In this document: positions 1 to 64,000 of the stretch, piece by piece
Position numbering within the stretch: position 1 is the first letter of the stretch
Layout: every line of letters begins with the position of its first letter
Source: Planotetraspora silvatica
Lineage (GTDB): Bacteria; Actinomycetota; Actinomycetes; Streptosporangiales; Streptosporangiaceae
Length of the DNA: 64,000 nucleotides
Direction of reading: 5' to 3'
NCBI RefSeq assembly: GCF_016863315.1
Contig: NZ_BOOQ01000027.1
Location: 1 to 64,000 of the forward strand
The notes under the pieces: model-generated
What the model saw: the letters and a program-made list of their open reading frames with translations, nothing else
Databases searched by the model: none
What the model was told of the DNA's origin: nothing
Program-made: the position numbers and the translations under genes

Positions 1-41
1 TCGGCCAGCCCCTCCGGAATCACCTGCCGCTCGACAATCAC
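1..41 (-). CDS. possible N-terminus of a gene running off the left edge
   Basis: On the minus strand a GTG at 41-39 opens a frame reading VIVERQVIPEGLA that continues past the left edge. Only 13 codons are visible and there is no good Shine-Dalgarno sequence, only a G-rich stretch just before the GTG. The composition looks coding and the orientation would match a promoter in the AT-richer DNA to its right. No function can be assigned, and it may not be a gene. Confidence 0.25.
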   Translation of the reverse strand, partial: MIVERQVIPEGLA

Positions 42-243
42 ACCGCCGAAACTAACAACCCCCACCGACAAAAACGCCCGCGAAAAATGCCGGGAACAAT
101 TTCCCGAAACGCTATATATCCCAATTGCCAGTGACTTCCGAGTGGGGTGTCAGGTGACCGGCAATAGCGCGATACCCATTTTGTCGAATTTTGCATGTCA
201 TGCTTCGATATACGGCTTCGCGGCGCTGTCAGGTGGCGTCGGC
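42..243. other. intergenic region at the left edge
   Basis: About 200 bp with no supported gene. It is clearly richer in A and T than its surroundings and includes a TATATAT core near 113-119, so it is a plausible promoter region for a leftward gene beyond the edge. Several overlapping open frames on the plus strand begin here, but they are antisense to the HxlR gene and have no coding character. Confidence 0.4.
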
Positions 244-714
244 CTACTTTGGTGGGACGTCCCCCGGGTGGTCGACCTTGTTCACAACGGTGTCGTCCGG
301 GCCGAGTCGTCGCCCATCAAAGGAGTGGACTTCGAGGGCACGAAGCGGACGGCCATGCCGGCGATCGAGCATCTCCGAGTGTGGTTCGCCGGGATCGAAG
401 AAGTGAGCCTCGCCCCACTGCCGCAGCGCCACGATGACGTTGAAGAGATCCCTGCCCTTGGGAGTCAGGGCGTATTCGTGGTAGGCGCTGCCGTCGGATG
501 CCGGGACGACCTCGAGGACGCCGCCGTCGACGAGGCCGCGCAGGCGTGCCGTGAGGATGTTCTTCGCCACGCCCAGGCTGCGCTGGATCTCTCCGAAGCG
601 GCGATTTCCTTCGAGCAGGTCGCGCACGATCAGCAGCGACCACCAGTCACCGATCGCGTCGACTGATCGAGCGACAGGGCAGTCGCTCTCGTTGAGACGC
701 GTCCTCTTGACCAT
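244..714 (-). CDS. HxlR-family winged-helix transcriptional regulator
   Basis: A 156-residue protein opening MVKRTRLNESDCPVARSVD. The winged-helix domain covers roughly residues 12-105 and includes the family signature GDWWSLLIVRDL and a conserved N-terminal Cys (C12) often used for redox or electrophile sensing in this family. The region around KGRDLF and the acidic tail are typical. The ATG at 714 was chosen because the open frame upstream runs antisense through the neighbouring exporter gene. It is transcribed divergently from the MFS gene, with two copies of a 17-bp palindrome between them, so it is inferred to repress itself and the exporter. The ligand is unknown. Confidence 0.9.
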   Translation of the reverse strand: MVKRTRLNESDCPVARSVDAIGDWWSLLIVRDLLEGNRRFGEIQRSLGVAKNILTARLRGLVDGGVLEVVPASDGSAYHEYALTPKGRDLFNVIVALRQWGEAHFFDPGEPHSEMLDRRHGRPLRALEVHSFDGRRLGPDDTVVNKVDHPGDVPPK

Positions 715-736
715 GGCCCCTCCATCGAGGCAGTCG

Positions 737-791
737 GGTTGCAACATGCTACCAAAGGCGATTACCGTCTCAGCGGTAGCAACTTGCAACC
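737..791. promoter_or_regulatory. paired 17-bp palindromic operators between hxlR-type gene and MFS gene
   Basis: Two copies of GGTNGCANNNTGCNACC lie at 737-753 (GGTTGCAACATGCTACC) and 775-791 (GGTAGCAACTTGCAACC). Each is an almost perfect inverted repeat, and the centres are 38 bp apart. They fill the short gap between divergent genes, so they are the likely binding sites of the HxlR-type regulator. The second site ends just before the ribosome-binding site of the exporter. Confidence 0.75.
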
Positions 792-804
792 GAAGGAGCG
801 CCGC

Positions 805-2025
805 GTGGCCGGAACAACGAGAACCGCCGGTTCGAACGAAAGGGTGCCCGGCACCCTGTCGCGCCGCACAACGCTGCTGTTCGCCGTCGCCGGTGGAGTC
901 GCGGTCTCCAACGTCTACTTCGCGCAACCGCTCCTGGTCACCCTGGGCCAGGACTTCGCGATCAGCGCGGCGACCCTCGGCGCCGTCGTCACGCTCACGC
1001 AGATCGGCTACGGACTGGGCCTGTTCTTCGTCGTGCCACTCGGCGACCTGGTCGATCGACGGCACCTCATCGTGACGCAACTGCTGGTGCTTGCCGCGGC
1101 CTCGACCGTCGTCGGCACCGCGACGGGCGCGCCGATCCTGCTGGCCGGCATGGTCGCGATGGGGTTCCTCGCCGTGGTGACCCAGGCGCTCGTGGCCTTC
1201 GCCGCGTCCGTCGCCGAACCGGCGCGACGCGGGCACGTCGTCGGTGTGGTGACCAGTGGCGTCGTCACCGGAATCCTGCTCGCCCGCACGGCCTCCGGGG
1301 CGCTGGCCGACCTCGCGGGCTGGCGGTCGGTCTACCTCACCTCGGCGGTCCTCACCCTCGTGCTCGCGATGGCGCTGCATCGTGTACTCCCACGGCGCGC
1401 CGCGGCGCGCCAGACCCCCCTGCGGTACGGCCAACTCCTGCGCTCGACGCTCACCCTGTTCGCCCGGGAACGCGTGTTCCGCAACCGCGCGCTGCTCGCC
1501 CTGCTCATCTTCGCCGCCTTCAGCACGCTGTGGAGTTGCGTCGCCCTCCCGCTGAGCGCACCTCCGCTGTCGTTGTCGCACACGGCGATCGGAGCGTTCG
1601 GACTCGTGGGTGCGGCGGGCGCCCTCGCAGCGGCCCCGGCGGGGCGCATGCACGATCGCGGCCTCGCCCAGCGGACCACCGGAGTCGCACTCGCCCTGCT
1701 CGCCGTATCGTGGTTGCCCCTCGCCTTCACCCGGCAGTCGCTGTGGGCGCTGGTGATCGGCGCGATCATCCTCGACTTGGCCGTGCAGGCGGTCCATGTC
1801 ACCAACCAGAGCCTGATCCACGCACTCCGCCCGGACGCGGGCAGTCGGCTGATCGCCGGTTACATGGTCTTCTACTCGATCGGCAGCGCGACCGGCGCCA
1901 TCGCCTCGACCACCGTGTACGCGATGGCCGGCTGGGGCGCCGTGTGCGTCCTGGGTGCCGCGATCAGCGCGCTGGCACTTCTCGTGTGGGCGGCGACCCG
2001 GCGCGGCTCAGATGTCGTCGCCTGA
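805..2025 (+). CDS. MFS transporter, drug/arabinose efflux type
   Basis: A 406-residue polytopic protein with about 12 hydrophobic segments. The loop 2-3 signature of the major facilitator superfamily is seen as GDLVDRRHLI at residues 80-89, after a first segment containing NVYFAQPLLVTLG. These features resemble the YnfM/AraJ-like group of exporters. The GTG at 805 was preferred over an in-frame ATG at 739 because AAGGAG lies 6 bp upstream of it and because the ATG falls inside the first operator palindrome. With the divergent HxlR regulator it forms a typical inducible efflux pair. The substrate cannot be deduced. Confidence 0.88.
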   Translation: MAGTTRTAGSNERVPGTLSRRTTLLFAVAGGVAVSNVYFAQPLLVTLGQDFAISAATLGAVVTLTQIGYGLGLFFVVPLGDLVDRRHLIVTQLLVLAAASTVVGTATGAPILLAGMVAMGFLAVVTQALVAFAASVAEPARRGHVVGVVTSGVVTGILLARTASGALADLAGWRSVYLTSAVLTLVLAMALHRVLPRRAAARQTPLRYGQLLRSTLTLFARERVFRNRALLALLIFAAFSTLWSCVALPLSAPPLSLSHTAIGAFGLVGAAGALAAAPAGRMHDRGLAQRTTGVALALLAVSWLPLAFTRQSLWALVIGAIILDLAVQAVHVTNQSLIHALRPDAGSRLIAGYMVFYSIGSATGAIASTTVYAMAGWGAVCVLGAAISALALLVWAATRRGSDVVA

Positions 2026-2058
2026 GCGTCCGGCCCACGTCCGACAGAGCGGCGATCC

Positions 2059-2592
2059 TCACGTGAGGCTCCTCACCAGTTCCGTGATCTCCTCGGCGAG
2101 GACGGCGTCTACGGACGCGTGCCGGTTGAGCAGCCGGTACCACATGGCCCCGAAGATCATGTCGACGACGAGGTCGAGGTTCGCGTGGGAAGACGGCGAG
2201 TCGCGCTCCAGCACTTCCCTCAGCGCGGCCCGCCGGGGGCCGATGAGCCGGGTGCGAAGCCGTTCCCCCAGATCCGGATCGCTCTGGGCCTCGGCCATGA
2301 GTCCCACGATCACTCGCCCGGCGACCCCGTCGGTCAGGGCGAAGGTCTCCCGCAGGAAGGATCCGAGGTCCGGCGGCGACGGCGGAAGTCCGGGGGCGAC
2401 AACGGCGGTCATCGCCTCCAGGAGCACGTCGGCCTTCGTGTTCCACCACCGGTACAGCGTCTGCCGCCCGGTGCCGGCCTCCGCGGCGATGGCCTTGAGC
2501 GTCACGTTCGGATAGCCGTCGCGCTCGCATAGCCGCAGGGCGGCCTGAAGGATGGCCCTGCGGGACTCTTCGCTGCGTGGCCTGCCGACCAT
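2059..2592 (-). CDS. TetR-family transcriptional regulator
   Basis: A 177-residue protein. Residues about 5-55 form the TetR DNA-binding domain (RRAILQAALRLCERDGYP...TLKAIAAEAGTGRQTLYRWW). The C-terminal half is the variable ligand-binding and dimerisation domain, with a TetR_C-like pattern. It is divergent from the SDR gene, and two related palindromes lie in the 77-bp gap, which suggests autoregulation and control of the SDR. The inducer is unknown. Confidence 0.92.
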   Translation of the reverse strand: MVGRPRSEESRRAILQAALRLCERDGYPNVTLKAIAAEAGTGRQTLYRWWNTKADVLLEAMTAVVAPGLPPSPPDLGSFLRETFALTDGVAGRVIVGLMAEAQSDPDLGERLRTRLIGPRRAALREVLERDSPSSHANLDLVVDMIFGAMWYRLLNRHASVDAVLAEEITELVRSLT

Positions 2593-2604
2593 GCGGCCAC
2601 TTTA

Positions 2605-2655
2605 CAGGACACCATGTCTCGTTTTAGCATTTACGAGGCATTATGTCTCGATTTA
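2605..2655. promoter_or_regulatory. duplicated TetR-type operator between regulator and SDR
   Basis: ATGTCTCG(T/A)TTTA is repeated directly at 2614-2626 and 2643-2655. The second copy is half of a 17-bp near-perfect palindrome, CGAGGCATTATGTCTCG, at 2634-2650. A weaker version of the same palindrome, CAGGACACCATGTCTCG, sits at 2605-2621, exactly 29 bp away. The divergent location points to the adjacent TetR protein as the ligand of these sites. The ATG at 2643 is part of an operator, which argues against it being the SDR start. Confidence 0.7.
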
Positions 2656-2669
2656 ATCAGGGGTACGAC

Positions 2670-3464
2670 ATGAGGACGATTCTCATCACGGGCGCCACCG
2701 ACGGCCTGGGCCGTCATCTCGCCGGGCGCCTCGCCTCCAGGGGCGACCGGGTGATCGTTCACGGACGGGACGCCGATCGGGTGCGGCGGGTGCGGGAGGA
2801 GATCGGCGGCACAACCGAGAGCGTGCTGGCGGACCTGGCCGATCTTCGGCAGGTCGACCGCATGGCCACCGAGGTCGAGGAGCGGTTCGACCGGGTGGAC
2901 GTGCTCGTGAACAACGCGGGTATCGGCGGGGGAGTGCCCGGATCCGGCAGGGAGGAGAGCCGCGACGGCATCGAGCTCAGGTTCGCGGTGAACTACCTGG
3001 CCGGCTACCACTTGGCCCGGCGCCTCACCCCGTTGCTTCTCAGGTCGACGCCCGCCCGCATCGTGAACGTGGCGTCGGCGGGCCAGCAGGCGATCGACTT
3101 CGGCGACCCCCTGCTCACCAAGGAGTACGGCAGGCAGCGGGCGTACTCCCAGAGCAAACTGGCGCAGATCATGTTCACCGTCGATCTGGCGGATGAACTG
3201 GCCGGCGCGGGAGTGTCCGTCACGGCCCTGCACCCGGCCACCTACATGGACACCACGATGGTCCGTCAGTCGGGCGTTCCCGTTCTCACCCCCGTGAAGG
3301 AGGGGGGCGACGCGACTCTGCGCCTCATCGACGAGGACGTCCCGAGCGGCCGCTACTTCAACGGCACCCGCGAAGCCCGCGCCGACTCCCAGGCGTACGA
3401 CGCCGAAGCGCGCGCCCGCCTGCGCGAACTGAGCGACGATCTCATCCGCCAGGCGCTCGGATAG
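2670..3464 (+). CDS. short-chain dehydrogenase/reductase (SDR)
   Basis: A 264-residue Rossmann-fold oxidoreductase. The cofactor motif TGATDGLG is at residues 7-14, the structural NNAG at 81-84, and the catalytic triad candidates are S136, Y159 and K163 (YSQSK). An early Arg/Asp pattern (HGRDADR) suggests NADP(H) preference, which is an inference. The start at 2670 was chosen because the fold begins immediately (MRTILITG) and an upstream ATG lies in the operator. It resembles retinol-dehydrogenase/WW-oxidoreductase-like SDRs of actinomycetes. The substrate is unknown; the divergent TetR suggests it is induced by that compound. Confidence 0.88.
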   Translation: MRTILITGATDGLGRHLAGRLASRGDRVIVHGRDADRVRRVREEIGGTTESVLADLADLRQVDRMATEVEERFDRVDVLVNNAGIGGGVPGSGREESRDGIELRFAVNYLAGYHLARRLTPLLLRSTPARIVNVASAGQQAIDFGDPLLTKEYGRQRAYSQSKLAQIMFTVDLADELAGAGVSVTALHPATYMDTTMVRQSGVPVLTPVKEGGDATLRLIDEDVPSGRYFNGTREARADSQAYDAEARARLRELSDDLIRQALG

Positions 3465-3507
3465 GCGTCAAGCCGCCCGGATAGGCGCCGGGCACCTCAC
3501 CGGGCGC

Positions 3508-4143
3508 TTAGAGAGGCGTCTCCGCGCGGCGCATGACGTGGTCGGGGATCGGGCGGGTCGCCAGCGGATCGGTCACCGGCTGCCGCCACGAGGTCGAGAG
3601 CGGCAGCACGCCCGCCCAGACGTCATGCGGATCGTCGGCGTCGTCCGGCGGGCCCTGCCGTATCTTGACCGAGGCCTCCTCCAGGGAGATCGCCAGGATG
3701 ATCGTGGCGGCCAGTTCCTTGCGGTTGGGCCGGCGGGCGTAGTCCCACTGGCCGGGGGCGACGTGCTCGGTCAGGCATTCGAGCGCGGCCAGCTTCTCCT
3801 CGTCCTCCAGGGCGCGCGGAACGCCGTAGATCATGGCGCTGCGGTAGTTCACCCCGTGCTCGAACACCGACCGGGCGAGCACCAGGCCGTCGATGTGGGT
3901 GATCGTCACGCAGACCGTGGCGTCCTGGGTGAGGCTGCGGCTGGCGACCGATCCGTGCAGGTAGATGTGGTTGGAATCGAAACCGTAGACCGTCGGCACG
4001 ACCATCGGGTCGCCGTCGGCGACCACTCCCAGATGGCAGACGAACCCGGCGCGGAGCACCGCGAAGAGATCCTCACGGTCGGTACGGCCCTGCTCCCTGA
4101 GCCGCCGATGGCGGGTTCGGCTGGTAGCCGACAGATCACTCAT
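3508..4143 (-). CDS. pyridoxamine 5'-phosphate oxidase-family (flavin-binding) protein
   Basis: A 211-residue protein of the split-barrel PPOX superfamily. The N-terminal part has the pattern LRAGFVCHLGVVADGDPMVV followed by VPTVYGFDSNHIYLHGS, characteristic of the group that binds FMN or a related cofactor and acts on small oxidisable substrates. The C-terminal part contains the conserved NRKELAAT and a late Trp-rich tail. There is no membrane segment or signal peptide, so it should be cytosolic. It is a single gene: its neighbour on the left is convergent, and the two short frames on its right share its strand but are separated from it by a terminator. The precise reaction is not known. Confidence 0.85.
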   Translation of the reverse strand: MSDLSATSRTRHRRLREQGRTDREDLFAVLRAGFVCHLGVVADGDPMVVPTVYGFDSNHIYLHGSVASRSLTQDATVCVTITHIDGLVLARSVFEHGVNYRSAMIYGVPRALEDEEKLAALECLTEHVAPGQWDYARRPNRKELAATIILAISLEEASVKIRQGPPDDADDPHDVWAGVLPLSTSWRQPVTDPLATRPIPDHVMRRAETPL

Positions 4144-4193
4144 AAAGTGACATCTAACCCAACGGCAGCGCTAGCCGGAAGCCTCGGGAGAAA

Positions 4194-4213
4194 GGGGCCC
4201 GAGAACGGGCCCC
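4194..4213 (-). terminator. rho-independent terminator behind the 53-codon frame
   Basis: Read on the minus strand, GGGGCCCG-TTCT-CGGGCCCC forms a perfect 8-bp stem with a 4-base loop and is followed at once by TTTCT. It starts 10 bp after the stop codon at 4224, which fits it ending the small-peptide transcript and shielding the PPOX gene. Confidence 0.75.
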
Positions 4214-4223
4214 TGATCCGATG

Positions 4224-4385
4224 TCATGCCGCCGAGGTCGGTCCCGAGGTGCGGGGGAACCGGATGACGTTGCCTCCGGTGTACGCCCGCAGATCGACGA
4301 CCTTGCGGCTCGGCCGGATCGGCCTTCGGCGCAGGGCCGGTCCGATGTCCCTGACCTTGGCGAGTGACGGCACCACCTTGAGCAT
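4224..4385 (-). CDS. small basic protein, 53 residues, unrecognised
   Basis: A short minus-strand frame beginning MLKVVPSLAKVRDIGPALRR and ending RFPRTSGPTSAA. It has a GGGGGG ribosome-binding tract 5 bp before the ATG and is followed after 10 bp by a good intrinsic terminator, so it looks like a real terminal cistron. The product is strongly basic (RRRPIRPSRK in the middle), with no Cys, no membrane segment and no signal peptide. The 78 bp upstream contain TTTACG and TATCTA elements that could be its own promoter. I do not recognise the family. It could be a small DNA- or RNA-binding protein or a peptide precursor, but there are no modification enzymes next to it. Confidence 0.5.
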   Translation of the reverse strand: MLKVVPSLAKVRDIGPALRRRPIRPSRKVVDLRAYTGGNVIRFPRTSGPTSAA

Positions 4386-4463
4386 GTAGACCCCCCGACC
4401 GTGATGGTTCCGTTATCCGTCCCCGATAGATACAGGTGACGACGTAAAGCAAGCGTAAAAAGA

Positions 4464-4565
4464 TCAGTAAGGCAGGTGGCGGCCGGAGGGCGAGCGGAGA
4501 TCGAGGTCGTAGAGGCCGCTCACACGGCGGGAGTGGCGTGGCCGGGAGATCCGTATGCGTCTCAT
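4464..4565 (-). CDS. 33-residue leader-like small open frame
   Basis: A minus-strand frame starting MRRIRISRPRHSRRVSGLYD and ending RSPSGRHLPY. It is preceded by a perfect AAGGAGG Shine-Dalgarno sequence (4574-4580 on the plus strand) 8 bp before the ATG, better than that of most genes in the window. Its stop codon is 78 bp before the 53-codon frame. Its basic N-terminus and small size are compatible with a regulatory leader peptide or a small secreted or modified peptide. No homolog is recognised, so its status rests on the ribosome-binding site and the arrangement. Confidence 0.45.
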   Translation of the reverse strand: MRRIRISRPRHSRRVSGLYDLDLRSPSGRHLPY

Positions 4566-4644
4566 GGTCCGTGCCTCCTTGCGACGATGGTGAGCAGACT
4601 ATGCTCCCTCCCGCTTGCGGTCCCCTTGTTTTCCGCTTGCAGCG

Positions 4645-5094
4645 TCAGCGGTAGGAGCCCGGGACCGCACGGGTGGTCACGGAGATCCTGTTCCAGGCGT
4701 TGATCGCCGCGATCGCCACCACGAGCGCGGCGAGGGACTCCTCGTCGTAGTGCTCGGCCGCCTCCTGCCAGACCTCGTCCGGCACCGGGTCGGGCCGATC
4801 GCTCAGCCGGGTGGACGCCTCGGTGAGCGCGAGCGCCGCCCGCTCGGCGTCGGTGTAGAACGGCGCGTCCCGCCAGGCCGCCACAGTGAAGAGGCGCTCG
4901 TCGGTCTCCCCTTCCTTCTTGGCCTCGTGACTGTGCATCTCGACGCAGAAGGCGCATCCGTTGATCTGGCTGGCCCGTAGCTTGACCAGGTGGAGTGTGC
5001 GCTGGGGCAGTGCGCTCTCGCGAAGGAAGCGCTCCAGGCCGTAGAGCGACTGATAGGCCTTGGGAGCCGCCGCAGCGACGTTCATCCTCTGCAT
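4645..5094 (-). CDS. AhpD-like carboxymuconolactone decarboxylase-family protein
   Basis: A 149-residue all-helical protein with the alkylhydroperoxidase signature: LVKLRASQINGCAFCVEMH gives Cys47-x-x-Cys50 and His54, the redox/proton-relay residues of AhpD-type proteins. Members reduce peroxides or other electrophiles using the CxxC pair. The start at 5094 has AAGGGG 6 bp upstream; a second Met nine bases on is less well placed. It is a single gene between the small-peptide frames and the LacI gene, cytosolic, with no obvious regulator. Peroxidase partner proteins are not present here. Confidence 0.88.
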   Translation of the reverse strand: MQRMNVAAAAPKAYQSLYGLERFLRESALPQRTLHLVKLRASQINGCAFCVEMHSHEAKKEGETDERLFTVAAWRDAPFYTDAERAALALTEASTRLSDRPDPVPDEVWQEAAEHYDEESLAALVVAIAAINAWNRISVTTRAVPGSYR

Positions 5095-5224
5095 AATTAT
5101 CCCCTTGTCATTCGCGTCATCCCTTTCGGGTCTCTACCCGCCGTACAGAAGGACAGGACACGGCCCCGATCTGTGACGCCGGCGTCCTGACGTCGCGCCG
5201 ACGGGGGAGACGTCAGGCGAGGTG

Positions 5225-6226
5225 TCAGGCGGATTCGCGGACGATCAGCCGGGTGGGGAGGATGACGGATTCCACGTGCTCCGCGCCGTCGATGAGCGCC
5301 AGCAGGAGCCGTACGGTCTCCTCCGCGACGTCGGCGAGCGGCTGGCGGATCGTGGTGAGCGGGGGATGGGTGGACAGGGCGACGGACGAGTCGTCGAACC
5401 CGCCGACCGCCACGTCGTCCGGCACCCGCCGCCCGGCGGCGCGCAAAGTCGCCAGCGCGCCGGCGGCCATCAGGTCGGAGGCCACGAAGACCGCGTCGAG
5501 ATCCGGCGTGCGCTCAAGGAGCCGGGCCATCCCGCTCTCGCCGCTCAGCCGGGTCCAGTCGCCGTGCTCGATCAGCTTCCTGGACGCCTTGCGCCCGAGG
5601 ACGTCCGCGAACCCCTCAAGTCGCTGGATGCCACCCGGCGTGTCCATCGGCCCGGTGATGGTCGCGATCTTCTTACGGCCCGCCTCGATCAGGTGACGGG
5701 TCATCTGGCGGGCGCCTTCGCGGTCGTCGGCCGCCGCGTGGGGGATCACGCTCTCCCTGCCGATGACCGCACCGAGGGCCACGGCCGGAATCGCGATGTC
5801 GACCAGCGCGTCCACCATCCGGTCGCCGGCGTGGGTGGACAGCAGGAACACGCCGTCCGCGTGGCCGCCCCTGACGTAACGGATCACCCGGTCGCGATCG
5901 CCGTCGTCGCCCGCCACCATCATCACCAGCGAGATGTCCCGATCGGCCAGCCGCCGGACCGCCGTGCGGATCGTCACGCTGTAGTTGGGGTCCTCGAACA
6001 GCTTCTCGTGGGGCTCGGACAGGACCATGACGACCGAACCGGTCCGCTGCGTGACGAGGCTGCGGGCGTTGCGGTTGACGATGTAGCCGATCTCGGCGAT
6101 CGCGCGCCGGACCGCGGCGTTGGCTGCGGGGCTGACGTACCGATCGTCGTTCAGCACGCGGGAGACGGTGCCGCGGGAGACGCCCGCGACCGCCGCGACA
6201 TCGTGAATGGTCGGACGCTTTGCCAT
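5225..6226 (-). CDS. LacI-family regulator of the galactan locus
   Basis: A 333-residue LacI/GalR repressor. The N-terminal helix-turn-helix (TIHDVAAVAGVSRGTVSRVL, about residues 6-25) and hinge are followed by a periplasmic-binding-protein-like sensor domain ending VGGFDDSSVALSTHPPLTTI. It is the last gene of the transporter operon, 14 bp after the second permease, so it is probably co-transcribed and autoregulated. Two palindromes resembling CTGTGMACGTKCACAG in the divergent promoter at 9371-9512 are its likely operators. The inducer is presumably galactose or a beta-1,4-galacto-oligosaccharide, inferred from the neighbouring GH42 and GH53 genes. Confidence 0.9.
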   Translation of the reverse strand: MAKRPTIHDVAAVAGVSRGTVSRVLNDDRYVSPAANAAVRRAIAEIGYIVNRNARSLVTQRTGSVVMVLSEPHEKLFEDPNYSVTIRTAVRRLADRDISLVMMVAGDDGDRDRVIRYVRGGHADGVFLLSTHAGDRMVDALVDIAIPAVALGAVIGRESVIPHAAADDREGARQMTRHLIEAGRKKIATITGPMDTPGGIQRLEGFADVLGRKASRKLIEHGDWTRLSGESGMARLLERTPDLDAVFVASDLMAAGALATLRAAGRRVPDDVAVGGFDDSSVALSTHPPLTTIRQPLADVAEETVRLLLALIDGAEHVESVILPTRLIVRESA

Positions 6227-6240
6227 GCCGGTATTGTCAC

Positions 6241-7122
6241 TCAGCTCTTGACGGCGCCGCTGGACAGGTCGGTACGCCAATATCGCTGCATCGTGAGGAA
6301 GAGCGCGATGAGCGGGATGAGCGAGACCAGCGCGCCCGTGATGATCAGGTTGTAGAGCGCCGGCTGGTTGGCCCCCGCCGCGAGCAGCGTGTAGAGCCCG
6401 ACCGTGAGCGGGAACGTGCGGTCGTCGCCGAGCATGATGAAGGGCAGCAGGAAGTTGTTCCAGATGGCGACGAACTGGAACAGGAAGATCGTGACCATGC
6501 CCGGCATCATGAGCGGCAGCGCGACCCGGCGGAGCAGCAGCCAGTGCCCGGCGCCGTCGATGCGGCCCGCCTCGAGGAGCGAGTCGGGGATCGCGGCGCC
6601 GGCGTAGACCCGCGCCAGATAGATGCTGTACGGATGCAGGATCTGGGGCAGCAGGACCGACCAGTAGGAGCCGGCCAGCCCGATCGAGGAGAACAGCACG
6701 TACTGCGGGATCGCCAGCACCACGGACGGCACGAGGATGCCGCCGATCAGCACGTTGAAGATCACGTTTCTGCCCCGGAAGCGATACTTCGCGAGGGTGT
6801 AGCCGGACACGGCCGAGACCGCGGTCGACAACAACGCGCCGCCGCCCGCGTAGACCAGCGTGTTGAGCATCCACAACCAGAACACGCCGCCTCGATAGGC
6901 GGCCAGGTCGGCGATGTTGGCGGCCAGGCCCGTGCCGGGGGCGAAGGTCGCCGTCGAGAACAACTCGGCCTTCGACTTGGTGGCGGCGATCAGCACCCAG
7001 CTCACCGGGAGGAGGCAGTAGACGGCGCCCAGCAGGAGGATCGCCGTCGGAGCCGCGCCGTACGGCCGAAGCGGTCTCCTGAGCGTGCGATGCGTCGCGG
7101 CGGTTCCGGTGGTGACGGCCAT
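6241..7122 (-). CDS. ABC sugar transporter permease, MalG/GanQ type
   Basis: A 293-residue inner-membrane protein with six predicted segments. The EAA loop that contacts the ATPase is seen as LLEAGRIDGAGHWLLLRRVALP. It is the second permease of a CUT1 (carbohydrate uptake 1) importer. Its ATG overlaps the stop of the preceding permease by one base (TGATG), implying coupled translation. No ATPase gene is present in the operon; actinomycete CUT1 systems commonly share the MsiK ATPase encoded elsewhere. Substrate inferred from context: galacto-oligosaccharides. Confidence 0.92.
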   Translation of the reverse strand: MAVTTGTAATHRTLRRPLRPYGAAPTAILLLGAVYCLLPVSWVLIAATKSKAELFSTATFAPGTGLAANIADLAAYRGGVFWLWMLNTLVYAGGGALLSTAVSAVSGYTLAKYRFRGRNVIFNVLIGGILVPSVVLAIPQYVLFSSIGLAGSYWSVLLPQILHPYSIYLARVYAGAAIPDSLLEAGRIDGAGHWLLLRRVALPLMMPGMVTIFLFQFVAIWNNFLLPFIMLGDDRTFPLTVGLYTLLAAGANQPALYNLIITGALVSLIPLIALFLTMQRYWRTDLSSGAVKS

Positions 7123-8027
7123 CAGCCCTCCTGGAACGCGCGGTCGCGGACGACGCGCAGGAAACCGAACGACAGGACGAGGGAGATCGCCGCGATGACG
7201 ATCGACGTGGCGGCGGCCGAGTACAGGTCGCCGTTGACGAACGCGTCCCGGTAGACCTTCATGAGCGGACTCCAGGTGGAGCTGATCGTGTTCGTCAGCG
7301 GCCGCAGCGCGGTCGGCTCGGTGAACACCTGGACGGTGGCGATGACGGAGAACACGGTCGTCAGGATGATCGCCGGCATCAGGATCGGGATCTTGATCCG
7401 CAGCGCGATCTGGCGCTCGCTCGCGCCGTCGATGCGGGCGGCCTCGTAGTAGGTCCGGGGGACCGCCCGGAGCGCGGTGTACAGGACCAGCATGTTGAAG
7501 CCCGTGCCTCCCCAGACCGCGATGTTGGCCATCGAGAACGTCACGGTTCCCGGGCCGAGCAGGACGGCGTCGATGCCGAGGTCGCGCAGCGGCGTGACGC
7601 TGGGCAGGTAGAGGAAGCCCCACAACAACGTCGCCACCACACCCGGCACGGCGTACGGAAGGAACAGGGCGATCCTCGAGAACCGGGCGAGCCGTACGTG
7701 CGCCGAGTCGAGCAGCAGCGCGAACAGCAGCGCCAGGCCGAGCATGACGGTCAGCACGATCGCGCCGTACCCGAGCACGCGCAGCCAGCCCGCCCACAAC
7801 TCGCCGTCGCCGACCGCCGCGCGGTAGTTGTCGAGGCCCGCGAAGACCTCCCTGCGTGCCCCGCGGCCGAGGCCGAGCCCCGAGACCTTCGTCCTGCGGA
7901 GGCTGAGGTAGGCGGTGTACACGATGGGGACCGCGGTGAAGAGCGTGAACAGCACCACGGCCGGTGCCAGGAACAGGTAGGGGGCGGCGCCCGCACCGCG
8001 GGCGCCGCTCGGCCGGTGTGCTCTCAT
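7122..8027 (-). CDS. ABC sugar transporter permease, MalF/GanP type
   Basis: A 301-residue membrane protein. An N-terminal hydrophobic segment (YLFLAPAVVLFTLFTAVPIV) is followed by five more, with the EAA motif as YYEAARIDGASERQIALRIKIP. It pairs with the downstream MalG-type permease and the upstream binding protein, whose stop overlaps its start (ATGA). It forms part of the galactan-oligosaccharide importer inferred from context. Confidence 0.92.
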   Translation of the reverse strand: MRAHRPSGARGAGAAPYLFLAPAVVLFTLFTAVPIVYTAYLSLRRTKVSGLGLGRGARREVFAGLDNYRAAVGDGELWAGWLRVLGYGAIVLTVMLGLALLFALLLDSAHVRLARFSRIALFLPYAVPGVVATLLWGFLYLPSVTPLRDLGIDAVLLGPGTVTFSMANIAVWGGTGFNMLVLYTALRAVPRTYYEAARIDGASERQIALRIKIPILMPAIILTTVFSVIATVQVFTEPTALRPLTNTISSTWSPLMKVYRDAFVNGDLYSAAATSIVIAAISLVLSFGFLRVVRDRAFQEG

Positions 8028-9337
8028 TGGGCGAGCTGGAATCCGGACTTCTGCATGTCCGCCACGGTCGTCTCCTGCATCACCTTCACGGCGTCGGAGA
8101 ACGAGGACGTGTCCTGCACGGCCTTGTCGAAGGCGTCCTTGAAGGCGTTGTAGGTCACGTTGACGTCCGGTCCGAAGGTGAAGCCCCGGGCCGTCGCGGA
8201 GATGTCGGCGGTCTGCCGCCAGAAGTCCGGCTGGTTGGAGAAGTAGTCGGGGGCGCTGGTCAGCGCGGCGCCGCCCTTCGTCGCCGCCGGGTAGACCGCG
8301 CCTTCCGTGACCAGCAGGGACAGCGCCTCGGGGTCGGTGTTCAGCCAGGTGGCGAATTGCGTGGCGGCCGCCTGGTTGGGCGACTTCTGGGCGACGGCGG
8401 TGGACGAGCCGCCCCAGAAGCCGGTGGCCTTCTCACCGGCGGACCACTGCGGAAGCGGCGCGATCGCCCACTTCCCCTTGCCCTTGGGGGCGTTGCTCGA
8501 CAGGACTCCCGGACCCCAGACGGCCGAGGGCCAGGTCAGCAGGGTGCCGTCGTTGAGCGCCTTGTTCCATTCGGGGGTGAAGTACGGCTGGCCGTCGATG
8601 ACCCCCTCCTTGACCAGGCCGCCCCAGTAGTCGGCGACCTTCTTCGTGGCGTCGTCGTCGATGGCGACCTTCCACGACTCGCCCTGGATCGACCACCACT
8701 GGGCGCCCGCCTGCTGGGCGAGGCCGGCGAACGAGCCGGGGTCCTTGCTCGAGAACGTGCCGAGGTAGACCTTGGGGTCGGCCTTGTGCACCTTGCGGGC
8801 GGCCTCGGCGTACTCGTCCCACGTCTGGGGCACCTGGACGCCGTACTTGTCGAAGAGGTCCTTGCGGTAGTAGAGCATCATCGGGCCGCTGTCCTGCGGG
8901 ATGGCGTAGACGACGTCCGTGCCGAGCGTGACCAGCCCCCAGATCCCCTCGCCGAACTCGCCCTTGACCTGGGTGGTGCCGGCCGTCAGGTCGGCGACGG
9001 CGTCGGCGGCCACGAACGACGGCAACATCTGGTATTCGGCCTGGATCAGATCGGGCGGGTTCCCGGCCTTGGCGGCGGTGAGGAACTTGGCGGCCGCGTC
9101 GTCGCCCCCGGCCTGCTTGCTCACGCTGACCTGGATGTCGGGGTGCGCCTTGTTCCAGACCGCCACGATCTTGTCCATGTTGGGGACCCAGCTCCAGTAG
9201 GAGAGCGTGACCGGCCCCGCGGCGGAGGTCTGGGCGGCCGTCGGCGCGGCCGTTTCCCGTGATCCGCCGGAGCATCCGGCGGATAAGGCGAGGGCGAGGG
9301 CCGCGGCCCCCGCCACTGCGAGCCGACCTGAACGCAT
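8024..9337 (-). CDS. sugar-binding lipoprotein of ABC importer (galactan locus)
   Basis: A 437-residue extracytoplasmic solute-binding protein, family 1. The lipobox LSAGC at residues 18-22 gives lipid attachment at Cys22. The mature region begins with a Ser/Thr/Ala-rich linker and then VTLSYWSWVPNMDKIVAVW, the usual first strand of this family. The start at 9337 was preferred to the in-frame ATG at 9349 because GGAGG lies 5 bp before it, overlapping the upstream ATG. It is the first gene of the leftward operon (binding protein, two permeases, LacI) and shares a promoter region with the divergent GH42 gene. It should deliver beta-1,4-galactan fragments produced by the GH53 enzyme. Confidence 0.9.
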   Translation of the reverse strand: MRSGRLAVAGAAALALALSAGCSGGSRETAAPTAAQTSAAGPVTLSYWSWVPNMDKIVAVWNKAHPDIQVSVSKQAGGDDAAAKFLTAAKAGNPPDLIQAEYQMLPSFVAADAVADLTAGTTQVKGEFGEGIWGLVTLGTDVVYAIPQDSGPMMLYYRKDLFDKYGVQVPQTWDEYAEAARKVHKADPKVYLGTFSSKDPGSFAGLAQQAGAQWWSIQGESWKVAIDDDATKKVADYWGGLVKEGVIDGQPYFTPEWNKALNDGTLLTWPSAVWGPGVLSSNAPKGKGKWAIAPLPQWSAGEKATGFWGGSSTAVAQKSPNQAAATQFATWLNTDPEALSLLVTEGAVYPAATKGGAALTSAPDYFSNQPDFWRQTADISATARGFTFGPDVNVTYNAFKDAFDKAVQDTSSFSDAVKVMQETTVADMQKSGFQLAQ

Positions 9338-9370
9338 ACGTGCCTCCATGGGGGTGGGGGAGACGTCAAC

Positions 9371-9512
9371 AGTCTGGGAACGTTCACAGACTGGAATCCC
9401 GGTCTGCGAGTGTCAATGCTCGTTACATTGTCGTTAACTGGCGCGTTGATCTGCGATGTTGGCGACGCCTCTTTTCTCGCGTGGGCGGCTCGATTACTGT
9501 GCACGTTCACAG
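9371..9512. promoter_or_regulatory. two related palindromic LacI-type operators in the gan divergent promoter
   Basis: A 22-bp inverted repeat, AGTCTGGGAACGTTCACAGACT, occupies 9371-9392, with one mismatched pair (TCTGGG against CACAGA). A 16-bp relative, CTGTGCACGTTCACAG, lies at 9497-9512, 20 bp before the GH42 start. Both share ACGTTCACAG and have the central CG step typical of LacI/GalR operators. One would cover the binding-protein promoter and the other the GH42 promoter. Confidence 0.75.
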
Positions 9513-9531
9513 AACAAGACGAGGGGGAGCT

Positions 9532-11595
9532 TTGCCTGGATATCCCGTCCTGCCCGATGGCCTGGCATACGGGGGGGACTACAACCCCGAGCAGTGGCCG
9601 GAGGAGGTGTGGCAGGAGGACGTCCGGCTGATGCGCGAGGCCGGGGTGAACCTGGTCACGGTCGGCGTCTTCAACTGGGGCCTGATCGAACCCGCGGAGG
9701 ACGTGTACGACTTCGACCGGCTCGACCGGATCCTCGATCTTCTGCACACCGAGGGCATCATGGTCGACCTCGCGACGCCGACGTCCTCACCCCCCGTGTG
9801 GTTCCGCAACCGCTACCCGGGAAGCCGGCTGGTCGACCGGGAGGGCCGCGTGCTCGGCGGCGCCACCCGCCACAGCTTCTGCCCGAGTTCGCCCGACTAC
9901 GCCGCCGCCTCGGAACGCGTGGCCGTACGGCTGGCCGAACGGTACTCCGGGCATCCGGCGCTGGCCATGTGGCACGTCCACAACGAGTACGGCTGGGCCA
10001 ACGCGCACTGCTACTGCGCGACCTCCGCGGAGGCGTTCCGTGCCTGGCTGCGGGAGCGGTACGGGGACATCGGAGCCGTCAACGCGGCCTGGGGGACCAC
10101 GTTCTGGGGACTGACCTACGGCTCGTTCGACGAGATCGAGCCGCCGGTGCACGCCCCGGTCGGCCTGCTGACCGGACTCCAGCTCGACTTCATGCGCTTC
10201 TCCGTCGACGCCCACGTCGCGAACTTCCGGCGGGAACGGGCGGCCGTCCGGCGGTTCAGCGACCTGCCGGTCACCACCAACTTCATGATCCCCAACTGCA
10301 AGCCCATGGACTACTGGCGATGGTCGGCCGAGGTCGACGTCGTCGCGAACGACCACTACCTCGACGCGGAGGGACCCGACGCCCACATCGACCTGGCGAT
10401 GGCGGCGGACCTCACGCGCTCGGTGGCCGGCGGCCGCCCGTGGATGCTCATGGAGCACTCGACGGGCGCGGTCAACTGGCAGCCCCGCAACCTCGCCAAA
10501 CGCCGGGGGGAGATGCGGCGAAACAGCCTCGCGCACGTCGCCAGGGGCTCGGACTCGGTGATGTTCTTCCAGTGGCGCGCCTCACGTCACGGCGCGGAGA
10601 AGTTCCACTCGGCGATGGTGCCCCACGCCGGGACCGATTCCGAGGTCTGGCGGGACGTCGTCGACCTGGGAACCGACCTCGGCCGGCTGGCCCCGGTCCG
10701 CGGCTCGCGGGTCGAGGCGGACGTCGCCGTCGTCTGGGACTGGGAGTCCTACTGGGCGCTCGAACTGGAATGGCGGCCCTCGGCCGACCTGCGGTTCCGG
10801 GAGCGGGTGGGGGCGTTCTACGCCGCCCTTTGGCGCGAGCACGTCACCGTCGACTTCGTCCACCCGTCGGCCGACCTCTCGGCGTACCGGCTGGTGGTCG
10901 CGCCCAGCGCGTACCTGCTCACCGAGGCGTCGGCCAAGAACCTGCACCGCTACGTCGAGGCCGGCGGTCACCTGCTCGTCTCGTTCTTCTCCGGCATCGT
11001 CGACGAGAACGACACGATCCACGCGGGGCCGTACCCGGGAGTGCTCCGCGAGGTGCTCGGCCTGTCGGTGGAGGAGTTCCATCCGCTCCGCGAGCACGGC
11101 ACGGTCACCGTCGCTCCCGCCACCGGGATCGGGGGATCCGTCGGCCGGATCTGGTCCGAGCGCGTCCGCGTGGGGGAGGCGATGCCCGTGTGGACGTTCG
11201 CCGACGGCCCCGACGCCGGCCACCCCGCGGTGACCAGGCACGACCTCGGAGCCGGCGCGGCCTGGTACGTCGCCACCGCCCTCGACGAGACTCACGGCGC
11301 GACGGACGGTACTCACGGCGTGGCTCACGACACGGCTCGCGGCTCCGCCTCGCGTGATCCGTACGGCCTGCGGGGGCTGCTCCGCGAGGTGCTCGACCAC
11401 GCGGGCGTACGGCGGCTCGCGGGCGTCCCCGAGGACGTCGAGGTCGTCCGGCGTGGCGCCCACCTCTTCCTCATCAACCACGCCGACCAGCCGGCCACCG
11501 TTCCCGGCGTGACGGGAACCGGCCTGCTCGACGGCGTGGAGCACCGGGGCTCCGCCACCGTCCCGCCCGGAGGGGTGGCGGTGGTCCGCACATAG
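9532..11595 (+). CDS. GH42 beta-galactosidase
   Basis: A 687-residue glycoside hydrolase family 42 enzyme. The start is taken as TTG at 9532, preceded by GAGGGGGAG, because family members begin almost immediately with the conserved LAYGGDYNPEQW (here residues 11-22). The catalytic acid/base is Glu152 in HVHNEYGW and the nucleophile Glu308 in MLMEHST. Cys117 and CYC at 160-162 correspond to the zinc cluster, but the fourth position appears to be Ser. The trimerisation domain and a small C-terminal beta domain follow. There is no signal peptide, so it should act in the cytoplasm, releasing galactose from imported beta-1,4-galacto-oligosaccharides. It may be co-transcribed with, or terminated before, the GH53 gene. 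Confidence 0.93.
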   Translation: MPGYPVLPDGLAYGGDYNPEQWPEEVWQEDVRLMREAGVNLVTVGVFNWGLIEPAEDVYDFDRLDRILDLLHTEGIMVDLATPTSSPPVWFRNRYPGSRLVDREGRVLGGATRHSFCPSSPDYAAASERVAVRLAERYSGHPALAMWHVHNEYGWANAHCYCATSAEAFRAWLRERYGDIGAVNAAWGTTFWGLTYGSFDEIEPPVHAPVGLLTGLQLDFMRFSVDAHVANFRRERAAVRRFSDLPVTTNFMIPNCKPMDYWRWSAEVDVVANDHYLDAEGPDAHIDLAMAADLTRSVAGGRPWMLMEHSTGAVNWQPRNLAKRRGEMRRNSLAHVARGSDSVMFFQWRASRHGAEKFHSAMVPHAGTDSEVWRDVVDLGTDLGRLAPVRGSRVEADVAVVWDWESYWALELEWRPSADLRFRERVGAFYAALWREHVTVDFVHPSADLSAYRLVVAPSAYLLTEASAKNLHRYVEAGGHLLVSFFSGIVDENDTIHAGPYPGVLREVLGLSVEEFHPLREHGTVTVAPATGIGGSVGRIWSERVRVGEAMPVWTFADGPDAGHPAVTRHDLGAGAAWYVATALDETHGATDGTHGVAHDTARGSASRDPYGLRGLLREVLDHAGVRRLAGVPEDVEVVRRGAHLFLINHADQPATVPGVTGTGLLDGVEHRGSATVPPGGVAVVRT

Positions 11596-11597
11596 GG

Positions 11598-11644
11598 GTC
11601 CCCGGCGCCGCGCCGATGCCTGACCGCGGCGCGGCGCCGGGGAC
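11598..11644. terminator. long GC hairpin between GH42 and GH53 genes
   Basis: A perfect 17-bp inverted repeat: GTCCCCGGCGCCGCGCC at 11598-11614 pairs with 11628-11644 across a 13-base loop. It begins 2 bp after the GH42 stop. With no T-tract it may act as a GC-type terminator or 3' stabiliser that uncouples the GH42 and GH53 messages. Confidence 0.6.
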
Positions 11645-11695
11645 GCACGGGGGTTCGGGGGATGTCCGCATCACTCCTCACCTGAGCGAGGACAC

Positions 11696-13222
11696 ATGAA
11701 CAAGACCCTGATGGCGCTCGCCCTGTGCGCCACCGCGACACTCGTCGCGATCCAACCGGCACGGGCCGACTCCGGCCCTCCCAAGGTCGTCAACGGCGGT
11801 TTCGAGAACGGAGCCGCCGGCTGGCGGACGTCCGCAGGCAAGAACGCGGCGGTGTCCACCCAGGCGGGAGGGCACACCGGGGCGTACCGGCTCACGCAGC
11901 AGGCGGCGACGGCGTTCCGGGCCGAGACCCGCCAGACGGTGTCCGGGTTGCGGGACGGCTACTACACCCTGCGCGCCTGGGTGCGGACGGGGACGGCGAG
12001 CCAGAGCCGGATCGCCCTGAAGGACTGCGGCCCGCCGGACGCGGCCACCTTCGTCCCGGCATCCGGTTCGGAGTGGCTGCACATCGCGGTCACCCAGAAG
12101 GTGACGCGAGGCAGGTGCACGATCAGCCTCGGCACCGACGCGGCCGCCGGAGGCTCGGCCGACTTCGACGACGTCACCTTCGCCCCGGGGAAGGCGGCGC
12201 TCTCCGTGAAGGGGGCCGACACCTCGAGCCTGCCGAAGTCGGAGGCGAACGGCGGCAGGTACCTGACCGCCGGCGGCAAGCGGGCCGACGCCCTGAAGAT
12301 CCTGCACGCCGCCGGGGCCGACTACGTGCGGCTCAAGGTGTGGGTCGACCCGGTCGACGGCTACAACGACAAGGCGCACGTGCTGGCCATGGCCAGGCGC
12401 GTCAAGGCGCTCGGCATGGGCCTGCTGGTCGACTTCCACTACTCCGACGCGTGGGCCGACCCGGGCAAGCAGTACAAGCCCGCCGCCTGGACGGACCTCG
12501 ACTACGCGCATCTGAAGACCGCGCTCTACGACCACACGTACGACATGCTCAGCGCGCTGAAGGCACAGGGGACCACGGCCGACATGGTCCAGGTCGGCAA
12601 CGAGATCAACGACGGGATCCTGTGGGAGGAGGGCCGCAGCTCGCACTTCGCCGACCTCGCGGGCCTGCTCAACGCGGGATATCAGGCGGTCAAGGACGTC
12701 TCGGACCGGACGAAGGTCGTCCTGCACGTGGCCGAGGGCGGGAACAACGGGCTGTTCCGCTGGTGGTTCGACAGCGCCGCCGCCAACGGGGTCCGCTACG
12801 ACGTGATCGGCGTCTCCTACTACCCCTACTGGCACGGGACGCTCGGGGCCTTCCAGGCCAACATCGACGACATCGCGGCCCGTTACGGCAAGCCCGTGCT
12901 CATCGCCGAGACGGCCTACCCCTTCACCGACGCCGAGAACGACCCCCTGACCAACATCATCACCTCGGCCGAGCCGTACCCGAACTATCCCGCCACGGCT
13001 GCCGGCCAGTCCGCGATGTTCCGTGACGTGCTGAGCATCGTCCAGGCGGTGCCGGACGGGCGCGGGCTCGGCGCCGTCTACTGGGAGCCGACCTGGACCG
13101 CCGTGCCCGGGAACGGGTGGGACCCGGCCGATCCCTCCTCCGGGAACGGCTGGGAGAACCAGGCGCTGTTCGGCTACGACAATCGGGCGCTCCCCGCGAT
13201 GGGGGCGTTCGCCCACCAGTGA
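11696..13222 (+). CDS. secreted GH53 arabinogalactan endo-beta-1,4-galactanase
   Basis: A 508-residue exported enzyme. A Sec signal peptide (hydrophobic core LMALALCATATLVAI) is cleaved near ARA-D at residue 24. Residues about 28-165 form a beta-sandwich carbohydrate-binding-like module (VVNGGFENGAAGW...FDDVTFAPG). Residues about 168-508 are the GH53 barrel, starting KGADTSSLPKSEANGG and containing acid/base Glu303 (QVGNEINDG) and nucleophile Glu405 (IAETAYPF). It cuts beta-1,4-galactan side chains of pectin outside the cell; the products suit the divergent transporter and GH42 enzyme. It is flanked by strong hairpins on both sides, so it may be a single-gene transcript. Confidence 0.93.
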   Translation: MNKTLMALALCATATLVAIQPARADSGPPKVVNGGFENGAAGWRTSAGKNAAVSTQAGGHTGAYRLTQQAATAFRAETRQTVSGLRDGYYTLRAWVRTGTASQSRIALKDCGPPDAATFVPASGSEWLHIAVTQKVTRGRCTISLGTDAAAGGSADFDDVTFAPGKAALSVKGADTSSLPKSEANGGRYLTAGGKRADALKILHAAGADYVRLKVWVDPVDGYNDKAHVLAMARRVKALGMGLLVDFHYSDAWADPGKQYKPAAWTDLDYAHLKTALYDHTYDMLSALKAQGTTADMVQVGNEINDGILWEEGRSSHFADLAGLLNAGYQAVKDVSDRTKVVLHVAEGGNNGLFRWWFDSAAANGVRYDVIGVSYYPYWHGTLGAFQANIDDIAARYGKPVLIAETAYPFTDAENDPLTNIITSAEPYPNYPATAAGQSAMFRDVLSIVQAVPDGRGLGAVYWEPTWTAVPGNGWDPADPSSGNGWENQALFGYDNRALPAMGAFAHQ

Positions 13223-13230
13223 GTCCGGCC

Positions 13231-13268
13231 GTACGGCTCCCGCGACCCGCGGGTCGCGGGAGCCGTAC
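13231..13268. terminator. 38-bp perfect palindrome, bidirectional terminator
   Basis: Bases 13231-13268 form an uninterrupted palindrome (GTACGGCTCCCGCGACCC and its exact complement around a CGCG centre). It lies between the convergent GH53 and LLM oxidoreductase genes, 9 bp after one stop and 21 bp from the other, which is where a bidirectional terminator is expected. Confidence 0.7.
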
Positions 13269-13288
13269 GCGCTCCGCATCCGGAGGCG

Positions 13289-14146
13289 TCAGCGGGTGAG
13301 GGGTGCCAGTTCCCGCCACTCGCGGCGCGGGAACGCCCCGTCCGCGCGCAGGACGTGGAGGGCGACGTGCTCCGCCCCCGCGTCGTGGTGTTCTCTCAGG
13401 CGGCCGGCGATCGCCTCGACCTCCCCCCAGGCCACGACTCGGTCGATCAGGTGGTCGCTGCCGCCGCCGGCCAGATCCTCGTCCGCGAACCCCTGGCGGC
13501 GCAGGCTCCTGGCGTAGTGGTCCATGGTCAGGAACGGCCCGAGGAAGCCGCGCGCGGTGGCACGCGCCCTGCCGGGGTCCCCGTCCAGCACGACGGCCTG
13601 GTAGGGGGCGAGCGTAGGCCCCAGCCCGAGCGACTCCCGGGTGGCCGCCGTGGACTCGGGCGTGACCATGAACGGGTGCACCCCCGAGGTGCGCTGCCCG
13701 CCCAGCCGTACGAGTCGCGGGCCCATCGCGGCGAGGATGCGCTCGTCCGCGGGGAGGGGGACGTCCGCGTGGTCGAGACGGTCGAGATACCCGTTCATGT
13801 CCTCCACCGGCCGGAACGGGCGGCCCGCCCCGTCCGCGGCGGCGGGGTCGCTCACCCCGAGGCCCGTGAGGACGCGTGCGCCGTACGCCTCCCGGAGCGC
13901 GGCGTGACCCCGGGAGATCTCCTCGGCGTCGTGCCGCCAGATGCTGATGACGCCGGTGGCCACCGTGGTCGTACGGGTGGCCCGCAGCAGCCTTTCCATG
14001 TCGCCGAGGACGTCGCCGCCGCCCAGGCCGGGGATCCACAACGTCCCCCAGCCGAGATCGTCGAGTTCGGCCGCGGCCTCCGCCGCCTCGACCGGATCGC
14101 CGAGACGGAGTTCCGTGCTCCAGATTCCCGTTCGTCCCAGGTCCAT
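13289..14146 (-). CDS. LLM-class (luciferase-like, probably F420-dependent) oxidoreductase
   Basis: A 285-residue protein of the luciferase-like monooxygenase superfamily. The N-terminus MDLGRTGIWSTELR and the following EAAEAAAELDDLGWGTLWIPG fit the actinobacterial subfamily of probable F420-dependent enzymes. The core GARVLTGLGVS and the C-terminal substrate loop are present. The start is at 14146 with GGAG upstream. It follows the SDR gene by 68 bp on the same strand, the gap being filled by a 12-bp tandem repeat. Cofactor choice (F420 versus FMN) is inferred from similarity of pattern; the substrate is unknown. Confidence 0.82.
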   Translation of the reverse strand: MDLGRTGIWSTELRLGDPVEAAEAAAELDDLGWGTLWIPGLGGGDVLGDMERLLRATRTTTVATGVISIWRHDAEEISRGHAALREAYGARVLTGLGVSDPAAADGAGRPFRPVEDMNGYLDRLDHADVPLPADERILAAMGPRLVRLGGQRTSGVHPFMVTPESTAATRESLGLGPTLAPYQAVVLDGDPGRARATARGFLGPFLTMDHYARSLRRQGFADEDLAGGGSDHLIDRVVAWGEVEAIAGRLREHHDAGAEHVALHVLRADGAFPRREWRELAPLTR

Positions 14147-14164
14147 CGTTGACGCTCCTGTCCG

Positions 14165-14224
14165 TCTTAGTCCTGGTCTCAGATCTGTTCTCAGGCCTGG
14201 TCTCAGGCCTGGTCTCAGATCTGG
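14165..14224. repeat. 12-bp tandem repeat over the SDR stop codon
   Basis: Five 12-bp units of the type TCTCAGGCCTGG run from 14165 to 14224; two are identical and the others differ at one to four bases. The repeat begins inside the last codons of the SDR gene. Because 12 is a multiple of three, every unit read from the SDR strand carries an in-frame stop (four TGA and one TAA). Confidence 0.8.
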
Positions 14225-14964
14225 TTGAGGCCGCCGTCGACGTAGAGGTTGGAGCCGGTGACGAAGGTGCTCTGGCCGGAGGCGAGGAACAGGACCGCGT
14301 CGGCGACCTCCTCCGGCCGGCCCATCCGGCCCATGGGCACCTGGCCCGCCATGTAGCCCTTGAGCTGCTCGGCCTGCTCCTCGTCGGGGGCCAGGCCGCT
14401 GAATCCGGGGGTGTCGACCGGCCCGGGAGTGATGGCGTTGACGCGGATGCCGCGGCCCCTGAGCTCGTTGGCCCAGGTGCGGGCGAAGGAGCGTACGGCC
14501 GCCTTGGACGCCGCGTACACACCGAAGGCCTCGGTGCCGGAATCCGCGGCGGAGGAGGAGGTCAAGATGATCGACGCGCCGTCGTTGAGCAGTGGCAGCG
14601 CCTTCTGGACGGTGAAGAGCGTCCCCTTGACGTTGGTGTCGAAGGTCTGGTCGAAGTGCCCTTCGGTGACCTGCTCGAGAGGGGCGAAGGCGCCGTTGCC
14701 CGCGTTGGCGAACAGCACGTCCACTCCCTGCCCGCGCTGCTCGACCGCGCTGTAGAGGCGGTCGAGGTCCGTCAGGTCCGACACGTCGCCCTGGACGCCG
14801 ACGGCGTTGGGGCCGATCTTCCGTACCGCGTCGTCGAGTTCCGGCTTGCGCCTGCCGAGGACGAACACGAGCGCGCCCTCCTGCGCCAGCCGCCGGGCCG
14901 CGGCCAGTCCGATGCCGGTGGTGCCCCCGGTCACGACCGCGGTCTTGCCTTCGAGCTGTCCCAT
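14215..14964 (-). CDS. SDR-family oxidoreductase
   Basis: A 249-residue classical SDR. The cofactor motif TGGTTGIG is at residues 12-19, NAG at 88-90, and the active site Ser137/138, Tyr150 and Lys154 (YAASK). GRRK after the second strand suggests NADP(H). The PGPVDTPGF loop and the C-terminal VTGSNLYVDGG are hallmark positions. The start at 14964 was chosen over upstream codons because the fold begins there, AGGAAGGG lies upstream, and the upstream codons overlap the operator. It is divergent from a TetR gene, with two GTACCGATCGGT palindromes between, so it is probably repressed by that protein. Confidence 0.9.
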   Translation of the reverse strand: MGQLEGKTAVVTGGTTGIGLAAARRLAQEGALVFVLGRRKPELDDAVRKIGPNAVGVQGDVSDLTDLDRLYSAVEQRGQGVDVLFANAGNGAFAPLEQVTEGHFDQTFDTNVKGTLFTVQKALPLLNDGASIILTSSSAADSGTEAFGVYAASKAAVRSFARTWANELRGRGIRVNAITPGPVDTPGFSGLAPDEEQAEQLKGYMAGQVPMGRMGRPEEVADAVLFLASGQSTFVTGSNLYVDGGLNQI

Positions 14965-14992
14965 TGCATGGTCCCTTCCTGCGGTAATTTCG

Positions 14993-15055
14993 GTACCGAT
15001 CGGTACTGAAAAGGACCATAGCACCTGCGCGGACGACTTGTGTACCGATCGGTTT
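14993..15055. promoter_or_regulatory. two GTACCGATCGGT operators for the TetR regulator
   Basis: A perfect 14-bp palindrome, GTACCGATCGGTAC, is at 14993-15006, and a second copy, GTACCGATCGGTTT, is at 15042-15055, 49 bp further on. They flank the divergent promoters of the SDR and TetR genes. ACCGATCGGT-type sites are commonly bound by TetR proteins of this architecture. Confidence 0.78.
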
Positions 15056-15076
15056 TTCGTTGGCTACCCTGGAGGC

Positions 15077-15688
15077 ATGAGCAGCACTGGACGGACCGTG
15101 ATCGGCCGGCCTCGCGGGTTCGACGCCGACGCCGCACTGGACCGGGCGCTTGAGGTCTTCTGGCGTCAGGGCTACGAGGGCGCCTCGCTCAGCGACCTCA
15201 CCGAGGCCATGGGCATCAACAAGACCAGCATGTACGCCGCGTTCGGCAACAAGCGTGAGTTGTTCGGCAAGGCACTCGCCCGCTACGCCGAGGTCGACAT
15301 GGCCTACGCGCGCCAGGCCCTGGCCGCGCCGACCGCCAGGGGGGTCGCCGAGACCTTCCTGCGGGAGAACGCCAAGGCCGTGACCACACCGGACCGGCCG
15401 CCGGGGTGTCTCTCCATTCAGGGCGGCCTGTCGTGCGGGCCCGACAACGCCGAGGTGACCGCGACCCTCGCCCTGGCGCGCAAGGGCGGGGAACTCGCGA
15501 TGCGCGACCGGTTCCGCCGCGCGATCGAGGACGGTGACCTGGGCCCCGAGAACGATCCCGACGACCTCGCCCGCTACATCATGGCCGTGTCGGAGGGCCT
15601 GGCCGTCCACGCCTCCGCCGGCGCCACCCGCGAGGAACTCACCCGCGCCGTAGAAATCGCCCTCCGCGCCTTCCCCCCTTCAGCGTGA
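15077..15688 (+). CDS. TetR/AcrR-family transcriptional regulator
   Basis: A 203-residue protein. The TetR helix-turn-helix is residues about 17-60 (RALEVFWRQGYEGASLSDLTEAMGINKTSMYAAFGNKRELF), a version typical of regulators that control SDR or nitroreductase-like genes. PGCLSIQGGLSCG in the C-terminal domain is a conserved ligand-domain motif. GGAGG sits only 1 bp before the ATG, so an alternative GTG at 15098 (opening VIGRPRGFD) is possible. Its stop codon TGA is the first three bases of the TGATCATG repeat element that follows. Confidence 0.9.
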   Translation: MSSTGRTVIGRPRGFDADAALDRALEVFWRQGYEGASLSDLTEAMGINKTSMYAAFGNKRELFGKALARYAEVDMAYARQALAAPTARGVAETFLRENAKAVTTPDRPPGCLSIQGGLSCGPDNAEVTATLALARKGGELAMRDRFRRAIEDGDLGPENDPDDLARYIMAVSEGLAVHASAGATREELTRAVEIALRAFPPSA

Positions 15689-16272
15689 TCATGTCATTGG
15701 GCGTGATCATGCACAGATTCGGTGGTGGCCCACCTGACCTGCACAGACACCGTCCGTGATCATGCATACTGTCGGGAAATGCCCCACTGGCCTGCACCGA
15801 TTCCCGTCGTGATCATGCACACCTTCGGGGGAGTGCCCGCTTACCTGCGGAAAGGCCGGTCGTGATCATGCGCAGATTCGCGCGCCTGCCGGATGACCTG
15901 GCCAAGCCCCATCCGTGATCATGCGCGACAAGGCCCCGCCTGCCGTACGGCACGAGCCGAAACGGGCGCCGACACCCGGCGTGATCAGTGTGGGTTGCCC
16001 CTGTGGCCTGCACGTGCATGATCGCAGCCGGTGTACGGCCAGGCCGGGGCCTGTTCTTCTGAATGCATGCATGATCATCAAATGTGAATGCGCTGGCCGG
16101 AGGCCTTTCGCGCGAAGGTGTGCATGATCACGGAAGGCGTCTGTGCAGGCCAGGTCGGCCGCTGCCGAATCTGTGCATGATCACGGCAGGGGTTTGGGCA
16201 GGTCGGATGGGGTGCCGACGAATCTGTGCATGATCACGCACAAAGACATGATCGCGCCCAAAGACATGATCA
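15686..16272. repeat. 587-bp inverted-symmetric array of TGATCATGCA repeats with 18-bp terminal inverted repeats
   Basis: The ends are TGATCATGTCATTGGGCG (15686-15703) and its complement with one change (16255-16272), so they are 18-bp inverted repeats at 17 of 18 positions. Inside, TGATCATGC heads occur at 15704, 15757, 15810, 15863 and 15916 (exact 53-bp steps), then a degenerate TGATCA at 15982. Inverted heads TGCATGATC start at 16015, 16068, 16121, 16174 and 16227 (again exact 53-bp steps), then 16245 and 16263 (18-bp steps). Best-conserved units read TGATCATGCACAGATTCGG, about 11 variable bases, then a CTGACCTGCACAGA-like block. The 53-bp period is not a multiple of three, and no frame is maintained. 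The array fills the whole gap between two convergent genes. Function unknown. Confidence 0.9.
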
Positions 16273-16620
16273 CGGCTCGGGGGAGGCTTCCCATTCGTGG
16301 CAGGGGCGCAGCGCGTAGTGGTGGTAGATGATGATGCAGATCGCCAGGCGGGGGTCCCCCTCCGGGTCGTCGTCCGCCTGCTCCAGGCCGTCCGCCCGTT
16401 CCCAGTCGAGGTAGGCGGCGTCCACGGGGTCCTCGCCGTCCAGAAGTCCCCGGCCGTCGGAGTCGGTCAGGTCGTCCGGGTCGACGACGCCGTCGAGGTC
16501 CGGGTCCTCCAGCAGGTCCGCCGCACTCACGATCTGCCCCGCCGGGCCGCAGATGCAGTCCGGCGTGCCCTCATGGCTGATGACGTCGTCGAGCGGCATC
16601 ACGTGAACGAACTTGTTCAT
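16270..16620 (-). CDS. small acidic protein with HxxxxDCxCGP motif
   Basis: A 116-residue, strongly acidic protein. The N-terminus MNKFVHVMPLDDVISHEGTP continues as DCICGP (His16, Cys22, Cys24, Gly25, Pro26), a pattern I associate with short proteins in actinophages and actinobacterial genomes that carry a histidine and DCxCGP. The middle (about residues 35-90) is Asp-rich with repeated DPD-like patterns, and the C-terminus is hydrophobic then polar (AICIIIYHHY). GGAGGGG lies upstream of the ATG at 16620. Its TGA stop is the outer end of the repeat element, mirroring the TetR gene on the other side. Role unknown; metal binding is a guess. Confidence 0.6.
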   Translation of the reverse strand: MNKFVHVMPLDDVISHEGTPDCICGPAGQIVSAADLLEDPDLDGVVDPDDLTDSDGRGLLDGEDPVDAAYLDWERADGLEQADDDPEGDPRLAICIIIYHHYALRPCHEWEASPEP

Positions 16621-16740
16621 ACCCCCTCCTGGCCCTCAATTGCCGGTCACATTACCTAAAACAGGCATAAAGCGGAACAAAATGGGCGAAAGTTGTACCA
16701 AAGCTCCTGTCGCGATGGGGAGTCCCGGTAGGCCGTTGAC

Positions 16741-16767
16741 GTTTGTTCGGATGGACGGCAAACTAAC
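16741..16767. promoter_or_regulatory. candidate ROK-type operator upstream of the xyloside operon
   Basis: GTTTGTTC (16741-16748) and AAACTAAC (16760-16767) form an imperfect inverted repeat with an 11-bp spacer, 36 bp before the GH31 start. The half-site resembles GTTAGTT found upstream of the ROK regulator gene at 24598. The link to the ROK protein is an inference from that similarity. Confidence 0.35.
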
Positions 16768-16802
16768 TCCACAGTCTTCACATCGACGATGGAGTGTCGC
16801 AA

Positions 16803-19085
16803 ATGCCGTACCGCCCCCCTCTGATCGCGCGCGAGTACTTCGTGGCGGACCCGCCCGAGCTTCCCGTGCGGGAGCCGGGGGAGACGGGCCTGTCGGCGGT
16901 GACGCGGGCGGAGGTCGTGTCCTCGGACGGCGACGGCGTCATCCTCAAGGGCGCCACCTCGGCGGACGAGACGCTCGTCGTGCAGGTCACGGTGGCGGGG
17001 GAGGGCGTCATCCGGGTCAGGCTCGGCGCCGAGGCCGACGCCCGCAGTCGCGCCGCCCAGGTGATCACCATGGTCACCCCCGGCCGGTACGGCGAAGCGG
17101 TCGTGGAGGCGGGGCACAGCCGGGTGATCGTCGACGCGGGCTCGCTCCGGGCGGAGATCAGGCTCGATCCGTGGAACGTGCGCTTCACCGACAGCGCCGG
17201 CCGGACCCTGGTCGAGCAGGACCCGGGACGCCCGGACATCAGCGGCAGGCTCCGCACGCTGCCCTTCGGCCGGTCGAGCGTCGAGGGGGTGCCCGTGGCC
17301 TATCACGAGACGTTCGCCGCCCCGGCCGACGAGGCGTTCGGCGGCTTCGGCGAGTCGTTCACGCCAGTGAACAAGCGCGGGCAGCGGCCGCTGATGTGGA
17401 ACTTCGACGCCTTCGGCGCGGAGTCGCAGCGCGCGTACAAGAACGTGCCGTTCTACCTGTCCAGCAGGGGATACGGCCTCCTGGTCGACAGCGGATCACC
17501 GGTGGAGTTCGACGTCTGCCAGTCCACGCACAGCGACGTGCAGATCATCGTGCCGGACGACCTGATCGACTACTACGTGATCGCGGGGCCGAGCCCTGCG
17601 GACGTGCTCACCCGGTTCGGGCGGCTCACCGGAAAGCCCGAACTGCCGCCGAAGTGGGCGTTCGGCACGTGGATCTCCTCAGGGTTCTTCCGGGACACCC
17701 AGGAGCGCGTGCTGGAACGGGCCGGAAAGATCAGAGAAAGGGGAATCCCCTGTGACGTCCTCCACCTCGACACCTACTGGCAGGTCGGCGACCACTGGTC
17801 GGACATGCGGTGGGACCCCGAGACCTTCCCCGACCCCGTGGGGATGCTGACCGCCCTGAAGGAGCAGGGCTTCAAGGTCTGCCTCTGGATGAATCCGTAT
17901 ATTTCACATCTCAGCCCGGCCTTTTCGGAAGCGGCCGAGAACGGATACCTCCTCAGGAGGCAGGATGGCGAGGTCTACGTGGCCGACTCCTGGCACGGTT
18001 CCCATCCGGCCTGCGGCATCGTCGACTTCACGAACCCCGCGGCCGTCGGCTGGTTCAAGGGACTGCTCCGCGACCGCCTGCACGAGGGCGTCTCGGTCTT
18101 CAAGACCGACTTCGCGGAGGGCGTCCCGGCCGACGCGGTGGCCTTCAACGGGATGACGGGCACCGACCTGCACAACGTCTACGCGCTGCTGTTCAACGAC
18201 GCCGTCTCCGAGGTCACCCGTGAGGTCGCCGGCCACGGCATGGTCTGGGCGCGCTCGTCCTATCTGGGCGGCCAGCGGCACGCCGCGCAGTGGAGCGGCG
18301 ACGTCGACGCCACCTACCCCGCGATGGGCAGCACGATCAGGGGCGGTCTGTCGCACGGCCTGTCGGGCATCCCGTTCTGGACCCACGACGCGGGCGGTTT
18401 CACCGGGACGCCCACGCCCGACCTCTACATCCGCTGGTCGCAGTTCAGCGCTCTGTCCCCGCTCGTCCGCTTCCACGGAACCACCAGCCGGGAGCCGTGG
18501 CAGTTCCCCGCACACGCCGAGCGTGGGGCCGTCGAGGCGATCCGGCTGCGCTACCGGCTCATGCCGTACATCTACTCCGCGGCGGTCACGGCGGCCGAGA
18601 CGGGGGCGCCGATGATGCGGGCGCTCTGCGTCGACCACCCGGACGACCCCGTCGCGTGGCAGGCCGACCTCGAGTACCTCCTCGGGACCGACCTGCTCGT
18701 GGCCCCCATGATCTCGGCCGACGGAACCCGGAAGGTCTACCTGCCCGCGGGGGTGTGGGTGGACTGGTGGACCGGGGAGGCGTTCGACGGCGGTCGTCAC
18801 ATCACGGTCTCGCCGCCGCTGGACCAGATCCCCCTGTTCGTACGGCACGGCGCGCTCATCCCGGTGACCGAACCGGGCGACACGGTGGGCGAGGACGCAC
18901 CGGTCACCCTGGTCGCCTTCGGCGTTCCCGAGAGCGAGAGCCGTACGACCATCAGGGACCCGGCCGGCGACACCGCGGTCACCGCCGTGCGGGACGGCGA
19001 CCGCCTGGTCGTCACGGTCGACGGTCCCCAGCGGATCTCCGGCGTCGAGTTCACAGGCCCCGGCGTCCCGGTCGTCATCAACTAG
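16803..19085 (+). CDS. GH31 alpha-xylosidase, YicI type
   Basis: A 760-residue GH31 enzyme. An N-terminal beta-sandwich (GFGESFTPVNKRGQ at about 181-194) is followed by the barrel: FGTWISSGFFRD, the nucleophile Asp436 in FKTDFAEGVP, and acid/base Asp500 in WSGDVDATYP. The KTDF(A/G)E context is the alpha-xylosidase (YicI) form rather than that of alpha-glucosidases. No signal peptide is visible, so it should be cytoplasmic. The ATG at 16803 was chosen because TGGAG sits 8 bp upstream. It is the first gene of an operon with an ABC importer and would release xylose from imported alpha-xylosides such as isoprimeverose or xyloglucan oligosaccharides. Confidence 0.92.
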   Translation: MPYRPPLIAREYFVADPPELPVREPGETGLSAVTRAEVVSSDGDGVILKGATSADETLVVQVTVAGEGVIRVRLGAEADARSRAAQVITMVTPGRYGEAVVEAGHSRVIVDAGSLRAEIRLDPWNVRFTDSAGRTLVEQDPGRPDISGRLRTLPFGRSSVEGVPVAYHETFAAPADEAFGGFGESFTPVNKRGQRPLMWNFDAFGAESQRAYKNVPFYLSSRGYGLLVDSGSPVEFDVCQSTHSDVQIIVPDDLIDYYVIAGPSPADVLTRFGRLTGKPELPPKWAFGTWISSGFFRDTQERVLERAGKIRERGIPCDVLHLDTYWQVGDHWSDMRWDPETFPDPVGMLTALKEQGFKVCLWMNPYISHLSPAFSEAAENGYLLRRQDGEVYVADSWHGSHPACGIVDFTNPAAVGWFKGLLRDRLHEGVSVFKTDFAEGVPADAVAFNGMTGTDLHNVYALLFNDAVSEVTREVAGHGMVWARSSYLGGQRHAAQWSGDVDATYPAMGSTIRGGLSHGLSGIPFWTHDAGGFTGTPTPDLYIRWSQFSALSPLVRFHGTTSREPWQFPAHAERGAVEAIRLRYRLMPYIYSAAVTAAETGAPMMRALCVDHPDDPVAWQADLEYLLGTDLLVAPMISADGTRKVYLPAGVWVDWWTGEAFDGGRHITVSPPLDQIPLFVRHGALIPVTEPGDTVGEDAPVTLVAFGVPESESRTTIRDPAGDTAVTAVRDGDRLVVTVDGPQRISGVEFTGPGVPVVIN

Positions 19086-19108
19086 CACGAACCCCCTGGA
19101 GAATGACC

Positions 19109-20419
19109 ATGCTGAAGATAGGCAGGACGGCCGCGGCGGCTGTGCTGGCCGCCTCCGCGCTGGTGCTCGCCGCGTGCGGCGGGTCGGGCGATCCGGGCGG
19201 CGGCTCCTCGTCGGGCCCGCGGACCCTCACGCTCTGGCACTACGAGGGCGCCGACAGCGCCATGGGCAAAGCCTGGGCGCAGGCGATCAAGGAGTTCGAG
19301 ACGAGCCACCCCGGCGTCACGGTGAAGTTCGAGGAGAAGGGCTTCGAGCAGATCCAGAAGACCGCGGGCATGGTCCTCAACTCCGACGAGGCGCCCGACG
19401 TCATGGAGTACAACAAGGGCAACGCGACGGCCGGCCTGCTGTCCAAGCAGGGGCTGCTGACCGACCTGTCCGACGAGGCCGCCAAGCGCGGCTGGGACAA
19501 GCTGCTCAGCCCGTCACTCCAGACCACGGCCCGCTACGACGACCGCGGCATCATGGGCTCCGGCAAGTGGTTCGGCATCCCCAACTACGCCGAATACGTG
19601 ATGGTCTACTACAACAAGGACGCCTTCAAGAAGCAGGGCATCGAGGTGCCCACGACCTTCGACGAGTTCACCGCCGCGCTGGACACGTTCGCCAAGGCCG
19701 GCATCACGCCGATCGCCACAGGGGGCGCGGAGTACCCGGCCCAGCAGATCATGTACCTGCTCGCGCTGAGCAAGGCCGATCGCGCCTGGGTCGACGGCTT
19801 CCAGCAGTACAAGGGCAAGGTCGACTTCCACGGGCCCGAGTTCACCTACGGCGCGCAGACGTTCGCCGACTGGGTGAAGAAGGGCTACATCAGCAAGGAC
19901 TCGGCCGGGATCAAGGCCGAGGACATGGGGGTCTCCTTCATCGGCGGCAAGTTCCCGATCATGATCTCCGGCAGCTGGTGGTACGGCAGATTCCAGGAGC
20001 AGATCAAGGACTTCGACTGGGGTTCGTTCCTGTGGCCGGGCGGCGCGATGGCGCCCGGGTCGAGCGGCAACCTGTGGGTCGTCCCCGAGAAGGCCAAGAA
20101 CAAGGACCTCGCCTACGACTTCATCGACATCACGATGAACAAGGACATCCAGAATCTGCTGGGGAACTCGGGCGGCCTGCCCGTCGCCGCCGACCCGGGC
20201 GCGATCACCGACCCCAAGAGCAAGGAACTGGTGGAGAACTTCAACAAGCTCTCCTCCCAGGACGGCCTGGCCTTCTACCCCGACTGGCCGGCTCCCGGCT
20301 ACTACGACGTGCTCGTCGCGGGCGTGCAGGAGCTGATCAACGGCAGCAAGACCCCCGAGCAGGTGCTCGACGAGATCGCCGGGCCGTACGACGACAACCT
20401 CGCCGACATCGGGAACTGA
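19109..20419 (+). CDS. sugar-binding lipoprotein of ABC importer (xyloside locus)
   Basis: A 436-residue solute-binding protein, family 1. The signal sequence ends in the lipobox LAAC (residues 20-23), giving lipidation at Cys23, followed by a Gly/Ser linker and TLTLWHYEGADSAMGKAW. The ATG at 19109 has GGAG 7 bp upstream; an in-frame ATG at 19103 is too close to that sequence. It lies 23 bp after the GH31 gene, before two permeases. It should bind the sugar that the GH31 enzyme degrades, probably an alpha-xylosylated oligosaccharide. Confidence 0.9.
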   Translation: MLKIGRTAAAAVLAASALVLAACGGSGDPGGGSSSGPRTLTLWHYEGADSAMGKAWAQAIKEFETSHPGVTVKFEEKGFEQIQKTAGMVLNSDEAPDVMEYNKGNATAGLLSKQGLLTDLSDEAAKRGWDKLLSPSLQTTARYDDRGIMGSGKWFGIPNYAEYVMVYYNKDAFKKQGIEVPTTFDEFTAALDTFAKAGITPIATGGAEYPAQQIMYLLALSKADRAWVDGFQQYKGKVDFHGPEFTYGAQTFADWVKKGYISKDSAGIKAEDMGVSFIGGKFPIMISGSWWYGRFQEQIKDFDWGSFLWPGGAMAPGSSGNLWVVPEKAKNKDLAYDFIDITMNKDIQNLLGNSGGLPVAADPGAITDPKSKELVENFNKLSSQDGLAFYPDWPAPGYYDVLVAGVQELINGSKTPEQVLDEIAGPYDDNLADIGN

Positions 20420-20442
20420 CCGCCCGACGCGAACGCAAGGCT

Positions 20443-20477
20443 CCCGGCGGCAGGGGTGACCGGCTCCCGCCGCCGGG
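20443..20477 (+). promoter_or_regulatory. intercistronic hairpin between binding protein and permease
   Basis: CCCGGCGGC (20443-20451) pairs perfectly with GCCGCCGGG (20469-20477) across a 17-base loop. Stable hairpins directly after binding-protein genes commonly keep the upstream message in excess over the permeases, which is the likely role here. Confidence 0.55.
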
Positions 20478-20498
20478 CATATTCCGAAAGGTCTGCTC

Positions 20499-21380
20499 AT
20501 GGCGCCATCCCCGGTGCGTCCCCGAGGGCGAGGCGGCTACTGGCTCTTCCTGATCCCCGGCTTCGTGCTCTTCACCGTGGTCATCGTCGTGCCGTTCGTC
20601 ATGAACGTGGCGACGAGCTTCACCCGCTGGTCCGGGGTCGGCACTCCCACCTGGATCGGCTTCGGCAACTACACGAAGCTGTTCGAGGACGAGCGGTTCT
20701 GGACGTCGTTCGAGCACAACGCCGCCCTGATCGTCGCCATGGCCGTCGTGCCGACCGTGATCGGGCTCGTGCTCTCCGCGGCCCTGTTCGACTACATCGG
20801 CAAGAAGTTCGGCCCGCGTACGGCCTCCGCCCTGCGCGCGGCGTACTACCTGCCACAGGTGCTGCCCGTCGCCGTGGCGGGCGTGGTGTGGAACTGGATG
20901 TTGCACCCGTCGTACGGCGCCGTCAACGCGATCTTCGGGACGAAGGTCAACTGGCTGGGAGACCCCGGCCTCGCCCTCGCCACGGTCATGGCGATCATGG
21001 TGTGGTTCCAGCTCGGCTACCCGGTCGTCATCTTCATGGCCGGCCTCCAGCGGGCCGACCCCGCGCTGCACGAGGCCGCCGAGATCGACGGCGCCTCGTG
21101 GTGGCGCCGGTTCTGGCACATCACGATCCCGCAGATCAGGCCGGAGATCTTCGTCGTGCTTCTCACCTGCACGATCGCCGCCCTGAAGGTGTTCGGGCCG
21201 ATCTTCGTGCTCACCCGGGGCGGGCCGGGGAACGCGACGATGGTGCCCTCGTACTTCTCGTATCTGAACTTCTTCGAGAAGGCCAACGTCGGGTACGGCT
21301 CGGCCATCGCGACCGTCCTCGCCCTGATCATCGTCGTCGTGACCTTTCTCTTCCTGCGCGTCCAGGAGCGTGACTCATGA
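20499..21380 (+). CDS. ABC sugar transporter permease, MalF type
   Basis: A 293-residue protein with six hydrophobic segments starting at GYWLFLIPGFVLFTVVIVV. The EAA loop is LHEAAEIDGASWWRRFWHITIP. It is the first permease of the CUT1 importer in the GH31 operon, and its stop overlaps the start of the next permease (ATGA). As in the galactan locus, no ATPase gene accompanies it, which suggests use of a shared MsiK-type ATPase. Confidence 0.92.
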   Translation: MAPSPVRPRGRGGYWLFLIPGFVLFTVVIVVPFVMNVATSFTRWSGVGTPTWIGFGNYTKLFEDERFWTSFEHNAALIVAMAVVPTVIGLVLSAALFDYIGKKFGPRTASALRAAYYLPQVLPVAVAGVVWNWMLHPSYGAVNAIFGTKVNWLGDPGLALATVMAIMVWFQLGYPVVIFMAGLQRADPALHEAAEIDGASWWRRFWHITIPQIRPEIFVVLLTCTIAALKVFGPIFVLTRGGPGNATMVPSYFSYLNFFEKANVGYGSAIATVLALIIVVVTFLFLRVQERDS

Positions 21381-22216
21381 GTGCGGAACGCCCGGTCCGC
21401 GCCCCCGGGAGATGGGCGGTGCTGGCGGCCCTCGCGGTGCTGGCCGTCGTGATGTCGTCCCCGTTCCTGATCGTCACGCTCAACGCGTTCAAGTCGCCCG
21501 CGGAGTACTCCTCAGGCGGGCCGCTGAGCCTGCCCAAGGGCCTGTACCTCGACGGGATCATCGACTTCTGGAACCGGGTCGACTTCGGCGAGAAGCTCTG
21601 GAACAGCCTCCTCATCAGTGGCGCGGTCGCGATCGGGGCGGTGGTGCTGTCCGTGCTCAACGCGTACGCGCTGGGGATCGGCAGGGTGCGGGGCCGGTTG
21701 TGGATCCTGGTGCTGTTCCTGGTCGCCAACACGCTGCCGCAGGAGTCGCTCGTCTACCCGCTGTACTACCTGTCGAAGGAAGTGGGGCTCTACGACTCGA
21801 AACTCGCGGTGATCCTGATCTTCACCGTCATCCAGGCGGCGTTCGGGACCTATCTGCTCTCGTCGGTGCTCGGGCAGTTCCCCCGCGAGATCCTCGAAGC
21901 GGCCTCGATCGACGGGGCGGGCAAGTGGCGGGCGCTGTCGCGGATCGTCGTCCCGATCAGCCGCCCGACGTTGTCGGTACTGCTGATCTTCTTCTTCATC
22001 TGGACGTGGAACGAGTTCTTCCTGCCGCTGATCTTCCTGATCTCCAACGACAACCAGACCGTGCCGGTCGCCCTCGGCGTCCTGCAGGGGGAGAAGATGA
22101 TGGACGCCACCATGTCGAGCGCCTCGGCGCTGCTCGGCATCGTGCCGGCCGTCGCCTTCTTCCTCATCTTCCAGCGCACGCTGACCAGGGGAGTCACGGT
22201 CGGCGCCATCAAGTGA
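21377..22216 (+). CDS. ABC sugar transporter permease, MalG type
   Basis: A 279-residue membrane protein with six hydrophobic segments and the EAA motif ILEAASIDGAGKWRALSRIVVP. It is the last gene of the GH31-transporter operon and is followed 11 bp later by a GC hairpin. It partners with the MalF-type permease immediately upstream. Confidence 0.92.
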   Translation: MSAERPVRAPGRWAVLAALAVLAVVMSSPFLIVTLNAFKSPAEYSSGGPLSLPKGLYLDGIIDFWNRVDFGEKLWNSLLISGAVAIGAVVLSVLNAYALGIGRVRGRLWILVLFLVANTLPQESLVYPLYYLSKEVGLYDSKLAVILIFTVIQAAFGTYLLSSVLGQFPREILEAASIDGAGKWRALSRIVVPISRPTLSVLLIFFFIWTWNEFFLPLIFLISNDNQTVPVALGVLQGEKMMDATMSSASALLGIVPAVAFFLIFQRTLTRGVTVGAIK

Positions 22217-22226
22217 GGATGATTCC

Positions 22227-22257
22227 GGGCGCCGCGTGCCCCTCGGGCGCGGCGCCC
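22227..22257 (+). terminator. GC hairpin after the xyloside transporter operon
   Basis: GGGCGCCGC at 22227-22235 pairs with GCGGCGCCC at 22249-22257 around a 13-base loop. It begins 11 bp after the permease stop. There is no T-tract, as is common in high-GC actinomycetes. Confidence 0.6.
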
Positions 22258-22371
22258 AGGGCCGGTGATGAAAGTCCTGGTCAGTGCGTTGTTATGCGCC
22301 GTACATCGCGGTTCGCCGATGTGGCCGGAGGGGTATGCCGGACTCGATATCGGCTAACCCGGGGGTGAACC

Positions 22372-22626
22372 ATGGCGACCTGCGAGGTCTGCGGCAACGA
22401 TTACGACATGGCTTTCGAGGTGCACGCGCAGGGGGCGGTGCACACCTTTGACAGCTTCGAGTGCGCGATCACCCGGATGGCGCCCGTCTGCGAACACTGC
22501 TCGTGCCGCATCGTCGGTCACGGTGTGGCGGTGGACGGGCAGTTCTACTGCTGCGCCCACTGCGCGCGGGAGGCCGGGGCGACGATGGTCGCCGACCGTG
22601 AGACGGCTCCCGGCGGGCGGCGGTAG
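22372..22626 (+). CDS. small Cys-rich (zinc-binding) protein
   Basis: An 84-residue protein with nine cysteines: C4, C7, C31, C40, C43, C45, C60, C61 and C64, with His at 24, 42, 50 and 63. The pattern CEVCGNDYD ... FDSFECAI ... CEHCSCRIVGHG ... FYCCAHC is that of a conserved actinobacterial family of small metal-binding, metallothionein- or zinc-ribbon-like proteins. GGGGGTG lies 5 bp before the ATG. It is transcribed alone after the terminator of the sugar transporter operon. Likely roles are metal buffering or protein binding; neither is shown by the sequence. Confidence 0.8.
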   Translation: MATCEVCGNDYDMAFEVHAQGAVHTFDSFECAITRMAPVCEHCSCRIVGHGVAVDGQFYCCAHCAREAGATMVADRETAPGGRR

Positions 22627-22634
22627 TCCCGGGG

Positions 22635-22982
22635 TCAGGACTCGAAGGCGATCAGACGGATGATCACATAGCCCTCGCCGTCGGGGACGGGAGGGAACGT
22701 GGTGCCGGGCACGGCGTCGAACACGCTCGGACGCTCTGCCCGGGTCACCACGCCGAACATGTCGCCCGGCAGCGTCATGCCGAACACGTGCGCCCGCTTG
22801 GCCGCCGCGTAGAAGCTGCCGCCCGCCTCCAGGTCCGCGGCGACCGCCGCCGCGGCCCGGTGGTCGACGAGCCGCAGGTACGCGACACGCGCCTTGTCCG
22901 GCTTCGCTGTCTGTGCACTGAGATAGTCCTCGATCTCCCAGATGAGAAGCTCACTGAGATACCGCGAGGTGTCCTTCCACAT
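22635..22982 (-). CDS. uncharacterised protein with weak PpiC-like C-terminus
   Basis: A 115-residue protein if it starts at the ATG at 22982; a GTG at 23057 would add 25 residues, but neither start has a clear ribosome-binding site. The N-terminal half is helical (DTSRYLSELLIWEIEDYL ... DKARVAYLRLVDHRAAA). The C-terminal pattern GDMFGVVTRAE ... PPVPDGEGYVIIRL loosely resembles the core of parvulin (PpiC/SurA) prolyl isomerases. That resemblance is weak, so the function is left open. It converges with the Cys-rich gene, with 8 bp between the stops, and is divergent from the transhydrogenase gene. Confidence 0.55.
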   Translation of the reverse strand: MWKDTSRYLSELLIWEIEDYLSAQTAKPDKARVAYLRLVDHRAAAAVAADLEAGGSFYAAAKRAHVFGMTLPGDMFGVVTRAERPSVFDAVPGTTFPPVPDGEGYVIIRLIAFES

Positions 22983-23142
22983 ACCTGGCAGCGTGCCTTG
23001 TACCGCTTGCGTATGAGTTGCACTTGAATTGCCGGGGCCGGTGACCGCCCGAAACACGTCGGCGTGAATTCACGCCGAACAATGCGCGAGGTGAAGGGTG
23101 GAAGGCCTTTCCGGCGCCGTCTTCGCCACTCACACTAGCCCT

Positions 23143-24546
23143 GTGACCGATTTTGACGTACTTGTCCTTGGCTCCGGGCCGGGTGGGCAGAAGGCGGCGA
23201 TCGCCGCGGCGAAGCTGGAACGGCGGGTTGCCATCGTCGAGCGCCGCGACATGATCGGCGGGGTCTGCATCAATACGGGGACCATCCCCTCCAAGACGCT
23301 CCGCGAGGCGGTGCTGTATCTGACGGGTCTGACCCAGCGGGACATGTACGGCCAGAGTTACCGGCTGAAGGAGGACATCACCGTCACCGACCTGACCGTG
23401 CGGACGCGGCACGTCGTGGGCCGTGAGGTCGACGTGATCCGCAACCAGCTCGCCCGCAACCGCGTGACGGTCCTGACCGGATCCGGTCACTTCGTGGATC
23501 CGCACACCGTGGCCGTGGTGGACGAGCGCGGCAACGAGATGAAGGTCACCGCCGACAAGATCATCGTCGCCACCGGCACCAGGCCGGCGCGGCCGGCCAG
23601 CGTGCAGTTCGACGATCAGACGATCATCGACTCGGACGGCATCCTGCAGATGGACCGCGTGCCCGACTCCATGGTGGTCGTCGGCGCCGGGGTCATCGGC
23701 ATCGAGTACGCCTCGATGTTCGCCGCCCTCGGCACGAAGGTCACCGTGGTGGAGCGGCGTGAGCGGATGCTGGACTTCTGCGACCTCGAGGTGGTCGAGG
23801 CGCTCAAGTACCACCTGCGCGACCTCGCGGTAACGTTCCGGTTCGGCGAGACGGTCGCGGCGGTCGAGAAGCACCCGCGCGGCGCGCTCACCATCCTGGA
23901 GAGCGGCAAGAAGATCCCGGCGTCCACGGTCATGTACTCGGCGGGCCGTCAGGGGATGACCGAGAACCTCGTCCTGCCGGCGGCCGGGCTCGCCGCCGAC
24001 GATCGCGGCCGGATCACGGTCGACGAGTTCTACCGCACCTCGGTCCCGCACATCTACGCCGTCGGCGACGTCATCGGGTTCCCCTCGCTCGCGGCGACGT
24101 CGATGGAGCAGGGCAGGCTGGCGGCCTACCACGCCTGCGACGAGCCCGTGAGCGGGATGAACCAGCTCCAGCCGATCGGGATCTACACCATCCCCGAGAT
24201 CAGTTTCATCGGGAAGACCGAGGACGAGCTGACCGACTCCCTCATCCCGTTCGAGGTGGGCGTCTCCCGCTATCGCGAACTCGCCCGCGGCCAGATCATC
24301 GGCGACACGTACGGCATGCTGAAGCTGCTGGTCTCCCCGGAGGACCGGTCGCTGCTCGGCGTCCACGTGTTCGGCACCGGGGCGACCGAGCTCATCCACA
24401 TCGGCCAGGCGGTCATGGGCTGCGGGGGCACCATCGACTACCTGGTGGACGCCGTCTTCAACTACCCGACCCTGGCCGAGTCGTACAAGGTGGCCGCGCT
24501 CGACGCCGTCAACAAGCTCCGGAGGGTGGCCCGGATCACCGACTGA
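23143..24546 (+). CDS. sthA: soluble pyridine nucleotide transhydrogenase
   Basis: A 467-residue flavoprotein, the usual length of SthA (about 466). The FAD motif GSGPGG is at residues 10-15 and the signature [13 protein letters not shown] at 39-51; the second redox Cys of true disulfide reductases is replaced by Thr47, as expected for SthA. A second dinucleotide fold ([20 protein letters not shown]) binds NAD(P), and the C-terminal dimerisation domain ends [15 protein letters not shown]. It moves reducing equivalents between NADPH and NADH in the cytosol. The GTG at 23143 has no Shine-Dalgarno sequence and a TAG-containing stretch lies just upstream, so the message may be leaderless. Confidence 0.9.
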
Positions 24547-24597
24547 CCAGGGTCCCCGTGCTCCGGCCCGAGACGCGACTCCCCATCCCGCGCTCCC

Positions 24598-24620
24598 GTT
24601 AGTTAGTATTAAGGTTAAAC
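24598..24620. promoter_or_regulatory. AT-rich candidate operator before the ROK gene
   Basis: GTTAGTTAGTATTAAGG followed by TTAAAC is strikingly AT-rich in this GC-rich region and contains repeated TTAG(T) half-sites. It lies about 95 bp before the ROK start. ROK regulators often bind such TTAGT-type elements, so autoregulation is possible. Confidence 0.4.
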
Positions 24621-24713
24621 AAAATGGGGAACGCCGTGCCTGTGGAGAGGTAAGGCATGCCGGGCCGCCCGCCCATGCGGCATGATGAGCCGGAGCACGA
24701 ACGGGGCTGACTT

Positions 24714-25925
24714 TTGATCACATCGCACAACGGGCCTCAGCCTGCCGACTTCACCGACGTCCGGGCGACCAACCTGGCGGTCGTGTTGCGGTTCGTGCGG
24801 GAGAGCGCCCCCTGCTCGCGTGCGGACATCGCCGCGTCGACCGGCCTCAACAAGGCGACGGTGTCCAGCCTGGTGGCCGACCTGATCGACCGCAGGCTGC
24901 TGCGCGAGACCGGCCTGACCGAGAACCGGGTCGGCCGCCCGGCCACGATGCTCGTGCTGGACGGCTCGCCGTACGCCGCGATCGGCATCGAGGTCAACGT
25001 CGACTACATCACGGCCGTCGCGGTGGATCTCAAGGGCGAGGAACTGCTGAACTGGCGGCGCGCCTTCCCCGGAGGGACGTCGAGCGCCGGCCAGGCGGTC
25101 GCCGCGGTGGCCGCCATCGCCAGGCGCGCGGTGAGCCGGATGACGAGGGAGGCCCGGCAGGTGCTCGGCCTCACCGTGGCGGTGCCCGGTCTGGTCGACG
25201 TGAACGGCTCGGTCCGCATCGCGCCCAACCTCGGCTGGCACGACGCCGACCTGGGCGGCGATCTCACGAAGGCTCTGCGCGATCCCGGCTTCCCCGTGCT
25301 GGTGGACAACGACGCGAACCTCGCGGCCCTGGCCGAGTGCCGGTTCGGCCCGCACGGCGACATCGGGGACCTCGTGTACGTCACCGGAGAGGTCGGGGTC
25401 GGCGCCGGCGTCGTCATGGACGGCAGACTGCGGCGCGGAGGCCACGGCTACAGCGGCGAGATCGGCCACATCGAGATCGACCCCGCGGGGCCCGAGTGCC
25501 GCTGCGGCCGCCGGGGCTGCCTGGAGGCGGTGGCGGGCGTCGGCGCGATCCTCGCCCACACGGCGCCCGGTGCCCCGCCGGCCGAACTGGAGGCGGAGCT
25601 CGACGAGGTCGTCCGGCGGGCCGGGAAGAACGACCCGGAGGTGCTCGCGCTCCTGGAGACCGTCGGCAGGGGACTCGGCAAGGGCGTGGCGATCGTGGCC
25701 AACCTGCTCAACCCCGAGGTCGTCGTCCTCGGCGGCTACTACGTCCCGCTCGGGCCGTGGCTGCTCGGGCCCGCACAGGACGAGATGCTCCGTCGTTCGC
25801 TCGCCCCCGGCGCGGGCGGCTGCCGGCTGGTCGTCTCCACGCTCGGGCATCGTGCGGCGGCCCTGGGCGCCGCGGCCCGCGTGCTCGACTCGGTCGACTC
25901 CGGGCGTCTTCCGCCGCGCCCCTGA
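24714..25925 (+). CDS. ROK-family transcriptional regulator
   Basis: A 403-residue ROK (repressor, ORF, kinase) protein. An N-terminal winged helix (ADIAASTGLNKATVSSLVADLIDRRLL) is followed by the sugar-kinase-like fold with VDNDANLAALAE and the zinc motif CRCGRRGCLE (Cys262, Cys264, Cys269). The start is a TTG at 24714, with only a weak GGGG upstream. Proteins of this XylR/NagC type sense sugars such as xylose or glucose. Its position between the GH31-transporter operon and the GH3-LacI-GH1 operon suggests it controls one or both. Confidence 0.9.
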   Translation: MITSHNGPQPADFTDVRATNLAVVLRFVRESAPCSRADIAASTGLNKATVSSLVADLIDRRLLRETGLTENRVGRPATMLVLDGSPYAAIGIEVNVDYITAVAVDLKGEELLNWRRAFPGGTSSAGQAVAAVAAIARRAVSRMTREARQVLGLTVAVPGLVDVNGSVRIAPNLGWHDADLGGDLTKALRDPGFPVLVDNDANLAALAECRFGPHGDIGDLVYVTGEVGVGAGVVMDGRLRRGGHGYSGEIGHIEIDPAGPECRCGRRGCLEAVAGVGAILAHTAPGAPPAELEAELDEVVRRAGKNDPEVLALLETVGRGLGKGVAIVANLLNPEVVVLGGYYVPLGPWLLGPAQDEMLRRSLAPGAGGCRLVVSTLGHRAAALGAAARVLDSVDSGRLPPRP

Positions 25926-26057
25926 TCGGGGAAGCCGTGGGCGCCCCGTGATGCGGGTCGTCAAGGCGCGGTCTTGGGTCTTGACCGGAGGCCGATGAAC
26001 CGGCAGTCTTCCGGATAAGTCCGGAATTAACACAGCGGAAACGTCAGGGAGTCCTTT

Positions 26058-26165
26058 TCGAAGCGCTTCGATTCCGGCTCGGCGCTTCAGCGAACCGAAC
26101 ACGGCCGGTCGAGAGCACAGGCGCCTCAGGGCGCGTTTTTCCGGCTGGTCGTCGAAGCGCTTCGA
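26058..26165. promoter_or_regulatory. two identical TCGAAGCGCTTCGA operators upstream of GH3
   Basis: The perfect 14-bp palindrome TCGAAGCGCTTCGA occurs at 26058-26071 and again at 26152-26165. The copies are 94 bp apart, about nine helical turns, and the second ends 18 bp before the GH3 start. The central GCGC and arms are typical of LacI-family operators, so the LacI gene within this operon is the likely binder, possibly by looping. Confidence 0.82.
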
Positions 26166-26183
26166 CAGGAAGGTCGGATCCTG

Positions 26184-29027
26184 ATGAACGAACCGGTCAC
26201 CGCCTCCGGTCCGGCGGCTGACGATGAGGCGCCCACCCGTGCCGCCCACCCGTTCAGGGACCCCTCGCTGCCCGTCCGGGAGCGGGTGGGCGACCTGCTC
26301 GGCCGGCTCACCCTTGAGGAGAAGCTCGGCCTGCTGCACCAGTACCAGGCACCGGTCGACCGGCTCGGCCTGCGGGCGTTCCGCACCGGCACCGAGGCGC
26401 TGCACGGCCTGGCACGGCTCGGCCCGGCGACCGTGTTCCCGCAGGCCGTCGGACTGGCGAGCACGTGGAACCCCGACCTGGTCACGCAGGTCGGAGCGGC
26501 CGCGGGTGACGAGGTGCTGGCCTTCCACCACAAGGACCCCGGCGGGGCGGGACGCAACGTCTGGGCGCCCGTGGTGAACCCCCTCCGGGATCCGCGCTGG
26601 GGCCGCAACGAGGAGGGGTACTCGGAGGATCCCTGGCTCACCGGGGTGATGGGCACGGCCTACGCCCGCGGCCTGCGCGGCGACCACGACGTGCTGAAGA
26701 CGGCTCCCACGCTCAAGCACTTCCTCGCCTACAACAACGAGACCGGCCGCCACGTGACGTCGAGCAGCGTGCCGCCCCGCGTGCTGCACGAGTACGAGCT
26801 CAGGGCCTTCAGGCCCGCGATCGAGTCGGGGGCGGCGGTCGCCGTCATGCCGTCCTACAACCTGGTCAACGGCCGCCCCGCCCACCTGTCGCCGCTCATC
26901 GCCGCCGAGGTGCGGACCTGGACGGACGACGACGTGCTGGTCGTCAGCGACGCCCACGCCCCGGCGAACCTCGTGGGCCCGCAGGACTACCACGACGACC
27001 TGCCCGAGGCGTACGCGCACGCCGTGAAGGCGGGGCTGGACAGCTTCACCCAGGACGACGCCGACGCGGCGGCGACACTCGGTCACATCAGGACCGCGCT
27101 GGACCGCGGGCTGCTGGGCGAAGGTGACATCGACGCCGCGGCGCGGCGCGTGCTCGCCATCCGGGTCCGCCTGGGCGAGTTCGACCCGGCCACGCCGTAC
27201 GACGGGATCACGCAGGACGTCGTCAACGGTCCCGGGCATCGCGCGCTCGCGCGGGAGGCGGCCCGGCAGTCGATCACGTTGCTGAAGAACGAGGGCATCC
27301 TGCCTCTCGCCGCGCGGCAGACGGTCGCCGTGATCGGCCCGCTCTCCGACGTCCTGCTGGAGGACTGGTACAGCGGCACGCTGCCCTACCAGGTCACGGC
27401 GCGTACGGCCCTCGGCGGGCGATGCCGGACCGTGCACTGTGAAGGCGTCGACCGGATCGCACTGCGCTCCTCCGGCGGCTACCTCCAGGCGACGGACGAC
27501 CCGGCCGGCGGCCCGCTGAGCGTCGGCCCGGTCAGGTCGGCGTTCGACGTGTTCGACTGGGGCGGCGGCGCGTACGCCTTTCGGGCGGCGGCGAACGGGC
27601 GGCACGTTTCGGCGGGCGACGACGGCGTCCTCGTCAACGACCAGCCGGGACCGAGCGGCTGGGAGGTGCGCCAGACCTTCCGGATGGAGGAACGGCCCGG
27701 CGGGATGGTCCTGCGGAACATCTCCACCGGCCACCACGTCGCGGTCTCCGGTGGCGTCGCCGCCCTCGCCGAGGACCCCGAGACGGCGACCGTGTTCGCC
27801 GTCGAGCTGATCGAGAGCGGCGCCGTCCGGGCCGCGTCGGCGGCCGCCGCGGCCGACGTGGCGGTGGTCGTCGTCGGCGACCATCCCCTGGTCAACGGCC
27901 GCGAGACCGAGGACAGGACCGACCTCCTCCTGCCGCGGCAGCAGGAGTCCCTGGTCAGGGCGGTCCACGCGGCCAACCCCTCGACCGTCCTCGTCGTCTC
28001 CAGCGGCTACCCGTTCGCGGTCACCTGGGCCGACGAGCACGTGCCCGCGATCGTCTGGTCGTCGCACGGCGGGCAGGAGTACGGCAACGCTCTGGCCGAC
28101 GTGCTGTTCGGCGACGAGGATCCGGGCGGCCGGCTCACCCAGACCTGGTACCGGTCGGCCGTCGACCTTCCCGACCTGCTCGACTACGACATCATCGGGA
28201 CGGACTCCACCTATCTCTACTTCCTGGGCACGCCGCTCTATCCGTTCGGCCACGGTCTCAGCTACGCCCGCTTCGCCTACTCCGACCTGCTCCTGTCCGC
28301 CGCCGAGGCCGGGCCGGGCGAGACGCTGACCGTCCGCGTCACCGTCACCAACACGGGCGACCGGGCGGGGGAGGAGGTCGTGCAGGTCTACACCCACCAG
28401 CGGCGCTCCCGCGTCAAGCAGCCTGTTCGCCAGTTGCGGGGTTTCCGCAAGGTACGGCTCGGGCCGGGCGAGAGCCGTACGGTCGCGGTGGACGTCCCGG
28501 TGGCCGACCTCGCGTTCTGGGACGTGACGCGCGGCCGGTTCGTCGTGGAGGACGCGCCGCACAAGGTGCTGGTGGGCCGCTCGTCGCGAGACGTCGAGCT
28601 GAGCGCGTCGTTCACCGTGAAGGGGGAGCGGATCCCCCCGCGCGCGGTGGTCGGCCGCCCGATCGAGGCCGCCGACCACGACGAGTACGACGGGATCGTG
28701 TTGTGCGACGCCGCGCCCGAGGCCGGTGACGCCGTCCGGTCCGTTGCGCCGGGCGCCTGGATCGTGTTCCGCGACGCGGATCTCACCGGTGTGCCGTCCG
28801 GCTGCGCGCTCGCCGCGGCCGGCGCCCGGGGCGGAATCCTGACGCTGCGCCTCGACGACCCCCTCTCCGGGGACGTGATCGGAACCGTCGCGGTGCCGCC
28901 CACTCCGACCAGGCACGACTTCGCCGGGCTCGGCACCCCTCTGGCGGGAGCCGCCGGAGTGCGCGATCTTTATGTCGTGTTCGAGAACGAGGGGCTTGCG
29001 GTGAGTGCTCTGGAGTTCCGCCCGTGA
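26184..29027 (+). CDS. GH3 beta-glucosidase/beta-xylosidase with inserted beta-trefoil-like and C-terminal CBM6-like domains
   Basis: A 947-residue GH3 enzyme. The N-terminal barrel carries the nucleophile Asp256 in VVSDAHAP, a position more often followed by Trp or Cys. The second GH3 domain has the ETED segment (Glu574/Glu576) where the acid/base is expected. Residues about 418-548 are inserted and read as a fascin-like beta-trefoil (SGGYLQA ... YAFRAAANGRHVSAGDDG ... LRNISTGHHVAVSGG). A fibronectin-III-like domain follows (about 700-810), and the end (DLYVVFENEGLAVSALEF) resembles a CBM6-type module. There is no signal peptide, so the action is cytoplasmic. It is the first gene of an operon with LacI and GH1; the LacI start overlaps its stop (GTGA). 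Confidence 0.9.
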   Translation: MNEPVTASGPAADDEAPTRAAHPFRDPSLPVRERVGDLLGRLTLEEKLGLLHQYQAPVDRLGLRAFRTGTEALHGLARLGPATVFPQAVGLASTWNPDLVTQVGAAAGDEVLAFHHKDPGGAGRNVWAPVVNPLRDPRWGRNEEGYSEDPWLTGVMGTAYARGLRGDHDVLKTAPTLKHFLAYNNETGRHVTSSSVPPRVLHEYELRAFRPAIESGAAVAVMPSYNLVNGRPAHLSPLIAAEVRTWTDDDVLVVSDAHAPANLVGPQDYHDDLPEAYAHAVKAGLDSFTQDDADAAATLGHIRTALDRGLLGEGDIDAAARRVLAIRVRLGEFDPATPYDGITQDVVNGPGHRALAREAARQSITLLKNEGILPLAARQTVAVIGPLSDVLLEDWYSGTLPYQVTARTALGGRCRTVHCEGVDRIALRSSGGYLQATDDPAGGPLSVGPVRSAFDVFDWGGGAYAFRAAANGRHVSAGDDGVLVNDQPGPSGWEVRQTFRMEERPGGMVLRNISTGHHVAVSGGVAALAEDPETATVFAVELIESGAVRAASAAAAADVAVVVVGDHPLVNGRETEDRTDLLLPRQQESLVRAVHAANPSTVLVVSSGYPFAVTWADEHVPAIVWSSHGGQEYGNALADVLFGDEDPGGRLTQTWYRSAVDLPDLLDYDIIGTDSTYLYFLGTPLYPFGHGLSYARFAYSDLLLSAAEAGPGETLTVRVTVTNTGDRAGEEVVQVYTHQRRSRVKQPVRQLRGFRKVRLGPGESRTVAVDVPVADLAFWDVTRGRFVVEDAPHKVLVGRSSRDVELSASFTVKGERIPPRAVVGRPIEAADHDEYDGIVLCDAAPEAGDAVRSVAPGAWIVFRDADLTGVPSGCALAAAGARGGILTLRLDDPLSGDVIGTVAVPPTPTRHDFAGLGTPLAGAAGVRDLYVVFENEGLAVSALEFRP

Positions 29028-30034
29028 GCCCGCCCAGAACGGCGACCATCGCCGACGTCGCCAAGCACGCCGGAGTCGCGGTCAGCACCGTGTCGTACGT
29101 GCTGAGCGGCAAGCGGGCCATCTCTGCCGGTACCCGGCAGCGGGTGCTCGACAGCGTCCGGGCGCTCGGCTACCACCCGAACGCGGGCGCCCGCGCCCTC
29201 GCCAGCAAGCGGGCCAAGGTGATCGCGCTCGTGCTGCCGCTGCGCGCCGGCATGAACCTGCCGGTGCTGATGCAGTTCGCGACCTCGGTCGTGACCACCG
29301 CGCGGCAGTACGACCACGACGTGCTGCTGATGACGGCCGACGAGGGTCCTGACGGGCTGCGCCGGGTGGCGGCGAGCGCGCTGGTGGACGGTCTGCTGCT
29401 GATGGACGTGGAGATGCACGATCCGCGGGTGCCGCTGCTCCGCCGGCTCGGCGAGCCGAGTGTGCTCATCGGCTTCCCCGCCGACAGGGAAGGGCTGACC
29501 TGCGTCGACCTCGACTTCGCCCGGGCCGGGGCCCTGTGCGCCGACCACCTCGCCGAGCGCGGCCACCGGGAGATCGCCCTGCTCGGCGCCTCGAGCGTGG
29601 TCTACGAGCGCGGCACCGGCTTCGCCGAGCGCACACGGGCCGGTTTCGCCGAGGCGGCGCGAAGGCACGGCGTCAGCGCGCTCACCCGGCCCTGTGAGGA
29701 GTCCTTCGACGAGGTCTGCTCGGTCGTGCGCGATCTGATCCACGATCATCCCGGTGTGTCCGGCCTGGTGGTGCACAATGAGGCCGCGGTCGGGCACGTG
29801 CTCGGCGCGTTGCGCGTCCTCGGCAAGCGGGTGCCCGAGGACGTGTCGGTCGTGGCGATCTGCCCGGACGACGTCGCCGAGCGCGCCAGCCCGGCGCTCA
29901 CCTCCGTGCTCGTCCCCGCCGAGGACGTCGGCCGGCAGGCCGTCAGACTGCTCATGGCCAAATTGGACGACCACCCCGTACCGCAGTCGACCCTTCTCGA
30001 ACCCCGCCTGACCATACGTGAGAGCACTAAATGA
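29024..30034 (+). CDS. LacI-family regulator of the GH3-GH1 operon
   Basis: A 336-residue LacI/GalR protein. The helix-turn-helix [21 protein letters not shown] is at residues about 7-27, with hinge [20 protein letters not shown], then the sugar-sensing domain. The GTG start at 29024 overlaps the GH3 stop and its own stop overlaps the GH1 start (ATGA), so all three are translationally coupled. It probably represses its own operon through the TCGAAGCGCTTCGA pair at 26058-26165, with a beta-glucoside such as cellobiose or a xyloglucan fragment as inducer (inference). Confidence 0.92.
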
Positions 30035-31314
30035 CGACATTTCCTGATGGCTTCCTCTGGGGCGCGGCCACCGCGTCGTACCAGATCGAGGGAGCCGTCC
30101 ACGCCGACGGCCGCGTCCCCTCGATCTGGGACACCTTCTCCCACACTCCCGGCAAGGTCCACCACGGGCACACCGGCGACGTGGCGTGCGACCACTACCA
30201 CCGGTACCGCGAAGACGTCCAGACGATGTCGTGGCTCGGCCTGCAGGCGTACCGCTTCTCCGTCGCCTGGCCTCGGCTGGCCGACCTCGGCTTCTACGAC
30301 CGGCTCGTGGACGCGCTGCTCGACGAGGGCATCGCCCCGGTGGCCACCCTCTACCACTGGGACCTGCCCCAGAGCCTTCAGGACAAGGGCGGCTGGACCG
30401 ACAGGGACACGGCGTACCGGTTCGCCGACTACGCGACGCGGGTCCACGACCTGCTGGGCGACCGCGTTCGTACGTGGACCACGCTGAACGAACCGTGGGT
30501 GTCGGCGTTCGTCGGTTACGGCTCCGGCCGGCACGCGCCGGGCGTGTCCGACCCCGCCACGGCCTTCACCGCCGCGCACCACCTCATGCTGGCGCACGGC
30601 CTCGGCGTCCAGGCGCTCCGGGCGGCGGGGGCGGAGTCGATCTCGCTGACGCTGAACCTGACGCCCATCCTCGGCGACCCCGGACCGGCCCGGCTCGTCG
30701 ACGGCCTCGCGAACCGGATCTTCCTCGATCCCGTGTTGCGCGGCGCGTACCCCGATGACGTCCTCGAGCACCTGTCGCGCTACACCGAGGTGAGCCTGGA
30801 CGACCTGGCGACCATCGCCGAGCCGATCGACGTGCTCGGGGTGAACTACTACACGGTCAACCGGGTGGTGGCCGACCCGGCGGCGGAGGGCTCCCCGGAG
30901 CATCCGGGCACTCAGGGGATCGCGTGGACGCAGCCCCACGGCGCGCTCACCGAGATGGGCTGGGAGGTCATCCCCTCAGGGCTCGAGGACCTGCTCGTAC
31001 GGCTCTCGCAGGACTACCCGGGGGTCCCGTTGATGATCACGGAGAACGGCGTGGCCGTACCGGACGGAGTGGCGGACCCCGAGCGGATCGCCTACCTCGA
31101 CGGGCACGTGCGCGCGGTGCACGCCGCCATCGGCAAGGGGGTGGACCTGCGCGGCTACTTCGTGTGGTCCCTGCTCGACAACTTCGAGTGGGCGAGGGGA
31201 TACGACAAGAGGTTCGGCCTGGTCCGGGTCGACTACGACACCCTGGAACGCACGCCCAGAGACAGCGCCCGCTGGTTCCGCGACGTCATCGCGCGCAACG
31301 GCCTGCCGGCCTAG
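30031..31314 (+). CDS. GH1 beta-glucosidase
   Basis: A 427-residue family 1 glycosidase. [15 protein letters not shown] opens the barrel, the acid/base is Glu154 in TTLNEPWV, and the nucleophile is Glu338 in MITENGVAV; the C-terminal [20 protein letters not shown] is the family end signature. At 427 residues it is slightly shorter than typical (about 450-470), through a compact region after [10 protein letters not shown]. There is no signal peptide. It should hydrolyse cellobiose or other beta-glucosides inside the cell, together with the GH3 enzyme and the upstream alpha-xylosidase. Confidence 0.93.
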
Positions 31315-31341
31315 AGGGCCGCGGTCCGGCAGAACATCAGA

Positions 31342-31392
31342 CGGCCACCGCTGTGATCATTCAGGAGGGAACCGAAGATCACGCGGTGGCCG
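31342..31392. terminator. imperfect long hairpin after the GH1 gene
   Basis: CGGCCACCGCTGTGATC (31342-31358) pairs with GATCACGCGGTGGCCG (31377-31392), with one bulged base and an 18-base loop. It starts 27 bp after the GH1 stop and is the likely end of the GH3-LacI-GH1 transcript. Confidence 0.55.
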
Positions 31393-31436
31393 CGGAGCAT
31401 TCCCATCGGGTTCGGGAGGATCTTGACCATCCAATA

Positions 31437-31465
31437 TATGTCGTGTAATTTAATGACACGACATA
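31437..31465. promoter_or_regulatory. palindromic candidate operator upstream of the SRPBCC gene
   Basis: TATGTCGTGT (31437-31446) and ACACGACATA (31456-31465) are exact inverted complements separated by AATTTAATG. The surrounding stretch is very AT-rich and lies about 70 bp before the SRPBCC start, where a promoter is expected. No regulator gene is adjacent, so the binding protein is unknown. Confidence 0.55.
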
Positions 31466-31533
31466 GAACTTCTGGCGTCGCCGGGTGCGGCTGAGCCGGC
31501 ACGACCCGCCAGGAATCACCGAAGGAGTGAACG

Positions 31534-32019
31534 ATGATCACAGACCTCTTCCGATCCTCGCGGAGGGAAAAGAACGTGAGGTTCACCAACGCCGTGCGCA
31601 TCGAGCGTCCGGTCGGCACGGTCTTCGACTACTTGGCCGATCTGCGAAACCTCCCCGCCTGGAACTACGCGATTCGCGAGACCCGGCCGGTCACGCCGGG
31701 ACCGGCCGGTCTCGGCTCCGTTTACCAGCAGGTCCGCAGCCTCCCCCAGGTCATGCGGGAACGACTCGAGATCGTCGAGTACGAGCGCGGCCGCCGCCTC
31801 GTGATCGAAGGCGGTTTCGGACCCTTCCAGGGACGCGCGATCTACGATCTCGAGGGGTCCGCCACCGCGACGCACCTGGTCAACCGGTTCGAGCTCGAAG
31901 CAGGGTCCCTGAAGGTGCCGAGTGGCCTGGCGGCCCGCGGCATGGCCGTCGCCGTCGCGCGGAATCTCCGCGTCCTGAAGGACCTCCTCGAGGCCCCTGG
32001 CGCCGGGAACGGAAGGTGA
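31534..32019 (+). CDS. SRPBCC-family protein (polyketide cyclase/dehydrase-like)
   Basis: A 161-residue START/Bet v1-like protein with the pattern VRFTNAVRIERPVGTVFDYLADLRNLPAWN, characteristic of the polyketide cyclase/dehydrase and lipid transport superfamily. The hydrophobic cavity strands (RLEIVEYERGRRLVIEG) and C-terminal helix (NLRVLKDLLE) are present. GAAGGAG lies 6 bp before the ATG at 31534. It is a single gene after a terminator-like hairpin, with a strong palindrome in its promoter region. The ligand is unknown. Confidence 0.82.
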   Translation: MITDLFRSSRREKNVRFTNAVRIERPVGTVFDYLADLRNLPAWNYAIRETRPVTPGPAGLGSVYQQVRSLPQVMRERLEIVEYERGRRLVIEGGFGPFQGRAIYDLEGSATATHLVNRFELEAGSLKVPSGLAARGMAVAVARNLRVLKDLLEAPGAGNGR

Positions 32020-32077
32020 AGGCTGTGCGAGCGCGCGCTCCACTGGAAGGTCTTCCGCGGCGAGAGGATCGGCGCGG

Positions 32078-32215
32078 GTGAGGGACGCCGAAGAGTTCCT
32101 CGCCGGGCAGCCGGTCGCGCCCACGCTGAGCACGCTTCGAGCCGTGGCCGCCCACTTCCCCGCCGGCGAAACGGTACGACGGCGTAGTACCCCTGCCGCA
32201 CGTGTCGATCGCTAG
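32078..32215 (+). pseudogene. possible 45-codon gene remnant
   Basis: A short plus-strand frame from GTG at 32078 to TAG at 32213, reading RDAEEFLAGQPVAPTLST then LRAVAAHFPAGETV. It has coding-like composition, and the LRAVAAHFPAGETV piece loosely recalls the first helix of flavin-reductase-like proteins. It is much too short for that family and has no good ribosome-binding site. It may be a decayed fragment or chance. Confidence 0.2.
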
Positions 32216-32240
32216 AGGTGCCGCCGGTGGAGGACGCCGT

Positions 32241-33377
32241 TCAGAGGGCGCGCTCGGCGAAGAGCGTCACGACGAGGAGCACGACCAGCGCTCCGAGGTG
32301 CGCGGTCGACGACCACAGCCCGATGGGGAAGCTCGCCGCTGCGAGCAGCGCGGCGAGCGGCCGCGCCGGACCGCGGCCGAGCCCGAGCAGGCGCCGGAAC
32401 CACACGTTGCCGGCGAGGAACAGGGCGACGCCGGCCGCCAGCGCGACGGCCGGCCCGAGGTCGAGATGGTCGTGCCCGATGGCCTTCTTGATCCCGGCGG
32501 CCGTGGCCACGACGCCGAGCAGCAGGGGGATGTGGGCGTAGAAGTAGGCCCCGAGGATGTGCCAGGTGCGCTTCACGACCTCCATCCGGAGCAGGGACCG
32601 CACCGGGGCCTCCTCGTCCCCGCCGAAGTACACCCACCACAAGGCGGCCGTGAGCGCGAGCCCGAGCAGGGCCGCGACGACCAGCCCCGGGGTCGGGTGG
32701 GCGCCGCTCGCCCCGATGCCGATGGCCACGATCGACTCGCCGAGCACGATGATGACGAGCAGTCCGTGCCGTTCGACGATGTGCGCGGGGTGGAGCGCGA
32801 ATCCCCGCTGGCCGATGAAGTACGGGCTCGTCCACACCAGGACGAGCGCGGCGGCCCAGAGCACGTAGTTCCACGGCGCCGACGCGAAGGCGGCGCCGAA
32901 GATGAGCGCGGTCGCTCCGAGGTTGAACGGCAGAAGCCTGAAGACGGCGCTGGACGCCTGCAGGTAGAGCCCGCCGTGGACGAGCACGATGACGAGGTAG
33001 CCGATCGCGAAGGCCACGCCGCCGCCGTCGAAGGCGCTCGGGACCGCCAGCGCCATGATCAGGAATCCGGCCATGCCGCACAGGATGAGGACCCGCCTGG
33101 CCGGCCTCTCCGGGGGGACGGCGTTCGTCAGCCAGGCGTAGCCGGCGTACATCCACCACAGGACGCCGAAGATGAGCAGCGTCTGGACGACGCCCTGACC
33201 CGTGAAGTGGTGCGCTCCCGGCGCCCTCTCCGTGAAGTCGCCGACGACCAGCGTGGTCAGCTGGGTGACGGTGAAGACGAAGACGAGGTCGAAGAAGAGC
33301 TCGATCGTCGAGACGCGGAGCTCGTTCTCGGGGGAGGTGGGTTCCACCTTTTCCGCGAACCAGGTGGGCAGGCGCAT
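32241..33377 (-). CDS. ltrA: low-temperature requirement protein A (LtrA) family membrane protein
   Basis: A 378-residue integral membrane protein with about ten hydrophobic segments. ELFFDLVFVFTVTQL near the N-terminus and the later ERHGLLVIIVLGESIVAIG are the two signature segments of the LtrA family. The first member was linked to growth at low temperature in Listeria; the biochemical role is not established. It is a single leftward gene between the SRPBCC gene and the 2OG-oxygenase gene and is not obviously in an operon. Confidence 0.88.
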   Translation of the reverse strand: MRLPTWFAEKVEPTSPENELRVSTIELFFDLVFVFTVTQLTTLVVGDFTERAPGAHHFTGQGVVQTLLIFGVLWWMYAGYAWLTNAVPPERPARRVLILCGMAGFLIMALAVPSAFDGGGVAFAIGYLVIVLVHGGLYLQASSAVFRLLPFNLGATALIFGAAFASAPWNYVLWAAALVLVWTSPYFIGQRGFALHPAHIVERHGLLVIIVLGESIVAIGIGASGAHPTPGLVVAALLGLALTAALWWVYFGGDEEAPVRSLLRMEVVKRTWHILGAYFYAHIPLLLGVVATAAGIKKAIGHDHLDLGPAVALAAGVALFLAGNVWFRRLLGLGRGPARPLAALLAAASFPIGLWSSTAHLGALVVLLVVTLFAERAL

Positions 33378-33423
33378 GCGGACATTGTGCGGCTTTCTTG
33401 ATTACAAGATTGCACCGCTTCGA

Positions 33424-34413
33424 TCACGTCTGGTCGAGAACCTCGTCCCGCAGTTGGGGGAACACCTTCGATACCTTGCCGAGCAGGTAGTCGCCGTACG
33501 TGCCGGTGAAGGCGCGCAGGTCCTGGCCGTCCCATCGGGGGCGGCCGCCGTCGGCTTGCGGCAGCGAGGGCAGCGGCGGCACCTCGCAGTCCCAGCCGGG
33601 ATCGAAGAAGAACGGGAACGACAGGCGCTCCCGCCCGCTGAGATTGCGCACGCGGTGCGGCGTCGACCGGTAGTGGCCGCCGGTCAGGCGGTCCAGCATG
33701 TCGCCGATGTTGCAGACGAACGTGCCGGGAATGGGCGGCGCCTCGATCCAGCCCCGGGAGGTGTGGACCTGGAGCCCGCCGTTGCCGTCCTGCAGCAGCA
33801 GCGTCAGCAGCCCGTAGTCGGTGTGCTCGCCCACCCCCCAGTCGTCGGAGTCCGGCGGCGACGGCGGGTAGTGGAACATCCGGAAGAGCACGGTCGGCGC
33901 CGCCGTGTAGCCCGAGGAGAAGTAGTCCTCGTCGAGTCCGAGGCTCAGGGCGATCCCGCGCATGACCGCCTGGCCGACATCGGTGAGCATGCCGAGGTAG
34001 CGCAGCACGGTGTCCCGCAACTCCGGCACCTCGGCGGGGAAGAGGTTGCGGCCGTACAGCGGACGCTGCTCGTCGTCGGTCGCCTCGGCGCCGAAGTAGA
34101 CGCCCTCCTTGAGGTCGGGACGCCCGGAGGTGAGTTCGCCGCCGACGGGGAAGAAGCCGCGCCAGGCCCGGCCTCCCCTGTTCATGGAGATCTCCATCTT
34201 CCGCTCGAGGGGGAGCGCGAAGAAGCGCCGCGCGGCCGCGTCCAGTCCGGCCACGAGTTCCGGTGGCACACCGTGCCCGCTGATGTAGAAGAACCCGCTG
34301 TCCCGGCAGGCCGCCCCGATCTCACGTGCGACGGCCGCACGATCCTCGGATGAGGCCGGGCCGACGAGGGCGCTCACGTTGATGATCGGCAAGGGTCCCG
34401 ATGCGCTCGACAT
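33424..34413 (-). CDS. 2-oxoglutarate/Fe(II)-dependent dioxygenase, isopenicillin-N-synthase-like
   Basis: A 329-residue protein with both domains of the family. The N-terminal DIOX_N part is [10 protein letters not shown] ... [12 protein letters not shown], and the C-terminal jelly roll carries HTD in [12 protein letters not shown], a distal His in STPHRVRN and the Arg-x-Ser cosubstrate pair in RERLSF. It oxidises a small molecule using Fe(II), O2 and 2-oxoglutarate; the substrate is not predictable. The ATG at 34413 was chosen because the family begins with PIINV and AGGAG lies just upstream. It is divergent from the EamA gene, which could export a product or substrate. Confidence 0.9.
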
Positions 34414-34517
34414 TCTCCTATCCCAACACATGGTCCGGAAATCGCTCGAACTAAGGCGCCAAAGGGCATTACGCTCCTTACCGGCACGAGATCGTCTGCG
34501 AGCAGAGGACTGCACAC

Positions 34518-35435
34518 ATGCGCCGGTGGGTTCCCTTCTTCATCCTGCTGGCCGCCATCTGGGGCAACAGTTTCTTCTTCATCAAAGTCGCCGTGGGCAG
34601 CCTCCACCCGCTCCAGATCTCCTTCGGGCGGATGGCGATCGCATCGGTGACCCTGCTGGTCGTGCTGTTCGCCAGTGGGAGGCGCCTGCCGAGGGATCCC
34701 AAGCTGTGGGGTCACTTCGCCCTCGCCTCGACCGTGCTCACCACTTTGCCGTTCACGCTCTTCGGGTACGGCGAGCAGCATGTGTCCTCGGTGGTCGCCT
34801 CCATCTGGAACGCCACGACGCCCCTGTGCACGCTCGTGTTCGCCCTGCTGCTCCGCAGCGAGCGGGCGACCGCCGCCAGGATCACCGGCCTCGGCGTCGG
34901 CTTCGCCGGGGTGATGGTGGTCCTGGGGGTCTGGGAGCCCGTCTCCGGCGGCGAGTTGACCGGTAGCCTCGCCTGCTTCGCGGCCGCCGCCTGCTACGGC
35001 GTCGGAGGGGCCTACCTGGGCCGCTTCATCACCCATCGTGGCGAGGAGCCGATCGTCCTCGCCACCACCCAGATCCTCGCCGGAACGGTCGAACTCGCCG
35101 TCATCACGCCCCTCGCGGGCGTGCCGCTCGTCAACCTCGATGTCCCGGGGGAGGTGTGGGGCAGCCTGCTCGCCCTGGGCGCGCTCGGCACCGGCATCGC
35201 CTATCTGCTCCTCTACCGCGTCCAGCGGATCGCGGGCGTCACGACCACGTCGACCGTGACCTACCTTCTGCCGGTGTTCGCGACCGTATCCGGCGTGACG
35301 ATCCTCGACGAGCGGCTCACCTGGCACCAGCCTGTCGGCGCCGTCGTCGTGCTCGTCGGGATCGCGGTGATCCAGGGCGCCATCCCGCTCCGCCGCCGGG
35401 CCGCCCGCCCGGTCGCCGCGGTGGCCGCCGAGTAG
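34518..35435 (+). CDS. EamA/DMT-superfamily metabolite transporter
   Basis: A 305-residue protein with ten hydrophobic segments arranged as two EamA repeats. The first begins [20 protein letters not shown], a typical opening for RhaT/YdcZ-like drug-metabolite transporters, and the second begins [25 protein letters not shown] lies upstream of the ATG at 34518. It likely exports an amino acid or metabolite. It is divergent from the 2OG-oxygenase, with 104 bp between. Confidence 0.9.
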
Positions 35436-35446
35436 AGTCCGGCCCC

Positions 35447-36265
35447 TCAGTCCTGCTTTCCGGTGCGCCGGCCGGCGACCAGGGTGTCGCCCGGCTTCGG
35501 TGAGGGGGCCTCGCTGCGGCTCTCCGTCGTCTCGTCGGGCCGCTTGGGACGGCGGAGCCTCGGCTTCGGCACGGTGTTCTCCACCGTGGCCTCCTTGGCC
35601 TCCGTCCGTCCCGTGTTCCCGGCCGCTCCGGTCTGCGAGGGCGTCTCCGGATCGCGGAGCGACGAGGTGCCGGCGTTCGCCCCCTTCGGGGCCGAGTCCT
35701 TCGCGGCGGGCGCCTTCGGAGCGGGTGACGGCGGGGCGGCGCCCGGGGTCGCGTCTCCTCCCTCGCCCGGCCGGGTGTCGCCGGGCCGGGGCTCGCGCAG
35801 CGCGGCGATGACGGCGTCGGCCTCGGCGTCCGCGGCGAAGTCGTCGGCCTCCTCCGCCTCACGCCGTTTGATCACGACCATGTGATCGACGGACACACGT
35901 CCGGCGCCGACCACCGCGAGCAGGACGGACGCGGCTCCCAGCGCGACGATCAGTTCGATGCTCCCGCCGGTGAGCGGCAGGCCGGTGTCCCCGGCCGTGA
36001 GGACGAAGACGGCGAGGGCCTCGGCGAACAGCACCAGCCCGATGGCCGGCACGGCCAGGCCCGCGATGAGCAGCGTGCCGCCGATCAGCTCGATCAGCAT
36101 GGTGGCCGCGGCCCAGGCGCCGGGCGCGGGGGCGCCCAGCTCACTGAACTGCGCACCGGTCGCGGTGAGGCCGGCTTCCAGCTTGTGCCAGCCGTTGGCG
36201 AAGAAGATTCCGCCGACGCCCATGCGGGCCGCCAGCGATGCGAGATCTTGGAGGGTTCTCTTCAC
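35447..36265 (-). CDS. DoxX-family membrane protein with long disordered tail
   Basis: A 272-residue protein in two parts. Residues about 1-130 are a DoxX domain with four hydrophobic segments (RMGVGGIFFANGWHKL; MLIELIGGTLLIAGL; VLFAEALAVFVLTAG; VSVDHMVVIKRR). Residues about 135-272 are low-complexity, rich in Pro, Ala, Lys, Asp and Glu, and predicted disordered. DoxX proteins associate with redox enzymes at the membrane; the long charged tail is not part of the family core and may be a cytoplasmic interaction tail. It converges with the EamA gene. Confidence 0.85.
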   Translation of the reverse strand: MKRTLQDLASLAARMGVGGIFFANGWHKLEAGLTATGAQFSELGAPAPGAWAAATMLIELIGGTLLIAGLAVPAIGLVLFAEALAVFVLTAGDTGLPLTGGSIELIVALGAASVLLAVVGAGRVSVDHMVVIKRREAEEADDFAADAEADAVIAALREPRPGDTRPGEGGDATPGAAPPSPAPKAPAAKDSAPKGANAGTSSLRDPETPSQTGAAGNTGRTEAKEATVENTVPKPRLRRPKRPDETTESRSEAPSPKPGDTLVAGRRTGKQD

Positions 36266-36340
36266 GGCTCCTCATTCTGGAGGGATGGGGGTGGCTTGCC
36301 CAGACAATCTCCCCATAACCCCTGCCCTCATGCGTGGTCG

Positions 36341-37873
36341 TCAGGCCGAGAGGCGATCGTCGTCCTCTTGGGGGGATGGGCCGGACCGGGGGATCAGCAC
36401 GGCGACGGCGAGCGCGGTCAGGCAGAGCAGGGCGACGCTGACGACGACCGTGGAGTGCAGTGCGGTGACGAAGGCGACCCGGGCCGCGCTGAGCAACTCG
36501 GGACCGGCGGTGCTCCCCGTCTCGGTGGCGACGTGGGCGGCCGCGGCGAGTGATTCCCGTGCCTCGGCCATCAGGGGTTCCGGTACTCCCGGGACGGTGG
36601 CGAGCGACGGCGCGTAGACGATAGCGGTGATCGTCCCGAGGACCGCGATGCCGAGCCCGGCCCCCAGTTCGTAGGCCGTCTCCTCGATCGCGGCCGCTCC
36701 TCCGGCGCGCGACTCGGGGGTGGACGCCATGATGGTGTCCGAGGCCGCGAGCAGCGCCACCTCGACTCCGAAGCCGATCCCCACGAAGCAGAGCGTGAGC
36801 ATGACCGGGTGCTGCTCGACGCCCCAGCTCAGAACGGGGATGAGGGACAGGGCGGTGAGGGCCAGCCCCCCGGTCGTCGTCGCGCGCAGGCCGATCCGCT
36901 GGAGCACGTGCGCCGCGGCGAGCCCTCCGGCGATCGCGGCCACCATCAGGGGCAACATGCGGACCGCGGCCGCCAGCGGAGTCAGGCCCAGCACGAGCTG
37001 GAGGTACTGGGCGAGCATCAGCTCCAGCCCCACCAACGCGAAGATCGCGAAGAGCACGCAGGCCACACCGGTGGAGAACCCGCGCTGCGTGAAGAGCCCG
37101 ACGTCGAGCAGCGGGAACGCCAGGCGGCGCTGACGCCGGACGAACCAGATCAGCAGGACGACGCCGGCGACGAACACGGCCACGGAGGCGCCGCGGCCGA
37201 TCGTGTGCCCGTAGCCGGCCTCCTTGAGCCCGAACGCGACCGACAGGATGCCGAGGGTCGACAGGACGGCGCTCAGCGCGTCCCAGGGATGGCCGGAGCG
37301 GCGCTCCGACGGGGGCAGGAGCCGCACCGCCAGCGGCAACGCGACGATGAGCAGGGGGACGTTGATCAGGAAGACCGCCCCCCACCACAGGTGCTCGACC
37401 AGCACGCCGCCGATCAGCGGCCCGACGGCCGCTCCGGCCGCCGCCACCGCGCTCCAGACCCCGAGGGCGATCGCGCGTTCCCTGCGGTCGGTGAAGACCT
37501 GCCGGATGATCGAGAGCGTGGCCGGCATGATCATCGCACCGCCGACGCCGAGGAGAGCGCGCGAGACGATCAGCGCCTGCGGGCTCCAGGCGAACGCCGA
37601 CGCCAGCGAGGCGAGCCCGAAGACCACGTAGCCGGCGAGCACGAAGCGGCGTCTGCCGTACCGGTCGCCCAGCGTGCCGAAGGTGACCAGCAGCGGGGCG
37701 ACGACGAGCGAGTAGATGTCGATGATCCAGAGCAGCTCGATCGAGGACGGCTCGAGCGCAGCGGTCAGCGCGGGCACCGCGATGTGCAGCACGGTGGCGT
37801 CGACGGCGATGAGGAGCAGGCTGAAGCAGAGCAGCACAAGGACCCACCACCGGTTCGCCCGGCGTTCATGCAC
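36341..37873 (-). CDS. MFS transporter, DHA2 (EmrB/QacA) type
   Basis: A 510-residue protein with about 14 hydrophobic segments. FSLLLIAVDATVLHIAVPAL, the loop motif GDRYGRRRFVLAGY and the motif-C region LLGVGGAMIMPATLSIIRQVF identify a drug:H+ antiporter of the 14-segment group, similar to Smv/QacA proteins. GTG at 37873 was preferred over upstream ATG codons (37921, 37927) because GGAGG lies 4 bp before it. A palindrome lies 170 bp upstream, but no regulator is adjacent. The likely role is efflux of a cationic or hydrophobic compound. Confidence 0.88.
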   Translation of the reverse strand: MHERRANRWWVLVLLCFSLLLIAVDATVLHIAVPALTAALEPSSIELLWIIDIYSLVVAPLLVTFGTLGDRYGRRRFVLAGYVVFGLASLASAFAWSPQALIVSRALLGVGGAMIMPATLSIIRQVFTDRRERAIALGVWSAVAAAGAAVGPLIGGVLVEHLWWGAVFLINVPLLIVALPLAVRLLPPSERRSGHPWDALSAVLSTLGILSVAFGLKEAGYGHTIGRGASVAVFVAGVVLLIWFVRRQRRLAFPLLDVGLFTQRGFSTGVACVLFAIFALVGLELMLAQYLQLVLGLTPLAAAVRMLPLMVAAIAGGLAAAHVLQRIGLRATTTGGLALTALSLIPVLSWGVEQHPVMLTLCFVGIGFGVEVALLAASDTIMASTPESRAGGAAAIEETAYELGAGLGIAVLGTITAIVYAPSLATVPGVPEPLMAEARESLAAAAHVATETGSTAGPELLSAARVAFVTALHSTVVVSVALLCLTALAVAVLIPRSGPSPQEDDDRLSA

Positions 37874-38045
37874 GTCGCCTCCAGCGCGGACAGCGCCGGA
37901 CGCGGCCTCGACCCCGACCATGATCATAGGCTGATCAGGGCTCCTCGGCCCGCTTGAACATGCGTGGCAGCTTAGGCCATCACCGGAGACTTCCTCAGCC
38001 GCTTCCGGTGACCTCCGCCCGATATCAGGAGATGTCACCTCAAGT

Positions 38046-38057
38046 CTCTCTAGAGAG
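38046..38057. promoter_or_regulatory. 12-bp perfect palindrome in divergent intergenic region
   Basis: CTCTCTAGAGAG is followed directly by an AT-rich stretch, CTATAGGTATATA, that could hold a -10 element. It sits between the leftward DHA2 exporter and the rightward TPR membrane protein. It may be an operator, but no cognate regulator is nearby. Confidence 0.4.
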
Positions 38058-38114
38058 CTATAGGTATATATCCGCTGTCTAGGCAAGCCACGACCCGCAA
38101 CGGATCATGCGGGG

Positions 38115-40001
38115 GTGGGGAGCGAGATCGATCAATGGGACACATCCCCGGTTCCGCCCCCGCACGACCACGCCGACCCTCGGGCCTGGTGCGCGGTCGC
38201 GGTGGCGAGATTGTCGCGCGGCCAGCCCGACGCGGCGCTGGACGCGGCGCGCCAGGCGGTCGACCGTGACCCGTACGGCGAGTGGGGGCATCGCCTGGCG
38301 AGCCTCGCCCTCGAACGTCTCGGCCGGGACTCGGAGGCGGTCGAGGCGGCACGCGAGGCCGTACGGCTCGCGCCGGGGTCGTGGGCGGCCAGGCTGCGGC
38401 TCGGCGGCGCGCTCCGCCGCGTGCCGGGACACTGGCGAGAGGCGTGGGCGGAGGCGCGCACGGCCGTCCGGTTCGCCCCGGAAGAGGCTGATCCGCACGT
38501 CCTCACCGGAGATCTGGCCCTGCTCAGGGGAGAGCACGCGCGAGCGGCGAGGGCGTACGAGGCCGCGCTGAGCCGCTCGCGGGACCACCGGGTGGCCCGG
38601 ATCAACCTCGGCCTCACGCTCCTGCGCTGGGAACGGCCGCGCGGGCACCACGACCCGGCCTGGGAGGCGGACCCGCGCGACACGGGCCGCGCGAGGCACG
38701 CCATCGTGACGTGGTCGCGCCAGATCCGGGTGCTGCTCGCGCTGGCGCTGACCGCGGCGTCGGTCGCCGGCCTCGGGTTCGACCTGCGCAGGGAGGCGCA
38801 GATCGGGGGCGCGGCGGTGCTCGCCGTGGTGCTGGCGATCACCATCAGGCAGGCGGGCCGCGTGCGGTCGTGGCCGTACGTCGTCCCCATGATGGGACGC
38901 GACCTGTGGCTCAGCATGTCGGCGTCCGTCAGCCTTCTCGTCGTCGCCGCCTACGTGGCCGGCATCGCGACGCTTCCCGAGGCCGGGGCGACGGCGCTGC
39001 GACGGCCGGAGGACGGCGTGTGGGCCGGTGCGATCGGCCTGGTGCTGTTCAACGGCCCGGCCGTGTCGCTGACGCGCCTGATCGTGGAGACCTGGCGGGG
39101 CAGGCTCGTCCCGGCGCTGACACAACTCGCCGCCGCCTCGGACGAGCGGACCGCCCTGCGTGACATCGACGTGACGCTGTGGCTCGTGGTGGGCCGCGCG
39201 TGGTGGCTGATCGTGCTCACCGCGCTCCTGCCGCCTCTCACCGGCGAGCCGTTCACGGCCGCCGCCGCGCTGGCCGTCCCGGCCGCCCTGCTGTACGGAA
39301 GGTCGAAGGTCGCGAGGGGAGCCGGGCGGGGGCTTCCCCTGCGCGCGATCCCGCGAACCGACCGGTGGCTCGCGATCGCGCTGCCGGCGCTGCTCGTGGC
39401 CGTCGCGGGCCTGGTCGTGGCGGGAGTCGTCAGCGGGACCGCGGAGATCCGCGGCGGATCGGCGACGGGAGTCGTGCCGCGTCCGGACGGCGGACCGGCC
39501 GCCGCCGTCGCTCGCGGGGCGCTGCTGTGCGTGTTGGGCGCTCTGGTCGTCGTGGCCGTCGCGTTCGCGGCGCGGGCCGCGCGGGCGTGGTGGCGCGGCG
39601 GTCCGGGACCCCTGCGGTCCTCGCTCGTCATGTCGGACTCGCGGGCGGCGCGGCTCTCCGGCGACGTCAGCCCGTCGATCGGGTTGAGCGACGACGTGCG
39701 CCACGCCGCGACCTTCTCCCGCAGCGTGGTGCTGGCCTACACCGAGCCGGGCGGACCGCGCGCGCTCGCGGTCAGCGCGGTCACCTCGGTGAGCGCGTCG
39801 GGGGAGTTCCGCCTGATCACCGGGGACGAGGCCTGGGACGCCGTGGAGCGCGACCCCCGTGTCGTCCTGTACGTCGGCGACCCGCGCTTCTGGGCGGAGG
39901 TCAGAGGCGTCGCCGTGCCCGACAACGACGTCCTGCGCGTCACCCCCCGGCACGTCCTCATGCGGGAGTACCCCGGCCGCCACCAGGCTCGCACTCGTTA
40001 G
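38115..40001 (+). CDS. TPR-containing multi-pass membrane protein, uncharacterised
   Basis: A 628-residue protein. Residues about 20-175 contain at least four tetratricopeptide-like helical pairs (ALDAARQAVDRDPYGEWGHR, EAVEAAREAVRLAPGSWAAR, EARTAVRFAPEEADPHVLTG, RAARAYEAALSRSRDHRVAR). About seven to eight hydrophobic segments follow between residues 205 and 495, then a soluble C-terminal domain of about 130 residues. The start is a GTG at 38115 after CGGGG. It is followed after 57 bp by a membrane-anchored tandem AAA+ protein on the same strand, so the two may form a membrane assembly or chaperone unit. No family name is recognised. Confidence 0.7.
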   Translation: MGSEIDQWDTSPVPPPHDHADPRAWCAVAVARLSRGQPDAALDAARQAVDRDPYGEWGHRLASLALERLGRDSEAVEAAREAVRLAPGSWAARLRLGGALRRVPGHWREAWAEARTAVRFAPEEADPHVLTGDLALLRGEHARAARAYEAALSRSRDHRVARINLGLTLLRWERPRGHHDPAWEADPRDTGRARHAIVTWSRQIRVLLALALTAASVAGLGFDLRREAQIGGAAVLAVVLAITIRQAGRVRSWPYVVPMMGRDLWLSMSASVSLLVVAAYVAGIATLPEAGATALRRPEDGVWAGAIGLVLFNGPAVSLTRLIVETWRGRLVPALTQLAAASDERTALRDIDVTLWLVVGRAWWLIVLTALLPPLTGEPFTAAAALAVPAALLYGRSKVARGAGRGLPLRAIPRTDRWLAIALPALLVAVAGLVVAGVVSGTAEIRGGSATGVVPRPDGGPAAAVARGALLCVLGALVVVAVAFAARAARAWWRGGPGPLRSSLVMSDSRAARLSGDVSPSIGLSDDVRHAATFSRSVVLAYTEPGGPRALAVSAVTSVSASGEFRLITGDEAWDAVERDPRVVLYVGDPRFWAEVRGVAVPDNDVLRVTPRHVLMREYPGRHQARTR

Positions 40002-40058
40002 GTCCACCCATTGCGCCGTCCCGTGCGGTATAACCGGGGGCGAACCGGGGAGGCGTCG

Positions 40059-42410
40059 ATGCGAGACTCCGAAAGGGCACGGTCCGCGGGGATCTTAAGA
40101 CGGACCACGGCACGGGATGTGTTCGAACAGGTCCGCGTTCGCTATTTCCGCCTTTCGCCGTTCGCCAGACGTGTCGTGTTCGTCGGGCTGCTCATCGCCG
40201 TCATGGGCCTGGCCGCGGCGTTGGGCTGGCCGCTCAGCACGACGTTCGTCTGCACCGTCGTCGTGCTGGCCTTCGTCGCGCTCGCGCTCAGCTATCCGCG
40301 GGCCGCGGCGACCGCGCTGGTCATGGCCGCCTGGGGGCTGCTGCTCTGGCCGTTCCTGGGCGTGTTCGGCACGCAGTCGATCGCGCCGTCCCTGTTGCTG
40401 TTCCTCGCCGTCCCCGTCGCCGCGGCCGCGCACCTGATCCGCTGGGTGACGCCGTGGGTCACCACGCTCATGGCCCTGGCCCCGGCCGGCGTCGTCGCGT
40501 TCGCGTTGTCGTGGTCGTCGCCCGCCGCGTCCCTGTGGGGTGCGTACGGCGCGGCCGCCGCCGTCCTGATCTTCCGGTTCGTCCTGGCCCGCGGGGTCCG
40601 GGCCGACTACGAGCAGGAAGGGACGGAAGGCGACGCGCAGACCGCCCAGCAGCGGATCAGGATCGGCGGTCACCAGGCCTCACCGGGTGACAAGGGGGCG
40701 CCGCCGCCCATCACGGTCGAGCAGGCACTCGGCGAACTGGAGTCCATGATCGGCCTGGAGCCGGTCAAGGAGCAGGTGCGGGCGATCGCGGCCTCCATCG
40801 AGGCGGCCAGGCTCCGCAAGGAGGCGGGCTACACCAACGAGCCGCCCATGCGGCACTTCGTCTTCGTCGGCCCGCCGGGCACGGGCAAGACGAGCGTCGC
40901 CCGCACGGTGGCCAAGATCTTCTACGCCTTCGGGCTGCTGGAGACCCCGTTCGTGGTGGAGGCCCAGCGGGCCGACCTCGTGGGCGAGTATCTGGGCGCC
41001 ACGGCGATCAAGACCAACGAGCTCATCGACCGGGCGCTCGGCGGGGTCCTGTTCGTCGACGAGGCCTACAGCCTGATCAACTCCGGCGACGGCCAGCCCG
41101 ACAGGTTCGGCTCGGAGGCGGTGCAGACCCTGCTGAAGCGGGCGGAGGACGACCGCGACCGGCTGATCGTCATCCTGGCCGGCTACGAGAAGGAGATGAA
41201 CGGCTTCCTGGCGTCCAACCCCGGTCTGTCCAGCCGGTTCGCCAGCAGGGTCCGCTTCCCGAGCTACACGCCGGCCGAGCTGCTGGAGATCACCGAGGCG
41301 CTGCAGATCAAGCGCGGCGACGCCCTCGCCCCCGATGCCCGGCCGGTGTTCCGCCGCCTGTACGAGGACGTCCACCGCCGCGGGCTCATCGACGAACTGG
41401 GCAACGCGCGGTTCGCGCGCAGCCTGACCGCGGCCGCCGCTCAGGCCCGTGACGTGCGGGTCGTCAGCGCCGGCGGCGCGCCGCGGGGCGAGGACCTGGT
41501 CACGATCATCGCCGCCGACGTCACCAGGGCGTTCAACGAGATCACCGCGCGGTTCCGCGGTTACCAGGCCACGCCGACGCTCGAGGACGCCCTGGCCGAC
41601 CTCGACCGCATGGCCGGGCTCGAACCGGTCAAGCAGCAGGTCCACGCGATAGCGGCGCAGCTGAAGGTGGCGCGGATGCGCCAGGAGCAAGGGCTGCCCA
41701 TCCAGTCGCAGATGCGGCATTTCGTCTTCGTCGGCCCACCCGGCACGGGGAAGACGACCGTCGCCCGGATCCTCGGCCGGATCTTCTCCGCGCTGGGCCT
41801 GCTCGCCCGGCCCGACGTGGTCGAGGCGTCCCGCGCCGACCTGGTGGGCCAGCACCTCGGGGCCACCGCCATCAAGACCAACGAACTCGTCGACCGGGCG
41901 CTCGGCGGAGTGCTGTTCATCGACGAGGCGTACAGCCTGGTCAACGCGGGCTATTCCGGAGGCGACGCCTTCGGGTCGGAGGCCGTGCAGACCCTGCTGA
42001 AGCGGGCCGAGGACGACCGCGACCGCGTCGTCATCGTCCTGGCCGGCTATCGGCGGGAGATGGACGCCTTCCTCGCGACCAACCCCGGGCTGGCCTCGCG
42101 GTTCGACCAGCGGGTGTCCTTCCCGTCCTACGCCCCCACCGAACTGGCCGAGATCGCCGCGCTGACGGCGTCCAAGAGCGGCGACCGCTTCGACGACGCG
42201 GCGGCGCGGGACCTCGCGGACGTCTTCGACTGGGTCTGCCGCGAAGGGCTCATCGACGGGCTGGGCAACGGCCGCTTCGCCCGCTCGCTGTACGAGAAGG
42301 CCGCACTGCGGCGCGACGTGCGGCTGGCGGCCCAGGGGACGGCGAACACCGCCGAGCTCACGACGATCACCAGCGAGGACGTCCGCAGCGCGGTCGACGA
42401 ATTGTCCTGA
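40059..42410 (+). CDS. membrane-anchored tandem CbbX/EccA-type AAA+ ATPase
   Basis: A 783-residue protein. Residues about 30-170 hold four to five hydrophobic segments. Two AAA+ modules of the CbbX/SpoVK/EccA type follow. The first has Walker A GPPGTGKTS at 271-279 and Walker B FVDE with Asp334/Glu335; the second has Walker A from Gly559 and Walker B FIDE with Asp622/Glu623. The two modules are very alike (each with GGVLF-DEAYSL and the EAVQTLLKRAEDDRDR segment), so they arose by duplication. GGGGAGG precedes the ATG at 40059. Proteins with these domains remodel Rubisco or power type VII secretion; no such partner is present here. Confidence 0.88.
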   Translation: MRDSERARSAGILRRTTARDVFEQVRVRYFRLSPFARRVVFVGLLIAVMGLAAALGWPLSTTFVCTVVVLAFVALALSYPRAAATALVMAAWGLLLWPFLGVFGTQSIAPSLLLFLAVPVAAAAHLIRWVTPWVTTLMALAPAGVVAFALSWSSPAASLWGAYGAAAAVLIFRFVLARGVRADYEQEGTEGDAQTAQQRIRIGGHQASPGDKGAPPPITVEQALGELESMIGLEPVKEQVRAIAASIEAARLRKEAGYTNEPPMRHFVFVGPPGTGKTSVARTVAKIFYAFGLLETPFVVEAQRADLVGEYLGATAIKTNELIDRALGGVLFVDEAYSLINSGDGQPDRFGSEAVQTLLKRAEDDRDRLIVILAGYEKEMNGFLASNPGLSSRFASRVRFPSYTPAELLEITEALQIKRGDALAPDARPVFRRLYEDVHRRGLIDELGNARFARSLTAAAAQARDVRVVSAGGAPRGEDLVTIIAADVTRAFNEITARFRGYQATPTLEDALADLDRMAGLEPVKQQVHAIAAQLKVARMRQEQGLPIQSQMRHFVFVGPPGTGKTTVARILGRIFSALGLLARPDVVEASRADLVGQHLGATAIKTNELVDRALGGVLFIDEAYSLVNAGYSGGDAFGSEAVQTLLKRAEDDRDRVVIVLAGYRREMDAFLATNPGLASRFDQRVSFPSYAPTELAEIAALTASKSGDRFDDAAARDLADVFDWVCREGLIDGLGNGRFARSLYEKAALRRDVRLAAQGTANTAELTTITSEDVRSAVDELS

Positions 42411-42529
42411 CCCGCTGAAGGAGTCCTGACGGTCTATGTCTTTCGTGCTCGCGCGTCCAGATGGCCGGGAGTGATTACTTTCTGCTACTAATCAAGTGCG
42501 ATATGTAGCTGGAGGAATCGGAGAGCACG

Positions 42530-44227
42530 TTGAGAGCACGATGGCCGGCCGTCTTGGCCGCACTGATCGCTCTGGGATCCGTGAGCGCCTGCGGGGGCGA
42601 CAACATCCCGGGGTGGCGTGGAAGCAGCCTCGCTCCGTCTCCCGTCAAGGCGATCGACATCAACCCGGTGCCGCGGGAGAAGGTGCGGGACGGCGGCACC
42701 CTCAAGTGGGGGCTCGGCGACTTCCCCACCCAGTGGAACCAGAACCACATCGACGGTGACATCACCAGCGTCGACACGGTCATGAGCGCCCTGATGCCGG
42801 CCCCCTTCCGGTCGGATGAGAGGGGGCAGGTCTCCTTCGACCTCGACTACGTCACCAACGCCAGGGTCACGGCGACCACACCTCACCAGGTCATCACCTA
42901 CACGCTGAACCCGAAGGCCAAGTGGTCGGACGGCAAGCCGATCACCTGGGCCGACTACGCGGCGCAGTGGAAGGCGATGAACGGGCAGAACAAGGCCTTC
43001 CGCGTCGACTCCACGATCGCCTACGAGAACATCCAGAGCGTGACGAGGGGCGCGAGCGACCACGAGGTGGTGGTCACGCTGGCGCAGCCGTTCAACGAGT
43101 GGCAGTCGCTGTTCTCGCCTCTGTATCCGAGCTCGGCCAACGCGACGCCTGAGGCGTTCAACTCCGACTGGGTCAACAAGATCCCCGTCACGGCCGGGCC
43201 GTTCAAGCTGTCCTCGTTCGACGTGAAGAACAAGACGATCACGCTCGACCGCGACGACAACTGGTGGGGCGACAAGGCCAAGCTCGACAAGATCGTCTTC
43301 AGGGGCGTCAAGACCGACATGGTCCGCGCCTTCACCAAGGGCGAGGTGGACGTCTTCGACGTGGGCGCCTCACCCGACGAGTACTCACGGGCGAGAGGGG
43401 CCTGGGACGCCGTCGTACGGCAGGCGGCGGGCACCGACTTCCGGCAGTTCACCTTCAACGGCGAGAGCCCGGCACTGTCCGACCTCCGGGTCCGCCGGGC
43501 CATGGCGATGGCGCTCGACCGCCGCGCCCTCATGCAACTCGACCTGAAGGGGCTCGGCTGGCCGGCCGTCACGCTCGACAACCACTTCCTGGCCAACAGC
43601 CAGCAGGGGTATCGCGGCAACGCGGGAGATCTCGGCGTCTACAACCCGCAGCGGGCCGGGCAGTTGCTCGACGAGGCCGGCTGGAAGTTGTCCGGCAAGA
43701 CGAGGGCCAAGAACGGCACCCCGCTGAACCTTCGCTTCGTCGTCCCGTCGGGGGTCGGCGTGAGCGACACCGAGGCCGAGGTGACGAGGCTCATGCTCCG
43801 GCGCATCGGGGTCGGCGTGACGATTCAGACGGTGCCGTTCAACGACTTCTTCACCAAGTACCTGATCCCGGGCAACTTCGACGTCACCGCCTTCTCGTAC
43901 CCGGCCACGCCGTACCCGATCTCGAACGCCTTCGACGTGTACGCCAACGGCGAGGCCGCCAAGGGCGACGACATGAAGTGGTACTCCAACCTGGGCCGTA
44001 CCGGCAGTCACGAGATCGACCAGGCGATGTATCGCGCGGGCAGCGTGCTCGACCCCGCGGAGGCCGAGGAGTCCGTCAACACGGCCGACGAGCTGGTCTG
44101 GCAGGAGATCAACGTCCTGCCGCTCTATCAGACGCCGCAGAACGTGGCCGTGCGGTCCACCCTGGCCAACATCGGGGCCAGCGGGTTCTACGACCTCAAG
44201 TACGCCGACATCGGATTCACGTCCTGA
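42530..44227 (+). CDS. peptide-type ABC transporter substrate-binding lipoprotein (family 5)
   Basis: A 565-residue extracytoplasmic binding protein. The signal sequence ends in VSAC (lipidated Cys21), followed by a Pro/Ser linker and GGTLKWGLGDFPTQWN. DDNWWGDKAKLDKIVFRGVKTD and LSDLRVRRAMAMALDRRALM are the family 5 (OppA/DppA) signatures. It starts at a TTG (42530) with GGAG 6-7 bp upstream. No permease or ATPase genes accompany it, so it probably serves a transporter encoded elsewhere. Its last 11 bp overlap the convergent pxpC gene. Confidence 0.9.
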   Translation: MRARWPAVLAALIALGSVSACGGDNIPGWRGSSLAPSPVKAIDINPVPREKVRDGGTLKWGLGDFPTQWNQNHIDGDITSVDTVMSALMPAPFRSDERGQVSFDLDYVTNARVTATTPHQVITYTLNPKAKWSDGKPITWADYAAQWKAMNGQNKAFRVDSTIAYENIQSVTRGASDHEVVVTLAQPFNEWQSLFSPLYPSSANATPEAFNSDWVNKIPVTAGPFKLSSFDVKNKTITLDRDDNWWGDKAKLDKIVFRGVKTDMVRAFTKGEVDVFDVGASPDEYSRARGAWDAVVRQAAGTDFRQFTFNGESPALSDLRVRRAMAMALDRRALMQLDLKGLGWPAVTLDNHFLANSQQGYRGNAGDLGVYNPQRAGQLLDEAGWKLSGKTRAKNGTPLNLRFVVPSGVGVSDTEAEVTRLMLRRIGVGVTIQTVPFNDFFTKYLIPGNFDVTAFSYPATPYPISNAFDVYANGEAAKGDDMKWYSNLGRTGSHEIDQAMYRAGSVLDPAEAEESVNTADELVWQEINVLPLYQTPQNVAVRSTLANIGASGFYDLKYADIGFTS

Positions 44228-45083
44228 CGCCCGGCACCGGCCGGAACCACAACCGGTCGCCGGGTCGCAACTGCGCGACCAGGGGGAGGTCGCGCGCCGT
44301 CACCACACCGATCACCGGGTAACCGCCCGTCGTCGGATGGTCGGCGAGGAAGACGATGGGCCGGCCGTCCGGGGGAACCTGGACGGCCCCCAGCGTCATC
44401 CCCTCACTGGGGATCTCGCCCCCGCGGGCCCGCTCCAGCGCCGCGCCCCGGAGTCGCACGCCCACACGGTTGATCTCCGTGGCGACCTCGTACGGCCCGG
44501 CGCGCAGAGCCGCGACGGCGTCCGGCGCGAACCAGTCGGCCCTCGGCCCGAGGACGATCCGTACGGGCGGACACGAGGAGAACGGGCCCTGAACGGCGGA
44601 GTCCACCCTGATCGCGGCCGAAGGCCCGGCGCCGCCGACAGGCAGGACCGTCCCCGGCCGCAACGGCGGCGGGCCGAGCCCGGACAGCGAGTCGGTGGAT
44701 CGGCTGCCCAGCACCGGCTCGACGCCGATCCCGCCCCGTACGGCGACATACGTCCGCAGGCCCTCCCGGGGGGTGCCGACGCGGAGCGTGCCGCCCTGGG
44801 GGATCCAGACGGGCGCGCACATGCCCGTGGGCCGCCTGTCCGCGTCCAGCGGGCACGGAGCCCCGGTCAGGGCGATCCACGCGTTGTCTCCGAAGCGCAG
44901 CACCGCGCCCCCGAAGGTCAGCTCGATCCCCGCCGCGGACTCGGGATTGCCGACCAGCCGGTTGGCCAGTCGCAGGCTGGGGGCGTCCGCCGCGCCGGAG
45001 CGCGGCACCCCGAGATGGGCGTAGCCGGGCCGGCCGAGGTCCTGGACGGTCGCGTACGGCCCCGGCGACACGATCTCGATCAT
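44217..45083 (-). CDS. pxpC: 5-oxoprolinase subunit C (biotin-dependent carboxylase-like family)
   Basis: A 288-residue protein of the KipA/PxpC family: MIEIVSPGPYATVQDLGRPG at the N-terminus, GAADAPSLRLANRLVGNPE, then the conserved FLADHPTTGGYPVIGVV near the end. With PxpA and PxpB it forms the ATP-dependent 5-oxoprolinase that opens 5-oxoproline to glutamate. The start was set at 45083, where ATGA overlaps the stop of pxpB. It is the third gene of the pxpABC operon; its 3' end overlaps the convergent binding-protein gene by 11 bp. Confidence 0.93.
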   Translation of the reverse strand: MIEIVSPGPYATVQDLGRPGYAHLGVPRSGAADAPSLRLANRLVGNPESAAGIELTFGGAVLRFGDNAWIALTGAPCPLDADRRPTGMCAPVWIPQGGTLRVGTPREGLRTYVAVRGGIGVEPVLGSRSTDSLSGLGPPPLRPGTVLPVGGAGPSAAIRVDSAVQGPFSSCPPVRIVLGPRADWFAPDAVAALRAGPYEVATEINRVGVRLRGAALERARGGEIPSEGMTLGAVQVPPDGRPIVFLADHPTTGGYPVIGVVTARDLPLVAQLRPGDRLWFRPVPGVRT

Positions 45084-45745
45084 GGCAGGAACCGGACCCG
45101 CGTCCCCGGCGGCAACTTCGCCGGAGGATCGGCCGACACGTCCCAGACCCGCACGTCCGTACGGCCGAGCAGGCGCCATCCACCGGGGGACGCCGAGGGA
45201 TACACGGCGGAGTACGGCCCGGCGATCGCCACGGACCCGGGCGGCACCGACGTGCGGGGCGCGTCCAGGCGCGGCACGTGCAGCCGGGGGTCGAGTCCGA
45301 TGAGATAGGCGAATCCGGGGGCGAAGCCGAGCCAGCCCACCACGAACTCCGATCCGGCGTGCAGCGCGATCACCTCGGCGACGGTGAGGCCGGTCAGCGC
45401 GGCCACGGAGTCGAGATCGTCGCCGTCGTAGACCACGGGGATCTCGACGACCCCGGCCGCCGCGCCGGCCTCGTCCCGCGCCGCGCCGGCCTCGTCCCGC
45501 GCCGCGCCGGCCTCGTCCCGCGCCGCGCCGGCGTCCGTCACCGAGGCGAGCAGGCCGGCCAGCCTCGACTCCAGGCGTCCCTGGTCGGCGTCCGGCGCGA
45601 CGACCAGGACGGTCTCCTGGCCGGGCACGATCTCCTCCACGTGCTCGGGCCGGTCGGCTCGCAGCAGCGCGTCCAGGCGATGGGCGGCCTCGAGCGAACC
45701 CGTCTCGACCAGAAGGGCGTGCTCGCCCGCCCGCCGGATCGTCAT
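45080..45745 (-). CDS. pxpB: 5-oxoprolinase subunit B with internal AARDEAG repeat
   Basis: A 221-residue protein of the KipI/PxpB (carboxyltransferase domain) family. The N-terminal RRAGEHALLVETGS and the C-terminal GWLGFAPGFAYLIGLD with SVAIAGPYSAVYP are the family signatures. Between the two domains there is a three-fold repeat of AARDEAG (about residues 72-95) not found in typical members. It is encoded by a 21-bp tandem DNA repeat and is probably a flexible linker. ATGA overlaps couple it to both pxpA and pxpC. Confidence 0.92.
   Translation of the reverse strand: MTIRRAGEHALLVETGSLEAAHRLDALLRADRPEHVEEIVPGQETVLVVAPDADQGRLESRLAGLLASVTDAGAARDEAGAARDEAGAARDEAGAAAGVVEIPVVYDGDDLDSVAALTGLTVAEVIALHAGSEFVVGWLGFAPGFAYLIGLDPRLHVPRLDAPRTSVPPGSVAIAGPYSAVYPSASPGGWRLLGRTDVRVWDVSADPPAKLPPGTRVRFLP
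45460..45533. repeat. 21-bp tandem repeat inside pxpB
   Basis: Three perfect copies of a 21-bp unit (beginning CCGCGCCGGCCTCGTCCCGC) at 45460-45480, 45481-45501 and 45502-45522, plus a partial fourth. The unit length is a multiple of three, so the reading frame is preserved and the copies encode AARDEAG. Confidence 0.92.
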
Positions 45746-46515
45746 GCGAAGGACTCCAGGGTGACGCCCGCCCCCGTGAGCGCCTTGCGCACGGCCTCCG
45801 CGAGCACCACGGCGCCGGGGGTGTCCCCGTGGACGCAGACGGACCGGGCGCCGATCCGCACCTCGGTGCCGTCGACGGCGGTGACCATCCCCTCGCGGGC
45901 CATCCGCACCGCGCGGGCGGCCACCTCGTCCGGGTCGTGCAGGACGGAGCCGGGCTCGCGGCGCGACACGAGCGTGCCCGCCGGCGTGTAGGCGCGGTCG
46001 GCGAAGGACTCGGTCACCGTGGGCACGTCGTATCCGGCGGCGATCTCGTGCAGCACCGAGCCGGGCAGCGTGAGGATCGGCAGAGGCCGGCCCGCCGACG
46101 GGATGTAGTCGGCCACGGCGGCCACCACGGCCTCCGCCTGGACGACGTCCCGGCAGGCCCGGTTGTAGAGGGCTCCGTGCGGCTTGACGTAGGTCACCTC
46201 GCCGCCCATGGCCCGGGCGATCCCGTCGAGGGCCGAGATCTGGTACAGCACCTCGGCGCAGAGTTCCTCGGGGTCGACGTCCATCTCCCTGCGGCCGAAC
46301 CCGGCGAGGTCCCGGTAGGACACCTGGGCCCCGATGGCCACGCCCCGGTCCACGGCGGCGGCGCAGGTCCGCCTGATGATGAGCGGGTCGCCCGCGTGGA
46401 ACCCGCACGCCACGTTCGCGCTCGTCACGACGTCGAGCAGGGCCAGATCGTCGCCGAGGCTCCATACTCCGAAGCCCTCACCGAGATCCGCGTTCAGATC
46501 GATCACTGCGTTCAT
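45742..46515 (-). CDS. pxpA: 5-oxoprolinase subunit A (LamB/YcsF family)
   Basis: A 257-residue protein with the LamB/YcsF signatures DLNADLGEGFG, SANVACGFHAGDP and VKPHGALYN, then the late VCVHGDTPGAV. It is the catalytic-type subunit of the PxpABC 5-oxoprolinase and the first gene of the operon. The start is at 46515, just after the convergent-side intergenic space. 5-Oxoproline is a damage product of glutamine and glutamate, so this is a metabolite-repair operon. Confidence 0.94.
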   Translation of the reverse strand: MNAVIDLNADLGEGFGVWSLGDDLALLDVVTSANVACGFHAGDPLIIRRTCAAAVDRGVAIGAQVSYRDLAGFGRREMDVDPEELCAEVLYQISALDGIARAMGGEVTYVKPHGALYNRACRDVVQAEAVVAAVADYIPSAGRPLPILTLPGSVLHEIAAGYDVPTVTESFADRAYTPAGTLVSRREPGSVLHDPDEVAARAVRMAREGMVTAVDGTEVRIGARSVCVHGDTPGAVVLAEAVRKALTGAGVTLESFA

Positions 46516-46570
46516 GGTCGCCGCCCCCCTCGCATCACCAATCCTGCCGCAGGTCGACCGGGCCGCGGGG

Positions 46571-48133
46571 TCAGACCGGCGGTTCGTCCGGGATGTCGGC
46601 GATGTCGTCCAGAGCCGCGGCCAGTTCGTCGGGGTGGTCGCCGATCCGCTCGGCGATCTCGATGAGGATGTGCAGCACGTCGTGCCGGTCGTGCCCGAGA
46701 TCGATCAGCCGCTGGGCCGCCTCCCACAGTTGCGGAGGGTCGCCGACCCACAACCTGCCCGCTATCTCCTCGTGCCAGGCGAGATGCTCCTCGAGGTCGT
46801 GCCTGCTCAGCTCGTCCGCGTGGTCGATCTCGAGCAGGATCCGCCGGTCCGCCTCGTCCGACGGGTTGAGCAGGTCGAGGTCGGTCGAGCCGCGCATGCC
46901 CTGGAGCAGCGGGAACGCGAAGGCCCGCCGGGCGAGGGCGGACAGGTCGCCGTCGGGCAGCAGCCGTCGCACGAGTGAGGGGTCGAGGCCGAACGACGTC
47001 GGGTCCCGGTATGCCTCGGTGAACCGTGCCGTGGCCTCCCAGACCGCGTCCAAGGTGGCCCGGACGCCCTCTTCCGGCAGTCCGATGCGCGGGGCGGCGA
47101 AGCGCACCCAGGCCGACAGCACGTGCGGAACGGCGTCCTGCTCGGCGGGGGAGAGCAGGACCTTGCGCGGCAGCCAGTCGAGCAGGAAAGTCTCGCACTT
47201 GGTCGGGCTGACCCGCATCGGCCGCCCGAAGTCCTGGTCACAGCCGTAGTCGATGATGTGGTCGGTGCATCGCGAGGCCGCCGACGGATCGGACAGGTTC
47301 TCCGCCGCGTCCGAGGCCAGGAACTCGGCCGCGAGCATCGCTCGGCGGTCCCGGCTGTAGGGGGCCTCCGTGTGCGCCGGTTCCGGCCGCAGGCGTCCCG
47401 GCGGCAGGGCCTTGATCCGCGACCGTGCGAAGGCGTGATAGGCGCTGTAGCTGTCGCTGACGAGCTTGGGAGCCTTGCGGCCCTGGGTGGCCCCAGTCGC
47501 CTTCATGGCGAAGTCCAGCAGCGCCCGGGCCTGTTGCGGCTCGATCTCCTGGAAGCGCAGCAGGGCGTTCCCCGAGGCCTCCTGCCTGGCCTGCTCCAGC
47601 AGCTTGTCGACCTGCGACGACACCCACGCGTCCCTGGCCATGCCGCCCATGTTGTAGTCGACCACCACGACCAGGGCATGCGTGTCATGCCCGTTGTAGG
47701 CGAAGGTGCACACGACGGTGTCCTGGTCGCCGTAGACGTCCCTGGAGACGTAGCACCCCGCGGGCTTCACCGCGCCTACACGGTCGGCCCACTGCGGCCT
47801 GGCCACGTCCGACTCCATCAGCGCGAGCGCGGCGCCCTCGGCCTTGGCGGCCTGGCGGGCGGTGCCGAGATAGGCGACGGAGACGAGCAGCGTCAGCGCC
47901 GCGGGGGTGCCGGCCTTGGCCGCGTAGTCGACGAGACCCTCGCCGAGAATCTGCTCGACGTCGCCGCCGCGCAGCCGCCTCCCCCACCAGGCGCCGAGCA
48001 TGTCGGACACCATGAGCTCGGCGTCGAGCGGGCTGCGCACGGCCAGCAGCTCCCGGGCTGCCAGCAACATCTCCGCGAAAACGTCGTCCGGCGGCCGGGT
48101 CTCCCGGGGATCTCGTCGGTGCCGACGACTCAC
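46571..48133 (-). CDS. uncharacterised 520-residue soluble protein
   Basis: A 520-residue protein from a GTG at 48133. There is no strong ribosome-binding site and no better start in frame. It has no signal peptide or membrane segment. Visible blocks: a helical N-terminus (DVFAEMLLAARELLAVRSPLDAELMVSDMLGAWW), a central segment (CTFAYNGHDTHALVVVVDYNMGGMARDAWVS) and a C-terminal acidic helical region (DLEEHLAWHEEIAGRLWVGDPPQLWEAAQRLI) ending in DIADIPDEPPV. I do not recognise a domain family. It is the larger member of a same-strand pair with an 81-residue gene 86 bp upstream. Confidence 0.75.
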   Translation of the reverse strand: MSRRHRRDPRETRPPDDVFAEMLLAARELLAVRSPLDAELMVSDMLGAWWGRRLRGGDVEQILGEGLVDYAAKAGTPAALTLLVSVAYLGTARQAAKAEGAALALMESDVARPQWADRVGAVKPAGCYVSRDVYGDQDTVVCTFAYNGHDTHALVVVVDYNMGGMARDAWVSSQVDKLLEQARQEASGNALLRFQEIEPQQARALLDFAMKATGATQGRKAPKLVSDSYSAYHAFARSRIKALPPGRLRPEPAHTEAPYSRDRRAMLAAEFLASDAAENLSDPSAASRCTDHIIDYGCDQDFGRPMRVSPTKCETFLLDWLPRKVLLSPAEQDAVPHVLSAWVRFAAPRIGLPEEGVRATLDAVWEATARFTEAYRDPTSFGLDPSLVRRLLPDGDLSALARRAFAFPLLQGMRGSTDLDLLNPSDEADRRILLEIDHADELSRHDLEEHLAWHEEIAGRLWVGDPPQLWEAAQRLIDLGHDRHDVLHILIEIAERIGDHPDELAAALDDIADIPDEPPV

Positions 48134-48219
48134 GAGAACTCGTTCCGCTCGCTCACGCTCCCACCCTCTCGCATTCCCGCGCCGAACGGCATCAGGAACG
48201 CGGGCCGGTGACGTCCCCG

Positions 48220-48465
48220 TTATGTGCGGGACGGCGGAGCCGAGTTGACCATTCCGAGCAGGTGCTCGCGGGCGACCCGCTCGACGATCTCGGGTGTGAC
48301 GTCGAGCCCCAGGTGACCTGCGCACGCGGACACGTCCGTGACGCAGCGGTTGATGGAGCTCACGGGGATGCTCAGGAATTCGGCGGCCAGCCGGGCGATC
48401 ACGTATCCGCGGAGCTCGGCCTCCGCGGACGGGCCGCCACTGACACGCATTGCGAGTGCGGGCAT
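48220..48465 (-). CDS. uncharacterised 81-residue protein
   Basis: An 81-residue protein opening MPALAMRVSGGPSAEAELRG and containing YVIARLAAEFLSIPVSSINR. It is predicted helical, with two cysteines (in NRCVTD and SACAG) and no signal peptide. It may be a small regulatory or partner protein of the 520-residue product encoded next on the same strand. The family is not recognised. Confidence 0.55.
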   Translation of the reverse strand: MPALAMRVSGGPSAEAELRGYVIARLAAEFLSIPVSSINRCVTDVSACAGHLGLDVTPEIVERVAREHLLGMVNSAPPSRT

Positions 48466-48565
48466 AGGCTGCGTTCCTCGCTCAATGGGGACCTGCCGCC
48501 CCTTATTCCACCCCTTTCCGGGCGACTGTCAACCCTTTGATGACGTCACATGCCAAGCTTGTCGC

Positions 48566-49132
48566 ATGCGGATCCAGCTCGCACAGCAACCGGAGGCCGA
48601 CGAGTTGCTCGGCCGCAACCCCCTCGCCCTTCTGATCGGCATGCTGCTCGACCAGCAGATTCCGATGGAATGGGCGTTCTCGGGGCCCCGGGCCATCGCC
48701 GACAGGATGGGCCGTGACTTGGCCGCGCGGGAGATCGCCTCCTATGATCCTGCGCAGTTCGCGGATCTGCTGGCGGCCAAGCCCGCGGTTCATCGCTATC
48801 CGAAGTCGATGGCGGGCCGGATCCAGCAGCTCGCGGCCTACCTGGTCGAGCATTACGACGGTTCGGCCGACGGGGTGTGGGAAGATGTCGGCGATGGTGC
48901 CGAGCTGCTGGGCCGGTTGATGGCGTTGCCCGGATTCGGGCGGCAGAAGGCACAGATCTTCGTGGCACTGCTGGGCAAGCAACTCGGTGTCCGGCCGCAG
49001 GGGTGGCGTGAGGCGGCCGGGCCGTACGGCGAGGAGGGCGTGCACCGGTCGGTGGCCGACGTCGTCGACGCCGGCAGTCTGGAACTGGTCCGTGCGACGA
49101 AACAGGAAGCGAAGCGGGCGGCCAAGAAGTAA
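48566..49132 (+). CDS. HhH-GPD-type base-excision DNA glycosylase
   Basis: A 188-residue protein with a helix-hairpin-helix motif and surrounding core (LPGFGRQKAQIFVALLGKQ, following LLGRLMA). The N-terminal segment (NPLALLIGMLLDQQIPMEWAFSGP) matches the actinobacterial family of short HhH-GPD proteins. It lacks the long N-terminal domain of AlkA and the iron-sulfur cluster of MutY. It removes damaged bases or related lesions (class inferred from the fold). No ribosome-binding site precedes the ATG at 48566, so it may be leaderless. It stands alone between the 81-residue gene and the phosphatase gene. Confidence 0.85.
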   Translation: MRIQLAQQPEADELLGRNPLALLIGMLLDQQIPMEWAFSGPRAIADRMGRDLAAREIASYDPAQFADLLAAKPAVHRYPKSMAGRIQQLAAYLVEHYDGSADGVWEDVGDGAELLGRLMALPGFGRQKAQIFVALLGKQLGVRPQGWREAAGPYGEEGVHRSVADVVDAGSLELVRATKQEAKRAAKK

Positions 49133-49309
49133 GCCGGATCTTCCTGCGCGGGGTGCCGGTCTTTTGACAGGATGCGTTGACCGTATGGCGGGCGGGGCTT
49201 CCGTCCGTACATGCCCATCACCGATGATGTAGGGCAGATCTGCGCTACCAATCACAGTTATGGAGATGTGCCTCGTGGGAGAGCCTGGCACGCGACGGAG
49301 GTGCCGACC

Positions 49310-51400
49310 ATGAGCGCCGAAACCTCCGTGCCCCGGCCCCGGGAGTCCGGTTTGGACATCTCAGACTCCGACCTCTTCAGAGGTTTGATGTCGGAGGCTC
49401 CGTTTGCCTTTGCCTTTTTTGACCCCTCTGGTCGATTTGTCCGCGTTAATTCAACATTTACCGAACTGACCGGACATCCCGTCGAGCGACATCTCGATCG
49501 CCGCCCCGCGGAACTGCTCGCCGCCGATCTCACGGCGCTCATCGACTCGGCCCTGCGCCGGATCGGCGAGGAGGGCCTGCCGGTCACCGACCAGCGGATC
49601 AGGACCAGGGCGGAGAACGGCGACAGCCGCCACTGGGCGGTCTCGTTCTACCCCATGCACGGCGACGAGGGCGTCGTGGGCGTGGCCCTGTTCGGCATCG
49701 ACCTCACCGAGCGGCAGATGACCGAGGAGGACCTGCGGCGCAGCGAGGAGCGGTACCGGTCGCTCGTCGAGTCGCAGCAGCAGCTCGTGTGGATCACCGC
49801 CCCGAGCGGCAGCGTCGTCGAGGACGCGCCGCAGTGGCGGGCCATCACCGGCCAGGGCCTCGAGGAGTACCTCGCCCACGGCTGGCTCGAGGCCGTCCAC
49901 CCCGACGACCGGCCCGGGGCCGAGGAGGCGTGGCGCGAGGCGCTGCGCGGCCGGACGATGTTCGAGTGGAGCTACCGGGTCCGCACCCGGGCCAGCGGCT
50001 ACCGGCACTTCGAGGTCCGCGCCGTGCCGATCATCAGGCACGGGCGGGTGGTCGAGTGGGTCGGTGCGAACTCCGACGTCACGCCACAGCGCGAGGCGGA
50101 GGAGATGCGCGGACGCCTCACCGACCAGCTCGGCGCCGCGGCCCTGCGCACCGCCAGGCTCCAGGGCGCCACGGCCCTGCTCGCCGAGGCCCTCACCGTC
50201 GAGCAGGTGGTGCAGGTCATCATCGACGTCGGCCGTACGGCCCTGGCCGCCGACCACTCGGCGGTCGCCCTGCTCGACCCCGATCGGGCGACGCTCAAGG
50301 TGATCAACAGCGGGGGCATCCCCGACGCGCCCGGCGCGCCGGGCGAGGACATCCAGCTGTCCCAGTCCAGCGTGATGACCATCGCGGTCAACAGCCGCCG
50401 CCCGGTCTTCGCGGAGTCGCCGGACAGCCTCCGGACCAAGCTGGTGGACGCCGGCGCGGAGGAGGAGCAGATCCTGGGCTTCCTCCGGCACACCGACGAG
50501 CGCGCCTGGGTCGGCCTCCCGCTGCTGGCCGCGGGCCGCGCCCTCGGCGCGCTGCGGTTCTCCTTCACCCGCCCGCAGAAGATCTCCCAGGAGGACGGCG
50601 TCTTCCTGGAGGCCCTCGCGGGCCAGTGCGCGCTCGCCGTCGAGCGGGCGACGTTGTTCGAGCGTGAGCACCGGACCGCCGAGACGCTCCAGCGGAGCCT
50701 GCTGCCCGATCGCCTGCCGGTCGTGCGGGGCCTGGAGCTGGCCCAGCGGTTCAGGTCGGGTTCGCGCCACGTCCAGGTCGGCGGCGACTGGTACGACGCG
50801 TTCGTCCTGCAGGACGGGCGCGTGGCGGCCGTCGTCGGCGACGTCATGGGCAAGGGCGTCAAGGCGGCGGCGGGAATGGGCCGCATCCGCAACGCGATGC
50901 GGGCCCTCGCGCTGACCAACCCGCCGCCCGCCGCCGTCCTCACGGGTCTCGATCGGGTCTTCGAGGCCACCGAGGAGGAGGAGCAGGTCACCACGCTGGC
51001 CTACATGGTTGTCGAGCCGGGCACGGGAGAGGGCACGCTGGCGCTGGCCGGCCACCCGCCGCCCCTGCTCGTCTCACCCCAGGGGACGGCGATGCTCCAC
51101 GAGACCGAGCCCGGCACGCCCCTCGGCTGGGCCACCAGCCGGAGGCAGTTCAGGTTCTGTGTGCCGCCCGGGCACACCGCCGTCCTCTACTCCGACGGTC
51201 TCGTCGAGAACCGCAAGCGTGGGCTGGATGCGGGTCTTCGTGAGCTTTCGTCCGTTGTGGCCGAAGCGCCCCCGGAGGTCGTGAGCAGCCCTCATATGTT
51301 GCTGGATTTCCTGGTGGACCGAATGTTGTCCGGGTATGAGCAAGATGACGACGTGACGGTACTCGCAGTTCATGTGCCGTCCGCCACGAAGAGTGACTGA
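49310..51400 (+). CDS. PAS-PAS-GAF-SpoIIE-type (PP2C) phosphatase
   Basis: A 696-residue sensor phosphatase. Domain order: PAS (about 20-145, EAPFAFAFFDPSGRFVRVNSTF), a second PAS (about 145-275, RYRSLVESQQQLVWITAPSG), GAF (about 290-460), then a PP2C SpoIIE domain (about 475-690) with GGDWYDAF and VGDVMGKGVKAAA. These proteins dephosphorylate anti-anti-sigma factors and so control alternative sigma factors. GGAGG lies 8-9 bp before the ATG at 49310, preferred over 49211. It is immediately upstream of the principal sigma factor gene on the same strand; separate promoters are likely in the 217-bp gap. Confidence 0.9.
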   Translation: MSAETSVPRPRESGLDISDSDLFRGLMSEAPFAFAFFDPSGRFVRVNSTFTELTGHPVERHLDRRPAELLAADLTALIDSALRRIGEEGLPVTDQRIRTRAENGDSRHWAVSFYPMHGDEGVVGVALFGIDLTERQMTEEDLRRSEERYRSLVESQQQLVWITAPSGSVVEDAPQWRAITGQGLEEYLAHGWLEAVHPDDRPGAEEAWREALRGRTMFEWSYRVRTRASGYRHFEVRAVPIIRHGRVVEWVGANSDVTPQREAEEMRGRLTDQLGAAALRTARLQGATALLAEALTVEQVVQVIIDVGRTALAADHSAVALLDPDRATLKVINSGGIPDAPGAPGEDIQLSQSSVMTIAVNSRRPVFAESPDSLRTKLVDAGAEEEQILGFLRHTDERAWVGLPLLAAGRALGALRFSFTRPQKISQEDGVFLEALAGQCALAVERATLFEREHRTAETLQRSLLPDRLPVVRGLELAQRFRSGSRHVQVGGDWYDAFVLQDGRVAAVVGDVMGKGVKAAAGMGRIRNAMRALALTNPPPAAVLTGLDRVFEATEEEEQVTTLAYMVVEPGTGEGTLALAGHPPPLLVSPQGTAMLHETEPGTPLGWATSRRQFRFCVPPGHTAVLYSDGLVENRKRGLDAGLRELSSVVAEAPPEVVSSPHMLLDFLVDRMLSGYEQDDDVTVLAVHVPSATKSD

Positions 51401-51617
51401 ATGAAACAGTCATAACGGTTGCTTTCGGGTATCAGTGACCGGCTTCCGTACGCACTAGTCTCTCGGTCCGCCTAGGGTGGAGAGGCAACCGGCGGTACGC
51501 GGCCGTATTACGTGCCGTGGCGTGCCACAATGGCATGTCGCGGTCCGCGCGGCCTCACCACCGGAAAAGAAGAAGCACTGGGTCCATTCCCGCCATGCGT
51601 TCGTTCGAGAGGTGTTC

Positions 51618-53327
51618 GTGTCGCCTGCAAGTTCGACTCGCTCGAAGCCGTCGGAGCTGAACGAGCCAGTGATTCAGCAGCTCCTCGAGCGTGGGCGCTC
51701 GCAGGGTTTCCTCGAGTCCGAGGATGTCCGCAAGGCCTTCGAGGAAGCGGACATCCCGCTGTCGCACGCCGCTGGATTCCTGCGCAGCCTCAGCAAAGAG
51801 GGTGTGACCGTCGTGGTCACCGCTGCTGACTCCGCTGCGCCGAAGCGGTCCCGAGGTCAATCCAAGCGTCGCACCACCGCGCCCGTCAAGAAGACGACGA
51901 CCAAGTCGGCCGCGGCGAAGGAGTCGCAGCCGGAGACCGTCACCGCCGTGGTGACCGACTCCGCGCCGACGGCCAAGCCCGCGGCCAAGAAGGCGCCGGC
52001 GAAACCGGCCGCCAAGCCCGGAGCCGCCAAGCCCGCTCCGGCGAAGGCGCCCGCGCAGGCGGCCGCCAAGAAGGCCGCGCCGGGGGCCAAGCCCGGAGCC
52101 AAGGACGCGCCCGCCAACGGGCCCGAGTCCAAGGTGACCAAGGCCGACGCGAAGGCCAAGTCCGCTGACGCGTCCGAGGACGAGGACGATCTCGACCTCG
52201 AGGCCGATGTCGAGATCGAGGACCTCGACCTGGAGGTCGAGGACGTCGACCTGGAGGTCGAGGCGGACCCCGAGCCCGACGCGGAGGCCGAGCCTGACGC
52301 GGAGGCCGAGACCGACGAGCCCAAGGCCGAGGTCGTCGTCCAGTCCGACGATGAGGTCCTGATCCTCACCGATGACGACGACGACGCGCCGGTGGCCCAG
52401 GTCGCGGCCGCTGGTGCCACCGCGGACCCGGTCAAGGACTACCTCAAGCAGATCGGCAAGGTCCCGCTCCTCAACGCCGAGCAGGAGGTCGAGCTCGCCA
52501 AGCGGATCGAGGCCGGCCTGTTCGCCGAGGAGCAGCTGTCCAGCGACGGCGAGCAGCTTCCGGTCGATGTGCGGGCCGAGCTCGAGTGGATCGCCGAGGA
52601 CGGCCGCCGGGCCAAGAACCACCTGCTCGAGGCCAACCTCCGTCTGGTCGTGTCACTCGCCAAGCGCTACACCGGCCGCGGCATGCTCTTCCTGGACCTG
52701 ATCCAGGAGGGCAACCTGGGCCTGATCCGTGCGGTCGAGAAGTTCGACTACACCAAGGGCTACAAGTTCTCGACGTACGCCACGTGGTGGATCCGGCAGG
52801 CGATCACCCGGGCCATGGCCGACCAGGCGCGGACCATCCGCATCCCGGTCCACATGGTCGAAGTGATCAACAAGCTGGCCCGTGTCCAGCGGCAGATGCT
52901 GCAGGACCTCGGCCGCGAGCCCACGCCGGAGGAGCTGGCCCGCGAGCTGGACATGACCCCGGAGAAGGTCATCGAGGTCCAGAAGTACGGCCGCGAGCCC
53001 ATCTCCCTGCACACTCCTCTCGGTGAGGAGGGTGACAGCGAGTTCGGCGACCTGATCGAGGACTCCGAGGCCATCGTCCCGGCCGACGCCGTCAGCTTCA
53101 CGCTGCTGCAGGAGCAGCTGCACTCCGTTCTGGACACGCTGTCCGAGCGGGAGGCGGGCGTCGTCTCGATGCGGTTCGGTCTCACCGACGGCCAGCCGAA
53201 GACTCTTGACGAGATCGGCAAGGTCTACGGGGTGACCCGTGAGCGCATCCGCCAGATCGAGTCCAAGACCATGTCGAAGCTCCGTCACCCGTCCCGCTCC
53301 CAGGTTCTGCGGGACTACCTCGACTGA
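51618..53327 (+). CDS. hrdB: RNA polymerase principal sigma factor, HrdB/RpoD type
   Basis: A 569-residue sigma-70 factor. Region 1.2 is [17 protein letters not shown], region 2 includes [22 protein letters not shown] and the -10 reading [13 protein letters not shown] (about 361-397), and region 4.2 ends [17 protein letters not shown]. The N-terminal part is unusual in length and composition: an Ala/Lys/Pro-rich stretch (about 75-180) and then a very acidic one (about 185-265), as in actinomycete HrdB proteins. The GTG at 51618 with GAGAGG 5 bp upstream was chosen. It directs transcription of most housekeeping genes. Confidence 0.95.
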
Positions 53328-53394
53328 TCGGCTTTAACCTCTCTGTAACACCGCGGTAGCGCGCCGTGCACCCTGACACTCCTAGGCTCCGGCC

Positions 53395-54363
53395 ATGGGA
53401 GCGATCGAGGTGGAACCGGCGCGTGCTCGGGGGCCACGAGCGATCTCAGCCCGCCCTTGGGCGGACGCCATGCTCGACGAGGCGGCCGAGGCCGTTCGCA
53501 GGGGGGTTCTCGCCGCGGGGGCCTCGGCTCTTCTGGGGAGCCGGGGCGATCCCGAGGTGAGATCACTGCGGGTGGAGGCGCTGTCGCGCACCGCCGTCGG
53601 CTCGAGCCGGTCGATCGAGGCGCTCGTCGCCGCCGACCAGGCCAATCCGGACCTCTGGCTCTGGCTGGGCCGTACGAGGATCGAGGAGGCCTGGGCGCTC
53701 AAGCCCGACGTCCGGGCGAGAGCCGTACAGGCGGACCGGCTGCAGAGCTATCACGCGGCCATGGAACTCGGCCGCCAGCCGCTGCTGGCGGCGGCCGCGC
53801 TCGCTCCCAGTGACCCGGTGCCATGGGAGTGCCTGATGTGGCTGGCACTCGGGCTGGACCGGCCCAGAGCCGACAAGGACTCGGTCTGGCTCGAATCCTC
53901 GCGCCGATGGCCGACGTTGTACGGCGCGGCGGTCGCGCGCATGGTCACGCTGTCACCCAGCTGGGGCGGTGCCGCGCAGGAGATGCTCGAGTTCGCCCGC
54001 CTGGCGGCCGCCCGCGCCCCTGAGGGGAGCCCACTGCCGGCGCTCGTGCCGCTCGCCCACTTCGAACTCGTGGCCTCCGAGCGCACGCCGATGTCGCGTG
54101 GCGGGTGGTTCCCGTTCGACGTCCAGCGGGAGATGATCGCCGCCGCCGGCCGGTGGTCGGAACGGCGGCCGGGGGGCGCCCATCCCAGGGCCGTCGAGGC
54201 CCACAACGCGTTCGGCGCCGCGTTCTTCCTCACCGATCTGCGGCGGCCCGCACGGGGTCACCTGGTCAGGACCGGCGGGAGGTTCAGCGAGCTGCCGTGG
54301 TCCCATCTCGGCGACCCCGGTCAGCAGTACCAGCGGGCGTGCGGGCGGCTCAACGTCAGCTGA
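53395..54363 (+). CDS. uncharacterised helical-repeat protein
   Basis: A 322-residue protein, helical throughout, with TPR-like features (NPDLWLWLGRTRIEEAWALK; SDPVPWECLMWLALGLDRP; ATP-like motifs absent). It has no signal peptide and no membrane segment. It starts 67 bp after the sigma-factor gene and overlaps the convergent yaaA gene by 8 bp. The family is not recognised; a scaffold role is possible but not shown. Confidence 0.7.
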   Translation: MGAIEVEPARARGPRAISARPWADAMLDEAAEAVRRGVLAAGASALLGSRGDPEVRSLRVEALSRTAVGSSRSIEALVAADQANPDLWLWLGRTRIEEAWALKPDVRARAVQADRLQSYHAAMELGRQPLLAAAALAPSDPVPWECLMWLALGLDRPRADKDSVWLESSRRWPTLYGAAVARMVTLSPSWGGAAQEMLEFARLAAARAPEGSPLPALVPLAHFELVASERTPMSRGGWFPFDVQREMIAAAGRWSERRPGGAHPRAVEAHNAFGAAFFLTDLRRPARGHLVRTGGRFSELPWSHLGDPGQQYQRACGRLNVS

Positions 54364-55102
54364 CGATCACGTCCAGCGTCCACGGCCTGCCTGGCCGGGG
54401 ACGGTCTCCCAGCTCGGTCCGATGTCCCCGCTCCGCCAGGAACCCGGCGAGCTGCTCGGCGGTCCTGAGCCGGTCCGGGCACTCCACGAGAGAACGGGCG
54501 ACGGCGCCCCTGGTCGCCTTGGCCATGTGGCTGACCACCGTGCGCGCCCCCGCGGCCTCGCGCAGGACCCGTACGGTCACCGCCCGCTCGCCGGGCTGCC
54601 AGGCCGCCGCGTAGGTGGAGGAGCGCAGGTCCACCACCAGGCCCTTGACCGGTTCGAGGGCGGCCGACACCGAGGGCTTCCAGAACGCCGCCAGGCCACC
54701 CATGGGCGGGAGCCGCACGCCCATGGACAGCCGGTACGGCGGGACCTTGTCATTGAGTCTCAGGAGCCCCCAGAGCCCCGAGAACACCACGATCCGGCGG
54801 GTCGCCCTCGCTCTCGCCTCGGCCGGCAACGAGCTCAGGCCCAGGTTGTCGTACAGCACGCCGGTATAGAGCTCAGACACGGGAAGGCCGGGCGCCGTGC
54901 GCAGCTCGCGGTTGAGGGCGATGCCGGCCGCCTGGCCGTCCGAGAGGCCGAGCACCGACTGCGCCTGGCCGGATTCGGACAGCGCGATCAGGGCGTCGAG
55001 CACCTTCTCACGCGGGGACGCCAGCTCGGGGAAGCTCAGCCGCCTGAGTTTCGAGGTCCCCCGGGGCGCCTTCCCCTCTGAGGGTGGCAGCAGGATGAGC
55101 AC
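54356..55102 (-). CDS. yaaA: YaaA-family peroxide stress protein
   Basis: A 248-residue protein of the DUF328/UPF0246 family: LILLPPSEGKAPRGT at the N-terminus, LYTGVLYDNLGL, VFSGLWGLLRLNDKVPPYRLSM in the middle and GARTVVSHMAKATRG near the end. In E. coli YaaA limits free iron and DNA damage after peroxide. The GTG at 55102 was taken because the family signature begins at once; the ribosome-binding site is weak. It converges with the preceding gene and is divergent from the GNAT gene. Confidence 0.9.
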   Translation of the reverse strand: MLILLPPSEGKAPRGTSKLRRLSFPELASPREKVLDALIALSESGQAQSVLGLSDGQAAGIALNRELRTAPGLPVSELYTGVLYDNLGLSSLPAEARARATRRIVVFSGLWGLLRLNDKVPPYRLSMGVRLPPMGGLAAFWKPSVSAALEPVKGLVVDLRSSTYAAAWQPGERAVTVRVLREAAGARTVVSHMAKATRGAVARSLVECPDRLRTAEQLAGFLAERGHRTELGDRPRPGRPWTLDVIVS

Positions 55103-55189
55103 GATCCCGCACTTTATTAGGCCGTGGAGCCGAGCGTGCGGGCGCCCCGAGCTCCGGGGACACGACGAGGGCTCGACTACGCTCCACGG

Positions 55190-55930
55190 ATGGATCGGGA
55201 GATGCCGCCGTTCGACCGGCTCGTGGATGAGGCGTGGCCTGCCCCGCACCGGGTGGAGGCGGAAGGCTGGATCTACCGGCACGCGGGCGGCGTGACCAAG
55301 CGGGCCAACTCGGTGCTCCCACTGGGGGCGCGAGCGGATCTGCCCCGGGCCGTCGACGCGGCCGAGGGCTTCTACGCGGGGCTGGGCCTGCCGTGCGTGT
55401 TCTCGGTGGGAGCGCAGGCGCCACCTGATCTGGACCGCGTGCTCGAGGGCCGCGGATACCGGCGGGTGGACCCCACGCTCGTCATGACGGCGTCGCTGGC
55501 CGAGCAGGCCGTGGGAGCCGTCCCGGACGTGGAGATCCACGACAGCCCTTCCGAGTCGTGGTTGCGCACCTGGTGGCAGGTGGACGGGGGCCGGCATCCG
55601 GACGGGGGTGAGGTCGCGGCACGCGAATGGGCCGAGCGCATCCTCGGGGGCGTCGGCGCGGGCTACGCGTCCGCGGGCGCCGGGATGGCGGTGGGACGCG
55701 GCGTGCCGCAGGGGGATTGGCTGGGGATCTACTGCATGGCCGTGGACCCTGGCGCAAGGCGCCGGGGTCTGGGCGGATCGGTGCTACGCGCCCTGCTCGC
55801 CTGGGGACGGGAGCGAGGCGCGAGCCGTGCGTATCTCGTTGTCACGATGGCGAACGCCGGAGCCCGCGCCCTGTACGAGGGCGAAGGCTTCGGCGTCGCC
55901 GGGAACTATCACTACCGGATCGCACCCTGA
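55190..55930 (+). CDS. GNAT-family N-acetyltransferase
   Basis: A 246-residue protein with a C-terminal GNAT fold: YCMAVDPGARRRGLGGSVLRAL supplies the acetyl-CoA pyrophosphate-binding RRRGLG, followed by AYLVVTMANAGARALYEGEGF. An N-terminal domain of about 110 residues (RVEAEGWIYRHAGGVTKRANSVLPLG) is characteristic of a subgroup with a long first half. The ATG at 55190 was chosen; no strong ribosome-binding site is visible. It probably acylates an amine substrate that is not identifiable here. Confidence 0.85.
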   Translation: MDREMPPFDRLVDEAWPAPHRVEAEGWIYRHAGGVTKRANSVLPLGARADLPRAVDAAEGFYAGLGLPCVFSVGAQAPPDLDRVLEGRGYRRVDPTLVMTASLAEQAVGAVPDVEIHDSPSESWLRTWWQVDGGRHPDGGEVAAREWAERILGGVGAGYASAGAGMAVGRGVPQGDWLGIYCMAVDPGARRRGLGGSVLRALLAWGRERGASRAYLVVTMANAGARALYEGEGFGVAGNYHYRIAP

Positions 55931-55941
55931 CGACACCGTCG

Positions 55942-55975
55942 GTGTGGCCGGAATGAGGGATCATTCCGGCCACAC
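55942..55975. terminator. bidirectional terminator between GNAT and DUF7455-like genes
   Basis: GTGTGGCCGGAATG (55942-55955) pairs perfectly with CATTCCGGCCACAC (55962-55975) across AGGGAT. The 14-bp stem lies exactly between two convergent stop codons, the usual place for a shared terminator. Confidence 0.75.
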
Positions 55976-55985
55976 AGATCGATGA

Positions 55986-56219
55986 TCAGCGTTCGTCGTC
56001 CGAGGCGGTCGCGGGGGATTCACTGAGTCGGGCCGACTCGTCCTGGATCTCAGCGCCTTTGTCGCGCAGGGCAGCCACGTGCTGACGCCCGTGATGGGCG
56101 CAGAACAGCAACTCCCCACCTACCACTGGCAGGGTCGCGCGGATGTAGGCCTGAGCTCCGCACCGGTCGCACCGGTCCAGGGCTGTCAGCGGCTTGGTGG
56201 GGGCGAGAGCTCCAGTCAC
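55986..56219 (-). CDS. DUF7455-like small zinc-ribbon protein
   Basis: A 77-residue protein reading PTKPLTALDRCDRCGAQAYI and then GELLFCAHHGRQH. This gives CDRC and CAHH zinc-ligand sets typical of the small actinobacterial protein found near parE and hrdB. GTG at 56219 was preferred over the upstream ATG at 56243 because AAAGG lies about 8 bp before it and the family normally begins just ahead of LTALDRC. Function unknown; it is small, soluble and zinc-binding by pattern. Confidence 0.8.
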   Translation of the reverse strand: MTGALAPTKPLTALDRCDRCGAQAYIRATLPVVGGELLFCAHHGRQHVAALRDKGAEIQDESARLSESPATASDDER

Positions 56220-56464
56220 GTATCGCCTTTCGGGTCGCCCCACGGTGTGGGGACGTTGGCGTCAGTCACTTGGCACAACATCTAACCGGATGGGGGGCTT
56301 CCCAACCGTGCCGCAACTACGCCGAGAGCAGAATGATCGGGAAAGTGACGCAGATCACAGCGTTGGTGCTGAGGACCCCGCTGCGCCTGGCAAGCTGGTA
56401 CGCGTAAAAACATGGGTGAGGGTAAGCTGCGTACGCGTGTTCGATTGATAAGTGGGAGCTCGGT

Positions 56465-58537
56465 GTGACGGCGGTTAGCGCGGAGACGGGTTATACGGCT
56501 CGTCATCTCTCAGTGCTGGAGGGCCTCGAAGCCGTCCGTAAGCGCCCGGGGATGTACATCGGGTCCACTGACACCCGCGGTCTCATGCACTGCCTGTGGG
56601 AGATCGTGGACAACGCCGTCGACGAGGCGCTCGCCGGCTTCTGCTCGCACATCGAGGTCGAACTGCATCCGGACGGGTCGATCGAGGTCCGCGACAACGG
56701 GCGCGGCATCCCCGTCGACGTCGAGCCCAAGTCGGGGCTCGCCGGAGTCGAGCTCGTCTACACGAAGCTGCACGCCGGCGGCAAGTTCGGCGGCGGCTCC
56801 TATGGCGCGTCCGGCGGCCTGCACGGCGTGGGCGCCTCCGTCGTCAACGCGCTGTCCTCGCGCCTGGACGTCCAGGTCGACCGTGACGGCCGCACGCACG
56901 AGATCAGCTTCCGCCGGGGAGTCCCCGGCGCCTTCGAGGGCGACGGCCCGACCGCCAAGTTCCGCAAGAAGTCGGGGCTGCGCGACGGCGGCGCGGCCGG
57001 GCGGAAGGCCACGGGGACGCGGGTCCGCTGGTGGACCGACCGCCAGATCTTCCTGCCCGAGGCCGAGGTCTCGGTCGATGAGATCCATGTACGGCTGCGC
57101 CAGACGGCCTTCCTGGTGCCGGGCCTGTCCCTCATGCTCCGCGACTCCCGGGGCGAGGAGCCCGTCGAGGAGTCCTACCGCTTCGACGGCGGCATCAGCG
57201 AGTTCACCGACTTCCTCGCCCGCGACGAGCCGGTGTGCGACGTGCTCAGGCTGCAGGGCGCCGGGCACTTCCACGAGACCGTGCCGGTGCTCGACGAGCA
57301 GGGCCACATGACGTCCACCGAGGTCGAGCGCGAGCTCGTCGTCGACGTCGCGCTCCGGTGGGGCAAGGGCTACGAGACGACCGTGCGCTCGTTCGTCAAC
57401 GTGATCGCGACCCCCAAGGGCGGCACTCACGTGGCGGGCTTCGAGCGCGCCCTCGTCCGCACGGTCAACGAGCAGCTTCGTGAGACCCGGCTGCTCAAGA
57501 ACGGCGACGACCCGGTCACGAAGGAGGACATCCTCGAAGGCCTGACGGCCGTCGTGACCGTCCGCGTCCCCGAGCCGCAGTTCGAGGGCCAGACCAAGGA
57601 GGTGCTCGGCACCTCCGCGGCCACCCGCATCGTGGGCCACGTGGTCTCACGTGAGCTCAAGGCCCAGTTCGCCAATCCCAAGCGCGGTCAGAAGCAGCAG
57701 TTGCGGGCGATGCTCGAGAAGGTCGTGGCGGCGGCCAAGGCCCGTATCGCCGCCCGGGAGCACCGCGACAACCAGCGCCGCAAGTCGGCCCTGGAGAACT
57801 CGGCGCTCCCCGCCAAGCTGGTCGACTGCCGCAGCGACGCCGTCGACCGCAGCGAGCTGTTCATCGTCGAGGGCGACTCCGCGCTCGGCACCGCGAAGCT
57901 GGCCCGCGACTCGGAGTTCCAGGCGCTGCTCCCCATCCGGGGCAAGATCCTCAACGTGCAGAAGGCGTCCGTCGCCGACATGCTCAAGAACGCGGAGTGC
58001 GCCGCGATCATCCAGGTGGTCGGAGCCGGATCGGGCAGGTCGTTCGACATCGAGTCGGCCCGCTACGGCAAGATCATTCTGATGGCCGACGCCGACGTCG
58101 ACGGCGCGCACATCCGCTGCCTGCTGCTGACCCTCTTCCACCGCTACATGAAGCCCATGGTCGAGGCCGGCAGGGTCTTCGCGGCGGTCCCGCCCCTGCA
58201 CCGGATCGAGGTCACCAACCCGGGCAAGGGCCAGGACAAGTACGTCTACACCTACTCCGACGCGGAGCTGCGGAAGGTCATGCGAGACCTGGAGCGGCGG
58301 GGCAAGCGCTGGAAGGACCCCATCCAGCGCTACAAGGGTCTGGGCGAGATGGACGCCGACCAGCTGGCCGAGACCACCATGGACCCGCGCCAGCGCGTCC
58401 TGCGCCGCGTCAGGATCGAGGACGTCGAGGAGGGCGAGCGGATCTTCGACCTTCTCATGGGCAGTGACGTCGCCCCGCGGCGTGAGTTCATCGTCGGCAG
58501 CGCGGCCGAGGTGGACCGCGACCACATCGACGCCTAG
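56465..58537 (+). CDS. parE: DNA topoisomerase IV subunit B (ParE; GyrB-like)
   Basis: A 690-residue type IIA topoisomerase ATPase subunit. The GHKL ATPase region has MYIGSTDTRGLMHCLWEIVDN, DNGRGIP and GGLHGVGASVVNALS; the TOPRIM domain has FIVEGDSALGTAK and MADADVDGAHIRCLL. The length and the sequence around TSTEVERELVV fit the actinobacterial ParE (GyrB2) group rather than full GyrB. The GTG start has GGGAG about 7 bp upstream. Together with ParC, encoded outside this window, it decatenates chromosomes. Nearness to hrdB is also seen in Streptomyces. Its stop shares CTAG with the convergent gene. Confidence 0.95.
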   Translation: MTAVSAETGYTARHLSVLEGLEAVRKRPGMYIGSTDTRGLMHCLWEIVDNAVDEALAGFCSHIEVELHPDGSIEVRDNGRGIPVDVEPKSGLAGVELVYTKLHAGGKFGGGSYGASGGLHGVGASVVNALSSRLDVQVDRDGRTHEISFRRGVPGAFEGDGPTAKFRKKSGLRDGGAAGRKATGTRVRWWTDRQIFLPEAEVSVDEIHVRLRQTAFLVPGLSLMLRDSRGEEPVEESYRFDGGISEFTDFLARDEPVCDVLRLQGAGHFHETVPVLDEQGHMTSTEVERELVVDVALRWGKGYETTVRSFVNVIATPKGGTHVAGFERALVRTVNEQLRETRLLKNGDDPVTKEDILEGLTAVVTVRVPEPQFEGQTKEVLGTSAATRIVGHVVSRELKAQFANPKRGQKQQLRAMLEKVVAAAKARIAAREHRDNQRRKSALENSALPAKLVDCRSDAVDRSELFIVEGDSALGTAKLARDSEFQALLPIRGKILNVQKASVADMLKNAECAAIIQVVGAGSGRSFDIESARYGKIILMADADVDGAHIRCLLLTLFHRYMKPMVEAGRVFAAVPPLHRIEVTNPGKGQDKYVYTYSDAELRKVMRDLERRGKRWKDPIQRYKGLGEMDADQLAETTMDPRQRVLRRVRIEDVEEGERIFDLLMGSDVAPRREFIVGSAAEVDRDHIDA

Positions 58538-59253
58538 CTGGTGGGGCGGGGGACCGCGCAGCCGTCCGGGCCGCACATCCCGTCGCCGTCTCCGAGGGCC
58601 GGCAGGGTCCGGGAGGCGGGGCGGCTCTCGTCCCATGCTCTGATGATGGCGGCGAGCAACTCGTCGGTGCCGATCGCGCCGGGGACGGCGTACCTGCCGT
58701 CCAGGACGAGGAACGGGGTGCCCTGGGCGCCGAGGCGCTGGGCCGCGCGCTGGTCGGCCGCCACCCGATCGTGGTAGCGCCGGCCGGCCAGGGCCTCGGC
58801 CGCGCCGTCGCGGTCCAGGCCCGCCTCGGCGGCGAAATCGAGGACCTCCTCGGCGGTCCAGAGTTTGCGGGCCTGCCCGAAGTGCGCCCGGAACATCGCC
58901 GTCCAGATCTCGCCGCCGCGGCCCTGATCGGTGGCGTAGGCGAGGAGTTCGTGGGCGAGGTCGGTCGGACCGAGCGTGCGTTCCAGCGCGTGGTAGGGCG
59001 TCAGGCCCTCCATCCGGGCAGCCGCTTCGATCGCGCCGAGGATCTGCTCGCCGGTCGCCGCGGGCATCCCGGCCATGCGGAACAGCTCACGCTGGGTGAC
59101 GCCTTCCCGGGGCAGGTCGGGGTGCACCTGGTACGAACGATGGATCACCTGCACGTCCGAGGTGTGCTCGAAACGGTCCAGGGCCCGGCGCAGCCTGTCG
59201 TCCATCAGCCCGCAGTACGGGCACACGATGTCCGACCAGAACTCGATCTTCAT
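58534..59253 (-). CDS. DsbA/FrnE-family thiol oxidoreductase
   Basis: A 239-residue protein of the DsbA/2-hydroxychromene-2-carboxylate isomerase-like group. CPYC (Cys11, Cys14) sits in IVCPYCG, and the helical insertion and cis-Pro region (GTPFLVLDGRYAVPGA) are present. The C-terminal tail contains two further cysteines in MCGPDGCAV. There is no signal peptide, so it should act in the cytosol (FrnE type). It is divergent from an HxlR regulator gene, with which it may form a disulfide-stress response pair. Confidence 0.92.
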   Translation of the reverse strand: MKIEFWSDIVCPYCGLMDDRLRRALDRFEHTSDVQVIHRSYQVHPDLPREGVTQRELFRMAGMPAATGEQILGAIEAAARMEGLTPYHALERTLGPTDLAHELLAYATDQGRGGEIWTAMFRAHFGQARKLWTAEEVLDFAAEAGLDRDGAAEALAGRRYHDRVAADQRAAQRLGAQGTPFLVLDGRYAVPGAIGTDELLAAIIRAWDESRPASRTLPALGDGDGMCGPDGCAVPRPTS

Positions 59254-59304
59254 TTGAGGTCATCCTCATTTCCTCGATACATACCTTCTGTTCGTAACCA
59301 GATG

Positions 59305-59337
59305 GTGCATTAGAATCAGAAGCTGTACAAAATGCAC
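59305..59337. promoter_or_regulatory. inverted repeat between DsbA-like and HxlR genes
   Basis: GTGCATT (59305-59311) and AATGCAC (59331-59337) are exact inverted complements separated by 19 bp. They lie in the AT-rich divergent promoter region. The HxlR-type protein is the natural candidate binder, but the long spacer weakens the call. Confidence 0.4.
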
Positions 59338-59379
59338 ATTCATGTGTGTCGGGGCCACGACGACAGAAGGGCGGCAGGC

Positions 59380-59820
59380 ATGGGAGCGACGGGCGTCCGG
59401 AAGGCGCGGACGAGCGTACGGGCCAACGTGCGAAGAGTGCCCGGACCGTGCGCCCACTGGGACGACCAGGACGCGGACTTCATCCGGGAGGTCCTCGACC
59501 TCGTCGGCGACAAGTGGAGCGTGCTGATCATCGGAACCCTCGCCGACGGCCCGACCCGCTACTCCGATCTCGCCGACGCGATCCCCGGCATCTCGCAGCG
59601 CATGCTCACGCTCACCCTGAAGCAACTGCGGCGCACCGGGCTCGTCGACCGGACCGCGTATCCAGAGGTCCCTCCGCGGGTCGAATACTCCCTGACCGAC
59701 CTCGGCACCTCACTGCTGTCGATCGTCCTGGCCCTGGCGGCATGGTCCGCCGACCGCCATGCCGAGATCCGCCGCCACCAGGCCGCCTTCGACGCCGCCA
59801 CGGCGCCCGCGGGCTCCTGA
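59380..59820 (+). CDS. HxlR-family transcriptional regulator
   Basis: A 146-residue protein (from ATG at 59380) with the HxlR winged-helix DNA-binding domain: LDLVGDKWSVLIIGTLADGPTRYSDLADAIPGISQRML. A Cys near the start (GPCAHW) is in the position used for redox sensing in this family. GAAGG lies upstream of the chosen ATG; an in-frame ATG at 59332 falls within the inverted repeat. It is divergent from the DsbA-like gene, which it probably represses until oxidation or ligand binding. Confidence 0.88.
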   Translation: MGATGVRKARTSVRANVRRVPGPCAHWDDQDADFIREVLDLVGDKWSVLIIGTLADGPTRYSDLADAIPGISQRMLTLTLKQLRRTGLVDRTAYPEVPPRVEYSLTDLGTSLLSIVLALAAWSADRHAEIRRHQAAFDAATAPAGS

Positions 59821-59842
59821 GCCCGGGGACCCCGGCCGGACG

Positions 59843-60295
59843 CTAGGAGCGGAGCAGGCGCCGTGCGCCGGGACCGTCGTCGCCGAGGGTGTCGCACGGG
59901 TTCGCCAGCGCGCACCGGTCGATCGACAGGCAGCCGCAGCCGATGCATTCGGTGAGGTCGTCCCGCAGTCGCTGGAGGTGCTCGATGCGGTCGGTCAGAT
60001 CGTCCCGCCACCACGCGGACACGCGTGCCCAGTCCTCGCGGTTCGGAGTGCGCTCCTCCGGCAGGAGGTCGAGGACCTCCTTGACCCGGCTGAGCGGGAT
60101 GCCCACGCGTTGCGCGACACGGATGAAGGCGACGCGGCGAAGGGCGTCACGGGAGAAGCGCCGCTGGTTGCCGCTGGTGCGGCGGCTCCGGATGAGCCCC
60201 TGGCGCTCGTAGAACCGAAGCGCTGACGTGGGGACGCCGCTCCGGTCCGCCAGGTCGCCGACCGTGAGCTCGCGGGCCTGCCAGGACAGAGTCAC
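59843..60295 (-). CDS. soxR: redox-sensitive transcriptional activator SoxR
   Basis: A 150-residue MerR-family regulator. The N-terminal helix-turn-helix (LTVGDLADRSGVPTSALRFYE) is followed by a coiled-coil linker and the iron-sulfur cluster motif CIGCGCLSIDRC, with Cys117, Cys120, Cys122 and Cys128. This is the [2Fe-2S] SoxR signature. In actinomycetes it responds to redox-cycling compounds made by the cell and activates exporters and oxidases. It starts at a GTG. No obvious target gene is adjacent on its strand, so targets are probably elsewhere. Confidence 0.94.
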   Translation of the reverse strand: MTLSWQARELTVGDLADRSGVPTSALRFYERQGLIRSRRTSGNQRRFSRDALRRVAFIRVAQRVGIPLSRVKEVLDLLPEERTPNREDWARVSAWWRDDLTDRIEHLQRLRDDLTECIGCGCLSIDRCALANPCDTLGDDGPGARRLLRS

Positions 60296-60341
60296 GCCCT
60301 CACGCTAGCCGACATGAACCATTGTTGAAGTACGTCCGCGG

Positions 60342-62621
60342 TCATCGGGGAGGCGAGGCGAGGCTCCAGACGCGGATCATGTTGTCGCGCCCGCCGCTGA
60401 CCGCGATCGGGTCTCCGGCCAGATCCCCGAAGGCGACGGACCAGATCCTGTCGTCGTGCCCCCGGAACGGAGATCCGAGAGGCCGTCCGGCTCGGAGATC
60501 CCAGACGCGGACGGTTCCGTCCTCGCCACCCGACACCGCGACGGGCGTGCCGTTCAGGTTGCCGGCGGCGAGGGCCCAGACCGGGCCGCTGTGGCCGGTG
60601 AGCGTGGGACCGGTCTGCGCCCCCGTGGAGAGGTTCCAGACCCGGACGGCCGCGTCCTGGCCGCCGGTGACGGCGTAGGTGACACCGTCGAGTTCGTAGA
60701 TCGCCAGCGCGCGCACGCCCTCGCCTCCGCCCGCGGATATGGAGCGGATCTGCCGCCTGGTGATCAGGTTCCACACGCGTACGGTGCCGTCGTCGCTCGC
60801 CGTGACGGCGACGGGCGTGCCGGTCAGCGTGCCGAGGGCGATCGACCACACGGTGGCGGTGTGGCCCGAGAGCGGGTCGCCGAATGACCGATGATTCGCG
60901 ACGTCCCAGACTCGGACCACCGTGTCCTGCCCGCCGCTGACGGCGATCGGCGTGCCACGGAGGTCTCCGGCGGCCGTGGCCTTGACGGGCCGCGTGTGGC
61001 CGGTGAGTCTGCCGAGCTCCGTGCGCGTGGTGATGTCCCAGATGCGCACGGTCGTGTCGTCGCTCGCGGTGACGGCGACCTGGGCGCTCCCGGCGGCCGC
61101 GAACGCAACGGATCGCACCCAGCCCGTGTGGCCTTCGAACGGGGCCCCGACCGGCGTCCCGTCGGTGAGGTCCCAGATTCTGGCCGTGTCGTCGTCGCTT
61201 CCCGTCAGGGCGACGAGGGTGCCGTCGATCCGGCCCAGGGCCACCGATCGGACGTCGTCGGAATGGCCCGCCAGCGGCTTGTACAAGGGGGTGCCGAAGG
61301 GCGGTGCCGTACGGGCGGCGCCGGACGGACTCGACGGGGTCGTGGTCGTCGGCGTCGTCGGCTCGCCGTCGTCTCCGCGGAGGAGGGACGGCAGGGTCAG
61401 AGCCGCCGCCGCGGCCACGAGCACGCCGCCTCCCGCCACCAGCACGCGGCGCCGGGACGGCCGGCCGGGCGGTGACGGCCGAGTGGGCGGGCCGGCGGGA
61501 GGCACGGGATTGGTGGCGTCTTCATCGGGCTCGGACGACCGCGTCTCGTGTCGCTCTGCGGGCCGCGGCTGAACCGAGTCGGCGCTCGGTGTCCGTGCCG
61601 GGTCCGGACCTTGGGCCGGGTCCGCGGGCTGTCTCTGCGCGGGGCCTTGTGCCCGGTCCGCGGGCTGCGTCTGCGCCGGGTCCGGGCCTGGTGCCGGGTC
61701 CGCGGCCTGCGTCTGCGCGGGGCCGGTGCTCCGGGCCTCGCCGGGGACCGGTAACGGGGCCGTCGGAGCAGGCCGGGGCGGGGCGGGCGCGATCAGGGTG
61801 GCGGCATGGCCGCTGTCACCCGTGAGCGTGCGGTGGAGCTCGGAGGCGGTCGGCCGGAGGCCGGCGTCCTTCGACAGGCAGGTGGCCAGCAGGGAACGAA
61901 GATCGTCCGGAACTCCGGAGAGATCGGGCTCGTGGTGCAGGATGGCGTTGAGCACGGCGGGAACCGTGTCGCCGGTGAACGCGCGGTGTCCTGTGGCCGC
62001 GTAGACCATGGTGGCCGCCCAGCTGAACACGTCCGACGCCTGGCTCACCGTCTCTCCGGTGAACTGCTCGGGCGACATGTAGCCGGGTGTGCCGACCGAG
62101 CCGGATCGGGTGACTGTGTGGTCGTTGGCCCGCGAGATGCCGAAGTCGATCACGACCGGCCCTTCGGGCCCGAGGATGACGTTGCCGGGCTTGAAGTCGC
62201 GGTGAACGACGCCGGCCCGGTGAATCGCGGCCAGGGCGCTCACGGTCGCCACCGCCAGGCGCTCCAGGCCGCCACCGGTTCGCGGGCCCGACTCTCTGAT
62301 GACCTGGTCCAGGGACGGCCCGGGGACGTACTCGCTCACGATGTACGGCCCGTCGTCGTGGAGGCCGGCGTCCAGCACCCTCGCGGTGCAGAACGGCGCG
62401 ACGCGGCGGGCGATCTCGACCTCGCGCAGGAAGCGCCTGCGCGCGTCGGAGTCATCCGCCATCCACGCGTGCAGGATCTTGATGGCGACCTTCCCCCCGG
62501 AGGGGGCGATCCCGAGATACACCACGCCCTGGCCGCCCTGGCCGAGCAGGCCTGTCAGTCGGTAACCCGCTATCTGGCCGGGTGCCCCCGGATTGAGCGG
62601 ACGGGGATCCGGCACTGGCAC
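60342..62621 (-). CDS. eukaryotic-type Ser/Thr protein kinase with C-terminal WD40 repeats
   Basis: A 759-residue protein. The kinase domain (about 18-270) has the Gly-rich loop GLLGQGGQGVVYLG, catalytic Lys48 and HRDFKPGN with Asp142 (HRD form), and DFG at 159-161. A Pro/Ala/Gln-rich linker (about 275-385), with repeated AQTQPADRAQGP-like units, precedes a single membrane segment (LVAGGGVLVAAAAALTLPSLL). The exterior part holds about seven WD40 repeats ending in dipeptides such as VWDL, RVWNL or IWDI. It is a membrane kinase with an outside WD40 sensor or binding platform; its substrate is unknown. Confidence 0.93.
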   Translation of the reverse strand: MPVPDPRPLNPGAPGQIAGYRLTGLLGQGGQGVVYLGIAPSGGKVAIKILHAWMADDSDARRRFLREVEIARRVAPFCTARVLDAGLHDDGPYIVSEYVPGPSLDQVIRESGPRTGGGLERLAVATVSALAAIHRAGVVHRDFKPGNVILGPEGPVVIDFGISRANDHTVTRSGSVGTPGYMSPEQFTGETVSQASDVFSWAATMVYAATGHRAFTGDTVPAVLNAILHHEPDLSGVPDDLRSLLATCLSKDAGLRPTASELHRTLTGDSGHAATLIAPAPPRPAPTAPLPVPGEARSTGPAQTQAADPAPGPDPAQTQPADRAQGPAQRQPADPAQGPDPARTPSADSVQPRPAERHETRSSEPDEDATNPVPPAGPPTRPSPPGRPSRRRVLVAGGGVLVAAAAALTLPSLLRGDDGEPTTPTTTTPSSPSGAARTAPPFGTPLYKPLAGHSDDVRSVALGRIDGTLVALTGSDDDTARIWDLTDGTPVGAPFEGHTGWVRSVAFAAAGSAQVAVTASDDTTVRIWDITTRTELGRLTGHTRPVKATAAGDLRGTPIAVSGGQDTVVRVWDVANHRSFGDPLSGHTATVWSIALGTLTGTPVAVTASDDGTVRVWNLITRRQIRSISAGGGEGVRALAIYELDGVTYAVTGGQDAAVRVWNLSTGAQTGPTLTGHSGPVWALAAGNLNGTPVAVSGGEDGTVRVWDLRAGRPLGSPFRGHDDRIWSVAFGDLAGDPIAVSGGRDNMIRVWSLASPPR

Positions 62622-62717
62622 CCCTTAGGAACTAGCCCGGCGTACGGAAAACCCTCTGATCATACGGCGTGAGCGCCGGGCGAAGCCGATGGAGAGACGG
62701 CATTCGCCCGGCGGTGA

Positions 62718-63041
62718 TCAGGTCGACTCGATCTCCAGCGTGGTGACCCGGGAACGCGCCTCCACCATGGCCTCGCGGTAACGCTCGTCCCAGTGCGGGT
62801 CGTCGTCGGGGATGGCCCGGACGGTCTGCCTCGTGAGCTCGACCGGGCCGCGGCGGCCGGGGGCGGTCCTCTTGACGACGATCAGCGTCCACCCGTCCTC
62901 CATGACCGTGTCGACCTCCCAGCGAGGCGTGCCGGACGCGTCCCGCGCCGCCGCCCTGCGCCATCCGCGCAGGAGGATCACGAGGAGGTAGACCAGGACG
63001 GCGACCACGATCAGGGTCGCCGGGAGAGCGAACAGCCGCAT
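62718..63041 (-). CDS. small single-span membrane protein
   Basis: A 107-residue protein. One N-terminal hydrophobic segment (FALPATLIVVAVLVYLLVILL) is followed by a soluble, charged part. The Arg-rich stretch just after the segment (RGWRRAAARD) suggests the soluble part is inside the cell. It is on the same strand as the SPFH gene, 33 bp away, and probably forms an operon with it. Function unknown; a partner of the SPFH protein is possible. Confidence 0.75.
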   Translation of the reverse strand: MRLFALPATLIVVAVLVYLLVILLRGWRRAAARDASGTPRWEVDTVMEDGWTLIVVKRTAPGRRGPVELTRQTVRAIPDDDPHWDERYREAMVEARSRVTTLEIEST

Positions 63042-63074
63042 CGGGTCCCGACCCCTTCGCTAGGAGTTCGACGC

Positions 63075-64000
63075 TTACTTGGTGGGCAGCGCGACGCCAC
63101 CGGTATTGCCCGGGGCGTACACCGTGATGCCCTGCGGAAGCGCCTTGAGCTTCTCGATCTCGGCACACGTGGGGCACTTGTTGTACCCGTCCTGGCGGGC
63201 CTTGTTGGCGTCCGCCTCGGCGCGCGCCGAGGCGACCTTGGCCTGGGCCTCGGTGACCTGCGCGAAGGCGGCCTGCGCCTTGTCGACCGCCGCCTGGACC
63301 TCGGGCGGCAGGGTGACGCGGGAGAGGTTGAAGTGGATGTTGGTCAGGAACTCCGCGCCCAGCGTCGACTTGAGGTCCTCGGCGAGGCTCGTGTTCACCG
63401 CGTCCTGGATCTTCGCGATGTTCGCGTTGTTGCCCTGCTGCTGCAGGCCGCCCTGCTGGTTGCTGTTGTTCTGCACGAGGGCGCAGGAGGACACGAGTTC
63501 CGCGCAGCGGAAGGCGTTGACCTGGGTGCGCAGGTCGTTGTCGATCACTGGGCGGATGATCTGGTCGAGGAAGGCGGACCAGCCCTCGTCGCCGTCCCAG
63601 GGGGAGAAGGTGCCGCCGGCCGCACTGCGGAACTTCCGCGTGCCGAACTTGTCGTCGAACGACTTGAGCGTCGCGTGGTCGAGGTTGAGCGCGAAGTAGA
63701 CCGTGCCCTCGATGCCCATGTTGACGCCGTCGCTGCTCGGGACCGTGACCACGTCGACGCCGGAGCGCTCGCCCTGCCCGGCGGTCGAGGTGATCGTGTA
63801 GAAGCGCTGCTGCGCCGGATACCGGTGGATCTGCGACCACCAGCCGATCCAGGTGACGCCCGAGGCGGGATCGATGACCTGGCGGACCTTGTTGTTGTCG
63901 AGAGGTCCGCCGTCACGGACGACGGCGACGTCGCCGCCGCTGGTCCGCTCGAAGCCGTTGAAGGCTCCGATGACGGTCGGCACCGCGAGGACGATGAGCA
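63075..64000 (-). CDS. SPFH/band-7-like membrane protein, cut by the right edge
   Basis: A partial protein of at least 307 residues; the frame continues past the right edge with LIVLAV, which reads as the end of an N-terminal membrane segment. An apparent GTG at 63983 lies within that segment and is probably not the start. NGFERTSGGDVAVVRDGGPLD opens the SPFH domain, and the region from about residue 230 (TLPPEVQAAVDKAQAAFAQVTEAQAKVASARAEADANKAR) is a long coiled coil, as in flotillin-like proteins. A CPTC motif near the end and a Gln/Asn-rich tract (SNQQGGLQQQGNN) are unusual additions. It may organise membrane microdomains. Confidence 0.8.
   Translation of the reverse strand, partial: LIVLAVPTVIGAFNGFERTSGGDVAVVRDGGPLDNNKVRQVIDPASGVTWIGWWSQIHRYPAQQRFYTITSTAGQGERSGVDVVTVPSSDGVNMGIEGTVYFALNLDHATLKSFDDKFGTRKFRSAAGGTFSPWDGDEGWSAFLDQIIRPVIDNDLRTQVNAFRCAELVSSCALVQNNSNQQGGLQQQGNNANIAKIQDAVNTSLAEDLKSTLGAEFLTNIHFNLSRVTLPPEVQAAVDKAQAAFAQVTEAQAKVASARAEADANKARQDGYNKCPTCAEIEKLKALPQGITVYAPGNTGGVALPTK

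What the first reader, a model, noticed from the sequence alone, without database searches (positions are those of the whole stretch)
15686..16272. Inverted-symmetric 53-bp repeat array with matching 18-bp ends
Seen directly: about 14 copies of TGATCATG-type heads (or their complement) in 587 bp. In the left half they read rightwards at exact 53-bp steps (15704, 15757, 15810, 15863, 15916); in the right half they read leftwards at exact 53-bp steps (16015, 16068, 16121, 16174, 16227). Both ends carry an extra 18-bp unit, TGATCATGTC(A/T)TTGGGCG, inverted and matching at 17 of 18 positions. The best-conserved heads extend to TGATCATGCACAGATTCGG, with a second CTGACCTGCACAGA-like block about 30 bp later. 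The symmetry suggests a palindromic mobile or expansion element, a nucleoid-protein platform, or an RNA with very long imperfect pairing. I know of no named family with this layout.
Basis: seen in the sequence. Interest (0 to 1): 0.88.

Follow-up and report, generated by a model that had tools for sequence, protein, structure and literature searches.

The report
Phased 53-bp repeat arrays ending genes
At an estimated two hundred or so places in this soil bacterium's genome, often where two genes run into each other, there are mirror-image rows of the same short DNA word spaced 53 letters (five turns of the double helix) apart; evolution guards the word and the spacing but not the letters between, so an unidentified protein probably docks there, perhaps to stop transcription at gene ends.

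Summary
Observation confirmed and extended. The array (15686-16272) is one of a family in Planotetraspora: 702 head matches in this genome, 30 arrays in a 1.34-Mb sample (roughly 190 if extrapolated), and counts far above background in five of five genus genomes plus one other family genome, G105. Arrays lie between genes and favour convergent pairs (13/136 versus 17/683 gaps, p=4e-4); of 33 nearby gene ends, 9 use the outermost head's TGA as stop codon. Between species heads hardly change while the rest of the unit changes faster than flanking DNA, and the 53-bp step persists where flanking DNA gains indels. Mini-ORF coding is not supported; arm pairing has weak, sporadic support. Whole arrays are copied elsewhere in the genome: 13 loci in G105, one clear pair here; so they look transposon-derived. 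The tip CGTGATCATGCA recurs in other actinomycete families. Best reading: mobile inverted-repeat elements turned into phased protein-docking arrays that end or insulate transcription. The trans factor is unknown; termination is inferred, not shown. I found no published description in the searches listed.

The parts
15077..15688 (+). TetR-family regulator gene; its stop codon TGA (15686-15688) is the TGA of the outermost left 18-bp unit
   Evidence: Pfam TetR_N E=9.7e-12
15686..15703 (+). left terminal 18-bp unit TGATCATGTCATTGGGCG; absent from P. mira, and a different short version in P. phitsanulokensis
15704..15915 (+). left arm: four full 53-bp units (heads 15704, 15757, 15810, 15863)
15916..15933 (+). 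fifth left head, without a full unit body
15934..16016 (.). centre between the arms; conserved with P. mira and, in its left part, with P. phitsanulokensis; centres of other arrays differ in length and sequence
16017..16024 (-). innermost right head (degenerate, CGATCATG)
16025..16236 (-). right arm: four full 53-bp units (heads starting at 16236, 16183, 16130, 16077 on the minus strand)
16237..16272 (-). two right terminal 18-bp units; the outer one (16255-16272) matches the left 18-mer at 17 of 18 positions
16270..16620 (-). convergent ORF (116 aa, no Pfam match at E<=0.001); its stop codon is the TGA of the outermost right 18-bp unit
13223..13288 (.). comparison site: gap between two convergent genes holding a GC-rich hairpin (-45.9 kcal/mol) here and in P. 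mira (-44.8), where P. phitsanulokensis has a three-head array instead (best local hairpin -15.3)

Best explanation
The array is one copy of a dispersed, transposon-derived (MITE-like) element family whose ends, CGTGATCATGCA plus a lineage-specific tail, have been iterated into inward-facing arms of sites spaced 53 bp (five helical turns) apart. A sequence-specific DNA-binding protein (unknown) is proposed to bind the heads on one face of the helix, helped by the second block at about three turns (positions 31-38). The loaded arms, pointing inward from the ends of flanking genes, are proposed to stop or insulate transcription arriving from either side, able to stand in for a hairpin terminator. 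SHOWN: dispersed family, inward arms, spacing kept despite sequence turnover, conserved heads, preference for convergent gene ends, stop-codon overlap, whole-array copies at different loci in G105 and in this genome. INFERRED: protein binding, one-face loading, terminator or insulator role, transposition as the dispersal route.
For: Family: 702 head matches and 402 exact 53-53 triplets in this genome, controls 0; triplets 386, 47, 315, 407 in G001-G004 and 133 in G105. Heads: in 35 orthologous units (own vs P. mira) columns 0-8 have 0-0.03 substitutions per site and variable columns 0.163, against 0.047 in intergenic DNA. Spacing: intergenic DNA shows 148 indels per 798 substitutions; across 48 head-to-head intervals with 402 substitutions (35 vs P. 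mira, 13 vs P. kaengkrachanensis; both heads conserved) 43 kept their length, 3 changed by 1 bp and 2 by a whole unit, against about 74 indels expected, or about 16 against 1 for the P. mira pairs if only the flanking substitution rate is counted. Same-strand spacing 53:367, 52:21, 54:2, all other values up to 70 bp together 17, although same-arm units are almost as different (0.415 identity at variable columns) as units of different arrays (0.373). The five strongest column dependencies are between adjacent columns. Gene ends: convergent enrichment p=4e-4 (gaps of 40-900 bp) and p=0.015 in G105; 9 of 33 gene ends exactly on the head's TGA; hairpins in the first 90 nt weaker beside arrays (p=2e-4; G105 p=0.035); hairpin in two species versus array in a third at one site. 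Mobility: 13 aligned copies in G105; a 366-bp, 85.6% identical array pair in this genome with no matching flanks.
Against: No expression data exist here, so termination is not shown. Over the whole gap the best hairpin of convergent array gaps does not differ significantly from array-free ones (-22.2 vs -26.8, p=0.30), in G105 tandem gaps with arrays are no weaker, and some centres keep a strong hairpin (C3:436161 at -27.3). By my gene caller 3 of 18 symmetric arrays lie between divergent genes, and some halves bracket a whole gene, neither expected of a pure terminator. Arm-to-arm distance shows no helical phase (n=36, p about 0.3 at 10.5 bp). In other families (G373, G579) the step varies between arrays. 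Copying from other 53-bp units can add substitutions without indels, which weakens the spacing test. Some non-adjacent columns also depend on each other (40/51, 24/31). No consistent target-site duplication and no transposase were found. No binding protein was identified.
Confidence: 0.46

Rival explanations
1. Purely selfish MITE-like repeats: the arrays spread and expand by their own ends and gather between convergent genes because that is where insertion does least harm; heads stay conserved only because a transposase and repeated copying keep re-supplying them.
For: Whole-array copies in G105 and one clear pair (85.6% over 366 bp) plus a weaker one (75% over 393 bp) in this genome; arm-to-arm copying of outer units; patchy distribution (G432 289 copies, its congener G388 2); conserved tip with lineage-specific tail, as in transposon ends.
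Against: Most sampled arrays of this genome share only unit-level similarity and unit bodies are strongly diverged, yet heads and spacing are kept; sites are shared between own and P. mira (3 of 3 arrays on C27). A dead repeat should lose its 53-bp step.
Confidence: 0.25
2. Chromosome-structuring platform: phased sites load a nucleoid or bridging protein that insulates or loops domains; gene ends are simply the free space where such platforms can sit.
For: Phased spacing and conserved heads; presence also between divergent genes and around whole genes; several hundred heads in the genome.
Against: Strong bias to convergent gene ends and an array in place of a terminator-like hairpin are not predicted.
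Confidence: 0.16
3. RNA device: transcripts fold the two arms into a very long hairpin that ends or protects the mRNA.
For: Window array folds with z=-14.7; outer arms of real pairs more complementary than mismatched pairs (p=0.028); opposite-arm units slightly more alike than units of different arrays (0.399 vs 0.373, p=0.014), same-rank ones most (p=0.0025).
Against: The outer excess comes from 7 of 22 arrays; inner units show none overall (p=0.44). The strongest dependencies are between adjacent columns. One-sided arrays keep the same 53-bp step, which pairing does not need.
Confidence: 0.08
4. Chain of coupled 16-codon mini-ORFs (TGA-TC-ATG stop/start junctions), like mycobacterial MIRU.
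For: ATG at unit position 5 is in frame with the next unit's TGA at 53.
Against: In-frame stops are not depleted: 8 in 89 units against 10.2 expected from column shuffles (P=0.28).
Confidence: 0.02

Closest known systems
REP / BIME / REPIN extragenic repeats with RAYT transposases
   Same: Dispersed extragenic repeats in high copy, often as inverted dimers, with a supposed role in transcription termination or mRNA stability (passages of PMC3733652)
   Different: Units are not small GTAG- or CGTC-tagged hairpins; arms are direct repeats at a 53-bp step; RAYT family PF01797 was found in only 1 of 14 element-bearing genomes searched
MITEs (non-autonomous inverted-repeat elements)
   Same: A few hundred bp, inverted ends, whole copies at different loci, no coding capacity seen
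   Different: Ends are iterated into long arms; no consistent target-site duplication; heads and spacing look constrained
Fold-back transposons (long inverted ends built of tandem subrepeats; recalled, from no call)
   Same: Overall layout: inverted ends made of direct subrepeats around a variable centre
   Different: Known to me from eukaryotes; exact helical step and stop-codon overlap have no counterpart that I recall
MIRU of mycobacteria (recalled, from no call)
   Same: Intergenic direct repeats of about 50-100 bp touching stop codons
   Different: Inverted arms here; mini-ORF not protected

Membership tests
REP/REPIN with RAYT | Associated tyrosine transposase (PF01797) in the genome | tested here: not met
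   1 of 14 element-bearing genomes searched (G001 only); absent from the window's genome
REP/REPIN with RAYT | Short palindromic unit tagged GTAG or CGTC | tested here: not met
   Unit consensus TGATCATGCACAGGTTCGG...; definition from passages of PMC3733652
MITE | Similar whole copies with inverted ends at loci with unrelated flanks | tested here: met
   13 copies in G105, core identity 0.75-0.90; one clear pair in this genome. The window's own array had no such copy among the stretches compared
MITE | Target-site duplication | tested here: not met
   No consistent direct repeat at the edges of 13 G105 copies; best z 3.9 among 1352 offset/length combinations tried
MITE | Parent transposase with matching ends | tested here: inconclusive
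   None recognised by eye among the bracketed genes read; whole genomes were not scanned for it
Intrinsic terminator | GC-rich hairpin followed by a T run | tested here: not met
   One weak 5-pair match in 15500-16500 (0.3 expected); unit bodies of 10 arrays fold weakly (median -11.2)
MIRU | Small ORF kept open across units | tested here: not met
   8 stops versus 10.2 expected
Known Rfam RNA family | Match above gathering score | tested here: not met
   0 matches in the window
CRISPR array | Near-identical repeats in one direction | tested here: not met
   Repeats degenerate and in inverted arms
CRISPR array | Cas genes beside it | not tested
   Only three neighbouring genes were scanned: TetR, SDR and one without a match; no Cas search was made

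The most novel reading that the evidence does not exclude
A bacterial gene-boundary system of a new kind: a trans-acting DNA-binding protein, acquired patchily across actinomycetes, reads CGTGATCATGCA plus a lineage-specific tail and loads onto helically phased, inward-facing arrays made from its own former transposon ends, serving as genome-wide, two-sided transcription terminators or insulators in place of hairpins.
Probability: 0.28. Interest if true: 0.92.

Novelty: new variant of a known kind. Interest (0 to 1): 0.74.

Why it matters
If the reading holds, a genus has put a phased, multi-site protein platform built from mobile inverted-repeat ends at the ends of many of its genes, beside or in place of hairpin terminators. 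It would be a clean case of transposon ends turned into gene boundaries in bacteria, with a sharp test (the 53-bp step), and it opens a search for a missing DNA-binding factor shared by scattered actinomycetes. Even if the arrays are only selfish, a rigid helical spacing kept through heavy sequence change needs an explanation.

Tried and rejected
Mini-ORF chain: rejected by stop counts. RAYT/REPIN: rejected. General selection for arm pairing: not supported, though 7 of 22 arrays show strongly matching outer arms and 3 of 22 inner arms that rank first. Arm-to-arm helical phase: none. Strict 'sense 3'-UTR element' idea: weakened, because symmetric arrays also occur between tandem and divergent genes; from that table I counted by hand 33 of 46 arms facing a gene 3' end (binomial p=0.0045). 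Alternation of one-sided arrays along contig C2 looked suggestive and was not pursued. A strand polarity that the G373 listing seemed to show was an effect of listing order: minus-strand copies lie in the same stretches. Rho-type C-rich sites: unit bodies only mildly C over G (35.7 vs 30.8%). Arrays on phages, plasmids or viral contigs: no match to the window array in the phage and plasmid collections and no tandem CGTGATCATGCA pair in viral contigs. The window search against 60 relatives also gave weak hits in G028 and G033; the G028 one is a short match to the centre without heads; the G033 one was not read. Literature: searches showed no description of these repeats in the rows listed; only passages of PMC3733652 and PMC4679880 were read, the rest as search listings. 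The library holds open-licence papers only, and long result lists were shown in part.

Limits: gene calls come from my own simple codon-score caller, not a curated annotation. Gaps counted for enrichment are those of 40-900 bp, and 'array' there means three or more loosely matched heads, some of which are opposite-strand shadows of the palindromic TGATCA; a count with phased heads gives 32 arrays in the same 1.343 Mb. Hits outside the family were found by searching with CGTGATCATGMA, so the shared 12-mer is partly ascertained. The 22-bp GC-rich tandem copies in G371 look different and are not counted as the same element; those of G058 and G111 were not studied. The spacing counts include orthologous loci of several species. 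In one search units with more than 2 gaps or more than 22 differences were dropped, leaving 35; only intervals with both heads conserved count. In one search only symmetric arrays with three or more phased heads per arm were used (22).

Full report
OBSERVATION. Five plus-strand heads at 15704-15916 and five minus-strand heads (the innermost degenerate) mirror each other at exact 53-bp steps, with one 18-bp unit at the left end and two at the right. Pattern counts are far above shuffles. Both flanking convergent genes (TetR, +; unassigned ORF, -) stop on the TGA of the outermost 18-bp units.

FAMILY. The window lies in contig C27 of an unnamed 8.66-Mb genome. TGATCATGCACAGATTCGG with up to 3 mismatches: 702 places in this genome and 346, 230, 616 and 679 in G001-G004; among 341 family genomes searched the only other high count is G105 with 289, the rest 0-8. 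Exact 53-53 triplets: 402 here, control 0; 386, 47, 315, 407 in G001-G004 and 133 in G105; 0 in G074, G075, G432, G373 and G579. In contigs C2, C3 and C27 (1.343 Mb) there are 30 arrays with four or more heads, or 32 with three or more phased heads: roughly 190-210 genome-wide by extrapolation.

ANATOMY. Consensus of 89 exact units: TGATCATGCACAGGTTCGG at 0-18, YGACCTGC at 31-38, CG before the next head; the rest variable. Of 28 arrays with three or more scored units in C2, C3 and the window, 18 are symmetric (+++---): ten between convergent genes, five between tandem genes, three between divergent genes by my caller; ten are one-sided. Centres differ in length and sequence. Convergent gaps are enriched: 13 of 136 hold an array against 17 of 683 other gaps (p=4e-4); in G105 6 of 21 against 8 of 102 (p=0.015). 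Of 33 gene ends within 80 bp of an outermost phased head, 9 have their stop codon exactly on the head's TGA, 23 end 12-48 bp before it and one 31 bp inside; the window's two ends count there among the 23, because their stops lie on the 18-bp units outside the phased heads.

SELECTION. Own versus P. mira (most C27 flanks 93-98% identical): columns 0-8 change at 0-0.03 per site, all columns classed as conserved 0.042, variable columns 0.163; intergenic 0.047, third codon positions 0.061. Indels in non-array intergenic DNA run at 148 per 798 substitutions, yet 48 head-to-head intervals with 402 substitutions show 43 unchanged lengths, three one-base changes and two whole-unit changes. At the intergenic ratio 402 substitutions would bring about 74 indels. 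Not all substitutions need be point mutations, since copying from other 53-bp units changes letters without changing length; counting only the flanking substitution rate for the P. mira pairs, about 16 indels are expected against one seen (Poisson 2e-6). In this genome TGATCATG pairs 54-68 bp apart number 5 and those 38-52 bp apart 32, 28 of them exactly 52. Units of one arm are only slightly more alike than units of different arrays (0.415 versus 0.373, p=9e-7), so the step is not explained by recent tandem copying alone. The five strongest column dependencies are between adjacent positions; weaker ones between distant columns exist. In-frame stops are as frequent as expected, so the apparent chain of 16-codon ORFs is not protected.

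GENE ENDS. Convergent gene ends beside arrays have weaker hairpins in their first 90 nt (median -17.2 in 26 ends against -23.8 in 230, p=2e-4); in G105 over all gene 3' ends -14.2 (20) against -17.9 (95), p=0.035. Against this, the best hairpin over the whole convergent gap is not significantly different (p=0.30), and G105 tandem gaps with arrays show no deficit. At window 13223-13288 a -45.9 kcal/mol hairpin separates convergent genes here, -44.8 in P. mira, while P. phitsanulokensis has a three-head array with best local hairpin -15.3. At another site P. thailandica carries an array where this genome has a transporter-like gene (named by eye). The inference is that arrays can stand in for hairpin terminators; direct evidence is lacking.

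GROWTH AND MOBILITY. Between species arrays gain and lose units, in the cases aligned mostly outer ones. In the window's array the outermost 18-mers of both ends match each other but not those of relatives. Same-rank units of opposite arms are more alike than shuffled ones (p=0.0025), and in 7 of 22 arrays, the window's included, outer arms are more complementary than about 98% of mismatched arms; inner units show no overall excess, although three arrays rank first there. This points to occasional inverted copying between arms, not to a constant need for pairing. In G105, 22 similar unit bodies mark at least 13 copies of an array of about 260 bp (207-323 between outer heads; two lack the first unit, one has a diverged left unit), similar through the centre (core identity 0.75-0.90), on both strands of one contig and with flanks that do not align, sharp at CGTGATCATGCA. 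In this genome the arrays at C2:62900 and C6:13025 are 85.6% identical over 366 bp including the centre, with no matching flanks beyond 13 bp, and a second pair (C2:27033 and C1:60165) 75% over 393 bp. No consistent target-site duplication was found.

WIDER CLASS. CGTGATCATGMA is amplified in a few other actinomycete genomes (G373 289, G432 289, G579 100, G371 35, G491 29, G058 26, G414 24, G111 21; others 12 or fewer; 296 genomes). In G373, G579, G491 and G414 it heads inward-facing units with a genus-specific tail: ATCCCGCCACCC in G373, CGCCAGCGCA in G579, CGTTCGCCC in G491, GTTGATGT in G414, sometimes on stop codons. Steps there differ (30-52 bp in G373), so the rigid 53 was seen only in Planotetraspora and G105. 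Tandem CGTGATCATGCA 27-56 bp apart occurs in 2 of 396 phylum genomes, this one and G373; G432 and G579 were not in that draw.

VERDICT. A dispersed, transposon-like inverted-repeat family whose iterated ends are kept as helically phased sites at gene ends. Protein docking is the most economical reading of conserved heads plus conserved spacing; a terminator or insulator role is the most likely use but is inferred. The trans factor is the missing piece.

Noticed in passing
window 13223-13288: GC-rich near-perfect palindrome (-45.9 kcal/mol) between convergent genes; the same site holds a 53-bp-type array in P. phitsanulokensis.
   Followed up: yes
L068 3036-4371, L288 2306-3286, L289 2357-3259, L286 1994-3092 (G579): The two arms of an array bracket one whole minus-strand gene (cobD-like and GntR-like by eye, and two others) instead of a short centre.
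   Followed up: partly
L084 2342-4127 (P. mira): Arms 1.8 kb apart enclose DNA of mixed GC3 with a small excisionase-like helix-turn-helix ORF (named from its sequence by eye, no family search).
   Followed up: no
L356, L360, L362, L364, L368 (G105), left flanks of the element: 5 of 13 dispersed copies have a similar hairpin-like stretch of the type GGAAGAAGGTGTGGGCCCCTTCC just outside the left end, perhaps a shared terminator used as target.
   Followed up: no
L265 6514-6770, L266 7600-8500, L277 6610-7120 (G373): Array centres in G373 share a second repeat with inverted CAGAATGCTGGGTT / CAGCATTCTG parts.
   Followed up: no
L239, L244, L249 (G371): 22-bp GC-rich tandem repeats CGTGATCATGCAGCCCCTCGGC, which look unlike the other arrays.
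   Followed up: no
window 45458-45532 and 61599-61726: Other tandem repeats (21-bp exact, about 42-bp) listed by Tandem Repeats Finder.
   Followed up: no
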